Shown here piece by piece: positions 1-64,000 of a stretch of 64,000 nucleotides of DNA. How positions within the stretch are numbered: the stretch's first letter is position 1; the number at the start of each line of letters is the position of its first letter. The notes below the pieces were generated by a model that worked only from the letters and a program-made list of their open reading frames with translations, searched no databases and was not told the DNA's origin. Location of the stretch: assembly GCA_006384855.1 (NCBI GenBank), contig VCJN01000544.1, positions 285,001-349,000 of the forward strand, written 5' to 3'. The position numbers and the translations under genes are program-made. The DNA is from Tetraselmis striata. Its lineage: Eukaryota > Chlorophyta > Chlorodendrophyceae > Chlorodendrales > Chlorodendraceae.

Positions 1-111
1 TTCGCAGGGTTCGTAGTACCGCGTCGGCCCCCGTAGTTGACCACTGCTGAACCTCCGCCCCCCCCCCCCCCCCCCCCCCCCACCCCACCCTTCCTCCCCG
101 CTGCTGCTCAG
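1..111 (+). other. Intron at window edge with C homopolymer
   Basis: Intronic sequence upstream of the first visible methyltransferase exon. A run of C at about 58-81 is followed by a pyrimidine stretch and the acceptor CTGCTGCTCAG ending at 111. Confidence 0.6.
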
Positions 112-3100
112 GGCCTCACGTGCCCCGAGTTTCCGCCGCCCGTGACCCGCCACTGGGACGATGACGAGCTCTCGGTGCTGAAGGCCACTGACACCAGCGA
201 CAGCGCCTACTTCTGGCCCATGAAGGCCAAGTGAGCTCCCCTCCCCTGGTCTCCCTGCCCCAGGAGCCGCCTCCCTCTCCCTTCTTGCCTCAACTCTTGC
301 GCGGCCTCCATGGGGGAGTCCCCCCACCCCCCCCCTCCCCCTCTGCGCCCGGTTACCCACGTACCCAGCCTGAGAGGCTTCGGCGCTGCGCAGGCCATCC
401 GCCGGCCGGAAGAAGTCCCGGCATGCGTCGGACATCCGCGGGCTGGTGCTGGGCGACGCGCTGTCGTGCGACCTGCCCGTGGACGCCACCACGCTGCGGC
501 ACCAGAAGTCAGAGGAGGTGGCGACCGTGCGGCACGCCTACCAGTCCGCGCCGCCCACGCCCTACATCGCTTACCTGCGCCAGGTGAGGTTCCGGGCGAT
601 GGTCACAGCGGGGGGAAGAGGGGGGCGGGGGGGGGGGGGGGCTGGGAGGCGCACGCCCGCTGCTGGACCCCGGCAGGCTGCAGGGACCCGGCACCCGCGC
701 GGCGGCGGCATGCGTCCCCATGCACCGACGCATGTGGCTGCCATAGTGGCCTGAGCTGTCGGGTGCGCAGGGCGCGGACGACACGCACGTGGCCAACCAC
801 TGCATCTACGAGCTCGGCTTCAGCGACCAGCTGCGCTGCAACCTGGTGCCGTACCGCCGCGACGCCGGCTGGCGCGACATGCCCGCCGCGCACGACGAGG
901 AGCTGTGCTACATGAAGGCGCCCATGGCCATGAAGCTGACGGAGAAGCAGTACACCGACAGCGCCATCAGCAGCTCCATCTGGTCCCGCCAGCTGAAGAA
1001 GATCCCCGCCTTCATGATCAAGGCGCGCCACCACCACCGCCGCGCACCACGGGCTCACCTTTGCCCAGCTTGTCACCCCGGGTCCGCGCCCCTGCAGCCT
1101 TCCCTCGCGCGCACTGTCTGGCCCTGACGATGGCCCGCCTTCTGGTTTGCAGGGCGGGGAGGCCGCGCGCGGTGCCTGCCGCCTCGGGCAGCTGCCGGAG
1201 CTCAAGGAGGGGTGGGAGCTGAGGGAGCAGCGCTTCCCGCTCATCCCCTACTGGTGCCTGACCATGAAGCAGGGCAAGGTGAGGCTGCCGCTGCCGCACG
1301 CCGGCGGATGCTCTGCATGCCCTCGCCGCGGTGCCGCCGATGCTGACGGACTGACTGACGGACTGACTGACTGGCGCTGATGTTGACCGATGTGCTGGCC
1401 GGTTTGCCTGGCTCGGCAGGACCACGACTGCTACGGGCGCCTGTGGTACAGCGACCCGCACCCCACGGTGCACTCGTACCACAAGCCGCACTGGCACCGC
1501 AGCCTCGTGCCCTTCGCGCCCCGCGTGATGACCGTGCGCGAGAAGGCGCGCATCCAGGTGCCTTTCCCTCTAAAACGCCCCCCCCCCCGCCCCCCCCCCC
1601 CCCCCCCCCCCCGGCCCTTTCCCCCTCTCCCTGCCCGCCCCTTTCCCCCTATGTCCCCCCCCCCCCCATCCTTCTTGTCTGCGAGCGTCGGCGCGCTGGT
1701 TGCTGTGTAGTTCGGGGCCTCCATCGCCGCGGCTCCTCATCGGCTGGCTCCTTGCCGCCCTCTCTGTGGCCTCCTGACAAAGTTGTGAGAGATTTCCAAA
1801 TTTCAAATTGATCTGCGGACACGCTGCCCCCCCCCCCCCCCCCCCCCCCCAACCCCCCTGCAGGGCTTCCCCGACAAGTTTGTGTTCCACGGGACGCTGG
1901 AGCACCAGTACAAGCAGATCGCCAACGCGGTGTCGCCGCAGCTCACCAAGTCCCTCATGCGCGGGGTGCTCCAGGCGCACGCGCACAGCTGCCTGGCGGG
2001 CGGCGCGCGCAAGGCGGCCGCGGAGCCGCTGGAGCTGGAGTGGTCCAAGCCGCTGCAGACGTTTGCGGACTTTCTGCGCGGCTTTGACGAGGGGAGCCTG
2101 CCCAAGCTGCGGCGCCACGCCCCAAAGAAGCTCGCGCCGCGCGACATGCCGCAGCTGGAGCCCATGACGTACACCGAGGTGCGCGGTGTCCCCCCCCCCC
2201 CCTTTCCCCCACCTCCCACCCTTTTCGGAGTGCATGCCGGGAGCCATGGACATTGACACGCGCTGATGGAGCATCGGCACTGCTCGCTGGGCATGCCCGG
2301 ATGGCCATCTTGAGGGACGAGGCTGACATGATGCTGCCGGTGCTGGTGCCGCTCGTGCGTTTTGGCGGGCAGATCATCGTGGAGTACAACACCGAGTGGC
2401 GCAGCGACCACTCGACGCGCTACGAGAAGCTGGCGCCCTTTGAGCTGCTCACGATGGTGGAGTCGAACCACATGTGGCACTCGGAGAGCATTCAGGGGCT
2501 GCGGGTGGTCAAGCCCGCCGGCTCCCCTGGCTACCTCACGGAGGTGGCCATCAAGTACCGAGGTCGCTGCCAATCCCCCCCCCCTCCTGCTAGGCGCCAG
2601 CTATTCAACGGATGGGGGAGGCGGGGGGGGAGGGGAGAGGGTCCCCCGAAAACACTTCTCTTTGCTCTTCTTGCCCCCCCCCCCCCTCTGCTGTGCTGAC
2701 CCGTTGACACCCCCCCCACCCCCCCACCCCCGGGCCTCGCCAGGCTTCCCTGTCACGGAGTGGTACGATCTGGACACCCACATCCGCAAGCTGCACTGCT
2801 ACCAGGACTTCCTGGAGGAGATGGGCGAGGACATGTTCAAGCAGGTGGGGGCCTGAAGGGGGGGCGGGGCGGCATTGCCTGCCTGAGTTCCCCCATTGCG
2901 AGGTCCAGCCTCCAGTGCCACGGAATGGGTCTCCTGCGGCTGCGTGCGTGTGATCGTCACACTGACACTTGCGCGTCCCCTGCAGGTGTGCGCCGGGAAG
3001 GTGATGGCTCGCCTGGCCAGGGCCGACCCGGACGGCGGGCCCTGGGAGGCCCTGCTGGAGGACGTGGTGCCCCGGGAGCTGAGGCAGCCCAGCGGCGAGC

Positions 3101-3622
3101 CGGCGGGCACGCTGGTGTCGTTTGTGGCGCACAAGGGGGTGGACGTGGAGGTCGCGCCCGGCACCGCTGTGCCCCAGCTGGCCAAGGCGGACGAGGCGTT
3201 CGATGCCATGGCGAAGAGGTGGGTGCCCGATGAGCCTCCTGGGCCCTGCCAACGCTGCTCATCCAGCTAGGGCACAGCGGGTTTTAGGGTTCACAGGCCC
3301 ACGCTATTCTTTTATGTATTGCCGGTGCGTATCCTACTCCACTATAAGTATTACTGCGTTGCCGGGCTTGACTTATCGATGCCTCGTTACTGACCCTGTT
3401 GACAGGTACGATGAGGAGAAGGCGAACAAACTGTTCCCCGCCAGGCACACCTCCAAGAACAAGCACGCCCAGAAGCAACGGGCGGCCAAGAAGGGCGAAG
3501 ACGGCGGCGGCCAAGGCAGCGGGAAGCACCGAGTCGGCCGACAACTCGGCTGCAGGAGTCGGGAGACGAGGCGGAAACTGCGCCGTAGGGCGCGCCTGCT
3601 GTGGGTTTGCCAGACCCAGTAG
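112..3622 (+). CDS. DNA (cytosine-5) methyltransferase, C-terminal half (5' end outside window)
   Basis: Multi-exon gene entering from the left edge. Exons read as 112-230, 394-583, 771-1022, 1153-1278, 1420-1557, 1864-2178, about 2322-2562, 2744-2844, 2986-3218 and 3406-3622 (TAG), 643 residues in frame. The product should methylate cytosine in nuclear DNA. Seen: LGDALSCDLP (exon 2), the RDMP block, GRLWYSDPHPTVHS, then the motif IX/X region with VREKARIQGFPDKF and QIANAVSPQL. These match plant and animal DNMT/CMT C-termini, where motif X normally reads GNAV; here it is ANAV. Motifs I, IV (PCQ) and VI (ENV) must lie upstream of the window. After motif X come about 340 further residues, including IKYRGFPVTEWYDLD, which looks chromodomain-like, and a basic tail. 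The intron after 1022 lacks a GT donor and appears to start with GC. The acceptor near 2322 is weak. Confidence 0.8.
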
Positions 3623-4070
3623 ACCTCGACCGTGAATGTCATTTATCCATGACGCACCCGGATGTGTTATGTTGGCGGTTCCCCCAGCGACTGCGCTGGA
3701 GGCGTGACCGTGTTTGCCGGTAGCCCGAACACGCCCGACGTATATGGCCAAGGACGGCTGGCGGGAAGCAGTACGGCATTTTGGCACCCTAGGCTGTGTA
3801 AATACGCGCAGCGCTGCATTGAGAAACTCACCGACGCGCAGCAGCGCACCGAGACCCCCCTCCCCAGAACCCTTGCGCGACCTGTCTGAACGTATGTCCG
3901 TGCGCGATGGGGAGGCTACGTTTTGCTGCCGGCGCAAGGAAAGCAAAACCTAGGTCACAAGAGTATTCAGCATGAACACCTCGTGTATTTTGTGTGTAAG
4001 AGTATTCATTGTGCGTAGGTTGGATATCGTCCCTGATACATAACATATGTACGTATATATGTTTATGCAT
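3623..4070. other. Intergenic / 3' flank of the methyltransferase gene
   Basis: No coding exon, RNA gene or clear repeat seen. The methyltransferase 3' UTR must end somewhere in here; I could not pick a polyadenylation signal. Confidence 0.5.
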
Positions 4071-4117
4071 ATGTAAATGTAAATATAAATGCAAATGTAA
4101 ATGTAAATGTAAATGTA
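4071..4117. repeat. ATGTAA hexanucleotide microsatellite
   Basis: Imperfect tandem ATGTAA units, embedded in AT-rich sequence made of ATAT and ACAT steps that continues to about 4200. It forms the target of the TRIM insertion just downstream. Confidence 0.85.
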
Positions 4118-4200
4118 TTTGCTTATGTTTATATATGTACATGTAGATATATACATAAATATACATATACAGATAAATGCATTTACAGATACAGATACAT

Positions 4201-4273
4201 TGTAAGGATATGTACCACACAAATCCCCATGTGGGTACCCAGTGCCTGGTGCGTTTTGCGCAGTATCCTTACA
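4201..4273 (+). repeat. 5' LTR of the TRIM element
   Basis: 73 bp, TG...CA ends with 10-bp terminal inverted repeats; identical by eye to 4437-4509. Confidence 0.88.
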
Positions 4274-4436
4274 GTTGGTGCTTCTACGCACGCGGATCCG
4301 GGTTCGATCCCGCGGAGAAACATATAATATGATATGATATCCCGCAATGTTGGACGACCCGGCCAATGCGGATCGCCACCGAATCCAAGCCGAAACGTTG
4401 CTGGAGGAGGTCCTCCATCCTATGGGGGGGGTGGAG

Positions 4437-4509
4437 TGTAAGGATATGTACCACACAAATCCCCATGTGGGTACCCAGTGCCTGGTGCGTTTTGCGCAGT
4501 ATCCTTACA
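4437..4509 (+). repeat. 3' LTR of the TRIM element
   Basis: 73 bp, identical to 4201-4273, directly preceded by the polypurine tract at about 4423-4436. Confidence 0.88.
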
Positions 4510-4514
4510 TACAT

Positions 4515-5460
4515 ACATACATACATATGCATATACATTTATATATGTACATATATATACAAACAATAGCAAGGGCCGTTGGCTTGATAACATATAGTAG
4601 TACCTGCAGGCTGCATGCACACCCAATTTCAGGTGTATCACGTGTCCGTATACGCGCGTCGGCAACTCGGCACCCGGGTTGTGTGCGTAAGTACTCCACA
4701 GTCACGTTCCGACACCTCGAGCAAGCCGATTTCATCAAGTTAACCGACCCCCGGAATTCACGGAGCTGCTGGGGTCGTCATGAAATTATACCACCAAAAG
4801 CGAAGTTCCCCTATATTTAGGAAGACAACTTCAGTCAGTACGCCCATGCAGGACAGGTTTTGCATTAAAAACATAAGGGGAGCTGCCACATACAGACGGA
4901 GAAAGCAGCACAAGTTGACGGAAATTGCCTGATGAAGCCCACAGAAGTTTGCCCGTAATGTGCGCTTACACCCCCCACCAGAATGCGGCAAGCGAAACTT
5001 TACAACAGTCACTAACTACAGTGTTTGGCGGAACTAAAGTCGACCTGATTGACCTCGGGCAGCTTCAAACAGACTAATGCACAGCCCTGGCCGACATCCA
5101 TAACAGTATTTATGGTCACTTACAGAGGCGCGGCAGCCGGCAACTATCGAGGCCCTGTGATGCCTCTCAAGACAGCCCCGTGGCGACGTGCGTAGCTATT
5201 GGTAGCAGTACATTCTAAAGCACACCTAACACAGGTACTTAATGACAGCTAGTGCTGTCCGTCTCCCAGGGAAACTGCTGCGGCAGGGCAGCTATGGTGG
5301 TAGACACGATGGAGGGGGGGGGGGGGGGGGGGATCTTCGGGTGAGGGGGGCGCGGTCGCGCGCTCCCGCATTCACGCCCCGGCCATCATGCTGATGGCAG
5401 GCAAGCAGCTGCCCGCAGGCTTGCGCATCACGCTGCCGGCACGGGCGCACCACAGGCATG
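4515..5460. other. Intergenic, no gene seen
   Basis: No convincing exon on either strand. A G-run lies at about 5313-5332. An ACAT microsatellite tail follows the TRIM element to about 4525. Confidence 0.4.
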
Positions 5461-5462
5461 CG

Positions 5463-5720
5463 TCAGGGGACATGGCATGCGTCGGCAGGCACATGCAGCG
5501 TCAGGCAGTCTGGCAGCTGGCGCAGGCACCGAGGGCGCGTGTGTGTGGGGGGGGGGGGGGGGGGGGACCAGAGCTGCGGCTCGTCCTCCTCGTCTGACGA
5601 CTCCTCTCCACCGGCATGGCCCCGGGGGCCGCTGCCCAATGTTTGCAGCAGCTGGTCCAGCCGGCTCCCGGGGCCAGCCTGCACCGAAAGCAGTGGTCAC
5701 AGCAGGAAGGCACTGGAGGG

Positions 5721-5760
<40 letters not shown>

Positions 5761-7708
5761 CCAAAGCCGCTGCATGGAGGGCGCCCCGTAGGACGCACAA
5801 GCTGAGTTAGGCGATTATTACGCTAGAGGAGCATGGCCGGTCTAATCCGACAAAAAAACACTAGACATTGTCATTGACACTAGAGCATTGTCCGAGTATT
5901 GTACAAGGTACCGTCCTACAGCTTGCGGCACCGCATAGCCCCAACGTCATTGTAATGGCGGTGCAGGACCGGCATCGGGACTATAATAAAAACACCGCAC
6001 GGAACAATGCGAGCACCTCTGATTTAGGGGCCGTGAAGTAAACTGCCAAATTATCAGTTTATACTACAGGCGCCTGGAATATATGCTTCAACGTTGCGCT
6101 GCCACTTGTTGCTGAAGCTGCTTACTCTTGGGCCGTGGCTACTCAATACTCTAGTCTCTCCCCCCCCCCCCCCCCCCCCAACATCCATTCCTGAGTACAG
6201 CCGACGGCCGTCTGAGGAAATGGGGGGTGGGGGGCAGCAGGGGGGGGGGGGGGGGCAGAACAAAAAAGGGGGATGCGAGGTCGGGGAAGGGGGGCACCTT
6301 GGCACGCATTCCCGCGGCAACCATGCTGCCAAAGGACGCAACCTTGACCGCCGGGGCAGAGGGAGTAGGTGCCGCCGGCGCCCGTCCAGCCTGCAGAGCC
6401 GCCAGGAGAGACCGCAACGGCAGCACGTCCCCTGCCGGACGGCGCATCACGCTGCGGGCAGCACGCCGCTGGGTCAGCTCCTGACCTTGATGGCAGGGGA
6501 GGCGTGACACCGCGACAGCGCCGGCGGCGCACCATGGCTCGCACTCCTCCTCCTCCCCCAACTCAGGCACCCCACGCTTGGCCATGCCCGCCTCCACGAG
6601 CGCGCCAAATTCCACACAGCCGCTCCGCTTCGCTACGCTGGGCAGCGCGCAGGGCGGCGCCTCCGTTGCAGTCGCGCCGCCCGGGGAAGCTGGGCTGCAG
6701 GTGTTGAGCTCATTGTCTAGAAGCGCGCGGAGCCACGTGTTTAGGGTGGGGTCAGTGGCCGGTACTGCCCGCACTCAGACAACACCCAGCCGAGGAAAAG
6801 CCGGGTGAGGGGAGGGATCCAGCTTCATTGTGGCAAGCAGGGGGGGAAAGGGGGCTCACTGAGGCACCGGCGCTTGAGTCCGCCGCTGCGTCCGAAGGAA
6901 AAGCTGCGTGGGGCTGGGCTCCATGGATCCACTGCGATGGCGCTGCATGTGTGGGTATCGATGTGTTGAAACAGAGGAATGTGGGGGGGGGGGGGGGGAG
7001 GCGGGGGCAGGGGGAAGGGTATACTATATCAGGGTATGCCAAATAAGACACGAACATATGCTTTTCTCATCAGCAGTTTGCACCCCCCCCCCCCCCCCGC
7101 CTAGTCCTCAGGTTTCCTCAGCAACAGCGACATCTCACGCCGTGCCGTCTAGCGGCTGCGCAACGCATCAGCACAGAGTGGCAGACCCTCAACTCGCGGA
7201 AGGGATGGGAGGCAGTTCGGCAAACCGGGCTGACCTCTGGACAGGTGCTGCACAGCCTGGGCCCGCATCCTTTTGCGGCGTCTGGAACGCGCTGGTGAGA
7301 TCCTGCTGAACCTGACCCTGTGACAGACCGCCGGTGTCGAACCTGCCAGGCAGCCAGTCAAAGCAGGAGGGAGGCGTCTGCTAAGTAGGCTGGCCATCTC
7401 CTCGACAGGCGTCCAGCGTAGCTGCAAACCTTGCAGACCCCCCCCCCCCCACACACACCACCACACACACGCACACACATCTCCTCCTTCCCCAGCGAAA
7501 GTCCGTAGCGCCCGCACCTGCAGGACCTCCGCGGCGTGCTGCAGAGCGGCGCGTCCCACTGCTGGGCGTGCGTCAGCGGAGTCAGGGCGTCCTGGCCGCC
7601 CAACGGTGCGCCGACTAGCTGCGGTGTCACGGGGGCGGGAGAACCGGCCAGAGCGGGCGCCTGGGCGCGTCGCTTCCCGTGACCATCCTTGCGGGGCGTG
7701 AACTCCAT
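5463..7708 (-). CDS. Probable multi-exon gene, product unknown, exon limits uncertain
   Basis: Several minus-strand blocks look coding (GC-rich, open, low in stops) and are separated by C-run-containing introns, but I could not join them with certainty. A candidate first exon is 7518-7708, beginning MEFTPRKDG. A block near 7200-7310 encodes SAFQTPQKD. A block at about 6300-6760 encodes two similar motifs, FGALVEAGMAKRG and FGSMVAAGMRAK. A block near 5575-5684 ends in the acidic stretch GGEESSDEEDEPQLW. I do not recognise the family. The TPRKD and TPQKD motifs and the acidic tail would suit a nuclear phosphoprotein, but that is only a guess. The region could also contain two genes. Confidence 0.35.
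5722..5757. repeat. 36-nt poly-G run
   Basis: Uninterrupted G homopolymer, the longest in the window. It is poly-C on the strand of the probable minus-strand gene and so probably intronic or 3' of it. Confidence 0.9.
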
Positions 7709-7709
7709 G

Positions 7710-8196
7710 CGTGCCGGCAGCGGGGAGGCGAGGGGGTTGGGCGGGGGTTGGGGCGGGGGCCTTGCTTGGGGCTGACGCGGCGACTTCGCAGTCACCGAGG
7801 CGGCCTGAGGAGCTCACTCGGCGCGGGGCGCTAAAAACAGCTATGGTAGCTAAGACAGCCTGGCACACAGGAAGGCGCAGCAGAGTCTCCGTGAATAAGT
7901 CGAATGGAAGCGTGGGGGCAGCTTCCACTTTTTGGGGCGGCGCGCGTAACTGGTAGCCCGGTCGCGCTAGCTAGGACGACAGGCCACGCGCAGCGATGAG
8001 TTCGCTCGTGCGATGAGCCTGTGCGCGGCAAACGGCGGCGGGCTGCTGATGACGGTTACTGCTTCGGATTTCAAAAAAGCTGACTACCACCACCGTAAGT
8101 ACTGCTGCGATTTCAAAATCCGAACTACAGGTACTGATGGTACCCGCCGTAGCTTCGGGACCTGCAGAGCGTAGCAGTCCCGTCCACTACTACCAG
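7710..8196. other. Upstream flank of the minus-strand gene
   Basis: Would contain the promoter or 5' UTR of the gene ending at 7708. An upstream in-frame stretch (7711-7795) stays open without an ATG. No other feature seen. Confidence 0.3.
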
Positions 8197-8246
8197 GGGT
8201 AAGGGTTTTAGGGTTTTTAAAACCCTAAACCCTAAACCCTTACCCC
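8197..8246. repeat. Head-to-head telomere-like repeat palindrome
   Basis: Two units of AGGGTTTT-type sequence on one side face three CCCTAAA units on the other, giving a near-perfect palindrome bounded by GGGGTAAGGG and CCCTTACCCC. TTTAGGG is the usual telomere repeat of plants and many green algae. This interstitial inverted copy could be a fusion scar, a repair insertion or a repeat end. A shorter relative lies at 19608-19633. Confidence 0.75.
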
Positions 8247-8552
8247 TGCTACTACCCAACGACTAGTTGAATATTATGCAGTATACGCCTGCCGCGGGCG
8301 GATAGATTTTCGGCCTGCCACACAAGCCCGTGGGGGGGCAGGGGATTCCGGGCCTCAAGCCCTACAGCCCTCCATGCGAGGGTCGTAGGGCCTGTGCATG
8401 GCCAGGGGCCGAGGGGGGGGCAGTGAAGTGCACATGCGTTTGTACTAGTCGCTAATACATCCAGAACAAATAAGGGAGGATGGATCATATACAAATATAT
8501 ATATACATGTTGTAGAGCCAATCGTCCTTATCCTACCAGTGATATTAATTAC

Positions 8553-9442
8553 ATGGCCTTTCCGACGTTTGCCACGACGTGAAGTCCGCTATGGGCGTGG
8601 GCGTCCAGATCCTCACGGACCCGTCGGTGCTTATTTCTCTTCCGAAGGGAAGCGCCGGCGGCCGGCCGGCCGATGCTGGGCTTTTTGGGTATGGTGGTAT
8701 CCGCGGGAACACGGTTGCTGTCGATACCACCATTGCCCCTATCCTCGGCGTGTCAAGATCGGATCCAACGACTGCATCGCGCGGGCTGTGGAGCGCCACA
8801 AAATCCATGAGTATGACGAGGGTGTCTGAAACGCGGCCGCCGGCATGCTTCGCTTTGTTCTTTTCGCCGTTTCCGAGTTCGACGGCTCGCTCGCTGGCCC
8901 CGCACGCTTAGGCCTTGCTTCCTGGTGAAGCGAAAGCTAGCCACACACACATTGGCAAAAAAATCGGCCAGCTCTAAGTTGTCTGCGTGGCGCCGCCGTT
9001 TCTCCTTGCTCATCAACATGGCACATGCAGACAACGTTCTTGGCGGGGTCGCGGCCGCGCGCGCGGCACGTGATGGTGCTCCTGCGCCGGCGTCACGTCG
9101 CTTGTCGGCATGTGTTGCTATGACCCGGGTCATTGGCTGCAAGCGTACTCGCCGCGGTTGATGACCGATCCCGGGGCGGTGGTCCCCATTGGTTTTATGT
9201 TATCCTTTCGGTCTTTCTAGTCGTTCCTTGGCTTCAGTGCTTCCCTTGACCCTTTGTTTCATGGCAGCTTGGCGACTTCGTGGTTCCCTTGGCTCAGTCT
9301 TCCTTGGTTCTTGGCTCCATGGCCTCCCGCTCGACCTTGGTTTTATGCTTATGTATGTCTCTGTTTTGCTGGCAACCTTCCATAGTAGCTGTTAGTTCTG
9401 TTTGCAGTGTGCATATCTTAAAGCCCTGATGTTATTAAAAGC
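8553..9442 (+). mobile_element. 5'-truncated LINE copy 1
   Basis: Closely similar along its length to the 3' part of LINE copy 2, starting at the equivalent of 11107 and ending in the same tail (TGATGTTATTAAAA). An 8-bp duplication TTAATTAC flanks it (8545-8552 and 9443-9450). It carries the C-terminal coding region of a non-LTR retrotransposon ORF with frameshifts. 5' truncation plus variable TSD is the normal product of target-primed reverse transcription. Confidence 0.8.
8560..9161 (+). pseudogene. Broken C-terminal LINE ORF (copy 1)
   Basis: Encodes the same blocks as the ORF at 10659-11696 (VGVQILTDPS, RGNTVAVDTTIAPILGV, then RRRFSLLINMAHADNV) but in different frames, so at least two frameshifts separate them. 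No intact product is possible. Confidence 0.7.
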
Positions 9443-9599
9443 TTAATTACGGGGTTTGTCTGTGATTCTGTCTGTGTGTCTGTCTGCCCGTCTGCCTGTC
9501 GTCGACTTTCGAAACGAGTTCGCATACAGATTATTAGACAGATACAAAATATATCCGTTGTAGCTTCCGTGATAATTCCGCGCAGGCCAAAATAGCCGT

Positions 9600-9860
9600 C
9601 GCGCTTACCTGTACCTCGTGCTTACTACCTGTACCGGTACGGGTACCGGTTGCCGGCCGCCCGGCCGCCGCCGGTCGGCGGGCCGGTCGACGTAGTTCGT
9701 CAGGTACACGGGGCGGGCATGGCGCGAAGCGCCGAGCCCGCCGCGTGGACCGGACCCGGACGCCGGACGACCGTCGCCCGTCCGCCTCGCCGCCCGTCCG
9801 TCGACGGACGCCGGGCCTCGGGTCGGCGGGTCGGTGGACGCGGGGCGGTACAATTTCGTA
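9600..9860. other. GC-rich island
   Basis: Strongly GC-rich (CCGG, CGGAC and GTCGG steps) between AT-richer flanks, running up to the SINE at 9887. The ORFs open on both strands look like composition artefacts. Function unknown. Confidence 0.35.
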
Positions 9861-9886
9861 CAATGCAGCGACTAATACGATTGATC

Positions 9887-10131
9887 CATCCCTTGTCCGC
9901 TCGGTAGAGCGGTCGTCTCGTATGCGAGACACCCGTGTTCGATTCCTGGCCGATGCATTTCGGCAATATCGGCCCGGCGTGTCCCGGGTTTACCATGTTA
10001 ATGCATTAGCCCTTCGGGGTTCGAATGAGGCAATGGTCTACGGGCTATGCCCGACCTACTACTGCAGTTGGCGCACGCGGTCAAGTGCTGGGGCGGCTTC
10101 GGCCGATGTCCCGGGGCGAACTTTACTTTAT
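9887..10131 (+). mobile_element. tRNA-derived SINE, full-length copy 1
   Basis: The head is tRNA-like: GCTCGGTAGAGCGG fits an RNA polymerase III A box (about 9899-9912) and GTGTTCGATTCC a B box (about 9935-9946), with a stem-loop between them. A unique body follows and a TTTAC-rich tail ends the element. The 11-bp TSD TACGATTGATC lies at 9876-9886 and 10132-10142. Related copies are at 10314-10562, 52921-53031 and 62259-62520. It needs a LINE for movement; its tail differs from that of the LINE copies here. Confidence 0.88.
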
Positions 10132-10313
10132 TACGATTGATCTTTGCGGCCCTGGATTCCACACTCCTGCAACGGGGTCTACTATATCTATCTGTGTCCT
10201 CGCGTATTCATGTGAATTAATGTATTAATGTGAACAGTGCTTGAGCGCTCACTGCTGTATCTCAGCACCCAGATATGGTCATATGACCAGCAGATATAAC
10301 GGTATTGCCTCGT

Positions 10314-10562
10314 AAAAGTAAAAGTAAAGTTCGCCCCGGGACATTGGCCGAAGCCGCCCCAGCACTTGACCTCGTGCGCCAACTGCAGTCGCAGGCCTGG
10401 CATAGCCCATAGACCATTGCCTCATTCAAACCCCGAAGGGCTAATGCATCAACCGGGTAAACCCGGGACACGCCGGGCCGATATTGACGAAATACATCAG
10501 CCAGGAATCGAACCCGGGTGTCTCGCATACGAGACGACCGCTCTACCGAGCGGACAAGGGAT
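10314..10562 (-). mobile_element. tRNA-derived SINE, full-length copy 2
   Basis: Reverse-strand copy of the SINE at 9887, with the same A box/B box head (near 10500-10555) and a tail reading AAAGTAAAAGTAAAG on the plus strand. The 12-bp TSD GTATTGCCTCGT is at 10302-10313 and 10563-10574. Confidence 0.88.
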
Positions 10563-10644
10563 GTATTGCCTCGTCCACTCGCGCATGTATAGAGCATCTC
10601 CCTGTAACAAAAAAGATTATATAGAGAGCATATCTATTTAGCCA

Positions 10645-11904
10645 CCTCGGACTTCCCCTTGCACTCCATGCGGAAAGTACAGGAAACCCTGAGCCACCGC
10701 ATTCACACGGTCCGTTTCTCAAAGTTTGCTGCGCGTATGCCCACAAGCGGCCCTGACAGCAACCGCTTCCGAGGCCGCCTCTTACGCGCTGCGACGGCGT
10801 TCCTGGTGACTGATCCTCCAAGTGAGGGTCGCCTTGGTGAAGTCCGTGAGCGTTCCCCTGAGTACTACGATTCCATGTTCCGTGTTGCCGCTTGCCACCC
10901 ATTTGGCCTTCCGGCGGCTCTTGTCCTCTCCCTTGGCGAGCCATGCTCTTGTGCTTCTTGCTCCTTCTCGGTACAAGGTATGCTTTCCCGGTTTGAGGAT
11001 GCTGGCGTGGAGTTCACTCCTTCTACTTGGGCGGTCGCATACGCTGATCACGTGGCACGTTGCTCTGGGGCCGACTCCAATCACGCCGCACACGAGTGGG
11101 CGGCACATGGCCTTTCCGACATTTGCCACGACGTGAAATCCGCGCTGGGCGTGGGTGTCCAGATCCTCACGGACCCGTCGGTGCTTGTTTCTCTCCCGAA
11201 GGGCAGCGACGGGCGGCCTGCCGATGTTGGGCTTTTTGGGTATGGCGGCATCCGCGGGAACACGGTTGCTGTCGATACCACCATTGCCCCTATCCTCGGC
11301 GTGTCAACCTCGGATTTAACGACCGCTTTGCGGGCTGCAGAGCGCCGCAAAATCCAGAAGTGTGACGAGGGTGTCCGAAACGCTGCCGGTATGCTTCGCT
11401 TTGTTCCCTTCGCCGTTTCCGAGTTTGGCTCGCTGGCCCCGCACGCCGAGGCTTTCTTGGTGGAGCTCGCGAAAGCTAGCCAGGCACACACTGGCCAAAA
11501 AATCGGCCAGCTCTTATCTGCGTGGCGCCGCCGTTTCTCCTTGCTCATCAACATAGCACATGCAGACAACGTTCTTGGCGGGGTCGCGGCCGCGCGCGCG
11601 GCACGTGATGGTGCTCCTGCGCCTGCGTCGCGTCGCTCGTCGGCATGTGTTGCTATGACCCGGATCATTGGCTGCAAGCGTCCTCGCCGCAGCTGATAGC
11701 CTACCCCGGGGCGGGGGTTCCTTAAGTTCCTGGCAGCTAAGTGACTTCGTGGTTCCCTTGGCTCTTTCTTGGTTCTTGGCTCCCTGTCCTCCTGCTCGAC
11801 TCACCTTGGTTTCGGGCTTATGTCTCTCTTCCGCTGGCAACCTTTCATGGTTGCTGTTAGTTCTGTTTGTAGTGCGCTTTTGTGAAAGCCCTGATGTAAT
11901 TAAA
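10645..11904 (+). mobile_element. 5'-truncated LINE copy 2
   Basis: Flanked by a 13-bp duplication ATCTATTTAGCCA (10632-10644 and 11905-11917). It ends TGATGTAATTAAAA with no long poly-A. It contains a 345-residue ORF matching the C-terminal part of a LINE polyprotein but lacks the reverse transcriptase core, so it is a truncated dead copy. Copy 1 at 8553 is shorter at the 5' end. Confidence 0.85.
10659..11696 (+). CDS. C-terminal fragment of a LINE polyprotein
   Basis: 345-residue open frame inside LINE copy 2. Residues about 1-130 include a Cys-containing stretch (GEPCSCASCSF), then HVARCSGADSNHAAHEWAAHG, then the block GRPADVGLFGYGGIRGNTVAVDTT. A PAD...VDVT-type block followed by a helical, basic tail is common at the C-terminus of algal, fungal and invertebrate non-LTR retrotransposon proteins. 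I cannot say whether it is a nuclease remnant. No YxDD reverse transcriptase motif is present. The frame is open because the copy is recent; the ATG here is probably not a natural start. Confidence 0.6.
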   Translation: MHSMRKVQETLSHRIHTVRFSKFAARMPTSGPDSNRFRGRLLRAATAFLVTDPPSEGRLGEVRERSPEYYDSMFRVAACHPFGLPAALVLSLGEPCSCASCSFSVQGMLSRFEDAGVEFTPSTWAVAYADHVARCSGADSNHAAHEWAAHGLSDICHDVKSALGVGVQILTDPSVLVSLPKGSDGRPADVGLFGYGGIRGNTVAVDTTIAPILGVSTSDLTTALRAAERRKIQKCDEGVRNAAGMLRFVPFAVSEFGSLAPHAEAFLVELAKASQAHTGQKIGQLLSAWRRRFSLLINIAHADNVLGGVAAARAARDGAPAPASRRSSACVAMTRIIGCKRPRRS

Positions 11905-11917
11905 ATCTATTTAGCCA

Positions 11918-12518
11918 ATGCTTGAGCCAAACAGTTACATGAGCTAGCTGCAAAAGGCGATTACGAAACCACCCGAAAAGGCAATAGAATACGTCTACAT
12001 CTGTATATAGCCATCTTACTACATGGTAGGGTAGGGTACTACTGTTGCTGGCCTTACGCGGAATACCGCAGTAGTATCAGTAGTACCTCGTTCGATGTAA
12101 TCCTTATCTTTATACTATTGTAAATATAAATCAATGAACTAATTTTGGTCGTCGTACATATAGCGACTAGTAGCATCTATCTAAATTATAGTATTATGTG
12201 TATTATCTCTGTCTCCATTATAATAGCCGCTAGTAGGAATATTCGTCGAATCCAGCGTGTGCACAGACCGAGCAGGCGCCGGTGGTACGCGTGTGCTGCC
12301 GTGCGGCGATACAGGGTATTAGTATTGTCCCGTGCGGGCGAGCCTTCCGCGGGCGGGCCGTCGCGTCATATTTCGTCGCTCGTGCGCAGCCTGCCTGATG
12401 TTACGAATTTTCGCGTCGTCCGACTGGATATGTCACGCTGCGCAGACCTGCATGGAATTACTTCCGCAACTCGCTTCATTTTCAGCGTCGTCCTATGCGG
12501 AGGGGTAAGACAGCCACC
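11918..12518. other. Upstream region of the cation ATPase
   Basis: Holds the promoter and 5' UTR of the ATPase gene. 11935-11990 is related to the dispersed repeat seen at 23019, 24237 and 24658 (CATGAGCTAGC followed by AAGGCGAT). No TATA box could be chosen with confidence. Confidence 0.4.
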
Positions 12519-15500
12519 ATGGCGCAATCTCACGAAGACACTAAGGATCACAAGCACTACCACCTTATGGCCCCTCAGGAGGCCTACGACATTGTTGGCG
12601 GTACTGAAAAGTCGAGCGAGGAGTGGGTGAGTAGTCAGCGCGAAAAGTATGGCGAGAACAAGCTCAAGGAGGCCGAGACCCGATCGCTTCTGGCAGTCAT
12701 CGTCAGCAACTTCCTTAACCCCGTCACTGCCATCCTCGGCGCCGTCCTCGTCCTTGCGTGCATTCTCGAGGAGTGGATCGAGGCTGTCGTGGTGGTGCTG
12801 GTTATCCTGCTCAATTCCACCATATCCATCGTTCAGGAGTACAAGTCCGAGCAGAGCATGGACGCCATCCGCCACCTCGGCGGGGCCACGAACACTACTG
12901 TCATCCGCGACGGACGCGCCCAGCAGATCCCCCTCACCGACGTTGTCGTGGGCGACATTGTCGAGATGAAACAAGGAGACGTCGTCCCCGCGGACGTGCG
13001 CCTCATGGAGGTGCGCTCCTTCGCGAAAGAGCACTCAGAGCAGGCAGCACAAAACAATTGCAGTGGCATCTGTACGCATCACCACACACTATGCATGCGA
13101 GCGATTAGACGATTCCCAACATCGTCTCGTATTATCTCGCATCGGCTGCGGAACCGCCCCCTGCCTTACAGTCGCTCCGGCTCTTCGGAGCGACCCTTGA
13201 CTACAACTGCTATGGTTCCCTGGATTGAGTGCGCCGAGTCTGAAATTCTAGGTTCTGACGCTGCTCAAATCCTTTGGCACTGCAGTTGAGTCGCCTGGAG
13301 GTGGACGAGGCCGCCCTTACTGGCGAGAGCGTGCCTGTCGTCAAGACCTTGGCGGCCCTGCCTCACCCTAAAGATCCCGACGAAGATATCGCCGTCGGCG
13401 ATCGCACCAACATGGCATTCCGCCAGACCAGCGTCGCCCAAGGCAGCGGCCGAGGTCAGTGGCCGCCCTCCACGCAGCCGCTCATCCCCGCCTTCCCGCG
13501 GACCCCAGCAGAACCCGCACTTCAGAATTTCCCTCAGACCAGCAAATTCGCTTCGTGACTCAAAACAGTGCCGCGCGATGTGCTATGCTCGTCCAACGAA
13601 CAGTGCATGCATCCACTCTCTAGATGCCGTATCCATTGCGGTTACATGGTATTCCATTGATTTCCTCCCAACTCTTGCCGCTTCCTTGGTTCGGCTGCGC
13701 AGGTGTCGTTGTGTTGGTCGGTGAGGAGACAGAGATTGGCAAGATTGCAGAGCGTCTCGCAGGTGGCACCAGCAAGAAGACTGCCCTGACCGTCACCATG
13801 GAGAAGCTCATGTACTTCCTCGTACTGGTCGGCCTCGTCTTCGGTACGTTACCCCCAAAAGACTTGCTGGCGGTCGCACCATTTGCCAGTGATAGAATAA
13901 TAAAGATGTTTTGTAATTGCCATCCAACGCTGTAGTTAGTCCTTAATCCTTGCCTTGGGGCTGCCTTCTCTCGCAACGTGCAGCCATATTCATCTTCTGG
14001 GCTTTCGACTGGGACGTCACCGACCAGGCTCTGCTCTACGCCTCTGCCACCCTGGTCGCCATCTTACCTGAGGCTGCCATCGTGCTCATCACCGTCACCA
14101 TGGCCATCTCCGTGAAGCGCATGGCGGCGGCCAACGCCATCGTACGCAAGATGACTGCCCTCGAACAGCTGGGAAAGGTGACGGACATCTGCTCAGACAA
14201 AACTGGCACCCTCACTGAAGGTGCGCCAACCCCCACCCCTATCATGTATCGACAGACGCCTTCCGTGAGTGAATTCATACAGCCATGGAGTCGGGACGAT
14301 AAGAAACCATGACCATTAGTTAACATCAGCATACTTTCAATGGGTACTGTATAGGCATTTCGTATATGGGGGGCGAGGCACATATAACCTTTAGTATAAC
14401 CCTCAAATCGGGGTTGCATGCAATGTATGGGGACATACGCCACTGATCTGCTATAGCTTCGTCCACATTTAGCATCTGGCAAGCAGGGCGGCGTTATTTG
14501 CAGTGTACTAATCACTTTGTTGGCACTCTTATTGATACAATAAATCCTAATGGGGTTTTAGGCCAAGCTTGGTGAGAGGATTTTGGGAAACCCCGTAGAT
14601 GTAAAATGCACGGTGCTGAATGCGGCGATATTTGTCCTGTGGCCTGCAGGCAAGATGCGCCCCGCAAAGTTGGTGCTGTGCCAGCCCAATGGCGACCCGC
14701 TGTACACGCTCACGCCTCAGGGCCCGGCCAACAGCCGCAAGGCTGAGTGGTCCACCCCTCTGACTGACCTGGAGGGCGAGGGCCCCACCACCATGGGCGA
14801 CGCCCTGCGCGCGCTCGTGCTGTGCAGTAGCACCAGCATGGTGCAGGTTGGCGGGGAGGACTCGGATGACTTGGAGGGCCACGGCTCGCCCACCGAGCTG
14901 GCAATGATGGAGATGGCATGGAAGATCACCTACGGCATGAAAGATGTCGTGCCCAACATAGATGCCGCCAAGAAGGGCTACAAGATGCGCGGCACCTTTG
15001 ACTTTGACTCCATGACCAAGACCATGAGCACCGGCTGGTTCCATGCTGAGAGCGGCACGAGCCTGGTGGCCGTGAAGGGTGCGCCGGAGTCCATCCTGCC
15101 CCGCTGCGGCAACCATCCCGATGCCAGCTCCGACCTGATGAAGATTATGGACGATCTCGCTTCCGATGGCCTGCGCATGCTGGCTGTCGCGCAGCGCACC
15201 GACATGGACCTGTCCGCGGAGGGCGCCGACATCACCTCCATGGAGCGTGACCAGGTCGAGCACAACCTCCGTCTGCTCGCGCTCTGCGCGGTCCGTGACC
15301 CGCCCAAGCAGTCTTCCATAACGGCCGTCACGCATTGCTTCTCCGCCGGCATCGTCGTCCGTATGCTCACCGGCGATCACCCTGCGACGGCAGGGGCTAT
15401 TGCCAAGGAGATTGGCATTATTCCCGAGGGCCAGGCCGCCAAGGGCACCGTCACCACTGGACCCAAGATGGACTCCATGACAGATGAGGAGCTTGACGAG

Positions 15501-16541
15501 CTCGATGACCTGCCGCTGATTGTGGCGCGCTGCTCCCCGGAGAGCAAGGTGCGCATGGTGGAGGCACTGCACCGCCGGGGCAAGGTTGTGGCCATGACGG
15601 GTGATGGCGTCAACGACTCTCCCTCCATCAAGGAGGCCGACATTGGCATTGCCATGGGCATCACCGGCTCGGACGTCACCAAGGGCGTTGCGGACATTGT
15701 GCTGGCAGACGACAACTTCGCCACCATCGTGTCCGCTGTGCAGGAGGGCCGCCGTATCTTCGCATCCATCAGCAACTTCGTGATGCACCTGCTGAGCGGA
15801 AACATGGCCGAGGCCGTGGTGCTCATGCTCTCCCTGGGCTTCGTCATTGACGGCCAGGGGAACCCCATTTTCGTGCTCAGCCCCATTGCGATCTTGTTCA
15901 TCAACACTGCCACGGGCTCCGGCCCCGCCATCGGTATCGCCATGGACGACTGCGCGCCTGACTTGATGAAGCGCCCCCCGGTGTCCCACAGCATCTTCAC
16001 CAAGGAGACCGTCATGGACTGCTTTGTGTATGGCTGGCTGATGGGCGGCTTCTCCCTGGCTGCGTTCTGTCTGTACATATGGGTCTACGAGGACGGCAAC
16101 ATGGGCACCAACTGCAACACCAGTGAGGGCACTAACTGCGACGACGTGCTGCATGCGCGCGGATGCTCCTTCCTGGCGCTCAACACCCTGCTGCTGTTGC
16201 ACGCGTACAACTGCCGCCACCAGCGCATGCCTTTCTGGAAATCCCCGCTCGGCAACAAGGTCCTGCTGGGTTCTCTCATCATCGGCACCCTCGTTTGCGT
16301 GCCATTGCTCTACGTGCCCTACCTCAACACAAAGGTGTTCAAGCACAGGGGCGGCTCGTGGGAGTGGGGCATGATTGCTGCCATGAGCGTGGCGTTTATG
16401 ATGCTGTGCGAGTTCTACAAGCTCGTGAAGAGGCTGACGATGCCGCCGCTGATGAACTACGTTGCGGACTCAAAGGTGGACGTCCAAGTGGACTCCGCTG
16501 CGTCTGGAATGGCGTCCAGCGCCAGCGAGCCCGAGGCTTGA
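12519..16541 (+). CDS. ENA: P-type cation ATPase, ENA (P2D) type Na+/K+ efflux pump
   Basis: Five exons: 12519-13010, 13286-13454, 13703-13843, 13984-14220, 14650-16541 (TGA), 976 residues, all GT-AG. The ATG lies in a strong context (CCACCATGG). It is a membrane pump using ATP to export monovalent cations. Motifs in order: N-terminal cytosolic segment, M1-M2, the actuator loop with ALTGESVP spanning the exon 1-2 junction, M4 with LPEAAIVLITVTMA, the phosphorylation site CSDKTGTLTEGK (exon 4-5 junction), KGAPES in the nucleotide domain, and the hinge TGDGVNDSPS, then the C-terminal M5-M10 set. DKTGTLTxGKM and the M4 sequence resemble fungal, moss and protist ENA pumps more than SERCA or Na/K-ATPase. 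Length is typical. Substrate (Na+ versus K+) cannot be told from sequence alone. Confidence 0.9.
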
Positions 16542-17546
16542 GCGGGAGCCTGGCAGGGGAAATGACCAGGGACAACAGTTGCGGGGGAGGCTATTGATGC
16601 CTGCCAAGCAGTGTTGCAGTCTTTGTAGAATCTCTTAGTAGCGTACTGGGTACTGTACGTAGTCTCGTGGAAATGTATACTACATGTGAATTATACCTAC
16701 CGTCATCAATGGCTCACCTCACCGGCTCGGAAAAGTCGGAAATACGGATGCTGGGGGTCGCGAGGTTGTAGCGTGCAGGCGCGACCGCTGCGCACGCGCA
16801 CTGGAGTGCGCTGCGCCGGGCAACAAAAGCGAATCTGGTGCTAGCGGCTGCGGAGATTTTGCCCGGCGCGGCAGCTCCCTGAGCAGTGATGGCTCAGCAA
16901 GAGCTCTTACCATGGAGGCGATACTCTCACGTCCGCTACACATCTAGTTTTGACGAAATGTATACTTCTGTGCACGTAAAATTGTAGGATGCAACATTTC
17001 TGCCAAATGAAGCCATCATGCCCACTTGCCGCTGGACGGGGCTTCAGGAGTATGCGTGATACGATCGGCCTACTCACCATGTTGTATTACTCTGCAGCGG
17101 AGCAATCTTCGCCATCCTTGCTGAGCTGTCCTCATTGGGGCATCGTTTCAGTATGGTGACATTGGCTGAGAATGCAGCCGCAGCTCAAAAGAGCTACCAC
17201 AAATGTGAATCGATGCATATTGATCGTGTTCAACGTCATTGTCCTCGTCGTTACGTGACATGATGTAGTATGAAAAATGATGTGTATGAACTTTTATGAA
17301 AGTGGATAGTATTGAGTCAAAATTTATGTGCACGATAAGTTTGGCAATATGCATCCGCGTGTATACATGAGTGTGCTTAGTCCATAAATAATGCATAGAA
17401 GTTAGGCTTACATCATGAGGAAAGTCTATCATGGAGTGCTTGATCTGAGTATGTGGTTGTGTGATCTCTGCAAGAGGACATGGCTCCCGAAGCAGTCGAA
17501 AAAATGAAATTTATGAGCTGGCATATTAACTCGGGCTGACACGGCG
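16542..17546. other. Intergenic 3' of the ATPase, no gene seen
   Basis: The ATPase 3' UTR, then AT-richer sequence. No exon, RNA gene or clear repeat seen on either strand. Confidence 0.4.
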
Positions 17547-17823
17547 CACCCGTGCCTCACCAAATCCCACGCGACTCGGACCATATCCCACCCACAATCC
17601 CTAAGGGGGCATGTCCACATAGAACTTAACAGATATGTAGCGCGCGTACGGTATGTCCTGTACCCGTACAAGAGCCGCCCGAAACCCACCCCCGAATCGG
17701 CCACAGCAGCTCACAGCAGTTCACACGACATACACGAGAACCTCTCTACCACCACCCATGCTCCCTTAGGGATTGTGAGTGGGGTATGGTCCGAGTCGCG
17801 TGGGATTTGGTGAGGCACGGGTG
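17547..17823. repeat. Long inverted repeat, 67-bp arms with ~143-bp loop
   Basis: The left arm 17547-17613 is a near-perfect reverse complement of the right arm 17757-17823 (CCCGTGCCTCACC against GGTGAGGCACGGG at the outer ends; CCCTAAGGG against CCCTTAGGG at the inner). Transcripts would fold into a long hairpin. It could be a MITE remnant or a small-RNA source. No TSD was found. Confidence 0.8.
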
Positions 17824-18362
17824 AAGAATCGTGCGATTCGGCCCGTGTGTCACCTCCCCAATAACGTGTAATTCCGCTATAAAGATACCGGTCACTCCAT
17901 CGGCTCCCGGTGTACCTACAGGCAGGCAATCCGTTCCGTACTGGACTCTATTGCTAGCATATGGGTATAGTGGCCGTGGTAGTCGTAGGTAGATGGATGG
18001 CGCGTCGACCACTCATCTACGGGTGGTGGTTGACCGGCCCCTCATTCAGCCCGTTTATCTAATATAGGCTCAAAAATACGGGGGGAGATGGGCACCGTGC
18101 ACCGCGCACTGACCACCTCATGGGCCACTCATGGGATCTACCGCACCCCTAGGAGCTAGGCCATGGGAGGGTACATGTGCGGCGGGCTAAGTAGTACAAG
18201 CTGCGGGTGGAAGGGGATGTCTATGCGGGAGGGGGTCGAGAGCGCGGAAAATCCGAGTGGGTCGGTCACGTCGGCGTGCCGGCATCGACCGAGATTGACC
18301 GCAAACTTACCAGCGAGCGTCACCTCCGCGTACTGTATGTGCCTCTACTAGTGCTCATACAA
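17824..18362. other. No gene seen
   Basis: Short ORFs only, none with recognisable features. Confidence 0.3.
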
Positions 18363-18403
18363 TCGATACCCTGTAAAAGTAAAGTAAAGTTCGATACCCT
18401 GTA
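18363..18403 (-). mobile_element. Tail-only SINE insertion, 15 bp with 13-bp TSD
   Basis: The sequence TCGATACCCTGTA occurs at 18363-18375 and again at 18391-18403. Between the copies are just 15 bases (AAAGTAAAGTAAAGT), the reverse complement of the SINE tail repeat. This is what target-primed insertion would leave if it stopped after copying only the 3' tail. Confidence 0.72.
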
Positions 18404-18566
18404 TTTCCGAAAACGCGAGTTCCACAAGATAGGACGGTTTCTTGAATCGGGGGCACATGGGGCACCGTACCTCTAGCTCAATGTTTGCATAGCATCCCTA
18501 TGAGATAGGCTATGGACCTAGCCGATTTCCAGGGCAGGTGGTGCCCGTTCGGCTCGGGCATGAGGC

Positions 18567-18592
18567 CGTGAGCCCCCCCCCCCCCCCCCCCT
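18567..18592. repeat. C homopolymer
   Basis: C-run at about 18571-18590 in otherwise non-coding DNA; no exon seen next to it. Confidence 0.6.
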
Positions 18593-19049
18593 CCATGACG
18601 AACGGGCACTGCCGGTCCGCAGTGGCGGCCGACAGGATGCCGTTTTCGTGCACTGCTACGCAGCACACGAGCGAAACATACCGGGAAATAAACGATACAC
18701 TATTCTAGAGTACTAAACGATGTACCGCGAAATTCGCATCATTGCGCGAATTCGCATTGCGCATCTCCGATTAGGCAACACCTGGGTGCGTCGTGGAAAG
18801 GCCGGCATTGCCTTGGGGCTGTGTCCCACACAGTCACCGGAAAACCCTAGAACGTCGCACATCGTCCTCACCTGTGCTTGCCGTCCCACACAGTCTATTG
18901 TAGTATTACTAGTTTTACCGTTTCAGCCCGGTAAACACTATTGTACACCTTATTCTGTGCCCGGGTCAAAAGGCCGCAACTCCTGGACGTCGTGCACTCA
19001 ATAGTCCCGCATTAGTGCATGCGATTTGCAGTGGTGTGTGTTGCTTGCA

Positions 19050-19300
19050 CTCTGAAGCATGGAGTGGCCAAGCAAAAATATCCAAACCTCACGAGAAGTT
19101 GACAAAAGCTGACCAAAGTTATTGAAGCATGGATCGGCTTGCTTGCTCCGTCATTGCGCCAAGCATGAAATCCAAATCTGACTAGAACTTGACCAAGTTG
19201 AGAAAATTTGAGGCATGGACTGGCCTGCTCCGGCATTGCGCTAGGCAAAAAACCCAAAGTTGACCGAAAGCTGACGAAATATGACAAAAGGCAAATCACG
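19050..19300. repeat. Diverged tandem/dispersed repeat array
   Basis: About three imperfect units of roughly 80 bp containing GAAGCATGGA, CATTGCGCCAAGC and AAGTTGACCGAAAGCTGA. A related array is at 21118-21275. No coding potential. The sequence is tract-like and its source is unknown. Confidence 0.6.
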
Positions 19301-21117
19301 ACGCAGCTAGAATGGTGCGTTTTTTGTGAGATAGCCCAATTACGCGATATCGCTCGGGTGCATATCTCAGTACGTTCCGCTGTGCACACCATCCGTGCGA
19401 TACTCGCAGTGATATTCTCGGTTGAACACTGCTGCGACTGCTCCGTCATGCTCGAGGGCGCCCGGAAACGGCCGAGGACCTTGCTGCAGCTCATCAGCAC
19501 CTCTGCGCCCTACATGCGCTTAGAGAAGGGGGCACCGCCCCGGCCGTCTCACCGAGCCGAGACATGGCCGTTCGTTAAACTAGTTGAAAGAATTCCTAGC
19601 CATACCGGTTTAGGGTTTTTAAAACCTAAACCAGACCCCAAGGGTTGCCGCACGAGGTCAGAGATCACGCTGAGATGCGCCCCCGATGGCGCCCCACGGC
19701 GCCCCGCACCCGCGACATGCGCGGCTATTTCCTCTCGTCGCCCGGAAATACGACCTCGCCTTAGACTCTCGCGGGCGAGAGATTAAGGCTTGCCGATATA
19801 TCCAACCGTTGCGCTCAGCAGGTAGGTCTCATAGCTACCCGGAGAGTCCCCGAACGCTGTCGTTGACCCCCATCCGTGGCTGGGTCATGTGTGTTTTCTT
19901 CGGCACGGCCCGGATTAGTGGGGTTTCAACCACCCCGTGCACCACAACACCCCCACGCCCCGGCTTAGCGCTATCCCACAAACAAGCTGAAAGAGGTTAT
20001 AGGTACGGTCAATGGCTCCCCCTGGAGCCCTTCAGCTCCCGGCCTAGTGCGATGGTGATGGTGCCCCCCACTGCGTCGCGCATCAACCAGCAAACCGGAA
20101 AATATTTTCTGAATAACCGACTCGCGTCACACACGGACGCGCCGCCGAGCGACATACTCTTAGATAGCCAGCAAGATTACGTAGGGGGTAGGTATGGTCC
20201 CAAGCATGTAGGCAGGAGCTGCGGGCCATACAAGCTTAACGTGTCGTCACGCACGAGTGGGAGCCAGTAGGGCGTCCCGAGCGACTCGATAGTTTCCGAG
20301 ATCGGGCGGCGGCTTCGGCGTCCTCTGGTGAGTCAATGCGCAAGCACCCGGCCCATCAACCGGCCTCAGCCCAAGCCTTAGTCATAAGAGGCCCGGGGAC
20401 TACTCACATGGGCCTCAAGACGAGCCAACTTGTGCTCACCTCGAGGTCAATGGCAGCTACCCCAATGGGTAGGGCGTGGGTGGGGCGGGCGGTAGTGGTT
20501 GGGGCGGGATTTGTTCGGGTCATTTCGTATACGTTTCGGTTATCGCTACATGACCTCGAGTAGTCGTAAATGACAAGGAATAATGTACTACTGGCCGTGC
20601 CGTGAAATGAGAATAAATTCGACGGATTGGAACATATATCGGGCATATGTATCTCTCACAAATTGTATTAGAGCTCAATTCGTTTAGCGTAACGCCAGGT
20701 TCCTTCATTATGTGCATATTCTCATTGACATATCACACTTGATGGGAAAGAGCATGGTTTGCACAGCATTCATCCAAATATACATAATTTGAATGCACGA
20801 TCGGAGTACTATGACAAATAAACATTTTTCAGAGATATGCTTGTTTCCCCTTTTACTCCGGCACCGCTTTATTAATATCTACTTTTGACCCTCGTACAGA
20901 AACGTATGACTTCAAAGGGTTTGCTTTGCAATTGATTGATTTATGCGCATATACATATTGTACAATTTTACACAGCTCATCACCATTTGCAAACAATTGC
21001 AATGTACAACCAAGCAACACGTATGCATATACATGTAAATAATGTGTTCATGATGTTCGATTAAAGAAAACAAAGAAATACCTGCGCTCCGGAGCCTGGA
21101 ATGGCTAGCTATATGGC
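19301..21117. other. Gene-poor stretch
   Basis: Open stretches exist on the plus strand (19208-19786, 19686-20270) but overlap in different frames and show no recognisable domain. A TTTAGGG-containing palindrome sits at 19608-19633. From about 20570 the sequence becomes AT-rich. No gene supported. Confidence 0.35.
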
Positions 21118-21275
21118 ATAGAGCCAAGCAAAAATCCAAAGTTGATCCACAGTTGATCCGAAGTAGGTTGGCCAAAGTTGAAGCATGGACTGGCTTATTA
21201 CTTGCTCCCGCATTGCGCCAAGCAAAATAATCCAATGAAGTTGACCGAAAGCCGACCAATTATGGAACAAATGCA
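21118..21275. repeat. Second copy of the GTTGACC-type repeat
   Basis: Shares CAAAGTTGA, GAAGCATGGACTGGCTT, GCATTGCGCCAAGCAAA and GTTGACCGAAAGC with 19050-19300, with small indels. Confidence 0.6.
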
Positions 21276-21686
21276 AACGAGAATAAACGACACACTGTTC
21301 CCGGGTAAGTTGCATCCATCGCGCGCAGTTGGGCAGTAGCACTTGTTGTGTTGTCCGAAAAACATTGATTGGTCTTTGCATGTGCCTCTGCGTGGAGCCC
21401 ATTCCTCATCCCGGCAAAATTGCTTCACTAGATGCAACGTATGCCGTGCAACAACAACAATAACTCAATTACTCTAGGCGATGACAATGCTGTCAAGTGG
21501 CGGGGGCAAACGGAAGGGGGGGCGCATCACCTCACAGACGTTGAAATACGTCGTAGTAAAACTAGCGTGGCGGAGCGCGGGTGGCGCAGTGACTCGGGTG
21601 TCCACCGTGTTTAAGGTTTTAAGGTTTCACACGCAATCAGTCGGCACACACATGCCAAATTATGCTCAGCAATACAAACATCACAG

Positions 21687-21866
21687 TCAACGACTCACCT
21701 GGCGGGGGCAAGACAACGCAAGATTGTCAACATAACATCCGAGCATGTCGCCGTCGGACCGAACTCCGCCGCCTTGCTTCATCCACGACGGCCTGAACTG
21801 CTGCACGTTGTCGATGATGACGCTCACGCATACTAACAGAACGGCACCAATCAGTTTCATGGGCAT
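21687..21866 (-). CDS. Small ORF with signal-peptide-like start (doubtful)
   Basis: The minus strand from ATG at 21866 encodes about 59 residues beginning MPMKLIGAVLLVCVSV, a hydrophobic stretch like a signal peptide, followed by a soluble segment with Cys. No further exon was found and there is no homology I recognise. It may be chance. Confidence 0.2.
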   Translation of the reverse strand: MPMKLIGAVLLVCVSVIIDNVQQFRPSWMKQGGGVRSDGDMLGCYVDNLALSCPRQVSR

Positions 21867-22099
21867 GGTGGGGGTGGTTGATGTGAGAGTGGGTGTTGTG
21901 ATGCCCAATTAATGGCGGCCCGCGGCCAGGGTTTGGCGGCGGGTATAGTAGTGTGTCAAATGGAGCCTCTATAACCGACGTGGCGCCGCCAAGGATAGCG
22001 CGCACGCAAACACGGGCCAGGTGCGGCCGAACGTGTCGCTGCGGCTTTTCCAATAAAGTATTAGGTACTGTTTGGGATTGAGCATCTTGTGTTGCCGCC

Positions 22100-22102
<3 letters not shown>

Positions 22103-22133
<31 letters not shown>
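22103..22133. repeat. 31-nt poly-C run
   Basis: Uninterrupted C homopolymer outside any gene I can support. It may mark an unrecognised plus-strand intron. Confidence 0.85.
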
Positions 22134-23905
22134 ACGCTTTTCTGAGGGAGATTAAGGCAGCTAAAACAACAATAAGGTTTTGACGGCGTATAAATAAAGA
22201 CTGTTGTGCACGTGTACCAGGCGGTGATCAGGGATGGTGACTAAAAGCAGGGGTCCGGGGGCTGAACCCTGCTAAAAGCATCATTGTCAGCGGGTGCGGG
22301 TACCTCTACCTGTACCCTGTATGTAAAGTATTTCGGCCATAGACGAGAACAGTGCTGGTGTCTCATTCCAATACTATAGGCGTCAAAATTAATGAACGGG
22401 TTTTTAACAGCTGAACTTCAAATCGGTGCCCCACGCGGTGCAGCCGTTCGGTACCGGCCCGGGGCGGGTGGATATAACAAAACAAAGCCTGATGCGTGCC
22501 GGTGATGGTCACTTTCGGGCTGCGGCCTGAGCGACGACGCTCTTCGTACACGCCGGTCTCCGATTCGATTCGCCGTCGGCACATTTCCTCGTAGTGAGGC
22601 GGGCCCGCCGCGCGCGAACCACGGTGCGCGGATTTGGCGCGGACTTAGCGCGGATTTAGCGGGCGCGGGTGCGGGTGCGGGTGCGACTAGTGCCGCGCAC
22701 ACAGTTTACAGCCACAACATGACCTTGTGTACTGCGCGCGTATAATCCTTACGCCAAGCGCGGCCATGGGCTCGAGACGCAAGATAGGCGCAACATGCCC
22801 CCGCATGTTTTCAGAGTAGGGCATAGAAATACCCTAGATAACCTAGATGTACACCGCATACATGCGATGTAACGCATCATTTGCATCTGGCAAGATGTAA
22901 TAGGATTCCACCAATAATGCTAGGGATGCATGTCCACCATGCGCTACAGGTAGTATCCATTCATTGTGTGACTACCGTGCATTCTCTGGACGCTCTCCCT
23001 GTATTAACATATATTTACATGAGCTCGCAACACAAGTAAGGCGATATCAGGAAATCACCAAAAAAACGGACAATCAGAAAGGTCCTCTACAGCGACTGCG
23101 AGGTGGAAGCAGTAACATGAGAAGACGCAGAATGGGCACGAGCCCACGCATCAAACTTGGCCATCTGCACACCGGCAGAGAGAATGCCGCCCAGGGTACC
23201 ATGCATGCAAGCCGAGACCCGCTGCAACAGCCCCCGCGGTGTGCGCGACAGGTGACGGCGGAACTCAACAGGTTGGCTGGCGACAAAGTTCCGAAGTGCC
23301 TGAACGGATTGACCACGAAGGAAGCATGAGGTCGGGGCGGAAGGACCGCCAGGGAAGTTGCACACAGCCAACAACACCGCGAAGATGTAGACCACCGTCA
23401 AAGCGGACTTCCCGAAACGGCCGCGGTCCTCAACCACAAATAAAAGGGTACGTAGTGCCGGTGAACACCCTGCACTGGGGCGGAAGGCGCCCGGTCCGCT
23501 GCCAACTTACCATGCTCCGTCCGCCTTGGTCGCCGCGATTCCCGGGGTGCACCAACGGGGGTCGTTGCTCCAAGTGGGCGTCGTGGAGGACACGCACGCG
23601 AAGTCGATCATGTATAATCGCACGCCGCCCCCCCCCCCCTCCCCCCATCCCGCCAGCGTCAAGTCCGACGGCCGCAAGCGGTCCGCAGGGCGCAGCCCAC
23701 TCGTCTCAAGGGTCAAGTCGCCGGCTCCCAAGCGGTCCCGGCGGTCAAGCACCGCCCCCGCATCAATTGCCACAGATGCCCACATATTCTTCAAAGCGGT
23801 ATGCATGCGGTGCTTGTAGTTCGCTACGGGGCATATGGGTAGATGATCCACGATAAAATCCGTAGCGCTCCGGTTCGAGCCATCCGTAGAGCGAGGCCGT
23901 ATTAA
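22134..23905. other. Repeat-rich stretch without a supported gene
   Basis: A block at 23019-23083 (GAGCTCGCAACACAAGTAAG onward, with GATATCAGGAAATCACC) belongs to the dispersed family also at 24237 and 24658. ORFs at 23239-23856 overlap in several frames and include a C-run at about 23629-23642. No domain recognised. Confidence 0.35.
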
Positions 23906-24193
23906 CCAGGGTTGGGCTGCATTATCTACTGCACTGCAGCCTGCAATACTTCCCGAAAAGGGGTCGCAGTGCAGTTACCCAAAGTGTCCCACATATATAT
24001 GCCCTTCTCTGTCCCGCCCTTCCCTATAATCAACAATTTCAGTGCTACTGCAGTCTGCACTGCAGCCTGCCTGCAGCCTGCAGTACTGCAGCATGCCGAC
24101 TGCAGCATGCACTGCAGCCTGCACTACAGCCTGCCTGCAGCCTGCAGTACTGCAGCCTGCAGTACTGGAAAGTGGACTGCAGCCCAACCCTGG
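23906..24193. mobile_element. MITE-like element with CTGCAG-rich interior, 288 bp
   Basis: Terminal inverted repeats CCAGGGTTGGGCTGCA and TGCAGCCCAACCCTGG bound the element, and TATTAA is duplicated on both sides (23900-23905, 24194-24199). The interior holds many CTGCAG / CAGCCTGCAGTACTGCAG units, especially 24050-24180, themselves palindromic. No ORF. A 6-bp TTAA-containing duplication does not let me assign a superfamily. Confidence 0.75.
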
Positions 24194-24236
24194 TATTAAC
24201 CTCTCCCTGTATTAACCAAAAGTATGACTACTTTTC

Positions 24237-24703
24237 TTTGGTGATTTCCAATATCGCCTTCTGCTGCTAGCTCATGTAATTAACCAACAGTATAACTACT
24301 ACATATAGGGGCGGCTACCTGGGGGAAACATGATGATATTTGCTGGCGGCAAGCAGTTTGGAGACATGTGGCGTGCGGGGGGCGCACGTTAAGACCCACC
24401 CGTTCATTGATTTTGACGCCTGTAGTACATATATCCGGTACCCGTCGGAGCGGTGGATATAATATTTACTGCTGCCTGTGTGCCTGGCCTTTCGTATCCA
24501 CACCAGTACAGGTACCCGTCGAAGATATATCGCTGCAGCAGGGCTTTCCGTAACTGGATCGCTGCCTAATCCATAAACGGCCGTCGTAATCGAGACGCTG
24601 CGAGGGTTTCACTGCTGCCACTTGCCAGTCCTACTGTCCGGGAGCGAAGACTGAATATAATTACATGAGCTAGCAGCAGAGGGCGATATCAGGAAATCAC
24701 CAG
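24237..24703. repeat. Inverted repeat pair, 46-bp arms
   Basis: 24237-24282 is the reverse complement of 24658-24703 with a few differences (core CATGAGCTAGCAGCAGA). Either the ends of a 467-bp non-autonomous transposon or two opposed copies of the family also seen at 23019 and 11935. Left of it, 24210-24232 resembles 24278-24301, a local duplication. Confidence 0.65.
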
Positions 24704-26430
24704 AAAAGGACAATCAGAAAGGACTAAATCGCTGCAGCGCGCAGCAAGGTTTTTTTTAACCACTTCTATTAGTTGGGGTTTCTTGGTCCCCCGTCTACTG
24801 CTTAGCAGGCGCGGTACGGCACTAATACGGTGCTAGTAAATGCCCGTACCGCCCGAGGACCTACATCAGTACATCGACCCACGCGTCGACCCAGCAGCGC
24901 CCCTCAGCAATTTTATCGTCCGGCGAAAGTTGCCGTACCGACGCCCGTACGACACCACCCGCCGTGCGCGCGGTTCGCGACGCAATCAACCATTGCGGGT
25001 AGCGATGCTCCCGCATGTTGCTTCATCGTGTGCTTAAACGCAATACTTAGGGGCCTTACTTGTCTGTCCCCATCTTCCTTTGTCGTGGCGCACCCACCAT
25101 GGGGTCGCGCCGCGCCACCGCTCGTGTCGTCGTGACATGCAAGGTCTTTGGTGTACAAGAAGCAAGCCACTCATAAATGATGCCTTGCGTCCAGCTCGAG
25201 CGAGGACATGTCTTGCCCTTTCTCACGGGGCGGCTGAGGGTTTCCCGGGTGTTCCGATCGAACGGGTCGGCCGCCGGGGGCCGCCGAACACTCCATTGTA
25301 CTAGGCTGGGACTCGAGTGATTCACATGTGGAACACATACTGGTGGCTGGGGGTGCGCAAGATCTTCTGCATGTCGGTCACGGGTCATACCGAGGTACGA
25401 AAACACGATTCTATTTCGAACATCCCTCGCGAGTAGGCTGCCCTGTCCGAGCCGTACGGACCCCCACCCGTAGGCGGATCTCGGAGAGGCCGACGCCGCA
25501 ACCAAGGCCGAGGTCGTACAAAAGTTACTTTTAAAGCCCCCCCCCCCCCCCCTCCCCGCCCCCGTACCCCGGCGCCAGCAGGCGTTACCGGGACTAAGAA
25601 TATTATTTGAAAAGCCCCCCGTAGGGCTCCCCGGTCGTTGCATGATCCAAGGTCCCGCCACAACCGGCCACCCCACTCATCAACCCCCTGCCGCACCCGG
25701 CCGCGGGCACGCACGGGTCTTAGGGGTTACCAGCGCCCACCACTTGGAGCTGGGGGTGGTGCCGCAAGGCCTTCCGCACCCAGGTTCCTCCGTTCCTTGT
25801 GGGCCGCTGCCAGGCGGGGGGCGCCACCATTTCCGGGCAGGAACAACATACATGCACCGGTGGGACCTGCGGCTTGAACGCGCTACTCCGTGACTGCCAC
25901 AACCGGGCTGCTCCTTGAAACTTCCTCCGCACAGCCGCTCGGCGCCAACCGGCCTACACTATATGCCACCACGGGGCCACCCACGCAGTCGGTTGGCTCA
26001 CGCGCAGCTGGCAAGCACCATCGAGCCGCCGCTACACCGTGTGCTCAGTCCGCTTCCGCGGTCTATTAGGCAATGGTCGGCGTCATCGGGCCGCCACTGC
26101 ACCGCCATGCTGTGCTCCGGTCGCAACCGCGGCCCGGGTTCGCAGCCGGTCAAGGAGTGGCGCCCCTGCGGTAGTTGTTGCAAAGTATGGCCGCCACGCC
26201 TCTACTCCGTCCGAACAGGGTCAGACCAAAACGCGGGGCGAGCCGGGTGCATCGATACCGTCGCCGACGCCATCGCCCCGGCCCGCTGCCCTCTCCCCAA
26301 CTCTCGTATCCTCGAAACGAATCGGCGAGCCCCGCACCCGGCGGCGGGGAGGGGCGTTCGGTGCCGTATCTGACTGTGGCATGGCGTCAAGCATGGCCGT
26401 GCATGAGATGAATTAATGCCGAACTTCACG
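24704..26430. other. GC-rich region with degenerate open stretches
   Basis: Overlapping open stretches in several frames on both strands, rich in Arg, Pro and Ala, with a C-run at about 25538-25554. Looks like a decayed coding or transposon region; no domain identified. Confidence 0.3.
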
Positions 26431-26589
26431 TGGGCGTTGTCATAACCAAGACGTTCGGAACGCGGGGGTCGGAGCTTTCTCGGCCAGGTCCTCCCCCCCC
26501 CCCCCCCCTATCCCACCCCACCACCACCAAGTACCCTCCCCGACATCCACTTACACCTGCCATATGCCCACCGCCGCCCATTGACAGCC

Positions 26590-26923
26590 ACCCGTGTGTA
26601 TCATCAATGTCGCCAATTGGAGATGGGATAACGAGGACCCGGACCCGGCGGATAGGGAGCTGGTGATGAAGGTGATTTACGACGACGGCGATTCGGAAGA
26701 GCTAACTGAGTCGGATATACAACCGCTGTACCTAACGACGAGAGAGCAAATAAATGAGCGATTTCACTCGCAAGTTGCCTCAAGGTGCCATGAATTGACG
26801 ACCTACCGGCGGTGCGCCCCTTGCGCACCCACCGCCAGTGCTTTCCGGGGGTGCTTGCCCGCGTTGTTGCCCCATAGTTTAGGTATTGGTGAGAGTATCG
26901 CATTGGCAACGAGCACACGATGA
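26590..26923 (+). pseudogene. Orphan exon-like ORF with Tudor/agenet-like motif
   Basis: After an intron-like C-rich tract (about 26494-26510), the plus strand encodes WRWDNEDPDPADRELVM followed by VIYDDGDSEELTESDI. The V-x-Y-DDGD-x-E-x-L pattern is typical of a Tudor/agenet-like beta-barrel segment. No start codon in good context and no partner exons were found. It may be a gene relic or an exon of an unrecognised gene or transposon. Confidence 0.35.
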
Positions 26924-27519
26924 TTTGCGTTGCTTTCTTACACTCGAATTCGTCTAGATGCTTGCGCGCCGGCGCCTGAGCTGGACGATTAGCGACTAGA
27001 TACCTGTACCACGTACGAATAAAGCGACGAAGCGGCGAAGCGCGTCCGCGGATGCCCGCATGTGACGAGGATTTAAGAGATAGCAAATATTTTACTTTTC
27101 ATTGCCGCTAACTAAGGATAATCCTTACTACAGAAATGATACAAATTATATCCTTACTGGCGAGGCGGAGCGGAGGGCGGGGGGGGGGGGGGGGGTCTGC
27201 GCGCCTCCTGGGCTAAGACGGAGATATGGCCGGGTTATATGCCCGCTGCTTTGCCTTCAATTACCAGTCTCAGCACTGTCACTGCACTCCCCCGCTCACC
27301 CCAGTGCAACCACCCGTATCAGCAACCCCGGCTGATCTGGTTGATACAGCCAGCTTCATAACCGCCAGCAAAAAGATGCACAGCTGTTTGGCAATTCGCA
27401 ACAGGTAGCATCTTCAGCTAAGCGAGGAAGCGGAGGCGCCGTGCGAATAGATTTATACAAGAGGCGCGGCAAGGCGTTTTTTCGATTCTTCCACACATAT
27501 TCCTGTCGTACTGGCAAGC
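26924..27519. other. No gene seen
   Basis: AT-rich stretch with a G-run at about 27179-27195. No supported feature. Confidence 0.3.
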
Positions 27520-27831
27520 ATGTCGTGCACAGGGACCGGTGCAGGAAGAGTGAGCAGCAAGCCCAACGAGACCAACAATCTCGGGAAGAGGGAGACGGAG
27601 ACTGGCTGCAGCTCGCGTGACCAACGAGCACCTCCCCACAGGAGGCGCTCACTGGAAGGCCTCAGCGCTGCGCGGGAGCAGAACCTAGAGGAATTGAGGA
27701 CCATGTATCCGGATGGCGACACTGTCAACTTCCGCCTGGATGCCACTGGCGCGTCCTCCCCTTGCCTACTGATGGACAATGGCAGTGCAAAAAACTTTCA
27801 AACCTTCGAGACGATCCCGCTCGACGACTGA
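27520..27831 (+). CDS. Hypothetical 103-residue ORF
   Basis: ATG-initiated, hydrophilic, with the segment LSAAREQNLEELRTMYPDGD. No recognisable domain and no flanking exons identified. It could be part of a larger decayed gene spanning 26.6-27.8 kb. Confidence 0.25.
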   Translation: MSCTGTGAGRVSSKPNETNNLGKRETETGCSSRDQRAPPHRRRSLEGLSAAREQNLEELRTMYPDGDTVNFRLDATGASSPCLLMDNGSAKNFQTFETIPLDD

Positions 27832-28785
27832 AATTCGAGGGCGCCGCCCGGCCGGCAGGAAGCCGCCTCGCTGCACGCCGCCCAATTCCCGCCCCTTCTG
27901 GCACCCGCTCGAGCCAGGCCACAATATATAGGCCTACAGCCCCCCTGACCTACGCCCGCAGGGATTTTTGAACACAAGTAACGACTGGAATTAAACATGC
28001 TGTCATTGTATAGACAATGGTTTGAGGTCAACTACCAGTTTCACACTCAAAACGTGACGTGTGCCCCGTAGCAGCGAGTGCGGCCCTGGCCCGCATTCGT
28101 GTGTAAGGATTTTTGGTAACCCTGTCGTGCAGCGCTCCTGCCTGTCGCTTGGTCGGGCAATATGCTTACGTTGTCAGCAGCCAGCGTCCAAACGCACAAG
28201 CTCAAAGGCCGCAGTCTTGACGCAAGACCAATAAAGTCTGATATGTTTGGTTTTTGCCCACAGGGAGGGTTCGGCAACCTGCCCTGAGGCGCGTGCGCTC
28301 CCTCGCATCCGCTTGCGTGCTGCTGGCAGCGCGAATGAAAATTTTAAACATTGCAACTCATCTGGTTAGTGGTCGTCATTGTCTGAAGACTAATCGTTAC
28401 CGGTATATCTCTCAGTAAACACTACCGGTGTAGGTGGAGATAAATGAGTAAAAGAATTAATGCTTTTATTAGGCATGCTGGGACGAGCGCATGGATGGAG
28501 GTATCGAGTAAGGCCTGGAAGATTTTATCCGTTGTCTTTGGTGGCGATTTTGCTCGGAAAAAAAGGGGGGGGGGGGGGGAAATCTTCCTTTTCCGAAAAA
28601 AAAAACTTATAGTCTAATAGTACTTTGAACAGTACTCGTCGATGCCCCCGATGTCGTAGGCGACAGCGCCGGCGCAGCTGACTCGAAACCGGCACAGTAC
28701 AGTAGCGGCGGATGGGGAGACAAACCGCCGCAATGCATCCTCTTAGCTCTGTTTATGGGGTTTCAAGAACTAGTCAACTGTCCTA
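27832..28785. other. No gene seen
   Basis: No supported exon. Homopolymers: G-run at about 28565-28579 and A-run at about 28596-28605. Confidence 0.3.
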
Positions 28786-30084
28786 GTGCGACCCGTACAA
28801 TCTGTTTCGGGTTTCAAACGGGTTTTACCGGTACCTTTCGGGCTGCCTTATCGCCCGCGAGCCTGGGCGGCCGGGGAGCTACTTAGGACAGCCACCATCA
28901 TCTCATCTGCCCATTCATTGCCTTCCATATATCCGATATCCCTCCACCCTATCCCACCACCACCAGCACCCGCCGCTCACACCAGGCAGCACCACTATGT
29001 ACAACCTGGTGTCACTGGCGGCGTGCGTCAGCATTTCCGTTGACGGCATGACCGCGGTGCGGAACGTATGGATAAAGCTAGGCGCTTTGGAGTGGATGAT
29101 GGGGCGACAAGAACTCTACGGACCAGCTGAATGAGGCAATCGAGGCCCACGCCCCCGACTACCACCCCCTGCTTGCTGACACCGATATCAAGATGGTGTG
29201 CCTCGCCGGCACCCGGCACGACCGTGGGCTTTCGCGAGACTGCACAGCATTCCTGCTATAGGCAGTCACAGACACCCTGGCGTTCCTTGCTTTGAGACGA
29301 GAGCGGTTACGATTAAGGTCGATTGCCAGCGCCCCGCTACCCGGTTACGATTAAGGTCTCGGCAAGCACCGCACAACCCGTTCCCGACGATGATGATGGC
29401 TAGCGCCGCGCCGAGCCATGAGAGTCATCACCGCCTCCCTACTCGCAAAGTGCCTAGCGGCGCCCCGCTGTCTGCCAAAAACCAACAATACAACTCCTTG
29501 ATAGACTGGCAAGAGTTAGAGGGCGTCGGCTGGTCGACGGACATGGCTAAACCGGTCGGCTTCGACTTCGTCTTCGCCCTCCATCGCGCCTTGTTCCCTC
29601 TCAGCTCTCGTTCCAAGACTGGCGTTGTATCTTGGGTATGAGAGCATCTCTGCAAAGGGCCAGCCCCGCCGGACAAACGTTTCGCGCAGTTTCTTGGGAA
29701 GAAGAAACTCGGACATAAGGCAGACCGGCCGAACGTTCCGAAGCTCGTTGGAGCACCTCAATACCACGATGTCCGCAACGGTAATTGGGTCCCGAAGGGC
29801 AACTGGCCGAGCATCATCGCGTTGCTAAAGCCCTGGAGCTCTCGCTATTTCGGTATGAGGAGCGGCTCGGCAAGCAGCGCGACTATGACCTTAAGTCAAA
29901 ACTGATGGAGGAGCCGGTACGGTCGGCCAAGACGGCGTCGCATGTGGAGACCATCGAGGCGCTGAAAGCGCTGGCCATCAACCGCGATTTCCCAACCGAC
30001 ATGCGCTCGCTTAGCCACCGGCTGCTGGACCCCCCCGTCTATGCTGTCTCATACAGTCGGGCGGGTCTGGGGTTGACAATGTAA
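28786..30084 (+). pseudogene. Decayed coding region, product unknown
   Basis: Plus-strand fragments: near 28996 MYNLVSLAACVSISVDGMTA, then broken frames, then 29785-30084, a 99-residue ORF with YEERLGKQRDYDLKSKLMEE and a helical look. The leading C/A-rich stretch at 28930-28990 resembles the one before 26590. Fragments of one old gene or transposon are likely, but the family is not recognised. Confidence 0.25.
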
Positions 30085-30842
30085 ACAACATTGTCATTTA
30101 TTACATTCATCTATGTGCCATAATATTCATCTATATGCCGTGGTCTTCTATGCATCCTCCTGCATCTACATTAACGGCCTATTTGCTGCCCCAGCCTTGT
30201 CTACAGTACTGCACAAAGTACTGTCACAGTCCCCCCTTTTTTTCACCTGAAGGTGGGGGTGCCCAATACCTATAGAAGTTCATCTATAACATGTTTTTAG
30301 TTGCCCTGGCTGTTCCTGCATGCTTACAAGGCACAAACACGATATTTCCTTGTTATTTGTTTCATGGCAGTACTTTAGCAGTACTGCAGAGGAAGGAAGT
30401 ATTTCCAAAGGGGGGGCCCCAAAAAAAGGGGGGGGGCCACCAAAGACAACGGATAAAATCTTCCAGGCCTAAGGATTACTAGAACAGAATTAAGGATTAG
30501 GTCGCTACATCATTATCGACGTCGATCGATCTACGACGTCACGAACTATCGACGTCCACAACGCCGCCGCGAGATACTTTTTAGTCGCTACTGGTAGGGA
30601 TTACCCGCCGCGCGTGCTGATTGAAACTAAAAGCAATAGTCAGTCGCTCAGCCAGCAGCACCACGCCATCAAACACGCCGTATTCACGAGCCTACTCGAT
30701 ATAGCTCGCTCGGCCGCCAACAGCACGCGACACTGGTCCTGCTATTTTGGCTGAGGGGATACATTGCTTAAATCAGCGGTGCGGGCGCTCTGCTTGCTTA
30801 AAGCCTGGGACCGCTGCGTCAGGCAGTGCACCCGTGTCGTCG
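30085..30842. other. Intergenic upstream of the CRT-like gene
   Basis: No exon seen. 30520-30545 has short ATCGACGTC direct repeats. It would contain the promoter of the downstream gene. Confidence 0.35.
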
Positions 30843-33800
30843 ATGCCCGGCAGCATGACCGTGCCGGCTACCGTCTTCCGCGCTGGTGGCGCACAGAGCG
30901 GAAAGTGGCTCCACCGTCAGCCCGGCGTCCATTGCCGGACGCAGAACCACACGAGCATCGGCCAGGGCTGTGCCAATTTTTGGTCACGCCGTCGGGCTTT
31001 ACTGTCGGCATCGACATTTCGACCGGCGGCAGGAACGCCTAGTGGCGGCATTGCGGTTCCCTGGCGCTCTGCCCGCGTCCCTCTGAGCAGGCAAATCAAC
31101 TGGCCCGCGGAAGGCTGTCGCAGAAATTTCCGTGTGGCGGCAGCCGCAGGAGCCGCGGAGCTTCCCGAGACCCGCGTGCCTGCAGGCAAGCTCCTGGTGC
31201 GTGCTGCGGCGTGCAAATGCGTCGACTGTCCTTTCCGCGACACCCCCCCCCCCCCCCCCCCCCGGTTCCCCTCCTCACCCTGGGGAGCACACACACACAC
31301 ACACACACACACACAGCGCCACTGCACGCCCAGGTATTTCCAGTCCTGCTGAGCCACTGACCGGCACCCTATACGTGCCACAGCTTTTGTCTGCATTGGT
31401 GGTGGCTCTAGGGGTGGCAAATCGGCTCCTGCTGAAGATAGCGCTGGTCCCTATGGGCAGCTACGCATTTGCCATGGTGAGAGTTGCTTTCCAAACAGCC
31501 CCACAACCGCCTTCCTGTGAAACATGTGACGTGCCCCCCATTTATACCTACACATGTTTCGCTTTGTCTGAAGCCCAGCGAAGATCAGACATTTCGCACT
31601 GACAACTCTGACCATGGAAAACTTCTCTTGCAGAGCTTGATGCAGTGCTTTGGCTATGTCATCGTGTACAACCTGTTCCTGCTCAGCCGGATAAGGTGGG
31701 TACTGTGCACGCCGTCAGTGGGAGAGTGTGGGCCAAGTCGTTCCCTGGTCATGTCATTGGATTATTTCGATGCTGGGACAGAGTACCTAGCATTGGGTGT
31801 GTGTGTGTGGGGGGGGGGGGGGGGTCCTGGCACTCTGTGATGCCCCGTTGTGCTGCGCCCCCAAAACCCAGATCGGGCATCGTCACCAAGGAGATGCGAG
31901 ACACCCCGAGTGTGCCATTCATCTTTGTAGGCCTGCTTGAGGGCATCACCAATGTGGCGCAGACGTACCTTGCCATCAGACTGCCAGGTGTCGGCCCGCC
32001 CTTCCTCCCGCCTTGCGTGGCTTGTGGCTGAAAAGACTGCCCATTGGCCTGGCATCTGCTGATGGGGCGGCCCTTGACGCCGCGCCTCAGGGGCCCTGCT
32101 GCCACTGCTATCACAGTCCGGCGTGATCTGGCAGCTCGGATTGTCAGCCATCCTGCTAGGCAGGAGATACAGCTTCCGGCAGGTCACGAGCGCAATCATC
32201 GTTGTCACTGGGGTGGTGCTTGCCGGCGTCCCAGCCAAAGGTAGCGGGCGTAAGCACTTGGTATGTCTGTGCAATGCAGCAGTCACTATACCGCAGGCGA
32301 ACAAAGGGCCATGCTGCAGGCCAGAGCCGCCCTCTCCGCTCATCAATACTGTTTGCGCTGTTCAGGTGTGCCGTCTGGGGGCGCACATCTGCAAGACGTC
32401 CTTGCCTATGCCTTTACCTTCAGCTTCATTGCGCTGGACGTGCTGCTAAAGGTGGCTACACGGATGCGGCCGCAGCTGTCATGTACCCTTCTGTCCCATT
32501 CAGAATAAAGCGCGTTGCTGAACCGTGGCTCATGCCGCTGCTGTTCCAGGAGAAGATATTCAGCGATGCCCGGAAGCGCATGGGGACTGCCCTGGACATC
32601 TTTGTTGTCAACTCCAGGGGCTCACTGTACCAGGTGCGCCGTCTCCGCTACGTGTAGGACAGATCAGTGGCAATGCTGTAGTTTAGCTGGCTCTGCGCGA
32701 GGACTGACGGCGCGATGCTGCGCACTCCGCAGGCCATCTTTGTCTTCCTGTCCTTACCAGTGTTGACAAATCTGAAGGGCCTGTCGTTCCATGAGATACC
32801 AGGTGCGGTGAGGTTCCGTGTGTCCTCTGATGTCCGACACTCTCCACTGCATGGAAACAGTGGCGCGCAGGCAGTTCCGTACGGATGTAGTTGTAAGGGT
32901 AGCATAGTTGTATTTGTCGTAATGTTGTATCATAATATGCTACTTAGTGGCGGTAGTGGACGTTTGCTATGGTGCCTTTCTGGTGATTTCCTGGTGATTG
33001 CCTTTTGCATACGATGTATAGTTGCATGTAGCTGTATGTATAGTTATATATTCTCTGCTAAGTCAGGAGCGGCCCGAAAGGCATGGCGACTGTAGAGTTG
33101 TACGAGTGTAATGATATATGTCGTGCCGGACAGCAAATTTCGATTAAATTCGGCATGCACTTGGCAACGACCGTGGACCAGTATCGTGGATTCGCCAGGT
33201 TGAGTTACAACCAGATGTCGAAGAATGGCGAGAGTGTTGAGGCGGGGGACTTGTATGTTGTGGTGCGTGACGGTACGTTTGCTGACGTGTCACCTATAGA
33301 ATCAATCTGGGGGGGGGAACTAGGCAACGATAGGGACTGACGTGTAGCACATGCATGATGCCTGATGTACGCGCGGTGCAGGTTACTTCCTGCAGGGCAT
33401 GCAGTGCCTCATGGGTAAGGTCCCAGCTGGCACGGTGGGGGTGGACCCCACCGGGGCCCCGTTCCTCCCCCTCCTATACATCGCTGTCAATCTGAGCTTC
33501 AACATCTCCGCCCTGTACGTCCTGCGACTTGCTGGGTATGCGCTCAGCCTCGTCGCATTCTCAGGCACCCGGCTCATGTGTGACCAACCCTGCAAGGAGG
33601 AGGGCTTTCCCCGTGATCGAACCCGGTACTCCCGGCAAGTTGGGTTCGGGTAGCTAATGCAACAGCGCGCGTGTCCCGCGCAGGAGCGTGCACACCTCCC
33701 TCGTGATGTCCAGCGTTCTACCCTTGACGGTCCTAGCGTTTTCGTTTCCTCTCCCTCTCTTGGTGCCCCCCCCCCCCCCCCCCCCCCCCTCCTTCTGGTG

Positions 33801-33995
33801 GCAGCCTCCCGGTCCACCTGCGCCACGTCTTGGCCGCACCCATGGCCTGTGGGGGAGGCTGACCCTCCGCCCCCTGGCCTGACCCCGTGTCTGCAGGGAC
33901 AGCCAGCCCCGCTCGGCCCCTTCTTTGGCCTTGGATTTGTGGTGTTGATGGTTGGCATGTGGCTGTTCAACACTGCACCAAAGAAGGCGCAGTAA
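30843..33995 (+). CDS. CLT: CRT-like (chloroquine-resistance-transporter family) membrane transporter
   Basis: Eleven exons: first exon tentative (30843-31200), then 31334-31476, 31634-31695, 31872-31987, 32091-32240, 32366-32451, 32550-32633, 32733-32802, 33382-33535, 33684-33762, 33897-33995 (TAA); about 465 residues. The first ~110 residues are Arg/Ser/Ala-rich and poor in acids, like a plastid transit peptide. Membrane segments follow in nearly every exon. VANRLLLKIALVPMGSYAFAM corresponds to the start of the CRT domain (NR-x-LYK-x-ALVP), and VIWQLGLSAILLGRRYSF with IIVVTGVVLAG is the central drug/metabolite-transporter block. Plant relatives sit in the plastid envelope and move glutathione and its precursors; that role is inferred. 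Exon 10 ends directly at GTG plus a long C-run. Exon 1 limits and start are uncertain. Confidence 0.75.
31289..31314. repeat. CA dinucleotide microsatellite
   Basis: Uninterrupted CA repeats in the first intron of the CRT-like gene, after a C-run at about 31243-31262. Confidence 0.9.
33083..33340 (+). other. Open 85-codon stretch inside a CRT-like gene intron
   Basis: ATG-initiated frame within intron 8 (32803-33381), the longest intron of the gene. Composition looks protein-like (DLYVVVRDGTFADV) but no family is recognised. It may be a chance ORF, a small insertion or an alternative exon. Confidence 0.2.
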
Positions 33996-35124
33996 GGCAC
34001 AAGCTCCCCATGGTGGGCTTGTGGCATTGCGGCTGCTGATTCTGCCATGGCCCAGCTTGTCGTGACAAGGCTCCACCGACTGTGTGCCGGGATAGTACAT
34101 AGAAGCTTATTATAGCCCTACCATTGCTCGCGGCCCTTTCCAGGGTGCCGTCCAGCATTGTCCAGCAGCCGCAGCAGAACTCATATATACCTAGCATCAT
34201 GCTATGCCCACAAGCTGTGTGCGGCATCATCATTCAGCAGCCTTCGGTTGGTATCTAGATACCAGTGTGTCCCACCCCACCCTAAGCAGCAAGGTTGAGT
34301 TGGAAGTACAACACTTCAATAAGGATAATTTCACGCGCGGGCACCGGACGGTATCAGTACTGTACCTGTATGTACCATTGCAAAGGTCCTCATACCGGTA
34401 CAGGTGGGTACGGATGCACTCTGGTACAGTCTATTGTATCCATGACCTTGCCTCTATGAGCATACTCCGAAAACTCTGATGTAATGCATATTTGGCTCCA
34501 GCGCTAGGACACTCATTGGCGAAATCGACGTTCTGCACTCCGTACAGCTCGCAGGTATTGACATGTGCATCTGCTTTTGAAATATGGACTCAGAGGCACA
34601 GCGCATGTCCATGTACATACGGGCACAGTGCGGACAGGTATACGATGACGACTCTGAGAATGCACCTCTGACCACTCCATGGATTCATGGATCGGTGCTT
34701 CTCTCTGCCTGAGGATCATTCTGTGTGCTTGGATGATGCATGTGGTGGGGTCATCCCAACTCCAGCATGCCTACGAGGCGGAGGCGCTGGTAGTCACTAG
34801 GCTCCGTGCACTCCATGGCACAGCTGAAGGAAGCCCGTAGAACCTTATTGACAAAACAAGAAGTACAGGCTACGGGTATTAATTGCCGGAACACATGAGT
34901 ACATATTCCCAGCGAGCTGGCGCGGGTGCCAAGCCGAATCAATAACTACATCTTTTCACCACTGCACTATGTACGGCTGCACCGAGTCCAGGTACGTACA
35001 GCCCCCCCACGGGCTCCCCTGTCCTCGTACCCAAAGACTCTGGACCTGCACAGAAAGCAGCCCGTGGCGCCCCTGCCATGACCGGTGCCCAGCCCAGGCG
35101 GTCTCGTCACAGGTGCGCAGCGCA
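33996..35124. other. Intergenic between convergent genes
   Basis: 3' flanks of the CRT-like gene (+) and the RWA-like gene (-). No exon or repeat recognised. Confidence 0.4.
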
Positions 35125-36750
35125 TCAGTGCATCCCCAGCACAACACCACCAGCCGCCCAGAATGCGCAGCCGCAGACAAGGAGGACGACAGAGTTGACC
35201 GCCAGCTTGAAGTTGTCCCGGCCGGGCACAGCCGCAACCTTCAGCGTGACCGTCAGCTGGAACAGACGGTACGAGGTGAAGATGTAGACCGCGGTCACCA
35301 CCATGAAGTTCATCAATGGGTACTGCGGGATCACCTCGAGAAGGCCAATGGGCTGGCCGTCTGGGATGCTGGAGGACAGCCAGTTGTGGAACTGGCCGAT
35401 GTAGGTCTCCAGCGTGATGCAGCCCAGCCACCCGAACACGCCCAGGGAGAAGGTGCGCATCGTGGGCGTCAGGTTGCGCAGGAAGATCCACACCGTGATC
35501 GGGATCCACGACGTGTAGGGGTGGATGGCATTGTAGGCGTACTTGTCAAGGGTGAACACGTGGTTGTACCAGAGGGTGCCGACGGTGAGCGCAGCGCCGA
35601 GGACCGCAGTGCGGATGGCATAGCGCGCCGCGACGCTCATGCTGTCCACGCTCTGCATCCACGCCTGCAGGTAGGGGTGCGCAAAACCGCAGAGCATGCC
35701 ATACACCCAGATGTAGCGATCCAGGGAGGACCGGAAGTACCACTCGTGCATGTCGTCGTCGCCGGGGCGGCGAGGATCCGTGTAGCCCACCAGCCACTTG
35801 AAGGGTGACCACACGGCGTAGAACACCTCCTTGATGTCCCAGAAGATGTAGATGAAGGCGAAGCTGACCAGGATCTTCCCAAAGAGGGTCCACTGGTTCT
35901 CGTTGAGTTGGGGGCAGATGGCGAGGGCGGCGTACACAAACACCGTGAACAGAGTGTGCATGGGGCAGATGTAGTAGAGCATGTACGAGTTGTTGAGCAG
36001 GATGCAGCAGAAGAACACCAGGAAGTTGAGGCGCCACATCATCTCTGCAAAGCGGCCCAGCGAAAAGTCCTTGGACTTGTAGTAGTACAGGAAGTTGCCA
36101 AAGCCGGTCATCCACACGTAGGCAGAGATAAAGACGCGGATCGCGTTGTACATCTCACGGGCCTCAAAGTAGTGGTACAGCAAGAACAGCACTTGCATCC
36201 AGCCCTTCCACTCCTCCGTCTGGAAGCGGTTCAGCAGCACCGGCGTCTTCCACACTTTCGTGAAGGTGGAGAAGGAGTAGATCACCAGCAAGCTGTAAAC
36301 AAAGAAGAACACATCGCGACTGTAGGCCTTGGTGCCCTCCGGCAGCAGCGCAGTGCGGTCGGCGACGAAGAACCACATCATGAGCGTGCCGAATTCGGCC
36401 ACTGCCCAGATGTACGTGCGGTTGCCCAAAAGCGAGGGCACGTCCAGGCGCAGACACTTAAAGAGGTCGCAGCCGATGATCTCCCCGGAGAAGCTGCGCG
36501 CGCGCGGCTTCCCCTCAACCTGGTCCGCATCTGCACTGCCCTTGGCAAGCTTTTGCTTCTCGGGCGATTTTCCGGAGGCTTCCGAGTCGTGGCCGCCGTT
36601 GGCAGTGCTCAAAGCCTTGGTCAGCTCGGTGGCCCCGAGCAGAAAGAGCGACAGAGCGTAGGCGATGAAGCAGCCGACCTGCGCCGAGGTAAGCGGCGCA
36701 GCCCCGGCGAGCTCGCGCAGCTCGCGAAACACGGAGTACTGGCCCTCCAT
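35125..36750 (-). CDS. RWA: RWA/CASD1-type polysaccharide O-acetylation protein (CAS1 domain)
   Basis: Intronless 541-residue multi-pass membrane protein. Needed for O-acetylation of polysaccharides or sialic acids in the Golgi: in plants RWA proteins supply acetyl groups for cell wall polymers. Seen: an N-terminal membrane helix (about residues 20-45), a charged linker (60-100), then the CAS1 block with at least nine hydrophobic segments. Signature stretches include EWKGWMQVLFLLYHYFEARE, AYVWMTGFGNFLYYY, then DRYIWVYGM and a C-terminal VFGWLGCITLETYIGQFH. It lacks the N-terminal esterase-like domain of animal CASD1, as plant RWA proteins do. I chose the ATG at 36750 because the resulting length matches plant RWAs; the frame stays open to 36840 with another ATG at about 36798. 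It is the only intronless host gene in the window. Confidence 0.88.
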   Translation of the reverse strand: MEGQYSVFRELRELAGAAPLTSAQVGCFIAYALSLFLLGATELTKALSTANGGHDSEASGKSPEKQKLAKGSADADQVEGKPRARSFSGEIIGCDLFKCLRLDVPSLLGNRTYIWAVAEFGTLMMWFFVADRTALLPEGTKAYSRDVFFFVYSLLVIYSFSTFTKVWKTPVLLNRFQTEEWKGWMQVLFLLYHYFEAREMYNAIRVFISAYVWMTGFGNFLYYYKSKDFSLGRFAEMMWRLNFLVFFCCILLNNSYMLYYICPMHTLFTVFVYAALAICPQLNENQWTLFGKILVSFAFIYIFWDIKEVFYAVWSPFKWLVGYTDPRRPGDDDMHEWYFRSSLDRYIWVYGMLCGFAHPYLQAWMQSVDSMSVAARYAIRTAVLGAALTVGTLWYNHVFTLDKYAYNAIHPYTSWIPITVWIFLRNLTPTMRTFSLGVFGWLGCITLETYIGQFHNWLSSSIPDGQPIGLLEVIPQYPLMNFMVVTAVYIFTSYRLFQLTVTLKVAAVPGRDNFKLAVNSVVLLVCGCAFWAAGGVVLGMH

Positions 36751-37672
36751 TCTGTGGGATGCAGACCAACGCACGTCGGGATCAGCTACCGGGACCATGG
36801 AGCCAGAAAGTATTTGAGCAGGCGGTCGCGGGAGCGCCAAGCGGCTTACGAGACGTCACATCGGGTCAGGGCGGCGACATGGTCAAGGTGAACAACCGGC
36901 CCGAGTCTATCAACCGGCCTCGCCCAAGGGCACTAGTCAACAACGCAACGACTGGGCTCTGAGCTGCGGACACCATAGCTTCGCGGAATCTCGGGTATCA
37001 ACGTGCGGTTGCCGCCGACGGGCTGCTTGGCTGCTTCAGGCTATAACGACTTGGATGGGAGATGCAAATTCGAGGCGCCCGGCGGGGCGCGGGGGCGGGG
37101 GCGGCCCGCACTCCGGGGGAACGTGCGGCGGGCCTTTGGGGCCCCGCAGAAAGTTGGCATCGTAATTCCGCCCTGCGGTAGCCAGAGTCACGCGCCCGGG
37201 CCCACAAGCCTAGGTAGGAGCTGATTTAGGGCAGTTGGTGGAGGTCGATGTATCGCGCGGCGAGAAACGTTGACCACAAAGAATTGGGCAGTTCCACTGA
37301 GTCCAGAGGCGAGCAGTACCCGACTATTCGCGCCGACTTTTTGCAGTGAAGCTACGGGCGGGGTGGTGCGGGGAGCACAGACGGGTGGAGATGAACGAGG
37401 TCAGCACCTGAGGGTTGCGGTGCTTGCTGCACCTCGGGGTTTGCCTGGCTGACCAGGGCAGGTGCAGGGCGGGAGTGGCGACTGTTGAGCAGACGCGCCT
37501 GCTGTCCAACGGCTGAGCCTTGGGTCCTTGACCAACTGTCGCGACGGCTTGCTCGCGGCTGGGCGGGATGAACAGGGGTGCGCGCAAAAACCGCGGGGCG
37601 TCGTACTCGTACCGCCAGCAGTAGTCGCAACTACATTCAGTGATACAGGTTGGTATATGCCGATATACACCT
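36751..37672. other. Upstream flank of the RWA-like gene
   Basis: Contains the RWA-like promoter and 5' UTR and runs up to the copia target site. No gene supported. GGGCGC-rich patch at about 37075-37110. Confidence 0.35.
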
Positions 37673-38154
37673 TGTTGGACCCAGGGTACCCCGGTACCCT
37701 GAATCCGTTTTTTCTCTCTGTGAAATCCGCATTTTTCTGGCTGCCGTACCTGTGCCTAATTTGGACCTTATGGCAGCAGTACGGCACCAAAGCATGGCAC
37801 CTAGGCATCTTTGCCAGTTGGCCCTCTTAGACGGAGAGGTGTCCGTCGTAATTGACACCTAGCCGGCTGGTATAAATTGCCAGCCTCGGCTCCTTGTAAT
37901 TCAGTCAACTATTTTTCCAGAAATATTCCGACTCACCCTTTCTCTCTCGTGACAGTGCCACTCAGCCATCACCACGGCGACAGCGACTACCTATCGTCCA
38001 TCGCCCACGGCTCATAGCAGCCCTTTGCCTTTCCAGCTCGCACCTTGCTTGCTGGCACTCGACGTGATTCGACGCGTGCACGCCGACTCTCGCCGACTCT
38101 CCCCCCATCAGTGACAGTGCCACTCAGCCATCACTTCGACAATCCCCTCCGACA
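37673..38154 (+). repeat. 5' LTR of the copia-type element
   Basis: 482 bp, TG...CA ends; TATAAAT promoter box at 37871-37877. Contains an internal direct repeat: GTGACAGTGCCACTCAGCC appears near 37953 and again near 38111. Confidence 0.92.
37871..37877 (+). promoter_or_regulatory. TATA box of the 5' LTR
   Basis: TATAAAT in the sequence GGTATAAATTGCC, at about position 199 of the LTR, a reasonable place for the U3/R promoter. An identical copy is in the 3' LTR near 42170. Confidence 0.6.
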
Positions 38155-38344
38155 GGTTTTTGGGCCCTCTCCTTTGGTTCGACGTCTTGCCCCGTGCTCG
38201 ACGCCTGCCAGAGGCTTCAACCTGCGTGTATCTCGACCCTCGACAACTTTCGACGACCGACGGCGCCGTGCGACGAGTTTTTCTTCCCACCCGCCCATCC
38301 CTACAGTTATACGTCCTCCATCACAAGGGCGCCATCCCTTCGCA

Positions 38345-41300
38345 ATGTCTACCAGCATCAACACCGGCATGATGAACACTTCCCTGGGCAATCTGGCTCG
38401 GCAGAGTGCGATCAAGACCGACCCTGGCGACGCCCCGCCACCGCCTCACTTCCGTAATGATACCAGTTCGTCTGACGACGCCTTCAGCATGGACGAGGCA
38501 TCAGACAGTGACTCAGGTGACATCCAGCATATCAAGCCAGCTGCAGTGAAGCCAACACTCAACCTCAAGAACGTCCCCATCTGGGACAACACCATCTCTA
38601 CGCGGGACAACGCTCAAGCTATCAAGATCGCTCTCGGCAGCGCCGGCTACCTGGACACCACCAAGGGCAAAGGCACCCGTCAGGAACAAATGATGCTTCT
38701 GGCAGCCCTGCGCCACGCGACGGCGCATTATCCCATGGCACTGGCCATCGTCAACAGCATCAGCATGGACTCCAGGAAGTGTGGATATGCGGCCTGGACG
38801 GCCCTATTTACTGAACTCCAGGGCTCGGCCATAGAGGAGCGCAGGCGCTTGGAGGAAGAAATCACAGCAGGCCAGCTCCCGAATGAGCCGGTCCAGGTGT
38901 ACGTTCGCCGCTGCCGGAACCTCTGGAACTTGTTGCGCAAGGCACATGGCCAGTGGACATTCGAGTACGTGGCCATCAACTACCTCATCCCAGGACTTCA
39001 CCCAGCATACGATCACATTGTGGACGCCACCATCCCGGCAACCAATGTCACCAAGCGGCTGGCAACCATCATAAGTGCCGGACAGAACATGGAGGCGCGC
39101 ACGCGTCAGCGTCAGCAGCGCGCCCGTTCACGCACGCCAACCCTCAATTCCTGCGACCCCAGCGACCAAATACATGCCATCAGGCCCAACATCGTCTGCA
39201 GCAGGTGTGACCGTCCAGGCCATGCTCAGCATCAGTGTTTGGCCAGGCGCCATGCCAACGGCCTCCGTCTCCTGGGTGACACCGCCCCACCCAGCACCGT
39301 GAACAACCCTAGCTATGGTCACTATCAGCGCGCGCCTGCGGAGCGTCACGTCAACGACAACTATACCAACAACCTGCGCAACGACTACAACCATCAAAAC
39401 AGCCCCCAGCGGCAGCAATATTGGCCCACCCAGAGCGACAACGACAACCTGCAGCGCCATCACCAGCCATTTGGCTTCGTCTCCCCGGCCGGACATCACC
39501 ACTACGGACATCACCCGGCTAGCAACGACTCTGACCAGCAGCCGACAGGATGCCAAGAGGCCTACCCGTTAATGGGTGTGTCCTCGTTGGCACCACACCA
39601 CAGCGGCCTGCCCGTCATGCTCACCTGCACCACCACCGCCCCAGGAGGGGCAGCCACCGGAGCGCAGGAGGGGGAGGGCGAGGACGACGACGATGAATTT
39701 CATGAATCCTGGCACGTCCCCTACTCCAACTCTGACGACAACTTCCAGTGCCCGTTTTCACACCCATGGCGTGCCCGCCAGCATTTCCGCTCTCAACCTA
39801 TTCCCACCCCAATTCAACCTCTATGCCTCGCTTCACCCGCATTCCCAACCTCAGCGGCACTGGCGGCCCACGACGTTCATACGGGGCAGGGCGCCCTACG
39901 TGGAGACCTGCCACCGCCGCTCCCAATACTCACCGCTGCCCCGCTCCTCCATATGCCAAGCTCTTCTTTGGTAATCGAACATCTCTTCTCGCCCTGCCAT
40001 GGCCCATCGGCATTTGAGGTGGAGGCTGTGGTGGAATACGGCTTTTCCATCCACGCGTTCATCGGCGCCGACCCATCAACGGAGGCTCGCACTATGGGGC
40101 CACATCACCTACAGGTCATCAGCAGCAAATATCCGGGCCGCCTGCCTCCATCAGCATTTCAGGACTGTCATGACGAGACCCCCATGAACATCAACGACAT
40201 CACTATCACGGAGCTGGAGCGGCTGCGCCTGTTCACCCTAGTCGTGTCAAGCACACCGTTACAACCATGGTCGCCCACGGGCTCACGCCTTGACTGGCGG
40301 GACCATCGCTCTCGTGCCTTCGCCTCCATCATCAGCTTCACCCGCTTCTACCTGTCTTCTCAGCCCACACCAGTGCGCTATATTGTGCAGAATTGTCCAG
40401 ACGCGCTGGCTTTACCAGAAGTACTCTCCTCATTTGGCGCATGCAACATCGTGCGCGCGGCGTCCTGCGGCTCGGAGGTTCACCGCGACACCCTTCTGTG
40501 GACCATTATCACTCAACCGCAAGACATCCGGAACTGCGGCAACAACGTCGCCGCCATCAAGCTCGCCGACCCCGGCCCCTTCAGTGGCTGCCGCATCTAC
40601 AACCCGGCTACCGGGCGCAAGACCCCGCCTCTCTCTATGCCGGCCTTTCAGTTCTCCAACGCTGACTACCTGATGGACGCGTTTCAACCCTCGGGCCAGC
40701 AGGAGGGGCCCCATGTACCGCCACCCATGCTGCCATCGGCGGCGCTTGCTTCGCCGCAGGAGGGGCCCCCACCTCCACATCACACCGAGCAGCACCCTCC
40801 GCACCATCAGGAGGGGGACGCCACGGCCCTGTCGGCTCCTAACACCAGCAAACAGGCACAACTGACTTCCCACTTTGTCGACCTCAGCGACTACCACCCA
40901 ACACTGGTGGCATCCGCGATGGCGGCGGTTGTGCGCCCCCGCTCAGCGCGGCTGACAGCCCTCGCCCTACCAGCACCCACTGCCCGCGTGTCCACGGCGC
41001 CGCGCAACTATCAGGAGGATATCTCCAGCACTCGCCCCAATGACTGGAAGAAGTCCGTGAACCATGAGATTAACTCTATCACTACGATGGCACTTTTCGT
41101 CTGGATCAACGTCCCTGAGTTTCGATGCGACAACGAGTCAGCGGTCATCCAACAGACGGCGTGGGCCTTTGCGGCGCAGCACGAGGATGGCAACATCAAG
41201 CGCGAGGCCGGCGTGATCGTTTGCGGCAATCTACTCATCACCAGCGAGACCTATGCCTATGACTACCTCCCCCTCGGCTGTGGCCATAAGGACCGGGCTT

Positions 41301-41725
41301 GGCATCCCGTTGAGGCACTCTACGACCTGCCGCAGGCATCCAAGGCATGGTTTCTGTGCTTTCCTTCCTTTCTACATGACTTCGGTTTCATCAGCTCAAA
41401 GCCGGGCAGCGTGATCCATCTTCATCGGGAAACCTGCATCGTTGACATTCTGACTACCTTTCACATGACGGAGAGCAAGCCTCGCCGCCTGCCCTGCACG
41501 CTGAATGCCAACTTTCATAACACTGCAGTCACCTACCGTGCGCAGGTTCGGAGGCAGCGTGGCCATGTCTACTGCCGCAGCGGAGTTTGTGGCGCTCTGC
41601 GTGGTCTGCACATGTCTGGCCGTTATTCGCGTTCTTCTACGCCAAGCTCTGCCACCCCACTGCTGCCCCGGTGCAAGTATGCGGGGACAACCGCGCATGC
41701 ATCGTTCAGGTGCAACATGGTATGA
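38345..41725 (+). CDS. Copia-type polyprotein: gag, zinc knuckle, C5-methyltransferase-like domain, broken reverse transcriptase
   Basis: 1126 residues from the first well-placed ATG after the 5' LTR; the frame is open upstream into the LTR. Residues ~70-260 form a copia gag (UBN2-like) domain (VRRCRNLWNLLRKAHGQW). 285-298 are a CX2CX4HX4C zinc knuckle (CSRCDRPGHAQHQC). About 300-530 is low complexity, rich in His, Asn and Pro. About 540-740 resembles a cytosine-5 methyltransferase: motif I-like HLFSPCHGPS, then IGADPSTEA; motif IV-like TPLQPWSPTGSRLDWRDHRS; motif VI-like YIVQNCP; motif VIII-like EVHRDTLLWTI. Leu639 stands where the catalytic Cys belongs, and QNC replaces ENV, so activity is unlikely. 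From ~897 come RT remnants (NDWKKSVNHEI, ALYDLPQASKAWF) without a YVDD site. No integrase or protease seen. Confidence 0.75.
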   Translation: MSTSINTGMMNTSLGNLARQSAIKTDPGDAPPPPHFRNDTSSSDDAFSMDEASDSDSGDIQHIKPAAVKPTLNLKNVPIWDNTISTRDNAQAIKIALGSAGYLDTTKGKGTRQEQMMLLAALRHATAHYPMALAIVNSISMDSRKCGYAAWTALFTELQGSAIEERRRLEEEITAGQLPNEPVQVYVRRCRNLWNLLRKAHGQWTFEYVAINYLIPGLHPAYDHIVDATIPATNVTKRLATIISAGQNMEARTRQRQQRARSRTPTLNSCDPSDQIHAIRPNIVCSRCDRPGHAQHQCLARRHANGLRLLGDTAPPSTVNNPSYGHYQRAPAERHVNDNYTNNLRNDYNHQNSPQRQQYWPTQSDNDNLQRHHQPFGFVSPAGHHHYGHHPASNDSDQQPTGCQEAYPLMGVSSLAPHHSGLPVMLTCTTTAPGGAATGAQEGEGEDDDDEFHESWHVPYSNSDDNFQCPFSHPWRARQHFRSQPIPTPIQPLCLASPAFPTSAALAAHDVHTGQGALRGDLPPPLPILTAAPLLHMPSSSLVIEHLFSPCHGPSAFEVEAVVEYGFSIHAFIGADPSTEARTMGPHHLQVISSKYPGRLPPSAFQDCHDETPMNINDITITELERLRLFTLVVSSTPLQPWSPTGSRLDWRDHRSRAFASIISFTRFYLSSQPTPVRYIVQNCPDALALPEVLSSFGACNIVRAASCGSEVHRDTLLWTIITQPQDIRNCGNNVAAIKLADPGPFSGCRIYNPATGRKTPPLSMPAFQFSNADYLMDAFQPSGQQEGPHVPPPMLPSAALASPQEGPPPPHHTEQHPPHHQEGDATALSAPNTSKQAQLTSHFVDLSDYHPTLVASAMAAVVRPRSARLTALALPAPTARVSTAPRNYQEDISSTRPNDWKKSVNHEINSITTMALFVWINVPEFRCDNESAVIQQTAWAFAAQHEDGNIKREAGVIVCGNLLITSETYAYDYLPLGCGHKDRAWHPVEALYDLPQASKAWFLCFPSFLHDFGFISSKPGSVIHLHRETCIVDILTTFHMTESKPRRLPCTLNANFHNTAVTYRAQVRRQRGHVYCRSGVCGALRGLHMSGRYSRSSTPSSATPLLPRCKYAGTTAHASFRCNMV

Positions 41726-41895
41726 TTACATGCGCGCAACGCCACATTGACCTCCGGTTTCAGTATGCGGCCCAACTCTACTAAGACGGCATCATCTACA
41801 TGCACTACACGCCTACCCCGGCCCACCTGGCCGACTTCTTCGCTAAAGCGCTGCTGCTGACTACCTTTCTTCATTTCCGCGCTTTCCTGATGGGG
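41505..41895 (+). pseudogene. Frameshifted RNase H / C-terminal end of copia pol
   Basis: Past the main ORF the copia C-terminus continues in other frames: VAMSTAAAEFVALC (RNase H, usual form STAEAEYVA) in the 41505 frame, then CAQRHIDLRFQYA and HYTPTPAHLADFFAKAL (usual HIDIRYHF and T..Q.AD..TK.L). At least two frameshifts and one stop. Confirms Ty1/copia affiliation. Confidence 0.8.
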
Positions 41896-41971
41896 TCATC
41901 CGAGGAGCCCCGTGTTGCGCCTCTGCCGCCATCAGTCTTGCGCCCGCGGGATTCCACAGGATGAGGAGGGG

Positions 41972-42452
41972 TGTTGGACCCAGGGTACCCCGGTACCCTG
42001 AATCCGTTTTTCTCTCTGTGAAATCCGCATTTTTCTGGCTGCCGTACCTGTGCCTAATTTGGACCTTATGGCAGCAGTACGGCACCAAAGCATGGCACCT
42101 AGGCATCTTTGCCAGTTGGCCCTCTTAGACGGAGAGGTGTCCGTCGTAATTGACACCTAGCCGGCTGGTATAAATTGCCAGCCTCGGCTCCTTGTAATTC
42201 AGTCAACTATTTTTCCAGAAATATTCCGACTCACCCTTTCTCTCTCGTGACAGTGCCACTCAGCCATCACCACGGCGACAGCGACTACCTATCGTCCATC
42301 GCCCACGGCTCATAGCAGCCCTTTGCCTTTCCAGCTCGCACCTTGCTTGCTGGCACTCGACGTGATTCGACGCGTGCACGCCGACTCTCGCCGACTCTCC
42401 CCCCATCAGTGACAGTGCCACTCAGCCATCACTTCGACAATCCCCTCCGACA
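41972..42452 (+). repeat. 3' LTR of the copia-type element
   Basis: 481 bp, same sequence as 37673-38154 apart from one T fewer in a homopolymer. Confidence 0.92.
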
Positions 42453-42457
42453 CACCT

Positions 42458-43474
42458 AGCGACTATGCATATGTGACATAAAGTCACTGTATGGATGTAT
42501 AAACAGTCGCTACATATCTCAGCGACTGTTCGCAACGCGCGCGCGCTTTAGTAGTACTCGTAGAGCTTCGTCCCATATGTAAACGGATTCGCCTCTGGTG
42601 GCCCATTGCTGGATTTCCTTCTAGATTTCGTTCTGGATTTCTGTATGGAATTCTCGAATGTTGCATCTAGCACATGTAATAACCACATCATATACGGGTA
42701 GTTAGTTTACTTACCTTAATGTGATTACATGTGCAAGATTTACTTACGTACCTTAAAACTCCTAAATGCTGGTAGTCCCAACTGCACGGGTACAATTACC
42801 GCCTGGTACTCGTGCGCAATAAGCCGTGCACGCGGAGTAGTAAGGATTATTCGCGCGCGTGAAAACAGCGCATGACATAGCGACTATATACTATCGGTAT
42901 TTTAAGTGTACGGTATGCGCTGGCACGCGAGTGCTTCAAATTAATTGCAATACATTACGGATTATACCGGTTAATAAACGTATATATTGCCGGTGTATTG
43001 GTGATATTACTTATATCATTTCAATACCACACATATTAGCGACTATATTGCCGGTAGTATATGGATGAGATCCCTCACAGCAGACTGATGTGCGGATCGA
43101 AACGGCCGCGCGACGTAGAGACGCTGCAATGAGGGTTTCACTGCTGTTGCCGGCAAGGGGACTACGGACAATTCTCATCAGCAAGCCATAATAAAACCAC
43201 CCGTACCAGTACCAGTACCTGCCCAGACCTGCCTGGTACCCGTACCTGGTACTCGTCATCACCAGCAGCATCGTCACTTCGCCTGGGACAAAGGCCAGCA
43301 CGCTCATCCTCGCATGCAAACCCACAGCAAAGTCAGCCCTTTACAGCGGTTATCGTTCCGTCAGCAGGTATTCGCTCTCCGTACGTGGACTGAACTCTGG
43401 CGCGGTCGAGGTTCCAAGTTTTATCCCCGAACGACTGGTTGTGGTCCAGTTCTCAGCCGCGTCTCAGCGGCGCG
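42458..43474. other. Intergenic, AT-rich, no gene seen
   Basis: AT-rich up to about 43060, then the upstream flank of the next gene, with GTACC/GGTAC-rich short repeats at 43199-43255. No exon recognised. Confidence 0.4.
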
Positions 43475-45838
43475 ATGGCGGCGATCAACGTGCTCGGCAT
43501 CCTGCCAGTCTTCCGCGATGACGACGACGACGACGACCAGGAGGATGACGCTGCCAAGCCAAGGCGCTTCGCGCTGTCAATGGGATCGCTGGGACCGCTG
43601 AACCCCTTGGCAGCCTTGCGGAGCAAGATAGCCGGTATTAAAAAGGCGGTGGGCAGCGTTGGGTTGGTCGCGCTCCTGGGCCTCAGCGTCCTCGGCCTTG
43701 TCCGGCGCAAGCTACAGACGAATCTGCTCGCAGGCCTGGAGGTCCGCGGCCCAGATGGATACCACACCTGGCAGAGCAGTGGGAATGTGTTGGGGCAGTG
43801 GCGAAGCTGCAGTGCCGAGTTGTGTTTACAGCACAACACAGAGAGCAAGGACCCCCCCCCCCCCCCCCTTTGCTAACCCCACTGGTTGAAATGCCTCGTA
43901 GCAGCCAGGTTTGGATTGTCCCAGCGTCCTCTGACGTCGGCTAGTTTCAGAGTTTGCTTAATACTCTCCCTCGGTACAGCGCGTAACTGAGGCACCTGTG
44001 GTGAAAGAGGCGGATATGATGCATCGCTCACACGTGTGTGGTGTATCGGCTGCTTGCGGCAGGCCAAGAAGGCAGAGATTGAGCGCACCCGGCGGCTGGA
44101 GGATGCGCGCCGTGAGCTGGCAGGGCCCCTGCTAGTGGCGGCGCAGGCGTTGCGGGAGCGCATAAGCGACATCCTGCAGCCCAACGGATTCTTTGAGACC
44201 AACTTCAAGGACAAGACAGAGGCCGCCGTGATGAGCACCATGTTCATCATGTGCAAGTGTGCCCCCCCCCCCCCCCCCCCGCGTACCTTCCCCTCCCCTT
44301 CTACGCCTCCCCTCTCCTGCACGTCTCCATTCACCACACGCAGCCTGCATAGAGTGGCTCAAAGATTCCATCCAGCAGTCGCTTTCGGGCCGTACATGAC
44401 AGCCGCGGCACCCATCTGGGCACGGCATCACAGGTACTTCCACTTTCGCTGGCGCCTGCACGATTCCCTGCAGTATGAAAGTGTCTCCGGCAAGGACCGC
44501 TGGCAGTATGCCGTAGACGCCGTTCTGGCAGACGTCAACGATGCGTTCACAGACAAGGTACTGCTCCAGACACTCGCCGTGGGAACAGCATTCCACAGCT
44601 CATTCCACAGCATTCCTTTCGCGCGTGCTCGCCGCTAACCAGGTCTGGGCCTGGGGTGGGGCGCAACAGAGCAAAAAGTACGCCATCTTCTCCGACAACA
44701 GCGACGCCTTCCTGTCCTTTGCCAAGGCGTCCTCTGAGAAGGGCCGGGTCTCTGGCACCACCTGCGTGGATTCCTCGTCCGCGTTCGGGTGCGCCACCAA
44801 ACAAACCTAAGAGTGAAGCCTCTCCCGCCCATTGCGGCAATGCTTCACGCCGATCGGCGGCCATACATTTACATGTGGTGCTCATCCCCTCCAGGAAAGC
44901 GCTGGACCTCGCGCAGCAGGTGCAGTACCCCTTCCGCTTGCTCAAGGAGGAGCGGGACGCGATTGGGGAAATGATGATGAACATCCACCAAGTCAACGAG
45001 CGCGGCCGTTGCCTGCGGTGTGGGCCCAACTCCCCAAAGTTCCCACCAACACCTGGCCAGCGCCGCCTTGCCGGCACCCTGTGGCTACTGACTCGATCCG
45101 CTGCGCGCACAGGTACACCGAGTTTGTGCAGCGCATCCATGAGCTGCTGGGAGCCTCAGATAAGGGCCGCCAGCACGCATGGGCGCCGTACTTCCAGCCA
45201 ATATGGATCAGCATCGTACGTTACGCCCACCTCATCAACATCTCGGCTGGTAGGTGCCCCGTGCTGCGCTGTCCCACCCCCTCAACCATCTTTCAAATCT
45301 GCCTGTGTTGTACCATGAAGCTGAGAATGGCGTGCGGTGCCATGCCCTGCGCCAGAGGATCGCTCGCTGGAGATCATCAGAGAGATGATCAAGGTCCGGC
45401 TGCGCCTGTCCGCGGTGGAGACGCAGCTAGGCCACCTCATTCGCGTGCTCTCCCGCTCCCCCCTGGACCCCTGGTTCAGGCAAGACAAGAACGTGGGCTC
45501 CCGCCTCCCCCCAACCTCCTCCCCCTTCTTCCCCCAGCAATGACACAGGGGAGGAGGGCAATACATGCGACTGCGCAGGGAGCAGGCGGGGGAAGGGGAG
45601 GGGGGCGGGGGGGGCGAAGTCCCAACTGGGTGCAGCCACGAGTGAACCACCATGACTGACTGGCGTGAATGCTTGGCCTCTGGATACATGCCCGCAGTTG
45701 TACTCGGAGAGGAAGAGGGTCCTGCGGAAGAAGGCCTCGCGCATGTGGTCACTGGTGGCCAACAAGCTTCCGGAGCTGGTCAGGATGCAGGGCGAGGCGG
45801 AAAAAACGAAGGGCAGTGGTCACCTGAAGTCAGCTTGA
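43475..45838 (+). CDS. Uncharacterised membrane-associated protein, eight exons
   Basis: Exons 43475-43741, 44063-44256, 44434-44557, 44643-44788, 44895-45017, 45113-45249, 45356-45492, 45698-45838 (TGA); all phases agree and give 422 residues. The N-terminus has an acidic patch (DDDDDDDQEDD, residues ~10-20) and a hydrophobic helix (VGLVALLGLSVLGLV, ~67-81). The rest is soluble and helical: ERTRRLEDARRELAGPLL, RWQYAVDAVLADVNDAF, QYPFRLLKEERDAIGEMMM, RLSAVETQLGHLIRVLS. The FRxxxxxxxAIGExM block and the RL-x-x-VQ-x-x-L block recall a family of uncharacterised proteins in bacteria and plants, but I cannot name a function. The C-terminus is basic. Exon 2 ends at AA/GTGTG followed at once by a C-run. 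Confidence 0.72.
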
Positions 45839-46984
45839 AATGGCGCCGGTAAGAAACACGTCCCTGTTTATGGTGATGCGCACCGCGTCATGCGGCGCGC
45901 TTTGCTTCAATCCCGTGTTCGCATCTCAATTTTCTACAGGCAGAGGTGCCAGTACCGTGCGGTGCATTCCTGAGACGGTTCTAGCCCATGTGAGATGTAA
46001 GCCCACAGAGCAACAAAGTGACGTCATGGTGGCGACCCTGACACTGGTGCGACTCACCTGGGCCTCTGAGCTCATCCCGAGGCTAGTAGCATACCGCCGC
46101 ATCGGCGGAGCGAGCTTGTAATATTCCCCCATTGCATATTTCGTACTTTGCATCAGCGCTGCCAAGTTCCAAACAGTTGCTGCGTTGCACGCTCAATCGG
46201 GCCCATCTCGTACGTTCCTCTGCCTGACAAAGTCACGATGGTGCTCACAGCTGGAAAAAGAAACGACGACACAGCCAACACATGCCACATGGTGTGTTTT
46301 AGTCAATCTGCAAATCAGTAGATTGTGAGGATGAATAATGAGATGTGCATGCCCATGTGTACATCTAAAAAGGACGCTGACCTGACGCGGATTACATTAC
46401 ATATACATGCTATCGTTTAACAGTGCTGGCCGCCTCCCGCAGCGCTACAATCCTAGCGCTCCTGCAGAAGACATTATGCATGTCCGGTTTGGTCGCTGCT
46501 ACAGCATACCGGGATCCTTGTTTTACGAGTACGTACTCGTACCAGTATTATGCCGTGACGCGATATACCTACTGGCAGTTATGAGCAGTGGCAGTTTTTC
46601 AATTAATGGAGTTCTGATGAGTAGCTTATACACGATATGTTTTAGCTCAGCGGTATATACCACTTCATACAAGCATACCATTTCACGGTAATGGCATCAA
46701 CAGCTGATGATGATGCGGTATATTGTATCACCGTATAAGTATATACCGATCTTGTTGCCATACATTAACAACTATGTATTATCATCACAATTCCTTACAC
46801 AGCAATAGAGGCAGAACGAGAGAAACTGGATGCTCAAGCATCACTCGCGCCCTGGCGGGGCGGCTGTACAGGTACATTGAAAGCAATGACATTGAATGGC
46901 AGTCAGCACAATTATTATTATTATTATATATATTCACTAGCTTGCAGTCGCTACTGCTACACCCCTCCACATAAGTATTATTTG
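45839..46984. other. Intergenic, no gene seen
   Basis: 3' flank of the preceding gene, then AT-rich DNA with an ATT microsatellite at about 46910-46930. Confidence 0.4.
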
Positions 46985-47154
46985 GGAGTTGCGAATTGAT
47001 CGACATGCCCATGGGCGTGGCTACACTGAGGCCGTGCGCGTGCATGCATGTCACTCAGGGTCGTACGCCTTGGGGGAATTTCCGCGATAGCGCGGTACAC
47101 GCAATATTGCCACGCAGCAGCCGTTGCCGTCAATAACGTGACAATTATACGACG
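46985..47154. repeat. Left part of a dispersed repeat interrupted by the DIRS element
   Basis: Matches 62595-62790 (ATCGACATGCCC, GCATGCATGT, CGCGATAGCGCGGTAC, TTGCCACGCA). The other half resumes after the element at about 52165-52690, so the element landed inside an older repeat. Confidence 0.7.
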
Positions 47155-47276
47155 TTTACCCAAGGAGGCACTGTTTGCCAAAGAATGTCAGCTCGCTTAC
47201 ATCGAAGGCTAAGACAAGAACCACAGGCTTGGCCTGGGTGTCTCCTAGCGCAAAAAGATGGTTGAGGGTGGGTGGG
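47155..47276 (-). repeat. B repeat of the DIRS element, terminal copy (B2)
   Basis: Begins TTTACCCAAGGAGGCACTG like 47454. The first ~27 bp are nearly identical to B1, the rest is diverged with an insertion. Confidence 0.7.
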
Positions 47277-47453
47277 TGCGCGAGCCGGTTGAGGCGAGCG
47301 CAAAGCAGAGAGTGCCTGTGCCCGAGGGTGGATCCCTCAGGTCGTAGTGCTGGTGCGGGCCGGCAGGCCTTAGTCCGTGCGCCGACCTCGGGGGTCGTGC
47401 GCAGTACAACATAGCTAATGTACTGTAAACCTCTAGATGACTACATCTGACCA
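47277..47453 (-). repeat. A repeat of the DIRS element, internal copy (A2)
   Basis: 177 bp beginning TGCGCGAGCCGG and ending CTGACCA on the plus strand; same as 51841-52017. Flanked on both sides by B repeats. Confidence 0.9.
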
Positions 47454-47514
47454 TTTACCCAAGGAGGCACTGTTTGCCAGAGACGAAAGCCAAAGGCTAG
47501 CACAGGAAGCTTAG
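47454..47514 (-). repeat. B repeat of the DIRS element, internal copy (B1)
   Basis: Lies directly between the recombinase stop codon and the internal A repeat; shares its start with 47155. Confidence 0.7.
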
Positions 47515-48581
47515 GCCGGCGGCCGGACGGGGACGAGCCAACCGAAGAACCTCCAGGCCGCAGGAGTCGGGCGCATGGTCGGGTCGATGTACTTCCCGGT
47601 GACCACCTCGCTGTTCTTCGACCAATCGCCCATGTGTTTGATGGCCGGCAAGGGGACGCCGACGCAGCTTGCTGCGGAAGCGGCACCCTTGCGTAAACTG
47701 TGCGATGTCCACTTGAAACCGGTGGGAGGTCGGGCGCCTGCCGCCATGTAGGCTTCCCGCAACCACTCGGTAAGAGTGGCTGAAACCGACCAAGTGGCGG
47801 AAGACTCCAGCGGGGAGATGCTCCAGAACTTGGGCGGCGGGCTGGCGCCGTAGAAACGGCGGCAGTAGGCGTCGCGACTGACGGTGTACCAGTCCAGCAG
47901 GTCAGCGAAGTCCGGAACGGCGGCGATGGGCAGATTTATCAGGGGCTTAACGGAAACCCTCGTACGCTGGTCGCCTTTCTGTTTGCGGACGTACAGTAGA
48001 ATGCTTCCGGACGGCCGGTCGACCACTAAATCACCGGTCTCGCAGCTAATGCCGGACTCCGCGCGGCACAGGAAGACGTACGCCGTAATCGTCGCGAGCG
48101 CGGCTCTGAAAGCGCGGATGTCCGCAATATTAGCGGGTTCCCACACCAATGTCTGCCGAAATCCAATCGCGGTGTTTAGGATGGCAGCCGCAACGGGCGC
48201 AGGCAGGGCGACGCGGACGTCTTCCGCTGCAAGACGCTCTTGCTGGATGGCCAGGCCGCGGCGCGCGTCGGCCACCATTTCGCCGAGGGCGATAGGCTGG
48301 CGCTGATGGTCGCGGAAGTACTTGTTGATGGACGAGTAGTACTGTTGAAGGGACTCCGCGCCGACGGTACCTTGCATGCCCAGCCAGGCAGTGTAGCGGA
48401 CGATCGTGCTGGTAGTAGCCTGCAGCGGGCGTAAGCCCTCCTGCTCGCAGAAAGTAGCGAAAGAGCGCATGCCGCTGTCGTAGTTGCGGTAGGTGCCGGC
48501 CGCCAGCGAACCCGTAAGCAACCCGAGCGCCGCTTGACCAACGTCGTCGGTCCCCAACAAAGACCGGAGCTCGGCCGCCAT
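47511..48581 (-). CDS. Tyrosine recombinase of the DIRS element
   Basis: 357 codons from ATG at 48581; the frame stays open upstream but overlaps the RT ORF there. It integrates the circular DNA intermediate. The N-terminal half is a helical core-binding domain (GTYRNYDSGMRSFATFCEQE). The catalytic set is visible: the first Arg in FLCRAESG, HxxR in TSHSLRKGAASAA, and a C-terminal GDWSKNSEVVTGKYIDP with Tyr as the likely nucleophile, matching R...HxxR...W...Y of phage-integrase-like recombinases. The length is usual for DIRS recombinases. No stop or frameshift, so it may be active. Confidence 0.85.
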   Translation of the reverse strand: MAAELRSLLGTDDVGQAALGLLTGSLAAGTYRNYDSGMRSFATFCEQEGLRPLQATTSTIVRYTAWLGMQGTVGAESLQQYYSSINKYFRDHQRQPIALGEMVADARRGLAIQQERLAAEDVRVALPAPVAAAILNTAIGFRQTLVWEPANIADIRAFRAALATITAYVFLCRAESGISCETGDLVVDRPSGSILLYVRKQKGDQRTRVSVKPLINLPIAAVPDFADLLDWYTVSRDAYCRRFYGASPPPKFWSISPLESSATWSVSATLTEWLREAYMAAGARPPTGFKWTSHSLRKGAASAASCVGVPLPAIKHMGDWSKNSEVVTGKYIDPTMRPTPAAWRFFGWLVPVRPPA

Positions 48582-48709
48582 TGATGCCGACCAGGGCGCC
48601 TCAGAGCCGGAGCGCACCGCAAGCCGGTAGCGCGCGCGTCGAGTGTGGGACAGGCGGCCCGGGTACTGCACACTGTACTGCAGCGACGGCTGCACGGCCA
48701 TAGCCCGGC

Positions 48710-50707
48710 CTAGCGACCCACGGCGGAGGTGCAGCCATGCCGGCGTGGCAGCCGAAAGGCCACGACGCTCCAGCCGGGCAGTCCGACCCCCGCGCGCGTT
48801 CCCCGCCGCCCAGGAAAGAAGAGGTCGCGGGTAGGCGGGTAGACAATCGTCTCGGTGGCGAGGTCTTGCAGCAGCTGGTACCAACGCCGTCCCGGCCAGT
48901 GCGGTGCGATGACCGTGGCGGCCGCGCCCGACTGTCGCAGTTTGTCCGCCAAATCGTCCAACAAACCCCACGGGGGATTGCAATAATTGTGTTCCCTGCG
49001 CCAGAGCTCGTCCGGCAAATGGAGAGAATCCACCGCTTCGCAATGCGGGTCGCGCCAGCGGGAATTGTACCGTGGAAGTTGCGTATTTTCCATCGACGCA
49101 AATCTGTCGACGGTGTGCGGACCCCACAAGCGCTGCAGGTACGCGAATATCCGCGGATTGAGCTGCCAGTCGGAGTCGTCCAGCTCCCTGCTGAGTCGGT
49201 CCGCCCAAACGTTGGCTGCAGACTGGATGTACCGGGGCCTGATGGAGATGTCGTGGATATCCAGGAGGTGCCACAGCTTGCGGAGCTCCTCCATCATGAC
49301 GGGCGACCGAGAGGTAAGGTTGGTCAGCGCTGCCACTACGGCCGTGTTGTCCTCGTGCAGTAAGACGCGCCGTCCTCGGAGCTGCGGCAAAAACGATTCG
49401 ACCGCGTGACGTACCGCGCGAAGCTCCTTCCACGTGATGTGATGCGAGCGGTCGTCCTCGTACCAGAAGCCGCGCGCCTGGTAAGCGCTGTTGTCGTTCA
49501 GCACAGCCCCCCATCCGTACGAGCTGGAGTCCGCGTGCAGATACGCGGTCTCCACAGGCTTGTACATAGAGCGACCGTTGTGCTGCGCAGGTACCTGGGT
49601 CCACCACTCTAGGTCGCGGCGCAGCTGGTTTGTCATCTTGACGCGCCCGCCCCAGCCCTGCCGGGTTGCGAGGACGCAGTGCAGCTCGCGCAAAAAGAAA
49701 CGGGCCGGCGTAACCGCCAAGTACAGGAACTGCGCCTTGCCCGCAAAGGACGCCAGCTGCCGAGCCGGGAGCCAGCGCTTGTTGGAGGTTGCGCGGCCAA
49801 GGAGCGAACGGGCGGCCTTGGCTAGCGCGATGAGCTTCTCCTCGGGGGCGCGGAACTCGCCGCGCTTCAGGTCGATGATCAGGCCCAGGTGAGGGCCGAC
49901 CTGGGTAGGCTCCCAGACTCCCTTGTTGGGGTTGCGCAGCAGGCCCAGGCGGTCCAGCAAGGTGCTTAACCGGACGCGTAGCTCCAGGGCTGCCTCGCGG
50001 GAGTCCGCGAGGAAAAGGAAGTCGTCCATATAGGGTAGGAGCCGCTCGCCCCGCCAGCGAGTGTTGCGCAGGAAACGGCGAGTAGGCTTGGACGGGGCCG
50101 TGGGAGGCAACGCTGGGTCGCGCCGCTTCAAGGGCGTCCGCAGGTAGTCCGTAAAGGCCGCCGTCAACTTGCAGAAGTAGTACGACGAGCCTGTCCAACC
50201 CATCGGTAGGCACGCAAGTCGCCACAGCTCCCCTCGGTAGTTCACGGTAAAAAAGTCGCGGTCCTCCTCCCGAATCCCAAGGGCGTAGTAGCCGTCGGCC
50301 AGGTCCATCGACACGAACCAATCTCCCGCGCGCGCCAGGTGCCGCAGGTGCTTGAGCGTTTCGTAGGACATCGTGAAAGTCTTGCACCACTTGTTGAGCT
50401 CCCGTAGGTCGATGATGAGGCGCCACTTGTTGGTGCCGGGCTTGGGGACTAGAAACATTCTGGATACCCACTTGTTGCAGTGACCTCGCTCCCACGCGCC
50501 AATCGCCTCGAAGCGGGGCAGTTCTGTAGCCATGAAGTCCAGTTGTGCCTGAGTGGCGTCGCGCATAGAGACGCCGTGGTTGTAGGGGTGAGGGCGTCGC
50601 CCGTTCTTGAAGCGTATCCGGACCCCTTGGCGGATCCAACTCAAGACTTGTCCGCTCGCGCCGATGCTTTCCCAGTCGCGCCATCTTCTCCGCACGCGGT
50701 GTCGCAT
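48710..50707 (-). CDS. Reverse transcriptase, RNase H and N6-methylase-like protein of the DIRS element
   Basis: 665 residues counted from an ATG at 50707; the frame is open further upstream to 51253, overlapping gag in another frame. RT: SRMFLVPKPGTNKWRLIIDL, then FVSMDLADGYYALGI, and the catalytic box YMDDFLFLAD. RNase H: LHADSSSYGWGAVL, ITWKELRAV, LLHEDNTAVVAAL. C-terminal domain: TVDRFAS, then NYCNPPWGLLDDLADKL and TVIAPHWPGRRWY. NPPW is the catalytic type of motif in N6-adenine methylases, and this module is usual in DIRS pol proteins; its role is not settled. All key residues look intact. Confidence 0.88.
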   Translation of the reverse strand: MRHRVRRRWRDWESIGASGQVLSWIRQGVRIRFKNGRRPHPYNHGVSMRDATQAQLDFMATELPRFEAIGAWERGHCNKWVSRMFLVPKPGTNKWRLIIDLRELNKWCKTFTMSYETLKHLRHLARAGDWFVSMDLADGYYALGIREEDRDFFTVNYRGELWRLACLPMGWTGSSYYFCKLTAAFTDYLRTPLKRRDPALPPTAPSKPTRRFLRNTRWRGERLLPYMDDFLFLADSREAALELRVRLSTLLDRLGLLRNPNKGVWEPTQVGPHLGLIIDLKRGEFRAPEEKLIALAKAARSLLGRATSNKRWLPARQLASFAGKAQFLYLAVTPARFFLRELHCVLATRQGWGGRVKMTNQLRRDLEWWTQVPAQHNGRSMYKPVETAYLHADSSSYGWGAVLNDNSAYQARGFWYEDDRSHHITWKELRAVRHAVESFLPQLRGRRVLLHEDNTAVVAALTNLTSRSPVMMEELRKLWHLLDIHDISIRPRYIQSAANVWADRLSRELDDSDWQLNPRIFAYLQRLWGPHTVDRFASMENTQLPRYNSRWRDPHCEAVDSLHLPDELWRREHNYCNPPWGLLDDLADKLRQSGAAATVIAPHWPGRRWYQLLQDLATETIVYPPTRDLFFPGRRGTRAGVGLPGWSVVAFRLPRRHGCTSAVGR

Positions 50708-50753
50708 GTAGAGGGAGGTAGGCGTACAGGAGTCGGCGCGGCGGGCCACACCG

Positions 50754-51811
50754 TCACTTGGTGACCTTGGCCTTGGCCTTGTCGGACGCTGCGGCTGTCG
50801 CTGCGGCCTTCCGCGCCGCAGCGGCTTGCTCGCGTTGCTTGCGCCTCTCGGCGGACTCTGTGGGGGCGGGCTTGTCGGGGGTAGCCTTGGCGAACGCGGC
50901 CGCGGCACGGGCCTTGCCCGCTGCGGAAAGGCTGATCTCGAGGGTCTTGTCGTCGAACGCTCGGCGGAGTTGGTCGAGTTGCCCGGACACGGCGATGCGC
51001 CGTGGGGTGCAGAACTTTGCGTGGGCGAGCTCGGCGAAAACACGGTCCGCCTCTGTAGCCGTTGGGCCACTCTTGGCGAGCTGGAGGTAGCCCAACCGGG
51101 AACGGGTGGCCTCCTCCGCCGCCAAGTGGGTGCGGTAGCAGGCGCGGAGCTCGGCAAGGGCCGCAGCCTTGCTTGCTGGCGTAGCAGACTCGGTCGAAAG
51201 CGATTCCAGAGCGCCGCGCATCGCCTCGTTGGCGCAGCTACTGAAGAAGGCATAGCAGCCTAGGTGCAGGTATTCGTCGTACGCTGCCTGACTCCGCTTA
51301 TCCGCGAGGGCGCGGGCGGTGTCGTCGGTCAGGGTCCACAAGCGGGGCTCGTCGACGTCGCGCGGGGGGCGCTCCAGACCGGGGGGGGATGACTCGGCCG
51401 TAGTAGGCAAAGTCGACGTACTCGAGCTCGCTGTCGGGTGCGTCTAGCTCAGCAGGAAGGGGCTCTTGCGCTCCTTGCTCACCACCCTCGGGCGCAGGCG
51501 TGCCCGCGGGGTTGGCTGGCTGGGTACCTTCGGGAGGAAGCGGGTTAGTGGGGGGGGGCGAGTCGAGCGAGCAAGGCAGCCGTAGCAGCCTCAAACTGCC
51601 CGGCCAGCCGCTTCTCCAGGGCTTCCGCTTGGGCCGTCAGGCGTTTCTCCAATTCCGCGACAGATGACGCCGTGGCGCCGACCGGGGCGTCGTCCACTAA
51701 GGCGTCTTCCGGTACAGGGCGAGGGGGCATCCTGCTGTCGCGGGGTGGGGAAGGTGTAGCGTCTCGGGAGGCTGAGGCTCGGGTCCGAGTCGGCATAGAG
51801 TAAGCTGACAC
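50754..51811 (-). CDS. Gag-like ORF of the DIRS element, frame broken at two G/C runs
   Basis: Three minus-strand segments join if two homopolymers are allowed to shift. 51811 to about 51555 encodes MSAYSMPTRTRASASRD and a helix (VAELEKRLTAQAEALEKRLA). About 51555-51385 encodes an acidic Pro-rich linker ending ELEYVDFAYYGRVIPP. About 51385-50754 encodes a 210-residue helical domain (SQAAYDEYLHLGCYAFFSS) with a Lys/Ala-rich tail (SDKAKAKVTK). The breaks fall at a G-run of 9 near 51550-51558 and of 8 near 51381-51388. They may be sequencing errors, inactivating mutations or slippage sites. Gag identity is inferred from position and composition. Confidence 0.6.
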
Positions 51812-51840
51812 TCTGCTCGACTGCTAGAGTCGAGACTGCT

Positions 51841-52017
51841 TGCGCGAGCCGGTTGAGGCGAGCGCAAAGCAGAGAGTGCCTGTGCCCGAGGGTGGATCCC
51901 TCAGGTCGTAGTGCTGGTGCGGGCCGGCAGGCCTTAGTCCGTGCGCCGACCTCGGGGGTCGTGCGCAGTACAACATAGCTAATGTACTGTAAACCTCTAG
52001 ATGACTACATCTGACCA
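51841..52017 (-). repeat. A repeat of the DIRS element, terminal copy (A1)
   Basis: 177 bp, forms the 5' end of the minus-strand element, upstream of the gag-like ORF; probably carries the promoter. Confidence 0.9.
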
Positions 52018-52690
52018 AATACTGCGATATACGACGGGGTAGTACGAGTGTGATGTGTATATATACGAGTACTAGTACGATGTGGACCTGAGACTACGCT
52101 AGCATATATATGCGCGATAAAATTGTCCATCACATCAACACCAAACAGATTCATTTTGGCAATAAAAGCAGAGGTTCAGGCGCTAGCGCTTCAATTGCTC
52201 CCCCCATGTGCATGAGATTTTACTGCCCCCGCACTCATACCATGTCGCCCTTGTTATGACAACTATCCACCATGTTCCGCGTAGTGCATTGAAATTATGT
52301 CGTCATTCGTGGTATGGGACAAGCCCTGTGCAGTATTCATTCCGGTGGATCACCAGCAAAATCATGGGCACAATGCTGGTGCATGCGTTGCATGCGCAAG
52401 CGGGAGAGGGTTCTCGCGGCCTCCTTGCCGTAGGCCGTACTAGGGCAAAGCTTTTCTATAGTAGTGCATGACCGCATGCTCAGGGCGTGCCATCGCGAGC
52501 GGAGTGGCACGAGAATGCCGTGTACTTTCATACATCGATGTTGTGAAAGGGGAGATCCAGCATGGCGGCCGTGGGCTTCGCTCATCAAGGGGGCCATGTG
52601 CCAAGTGTGAGTTGCGGTCCGTGTACGAGCACAACCCACTGTCACGCCACCTACCGTAGTGCACCAAGTTTTGATATCTACTTGGCCTAC
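52018..52690. repeat. Right part of the dispersed repeat flanking the DIRS element
   Basis: From about 52165 to 52690 it matches 62795-63413 in the same order (GGTATGGGACAAGCCCTGT, GCATGCGCAAGC, AGCTTTTCTATAGTAGT, CACGAGAATG, CATGTGCCAAG). 52018-52160 has no counterpart there. Confidence 0.7.
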
Positions 52691-52920
52691 GGTAGCTCCC
52701 CGGCCGGGAGCGCAGGGTTCGCGGGCGATGGGGCAGCCCGTATTGAAACATGATGGTACTGGTAACTTCACCGGTGGAACCACCAACATACCGTACGGAT
52801 CGCAATAGGACAGTGAAATTGTTAGGAGACCCCGTAAACAGGTTTATATCATGTTGAAAACAAAAACCACCCGGATTTACAATTTTCCTAGGTGGCAAAG
52901 TGGGGAACACCCTGTTCGTC
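52691..52920. other. No gene seen
   Basis: Short flank between the dispersed repeat and the truncated SINE; contains its target site TGTTCGTC at 52913-52920. Confidence 0.4.
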
Positions 52921-53031
52921 ACCGTCAAGAGGTCAAGTGCTGGGGCGGCTTCGGCCGACGTCCCGGGGCGAACTTTACTTTTACTTTACTTTTACGTTTA
53001 CATCACTTTTACTTCACTCTTACTTTTACCA
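52921..53031 (+). mobile_element. 5'-truncated SINE copy
   Basis: Contains the 3' body (GTGCTGGGGCGGCTTCGGCC) and a long TTTAC/TTTTAC tail. 8-bp duplication TGTTCGTC at 52913-52920 and 53032-53039. The tRNA-like head is missing. Confidence 0.8.
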
Positions 53032-53039
53032 TGTTCGTC

Positions 53040-53573
53040 TGCAGTTTTCCACTACACCCTACGGTTTTGCAAAATCTTGATTCCACCGTGTAGTCCTGCT
53101 AGAAAGGTCAAATTTACATCACCCTGTCTTGCATTTTTCCCCATAGTCGCTATATTTTACAAACATTGATGACGACGACGCGATATGGCGGACGATGCTG
53201 ATGAGGCCCGGCCTCATAAATTACTGGGTTTGATGCCGCGCATATATATGCGGGCAGTTACATGCCGCGCTCATATATCCTGCTCGATGATGCTGCCGGG
53301 GGCGGGGCGCCCAGATTCGCGGGAGGGCGGAGGGGCGCCAGCGCGCTTGATGCTCGTGGCGCCTCCGCGGACGGTGGGCCGCGGCCCGTCAGATCGGACG
53401 AACGGACAACGACAATAAACCATCGAAGGAACGCGCGTTCATGGTCCAGCCAAGTGGCGGTTTCCAGCCGTGAGCTCGCGGCAGTACCCGGAGGCGAAGC
53501 ATACGCCGGGCGTACGCACGCCGATACACACCGCGGCGGGCGAGCGGGCCTGGGGGCGGCAGGGGGCGGCAGC
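53040..53573. other. Upstream region of the coiled-coil/methyltransferase-like gene
   Basis: Promoter and 5' UTR of the next gene. The frame upstream of the chosen ATG is open from 53262 but looks non-coding. Confidence 0.4.
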
Positions 53574-55531
53574 ATGGGGAGCCAGGACCTGAAGGCGGAG
53601 CATAAGCCGCGCAGCAACGTGCTGCTGATGGCCATGGCGGTCGCGCTGGTGGTTGCTGGGGCAATGATCTTCGCAGGCACAATCCAGCTGCGTCAGATGC
53701 GCGATGAGTTCGGCACGGTGAATCGGATGTTGAGCATCATGAAGCGCGAGCTGTCGGGTCTCCAGGAGGAGAAAGCTGCCACGGAGCAGAAGCTCGCGGA
53801 GCGGGAGAAGGACGTCGACGCGTCGGTGGAGCTGCTGGGCCGGCGCAGCATGGAAATGAAGGAGCTGAACCTCGCGCTGGCGGCCCGGCAGGTGGAGCTG
53901 GACGAGAAGGACCGCACGATAGATGCAAAGACGACGCAGGTGCGCGAGGATGAGCCCAATCAATCTCCCCGCGCCGGGCTACTTGATACCGACGAGGGCG
54001 CAATGGCAAGGAATCCCCCCATAGCGGCTGGTATGCCCGTCCTGCGGGGGCTATGAGAGGTGGGGGGGGGGGGGGGGGGGGGTGCTTATGTATTTTGTTT
54101 CAGACTCGTAAATATGAATATGAATATGCGTTCACCAATGTGCCGGTGCCGTCAGGTGGAAGTGAACAAGAACGCGGCAAAGAAGCTGGCGCTGGTGCTG
54201 GCCCAGACACAGGCCGACAAGGAGAAGCTCAAGACGGAGACAGCTGCGCTGATCAAACCTGAGATCGACCGCTGCAACGAGGCGATGGCCGCCAAGGACG
54301 CGGCCATCCAGGCGCTGATGGGCGAGCGCGACAAGTATGACCCCCGTGCTCCCAGCTCCCACCCACCCGCTTCAACCTCAACCGTAGGCACAGCTCAGCC
54401 CGGGCCAGTTCTACCGGCGAGGGGGTTGAGGCCCATCCGCTGCCGCTCACAGGGCGGACACCGACATTGCCAAGGCAGAGCGGGAGGTGGCGAAGCTGAA
54501 GAAGGAGGTGGAGACGCTTCAGGGCAAGCTGGACTCAAAGCGCGTGGAGGCGGACAGTCTGCGGCTTTGGAAGGACGAGGCGTCTAAGGAGTTCAAGCAG
54601 CAGGCGGAGCGCTCCAAGAGCATCTGGACGGCGTCCGTCATCAAGCGGGACAGCCAGCCCCGCAGCGGGGGGGCCGCGGACGGGGCGGCCGTCCGCCCTG
54701 CCAGCCCCGTGGCGGTGCCGCCCTCGGCGGTGTCCGGCCCCGTCGGCCTGGCGGCCCACCTGCAGCACCTGTCCAAGGCCTCCGGCCTGGAGCTGGGCCT
54801 GGCGACCTCCAACTTCACGCAGACGCTGCTGGGCGGCTGGCCGTTCGCCAAGTCGTACGTGCTGCTGGACGTCGCGGACGAGACGCACGAGATGCCGACC
54901 GTGGAGGAGATGAAGGCCAAGGTCAAGGCGTTTGACGGCCGCATCCGGTACCTGCGCGCAGAGTCCATTGACTCGGCACTCGAGCAGGTCGCGCATCCCG
55001 CCCCCCCCCTGGTCCCGGCCCCGGCACATACACATAGACACCCAGCCACCTCCAGCCACCTCCATCCACCCTGCCCCACCCTGCGTCTTGGCTGATGGCC
55101 GCTCCGCCGGTGGACAGGTCGAAGACGAGACACTGGACTTCATGCACCTCACGGGATCCTACGGCGATCAGGTCAGTGGCCTCTGCTTATCGGCGCACCT
55201 GGGGCGACAACATCCCCTGCCCCCCCCACCCCCCCCAACTTGGGTTTTCCGTTATGTTTCAAAGTGTACATTAAATGTCCAAACTAAACAGGGCGGCCAC
55301 ACAGCGCCTGAGCTCAGCCGCATTGCCTGGCAGGCAGCAGACGAGGGGCTGCTGCTGCGCTGCTGGTCCAAGCTGCGCGACGGCGGCATCCTCGCCGGCG
55401 GCTACGCGCGCCCGGACAGCGTGGACGGCGCGATGCGGGCCGCGGTCATCGCGTTTGCGGAGACCACGAGCCGGCAGCCGCTGCTGGGCCTGGACGCCGA
55501 GCACGCCGGCATCTGGCTCGTCCGCAAGTAG
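53574..55531 (+). CDS. Membrane-anchored coiled-coil protein with methyltransferase-like C-terminus
   Basis: Exons 53574-53939, 54156-54334, 54453-54987, 55118-55171, 55292-55531 (TAG); phases agree, 457 residues. A short cytosolic N-terminus is followed by one membrane helix (MAMAVALVVAGAMIFAG, ~19-36), so type II topology is likely (ER/Golgi lumenal C-terminus, inferred). Residues ~40-240 are heptad-rich coiled coil (LQEEKAATEQKLAEREKDVD; AEREVAKLKKEVETLQGKLD). From ~290 a globular domain follows: SYVLLDVADE, then VEDETLDFMHLTGSYGDQ, LLLRCWSKLRDGGILAGGYA, and HAGIWLVRK. This order resembles class I SAM-methyltransferases of the Methyltransf_24 kind (D-x-x-H/D-G...L-x-x-GG-x-x-x-G). The glycine-rich motif I is not clear, so activity is uncertain. 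Confidence 0.7.
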
Positions 55532-55737
55532 TCCCGCTCCGCCTCCCACCCCCCCCCCCCCCCCCCCCGCCCTCCCCTTCCTCCCAATCTTTCCATAAAC
55601 AACGACACCAAGTAAAGGGGTGTGCCAGTCCGTCCCGTTGCCGGGGACAGCCGTCCAGATGGGAACCCGGCCCCCCTCCGTAACAGCCGCTGTTCGAGTA
55701 AACAAGCATTCGGGTTTTTAGGGTTTTGAGCTCCCGG

Positions 55738-58700
55738 CTACCGCGCCGCGCCCTTGCCCTTGCCCCGCCGGCGCCCCTTGGCCTCCTCCACCGGGACGGG
55801 CAGCAGCGTGCCGCCCGCCAGCTGCTCCCCGCCCGCCGCCTGCGCCACCGTCTGCTGCGCCTCGATGTACATCATCATGTCGTGCAGCTGCTCCTCCAGG
55901 TCCTGCGCACGGCCGCAGCAGTCAGCGAGTCGGCGGACAGCCAGGGGGGGCGCACTATGTTGCCCACTGTGTTGCATCCGCTGCTGATTGCTGGCATCAG
56001 GCGGGCCCCGCCTCCAGCCCCGCCGTGCCGGAGCGGCTGCGGGAAAGAGGGAAGGGGGGGGGCATCGCGTGCGGGAGCGGACGGCACCTTGATCCGGCTG
56101 TCCTTTGCCTGGCAGCTCGCGTCCTGGCCCGCGACCTTCTTCTGCCACTCCTGTTGCGTCAGCCAGGCAGCGGTGCCGCAGGTTTGGCTCAGTCACCACG
56201 CTCCGCCTTCCTGGAGGTTGCGGCCCCGGGGGATAGGGGGCGCCAGGGGGGGGGGGAAGGGGGGGGGACCTTTTGGTTGGAGATGAGGCTATCGTTGAGG
56301 CTGCGCAGAAACTCCTTCTCCTCCAGCAGCTTGGCCTCCCGCGCCTCCGCCGCCTGCGCGCCCCAGCCCCAGCGTCAGCCCCCGCTAGACCGAGCCCGAG
56401 ACGGACTCCCGGGGGAGAACAACGCCGGTGCGCAGTTCCCAGGAGGGGGGGGGGGGGGGGGGGGGGGGTCGCGAAGGGCTTCACGCGGCAGCCTGAGGGC
56501 ACCGGGCGGCGCCAAGGCCTGCACCCACTGCGCAGCCTACCCCGCACGCAGCGGCGTCCGGACAGAGGGAGTGTACGTGGGGCCGGCGTTGTGCTATCGG
56601 AATACGGTCAACACGCTGCGCGCCTCGGGGGTGTCGGCACGCTGATTTGTTTCCGTACTGTTACTACCGGCTTGCGAATGCGCTGCGGATCCCCTGCGCA
56701 TACCGTGGCGGATAAGGATTATGACTCACGTGCTCCCCGCAGCGGCGACGCACTCGTAACAGCATCCCGCGGCCAACGAGCACGTAAGCGACATTCGGGT
56801 GATGTCCTTATGCATCAGTCCAGTTGCCCCCTCGCTGGAATTGGAGCGTTTGTGTAGGGGAAAGTGCGCGAGGGAAGGAAGAAGGGGAGGGGGGGGGGGG
56901 GGGGGGGGGCTGGCCTCCAGCTTCTTCTTCAGGTCCCGCGCGCGGTTCATGGCCTGCTTCGCGTCGGTGGTGGCCGCCATCGCGCTGGCCGCCGCGCCGG
57001 CCGCGTCCGCCGCGCAGGCGGCCGCCTTGTCCTCCGCCTCCCGCGTGGCGGTCGCCATCAGGCCCTGCCGGCCGCGCGAGGGTCCGCTTGCGCCCTCAGC
57101 CGCGCCCAGCACAAGCACAGGACCCCCGCCCACCACCCACCCGAACACTCAGCCCCCGTCCCCCTTCCCCCAGGCAACACCGCAAAGCGCTGGGCGCCCT
57201 GCGCTGGTGCTGACAGGGCGTGACGCCCCCCCCCCCCCCCCCCCCCCCCCGGTAGCCGGGGACCTCCAGCAGCTGCACTCGTGACGTGCAGCACGCGACA
57301 ACCAACCTGTGGATCCGCCTCATCTGCGGCCACGTGGGCTGCGGCCGCTATGCGGAAGCTATCCCGGCGCGCCGCTTTTGGGGGTCGGCCCGCTGGCACT
57401 CGCTGGCGCAGTGAGTCGAGAGGGTGACGCGGTCCTCCAGTGGTACACGGGGTAGGGAGGGAGGGAAATCTGATCGCAGGATGCCGCGCTCGGAGCTACG
57501 CCGGGATAACTCAGGAGGAAGGGGGGGGGGGGGGGGGGGCACCTCGAAGTACTTGCGCTGGCTGTCCAGCTGGCTGGCGAGCAGGTGGTTGTACTCCTGC
57601 GCGATGGCGTCCAGCTTGGACGCCAGCTGCGCCTCCTCCATGTCGCCACAGTAGTCGTCGCCGTGGGCGCAGCCGCCGCACTCGTCCGCGTGGGCGCCGC
57701 CCGGTGCGGGGGAGGGCACCTGGACGTGACACAGGCGCACCCCCCAGGCTCAGCTGCCCGCGCCGGGATGCACTGAGGGCTGCGGCAAAGTGAAAGAGGG
57801 TGTACCGAGGTGCTGAGGGTGCGTGTTCTCGGGAAGGTGGCGGTGGCAGTTTGGGGGGGGGGGGGGGCACCTCCACGATCTTGCCGTCCACGTGCGAGCG
57901 GATTAGGCGGTGCACGTAGCCGTCGCCCACATAGTCCCAGACCTGTGCGCAGCGCCGCGGTCGGGCCCAAGGGGATTCGGGTAAGTGGATCGCATCCCCG
58001 AGGGAGGCGTGGGGGGGGAAGGATGGAGCAGCTGAGACCCAAGGGGGGGGGGGGGGGGGGCTTGCCCGCTGCGTCTCCAGCTCCAGCGAGTAGCAGTGGC
58101 CCGACTCCGAAAAGTGGTCCGCCGCGTGGGCTTCCGCGTAGCGGCCGCAGCCCACGTGGCCGCAGATGAGGCAGATCCACAGGTTGTCTCGCGTGCCGCA
58201 CGTCACGCAGCTGTTGGAGGTCCCCGGCTACCGGGCCCGACCACAGGGGGGGGGGGGGGGGGGTCAACGGTTTGTCAGCACAGGCGCCCAGCACGTGCTG
58301 CCTGGGGGAAGAGGAGGGGGGCTGAGTGTATGGGGTGGGGAGGGTGGAGGAGGGATGGGTGGAGAGGGATTGGGGGGGGGGGGGGGGGGCGGGGGGGCAT
58401 CACCTGCTGCACGTAGCGACAGACGGGGCACGAGGAGTCGCTCCACTGCTGCAGGCACTCGTTGTGGAAGCGGTGGTTGCACACCTGGGACATGCGGGGC
58501 GGCACAGTTGGCCGGGGGGGGGGGGGGGGGAGAGGGGGGTTCAGCGATGCCGAGGCTGCCCAGCGACCCCCCATGTGCAATCACTCCATGCCAGGAATGG
58601 GGGAAGGGGAAGGCGAGGATAGCAAGGTCGTCCTCCCTGCCGTCCTCTACAACGATTGGTTGCTCACTCTCGCCGTCACTCGCAATCGCAATCTCACGTG

Positions 58701-60048
58701 AAGATGGATGGGGTGCCCGGCGAGTTTGACCACTTGGTGCCGAAGATGCTTGTGCTTTGGAGGGGGGGGGGGGGGGGGGGGGGCAATGGTGGGTGGGGGA
58801 TTGGGGACGCGGGGCACCGTGGTGATGACGCCGCTGATGTGCTCGTCCAGGCGCTCCAGGCACACCGGGCACGTCGGCAGCTCCGTCTGCCCCGGCGGCG
58901 GCGGCGCGTACTCGTACTCGGCGCCGCTCACCACCTCCAGGTCGCGCACAAACAGCAGCTTGCACACCACCTCCGGCTCCAGGCTGCAGAACTGCGGTGC
59001 ACAACCGCCAATGGTTTCAGCACGCTGGTCCACATTACACCCTGAAATCATTTTCAGCTCTGTATGTGATCACTTAATCAAAAGTCTAATAAGTCTAATG
59101 AACGTGGTATAAACAAGTTAAGGAATCATTCATATGTTGCATGGGTGCCTCGCTGTAATCAATCGGATGTGGAAAGAGAGGTAAAAGCACGGCACAGCAG
59201 CGATGCGTGTGGCGCAGGGCTGGGAGGAGCTGCTGCGGGCTGCCCCCCCCCCCCCCCCCCCCCCCCGCCATCCCTCCTTTTGCTTGCTGCTGCAGGAAGG
59301 GGGCGACCCACCGGCTTGCGGTTGTACTCCAGGAAGAAGGCGTCCGCGTCGGCCTGCTCCTCAAAGCGCAGCAGGATCATCGCAGGCTGGAGCACAGGAC
59401 TCGCCGCCTCGCGCCGCACAAACCGCATCTCGCGCACCTGTCCCCCGCCCAAATCGGCACAGGGGCAGTCAGCCACTACCGCCCACAGCTGCGGCGCCGA
59501 ACCCGCTCATACCTGCTCACGCCCGCCCGCCCGGCCCCGACTCCCGCGGCCTGTGCTGGGATGGCGGAGGCTGCCGAGTGCGTACCTTGGGGAGATGTGC
59601 GCCCACAAACTGGCAAAACTCCGCCACGGAGATGTCCTCTGGCAGCGCCATCACGCACAGCCGCACGCCGCGCTCCTCCTAGCCGCGCGGGCAGGCGCAT
59701 AGAGCGACGCGTGAGGGCGGGGGATGTGTGTGTGTGTGTGTTGGGGGGGGGGGGGGGGGGGGGGGGTTGAAGGCACGGGAAGCGAATAAGCACCCGTACC
59801 GGCAGCGCGCCCGGCGTGGGCGGCTCGCTACCCTCGTTGCGGGCAGGCAGCTTGCGGTAAATGTGCACCAGGCCGGCGATGTGCTCCACGCGCGGGTTGC
59901 CCGCGGAGAACTGGATCGCCTCCGGCTGCTCCTCCGCTGCCGCCGCGCCCGACGTGCTCCCACCGGAGCCCTCCCCGGCCGCCGGCTCCGCAGCCTCGGC
60001 AGTGGCCCGCGAGCCGCCCGGCGAACTCGCTATTTTAATGCTGTACAT
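55738..60048 (-). CDS. BRAP2: BRAP2/BRIZ homologue: RING-H2 and ZnF-UBP ubiquitin ligase
   Basis: Twelve exons on the minus strand: 60048-59800, 59678-59586, 59437-59312, 58991-58818, 58484-58404, 58227-58066, 57942-57871, 57719-57543, 57064-56915, 56353-56270, 56150-56088, 55902-55738; exact phases, 531 residues. Cytoplasmic E3 ligase; animal BRAP/IMP modulates Ras-MAPK signalling, and Arabidopsis BRIZ1/2 form a heteromer needed for germination. Domains: N-terminal BRAP2 (RRM-like) domain ~60-156 ([20 protein letters not shown]); RING-H2 ~196-238 ([11 protein letters not shown]...[13 protein letters not shown]...CPVC); ZnF-UBP ~248-310 ([31 protein letters not shown]); coiled coil ~320-500; basic tail GRRRGKGKG. 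Introns after exons 6 and 9 appear to use GC donors. Intron 8 holds an inverted copy of exon 6. Short stretches shared with the animal protein ([18 protein letters not shown]) support the call. Confidence 0.93.
57227..57416 (+). repeat. Inverted copy of the BRAP2 ZnF-UBP exon, inside intron 8
   Basis: On the plus strand this reads like exon 6 does on the minus strand, including the C-run and acceptor (CCCGGTAG) and the coding core [19 protein letters not shown]. The copy has small indels (an extra ACT, CAA), substitutions and a diverged 3' part. It is not an in-frame exon in either direction. With the true exon at 58066-58227 it forms an inverted repeat about 650 bp apart, so the pre-mRNA could fold on itself. 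Confidence 0.85.
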
Positions 60049-61080
60049 GTCGGCACGCCCGCGCGCCGTTGCGGCTGTGTGGTGGGCGGAGCTGTTGAGC
60101 CTCTAGTCCCGCTACCCTAGTGCGCGCGAACGTGCCGCGATCAGATTTATAGAAAAATGTTTAGGAACGCTTTCCCTCGCGTGGTACGCTGGAATACTGC
60201 TCGCAGCTTTGTCTCGTCACCTCTCTTTGGGCAGCTCAGGCGAAGGCAGTCCCTGGGCAGTGGGTCGCCGACAATGCGCCGCGCAGAGTGAGATTCGTCC
60301 TCTGACGGACAAAGTCTAGTGTGGGTGTCCAAATAGGCGGAGCCTCGCGCTGCATATGCCCTATGCCAGGCCTCGGGTTGAGCGGGAATAGGGCGAGGGC
60401 GGTACAGGTACGGTAGATTAATAGCCGCAACTCCACGGCTTCGTGACACTCGGCCGGCAAAAAGGCCGCTATTGAGCGGTGCGCTGCCTGACTTCTGACT
60501 ACCGACTCTTCCCCGTGCGTAATGGAACCAACCCCATCACTCCTGACGTCGAGCGAGCAGCACCAGGTGCCTGTGGCGAGTACGGCCCTGACGTCAGCAC
60601 TACGTGAGGATGACCAGCAAGCGACCGTGATGCGCCGAGTGCTGCGTCGTCGAAACGGCAAGTCGATCGCGCGTGCCGCGCGCCACTCGTATGTAATACA
60701 CCTCTCCACATAAGTCCAGGTTTTGCATTTTCGATCGCAAGGCGCATGCATGGGCGAGGATAACGCCGGCTGCATGTGCATACATGCTAACTACAGTGGG
60801 AATAGTTCGGGCAAACGCCTATTGTGCGCTTTATTCCCGCCACCCGCGCGACAACACTACCATTTGTGGGCGCCCTTGAAAAAAACGCGAAATCAGTGCA
60901 TGATGCGTTGGCGCCAGAAAATTGTGGGTTGCGCCAACCGTCCAAACCTATGGAAATAGCGGCACTCGTCGCACCAAGCAAACTCGGTGAATACGGCCCT
61001 TGGCATAAGTTGCACACACCGTGCATGTAGGCCCTTGAAAGCATGTCGCTATAGGCACGACGTGACACCCCGACGACAAG
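60049..61080. other. Upstream flank of BRAP2 and intergenic DNA
   Basis: Promoter and 5' UTR of BRAP2 on the minus strand near 60049-60200. No other supported feature. Confidence 0.35.
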
Positions 61081-62245
61081 TTGGCCACTATGGGGAGCAG
61101 TTTTGGGGTGAAAATGTTGTTGTTTCTGTGGCGAACGCACGTAGGAGAGGCGCTCGATGGCCCCCTTGGCGTAGGGCGATGCTCTACTATGGGGGCGCGT
61201 GGTGGAATGCCAGTTGCACCGTTTCGTGGGCGGGGTGGCGCGGTAGGGGCGTGGACTTTAAGTAATATGAAATTCCTTGAAAAATGCTGTGGAAAATGGA
61301 ATTTTGGCTGGTAGATGTGTGTATCGCTAGGAGGCGGCACATGCCAAGTGTTGGTGGTCCGTGGTCATCCACACACATAACGCTCTCGCACCACCGAGTA
61401 TGGGGCTTAGACACGCACATGGCGCAAAGCCACGCGCCCGACATGGGTGGGCACATGAGGCAGTAGTGACGGGCAACTTGGATGATCATCTTTGGGGATT
61501 TTTCCGGGGCCCCCAAAAATCGAATTTTTGATTTTGGAAGATTGGCTTCGACGCAAATTTGAACGAAAAATTGCGTGGTATTTTAAAATTTTGTTCTGAG
61601 CAAACCCCGAGAAGTTATAGCGTTTTAAATCCAGGGGGGTGTTGCTGAGCGTGGCCTGCCCAACACTGATGCCATGTCAGTATCGCAACGCGACATGTAC
61701 TAGCCGCCGCCCACACGGCTGCGCCCCAACCAAATGCGCCCGAGCCCCTCGCCAATGTGTTTCCTCACGCGTTCATGGCCATCCCGCCGTTTGGTTGTCT
61801 ATTCACGCGCGTCGGCGTGCGCGCGATACCGACCCTGGTTTTGGTGTTGTTGCAGGCGACGCCCATCCACGCACCAAGCAACCACTCGTCATGCAGGTCT
61901 TATAAACCCCTCTGAGATCCCAGCCAAGGTTTCATCTCATATACCCTAGTACGTCCAGGTACCCTAGACTTCTGAAGTCTTGAGACTGCCGAAAAGGGAC
62001 CCCAAACTTATGTGGAGGGGTGTAGTAGCAGCGCAGGTACGACCTGGTAGAAGCGCAGCAACAGTTTCAATCTTTATATAATCCTTGTGAGATACTCCTT
62101 AGTAAGCGACTACATGAGCGCAGCAGCAGTCAATATAAATACCGACTGCAATACATCGATCGTGGATCGTTTTATTCGTACTCGTACTCATACACACCCG
62201 CAACACCCTATATCCTGCTCCTACGCGCGCGCGCATATCAGCAGC
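61081..62245. other. No gene seen
   Basis: AT-rich patch at 61480-61640 with runs such as CCCCCAAAAATCGAATTTTT (self-complementary centre). No repeat partner in the window and no exon. Confidence 0.35.
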
Positions 62246-62258
62246 AGCGCAGTACGTA

Positions 62259-62520
62259 AAGTAAAGTTCGCCCCGGGACATCGGCCGAAGCCGCCCCAGC
62301 ACTTGACCTCTTGCTTGCGCCAACTGTAATCGAAGGTCTGGGATAGCGACTAGTCCGTAGACCATTGCCTCATTCGAACCCCGAAGGGCTAATGCATCAA
62401 CCGGGGAAACCCAGGACACGCCGGGACGATATTGCCGAAAATACTTCGGCCAGGAATCGAACCCAGTACCTCTCGCGTACGAGACGACCGCTCAACCGAG
62501 CGGACAAGGGATGTACTTCG
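62259..62520 (-). mobile_element. tRNA-derived SINE, full-length copy 3
   Basis: Reverse-strand copy of the 9887 SINE with the A/B-box head near 62455-62510. The 13-bp TSD AGCGCAGTACGTA lies at 62246-62258 and 62521-62533. The tail is short (AAGTAAAG on the plus strand). Confidence 0.85.
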
Positions 62521-62594
62521 AGCGCAGTACGTATATAGCCCAGCAGTAGCAGTGCATACGCACACCCCTCCATTTCAGTAAGGGTTTCGAATCC

Positions 62595-63413
62595 GATCGA
62601 CATGCCCGCCATATGCGGCTACATGTACACGAGGGCGGTCGGTGCTTGCATGCATGTTCATACCAGGTCATACCTTGGGCGGGAAGGCACGGCTTGGGCG
62701 GGAAGTGCCGCGATAGCGCGGTACATGCATAATCACCCGATAGTATAAATTGCCACGCAAAAGCGGTTGCCGTCAACACTTCCATTGAGGCAAAAAAAGA
62801 GCTTCAAGCGTTGGCGCTTCAAAACCAGCACAAATTGCGCCAATATCCGCCTGCATACATAGAGGCATGGCACAACCTGTTGCCCCCGTACTCATCACAT
62901 CGCACCGCCCTTTCTTTGTATATGATATTACCTATCCACCATTTACATGTACGCGCGAGTCTGGCATTGACACTAGGTCATTCATGGTATGGGACAAGCC
63001 CTGTATTAATGCATCGATTCCGCTGCTGGTTTATTACGGCCAAAATTATGGACGAAGTGATGTAGTATGATCGTTGCATGCGCAAGCTGGAAAAGATTCT
63101 CGTGGCTTCCCTCGCGGCCTCCTTGCCCGTGTAGTAAGGCGTGGGGCAAATAAGCTTTTCTATAGTAGTACGTGGCCGCGCATGCCCATAGCAGCCATAG
63201 CGCGCCATCGTGAGCCGAGTGACACGAGAATGGCGTGCATTTTGGAAGCGGGAATGCGTCGAGCTGGCGGAAATATTGATGTGAAAGGGGGATCCGACAT
63301 GGCCGCCGTGGGCATTTATTGCTCAAGGGAGGCATGTGCCAAGTTTGAGTGGTCCGTGCACGAGTCCACCCAATACATGGCCACGCCACCGTGTACCAGG
63401 TTTTGAGATCAGC
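62595..63413. repeat. Uninterrupted copy of the dispersed ~0.8-kb repeat
   Basis: Collinear with 46985-47154 plus 52165-52690, which are separated by the DIRS element. A TATAAAT lies near 62749. No ORF with recognisable domain; class unknown (no terminal repeats found). Confidence 0.65.
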
Positions 63414-64000
63414 ATGCGGTGGGTCACTACTGCATTCATTTTGGCGACCATGAAAGAAAAATACACGTGTCCACGTCAAAATATGGGCGTATCGGGGGTT
63501 TTTTTCGCCAAACCATAGCCATGTTTGCCTTGCATACCTGGACTATGATGAACTGCTCGTGCCACAATACATCTATACTGCCCAGCGCACCCCGTATACA
63601 CGTTGCATCGATCCTAGCACATCACGAGCACCCCGGTCCATCACGGGTCCCCTTGCGATCGCTGCAATAGCATGATTTCCTGTTTCGGCGACTGTAAGCA
63701 ATCATAACCGATATGCATATCGACACTGAACCCTTATAACAACAGAGCAAATAATATTGTGGCGTGGTGTAAGAGTAACGCATACATAATGTATATATAC
63801 TACCATATATGATTGCAGTATTTGGTATATATACCATGTATAAATGGTATATATGTGTTTATATATGTATACCTACTTTCTACGGCTGACATATATCGCA
63901 ATATTATGGTACTTTAATTAACATTATATTCCCGGGTTTGCGGGTCGGACAAACATTGAATTGTGTTGCAGAAACGTGTCGGAATATCCGTGCAATATTC
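63414..64000. other. AT-rich end of window, no gene seen
   Basis: Contains a self-complementary TATA-rich patch at about 63785-63870 (GGTATATATACC). No exon or element boundary recognised. Confidence 0.4.

Follow-up and report, generated by a model that had tools for sequence, protein, structure and literature searches.

Does a retrotransposon of the green alga Tetraselmis striata carry a DNA methyltransferase (DNMT), and which of its copies could make use of it? The 64,000-nucleotide stretch of DNA analysed here (the window) raises this question through an element at 37673-42452, for which an earlier note had claimed a recent copia-type insertion with a cytosine-5 (C5) methyltransferase-like domain. 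We analysed this element and searched the genome (a 224-Mb assembly of 2903 contigs) for its relatives.

Anatomy of the window element

The element belongs to the Ty1/copia class and is young. A target-site duplication (TSD) CACCT was found on its left (37668-37672) and right (42453-42457), and comparison of the LTRs, both with TG...CA ends, delimited a 5' LTR of 482 bp (37673-38154) and a 3' LTR of 481 bp (41972-42452; these and all following features of the element lie on the + strand). The claim of exact LTRs and TSD is correct for the TSD, but the LTRs differ by one 1-bp indel, with zero mismatches over the 480 bp compared. Near-identical LTRs and CACCT on both sides confirm that the element is a recent insertion. 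A 5-bp TSD, which together with TG...CA ends characterises Ty1/copia elements, was present in all 16 two-LTR elements (14 long copies, L033 and the window copy), and five of the 16 had LTR pairs that were identical over the part compared.

The ORF list and profile comparison revealed an open frame (38345-41725) containing Gag, a truncated DNMT-like domain and a Pol remnant. The Gag CCHC zinc knuckle CSRCDRPGHAQHQC (39197-39238) was recognised in the sequence; its match to Pfam zf-CCHC was below the cut-off (E 0.09-0.15). The methyltransferase-like domain (39968-40579), delimited by alignment, fold and profile, comprises motifs I to VIII only and is followed by a deletion junction (40580-40582). 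Alignment to the polyprotein of a long relative covered residues 1-909, then 1460-1823 and then RNase H pieces in other frames; residues 910-1459, with DNMT motifs IX-X, the protease and the integrase core, are missing at the junction. The remnant behind it (40583-41461), which shares about 50% identity with the long polyprotein, holds the C-terminal part of the integrase and the reverse transcriptase (RT) and stops before the YVDD motif, and an RNase H remnant (41644-41961) is shifted into another frame. A polypurine tract GAGGAGGGG (41963-41971) was found by eye in the sequence; a primer-binding site of the window element was not identified. Without its own protease, integrase core and RT active site, on which autonomy depends, the window element is non-autonomous and derives from a long family by deletion.

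Identity and position of the methyltransferase-like domain

About 204 residues after Gag and the zinc knuckle follow the order of C5-methyltransferase motifs, and all motifs were found where the earlier note had placed them in the sequence: a I-like motif (39983-40009), the IV-like motif PLQPWS (from 40256), the VI-like motif IVQNCP (from 40382) and a VIII-like motif (up to 40501). A profile HMM made from seven domain rows of other families, with no sequence of family A, to which the window copy belongs, scored the window frame at 132.4 bits (E 2.4e-39 in a set of 2001 sequences), compared with 8.0 bits for the best of 2000 shuffles. The window copy alone matched Pfam DNA_methylase weakly (E 0.018; 14.9 bits at a cut-off of 22), and its best match among PDB sequences was a DNMT2 chain (E 0.1); an intact relative exceeded the Pfam cut-off with 36.8 bits. 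In the sequence-profile ranking against PDB, M.HaeIII was best, followed by DNMT2, with DNMT3A weaker. The AlphaFold2 model of the window domain (pLDDT 71, pTM 0.69) matched DNMT3A/3B in all 50 Foldseek matches listed (best E 6.5e-6, TM-scores about 0.5). For the model of the intact L040 domain (pLDDT 74, pTM 0.79; best E 2.3e-11), the 50 matches listed were 47 DNMT3, one M.HaeIII and two Dnmt2, with moderate TM-scores.

Profile search, structure prediction and a genome search for family members, by which the earlier note had proposed to check its claim, thus all led to C5-methyltransferases, the last by detecting the same domain in a fuller form. Given motifs I to VIII in order and a match to the Rossmann-like fold of this superfamily, the window domain is, as judged by sequence and predicted structure, C5-methyltransferase-like, and this identification is far firmer than the mechanistic step proposed below. 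The weak database scores of the window copy alone might speak for a chance resemblance in motif order or a damaged integrase. Chance is ruled out by the profile score set against the best shuffle, and a misread integrase by the long copies, whose integrase is separate from a domain that exceeds the Pfam cut-off in intact relatives; we give this reading practically no credence.

The LTR search detected pairs about 6.84, 6.51 and 4.3 kb apart (40 of 356 candidates scored), and the domain search of the genome at least 151 matches (150 of 394 candidates scored). Annotated proteins labelled jgi/Tetstr1 TSEL are up to 99% identical to the long relatives, and this Tetraselmis label fits the chlorophyte-type genome that had been presumed from the letters. 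Five of the 14 long copies read have an uninterrupted frame of over 2000 codons, and in two of the 14 the domain frame is broken (a stop in L042, a shift in L029). The long polyprotein L040 shows the order Gag - DNMT (703-1025) - protease - integrase - RT - RNase H. Its RVT_2-type RT follows the integrase (order PR-IN-RT-RH), whereas the window copy holds remnants only. Motif IV PPCQ and motif VI ENV were found in all 14 long copies and a IX-X-like end in the L040 alignment; the domain of the long relatives thus has the catalytic PCQ, ENV and motifs IX-X expected of an active C5-methyltransferase.

The earlier note had placed the domain where the integrase is expected. This position does not hold for the long relatives, in which the DNMT domain sits between Gag and the protease and is additional to the integrase. 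In the window copy, the deletion fuses what is left of the domain to the sequence that follows the integrase core.

Decay, selection and mosaic origin

In the window copy, PCQ is replaced by PLQ (40256-40264) and ENV by QNC (40388-40396). Across the short family, the window's copy included, 17 of 20 copies have Leu for the catalytic Cys, which is kept in three, and the Glu of ENV is lost in all 20. L033 was excluded from the motif counts of short and long copies, since its frame breaks inside the domain. With motifs IV and VI degraded and IX-X deleted, the window domain should not be an active methyltransferase; an active enzyme in this copy was ruled out. TR-GAG-type non-autonomous LTR elements keep their LTRs and a Gag frame, have lost Pol functions and are presumably mobilised in trans; unlike these, the window derivative has in addition retained Pol remnants and a dead DNMT-like domain.

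Summed pairwise NG86 dN/dS values in the short family (20 copies, 190 pairs) rose from 0.52 in Gag and 0.60 in the spacer to 0.71 in the domain and 0.86 in the downstream part. A shared-variant test, in which variants found in at least two short copies are compared with a mutation-class-matched neutral expectation, gave ratios of 0.60 for Gag (P 0.0125), 0.64 for the spacer (P 0.09), 0.83 for the domain (P 0.28) and 1.19 downstream (P 0.72), and ratios of 0.80-1.10 for singleton variants (P values of both sets uncorrected for eight tests). Omega of family A domains against L040 was 0.17-0.37 in all but one of 11 comparisons, the exception being 0.52; ten further domain pairs (within-family or C-C) gave 0.20-0.48, and L052 against L055 gave 0.25 at a dS of 1.7; several long-family rows in this set are broken copies, with stop codons left out. 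For the window against the long lineages, domain omega was 0.52-0.64, and in the domain tree the end branch of the window row measures 0.4, that of other family-A rows at most 0.11. Omega and shared-variant ratios together indicate that the domain is under purifying selection in the long families, where it is intact, and drifts near neutrality in the window's family, with weak selection possible. As the window domain is degraded and without clear selection, any role in methylation would fall to the long relatives, and the earlier note's suggestion that such a domain could help an element to control or mimic host methylation would apply to these rather than to the window copy.

The DNMT of the long elements could nevertheless be a passenger without benefit, kept only through the polyprotein frame, as the abundance of DNMT-less Copia elements in the genome and the missing methylation trace (see below) would allow. 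Upkeep of a frame needs no amino-acid conservation, yet omega stays low in 10 of the 11 family-A comparisons and, at high dS, between L052 and L055, and the catalytic motifs persist across families, which makes such a passenger very improbable. For the short family, one may think of a dead DNMT3L-like partner, kept in order to guide an active DNMT, either that of the long family or the host's own. Of the 20 best domain-search matches, 11 have a frame that stays open for over 1000 codons, the shared-variant point estimate for the domain is below 1 and the window model matches DNMT3 folds. This estimate is, however, indistinguishable from neutral (52 shared changes), whereas Gag of the same copies is somewhat constrained at a P value uncorrected for eight tests; moreover, the C-terminal third of the domain is deleted and the end branch is long. 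We regard a partner of this kind as very unlikely.

CpG decay as a trace of self-methylation was looked for and was absent: singleton transitions affected 56 of 516 CpG, 48 of 447 CHG and 86 of 1012 CHH sites, with no CpG hypermutability, and CpG depletion was slight (0.89 versus 0.93). These copies therefore bear no trace of heavy methylation. DNMT5a and DNMT6 are reported for Tetraselmis species in the passages on this genus in PMC9998398, so a host methylation machinery exists in the genus.

The window copy is a mosaic of a short-family body and a partly long-family LTR. Between 38468 and about 41870 it is 99-100% identical to the short copy L010 (in 200-base bins), and row alignment located the switch from short-family to long-family sequence at 41873-41910. 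Its LTR lacks two 11-bp stretches common to the short copies L010, L012 and L018, matches the long copies L030 and L040 at 96-99% and, between about 42084 and 42146, resembles the short copies once more. The short copy L033 likewise has a long-type LTR. The alignment comprised six rows, and the 5' end was read in a minority of the short copies. The mosaic is consistent with template switching between RNAs packaged together; alternatively, gene conversion could have made the mosaic LTR.

We consider the following course of events very probable. A Copia lineage in Tetraselmis striata would have gained, between Gag and protease, a C5-methyltransferase whose fold resembles that of DNMT3, and would have diversified into at least four families, with selection keeping the domain in full-length elements. 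The window copy, which keeps LTRs, polypurine tract and Gag frame, would be a non-autonomous derivative with a catalytically dead, decaying passenger domain, presumably moved by proteins that the long family with matching LTRs supplied, and short and long RNAs packaged together would have allowed template switching. The DNMT of the long elements is probably cut from the polyprotein and may enter the particle; it would then methylate either the element's cDNA or the chromatin at the insertion, from which the element would profit. This mechanism is proposed because of the purifying selection and of the activity in yeast of DIRS domains, the only ones for which such activity is shown in the passages of PMC5890265 on these enzymes.

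Spread of the domain and comparison with known systems

Domains 27-39% identical to family A were found in Copia families B (L053, L071-L073) and C (L052, L055-L058) and in L054, and family D (L077) groups with family C in the domain tree. L054 (316-1320, contig C2687, in a 3505-aa frame) is a probable LINE-type element with its DNMT domain upstream of RNase H, so called since an RNase H match just below the cut-off follows the domain and since it groups with P0010 and P0056. In Tetraselmis striata, a DNMT-like domain is carried by four or more diverged Copia families and by one probable LINE. In the domain tree, from which host DNMTs were left out, rows group largely by element class, and Tetraselmis Copia A-D form one group with a support of 94/96, just short of the program's mark. 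A single group of all Gypsy rows was weakly rejected (p-AU 0.037; 24 rows, including P0058 of unassigned class), and one of all Copia rows was neither shown nor rejected (p 0.46). Long families show a domain in the element's own frame, many copies and purifying selection, and the window's family the first two of these. With the Copia polyprotein P0057 as query, all 38 contigs among the matches listed hold the DNMT and the protease-integrase part, a count that is biased because the query holds both parts and 38 of 1120 candidates were scored.

The DNMT-less Copia L076 encodes 1561 aa in the order Gag-PR-IN-RT-RH, and frames of this length are common among the 150 RVT_2 matches scored. Such elements with long open frames thrive in this genome, hence the domain is not needed for retrotransposition. 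On contigs C1776, C440, C805, C1137, C411, C1303 and C1435, DNMT-less Copia with the 1561-aa frame is densely clustered, each contig having many copies; these clusters may be nested or centromere-like arrays.

Further methyltransferase frames were observed in the genome. Within the window, a frame at 1789-2256 (+) contains a C5-methyltransferase motif X (FPDKFVFHGTLEHQYKQIANAVSP...); its match to Pfam DNA_methylase (1858-1962; 29.9 bits, positions 286-320) probably marks an exon of a host DNMT gene starting upstream of the window. A standalone full-length C5-methyltransferase (L075, 2441-3415 on contig C776) scored 155.5 bits, and similar 325-aa frames lie on contigs C1993, C1647, C2337, C355 and C1455. 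The frame beside it had no Pfam match; we take it to resemble the protein-primed DNA polymerase known from Polinton-like viruses. Contig C1230, which also carries Copia RVT_2 matches, has three similar C5-methyltransferase frames of 341 aa (12031-12849, 21042-21860, 35476-36294).

Among database polyproteins, the Copia polyprotein P0057 has a related DNMT domain in the same Gag-DNMT-PR-IN order as the Tetraselmis long copies. The Gypsy polyproteins P0009, P0051-P0055 and P0059-P0073 also have a related domain but differ in carrying it elsewhere in the polyprotein and in an added PHD finger; with P0009 as query, RT-RNase H Gypsy-type domains and a PHD finger were detected in 20 of 24 proteins among the matches listed. 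Tentatively, and with some doubt, one may propose a retrotransposon-specific methyltransferase lineage that moves between Copia, Gypsy and LINE-type elements; one gain between Gag and protease would have founded the Tetraselmis Copia radiation, and non-autonomous derivatives would lose the catalytic part and use a trans-supplied enzyme or none.

In its passages on retrotransposons, PMC5890265 describes LINE, DIRS and Gypsy elements that encode DNMTs and states that the Copia elements of Symbiodinium lack one; the Gypsy and DIRS carriers recur in the corresponding passage of PMC6338049. Of the prior LTR-retrotransposon cases invoked by the earlier note, the charophyte one is real in PMC5890265 but is Gypsy rather than copia. 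This element, KnitGypsy-Dnmt3 of Klebsormidium nitens, resembles the Tetraselmis elements as an LTR element of the green lineage with a Dnmt3-related domain in the Pol polyprotein under purifying selection, as described there; it differs as a Gypsy element of a charophyte, whereas the Tetraselmis elements are Copia, have the domain between Gag and protease and include degenerate copies that are non-autonomous. SymbioDIRS-Dnmt3 and SymbioLINE-Dnmt of Symbiodinium, in the same account, are likewise many-copy retrotransposon DNMTs, with the probable LINE-type L054 as a Tetraselmis counterpart, but belong to other element classes and hosts than the Tetraselmis Copia. One sentence of 2025 in PMC12344493 names LTR Copia as DNMT3 carrier, citing the 2018 paper (PMC5890265), whose LTR case is Gypsy; the passages concerned describe no Copia element, and Tetraselmis is absent from the text of the article. 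In the main texts of open articles, which the literature search covered, no description of a DNMT-bearing Copia element came up for Tetraselmis or any other chlorophyte.

Few retrotransposons with a DNA methyltransferase of the silencing type have been published, namely the dinoflagellate LINE and DIRS elements and the Gypsy element of one charophyte in the cases given by PMC5890265. The Copia case in a chlorophyte presented here comprises at least four diverged families, young copies, DNMT-less Copia neighbours and derivatives with a dead domain, and widens the rare known set of genomic parasites with a DNA-marking enzyme. As one genome offers natural plus and minus sets, what the enzyme does for the element may be addressed directly by a methylome.
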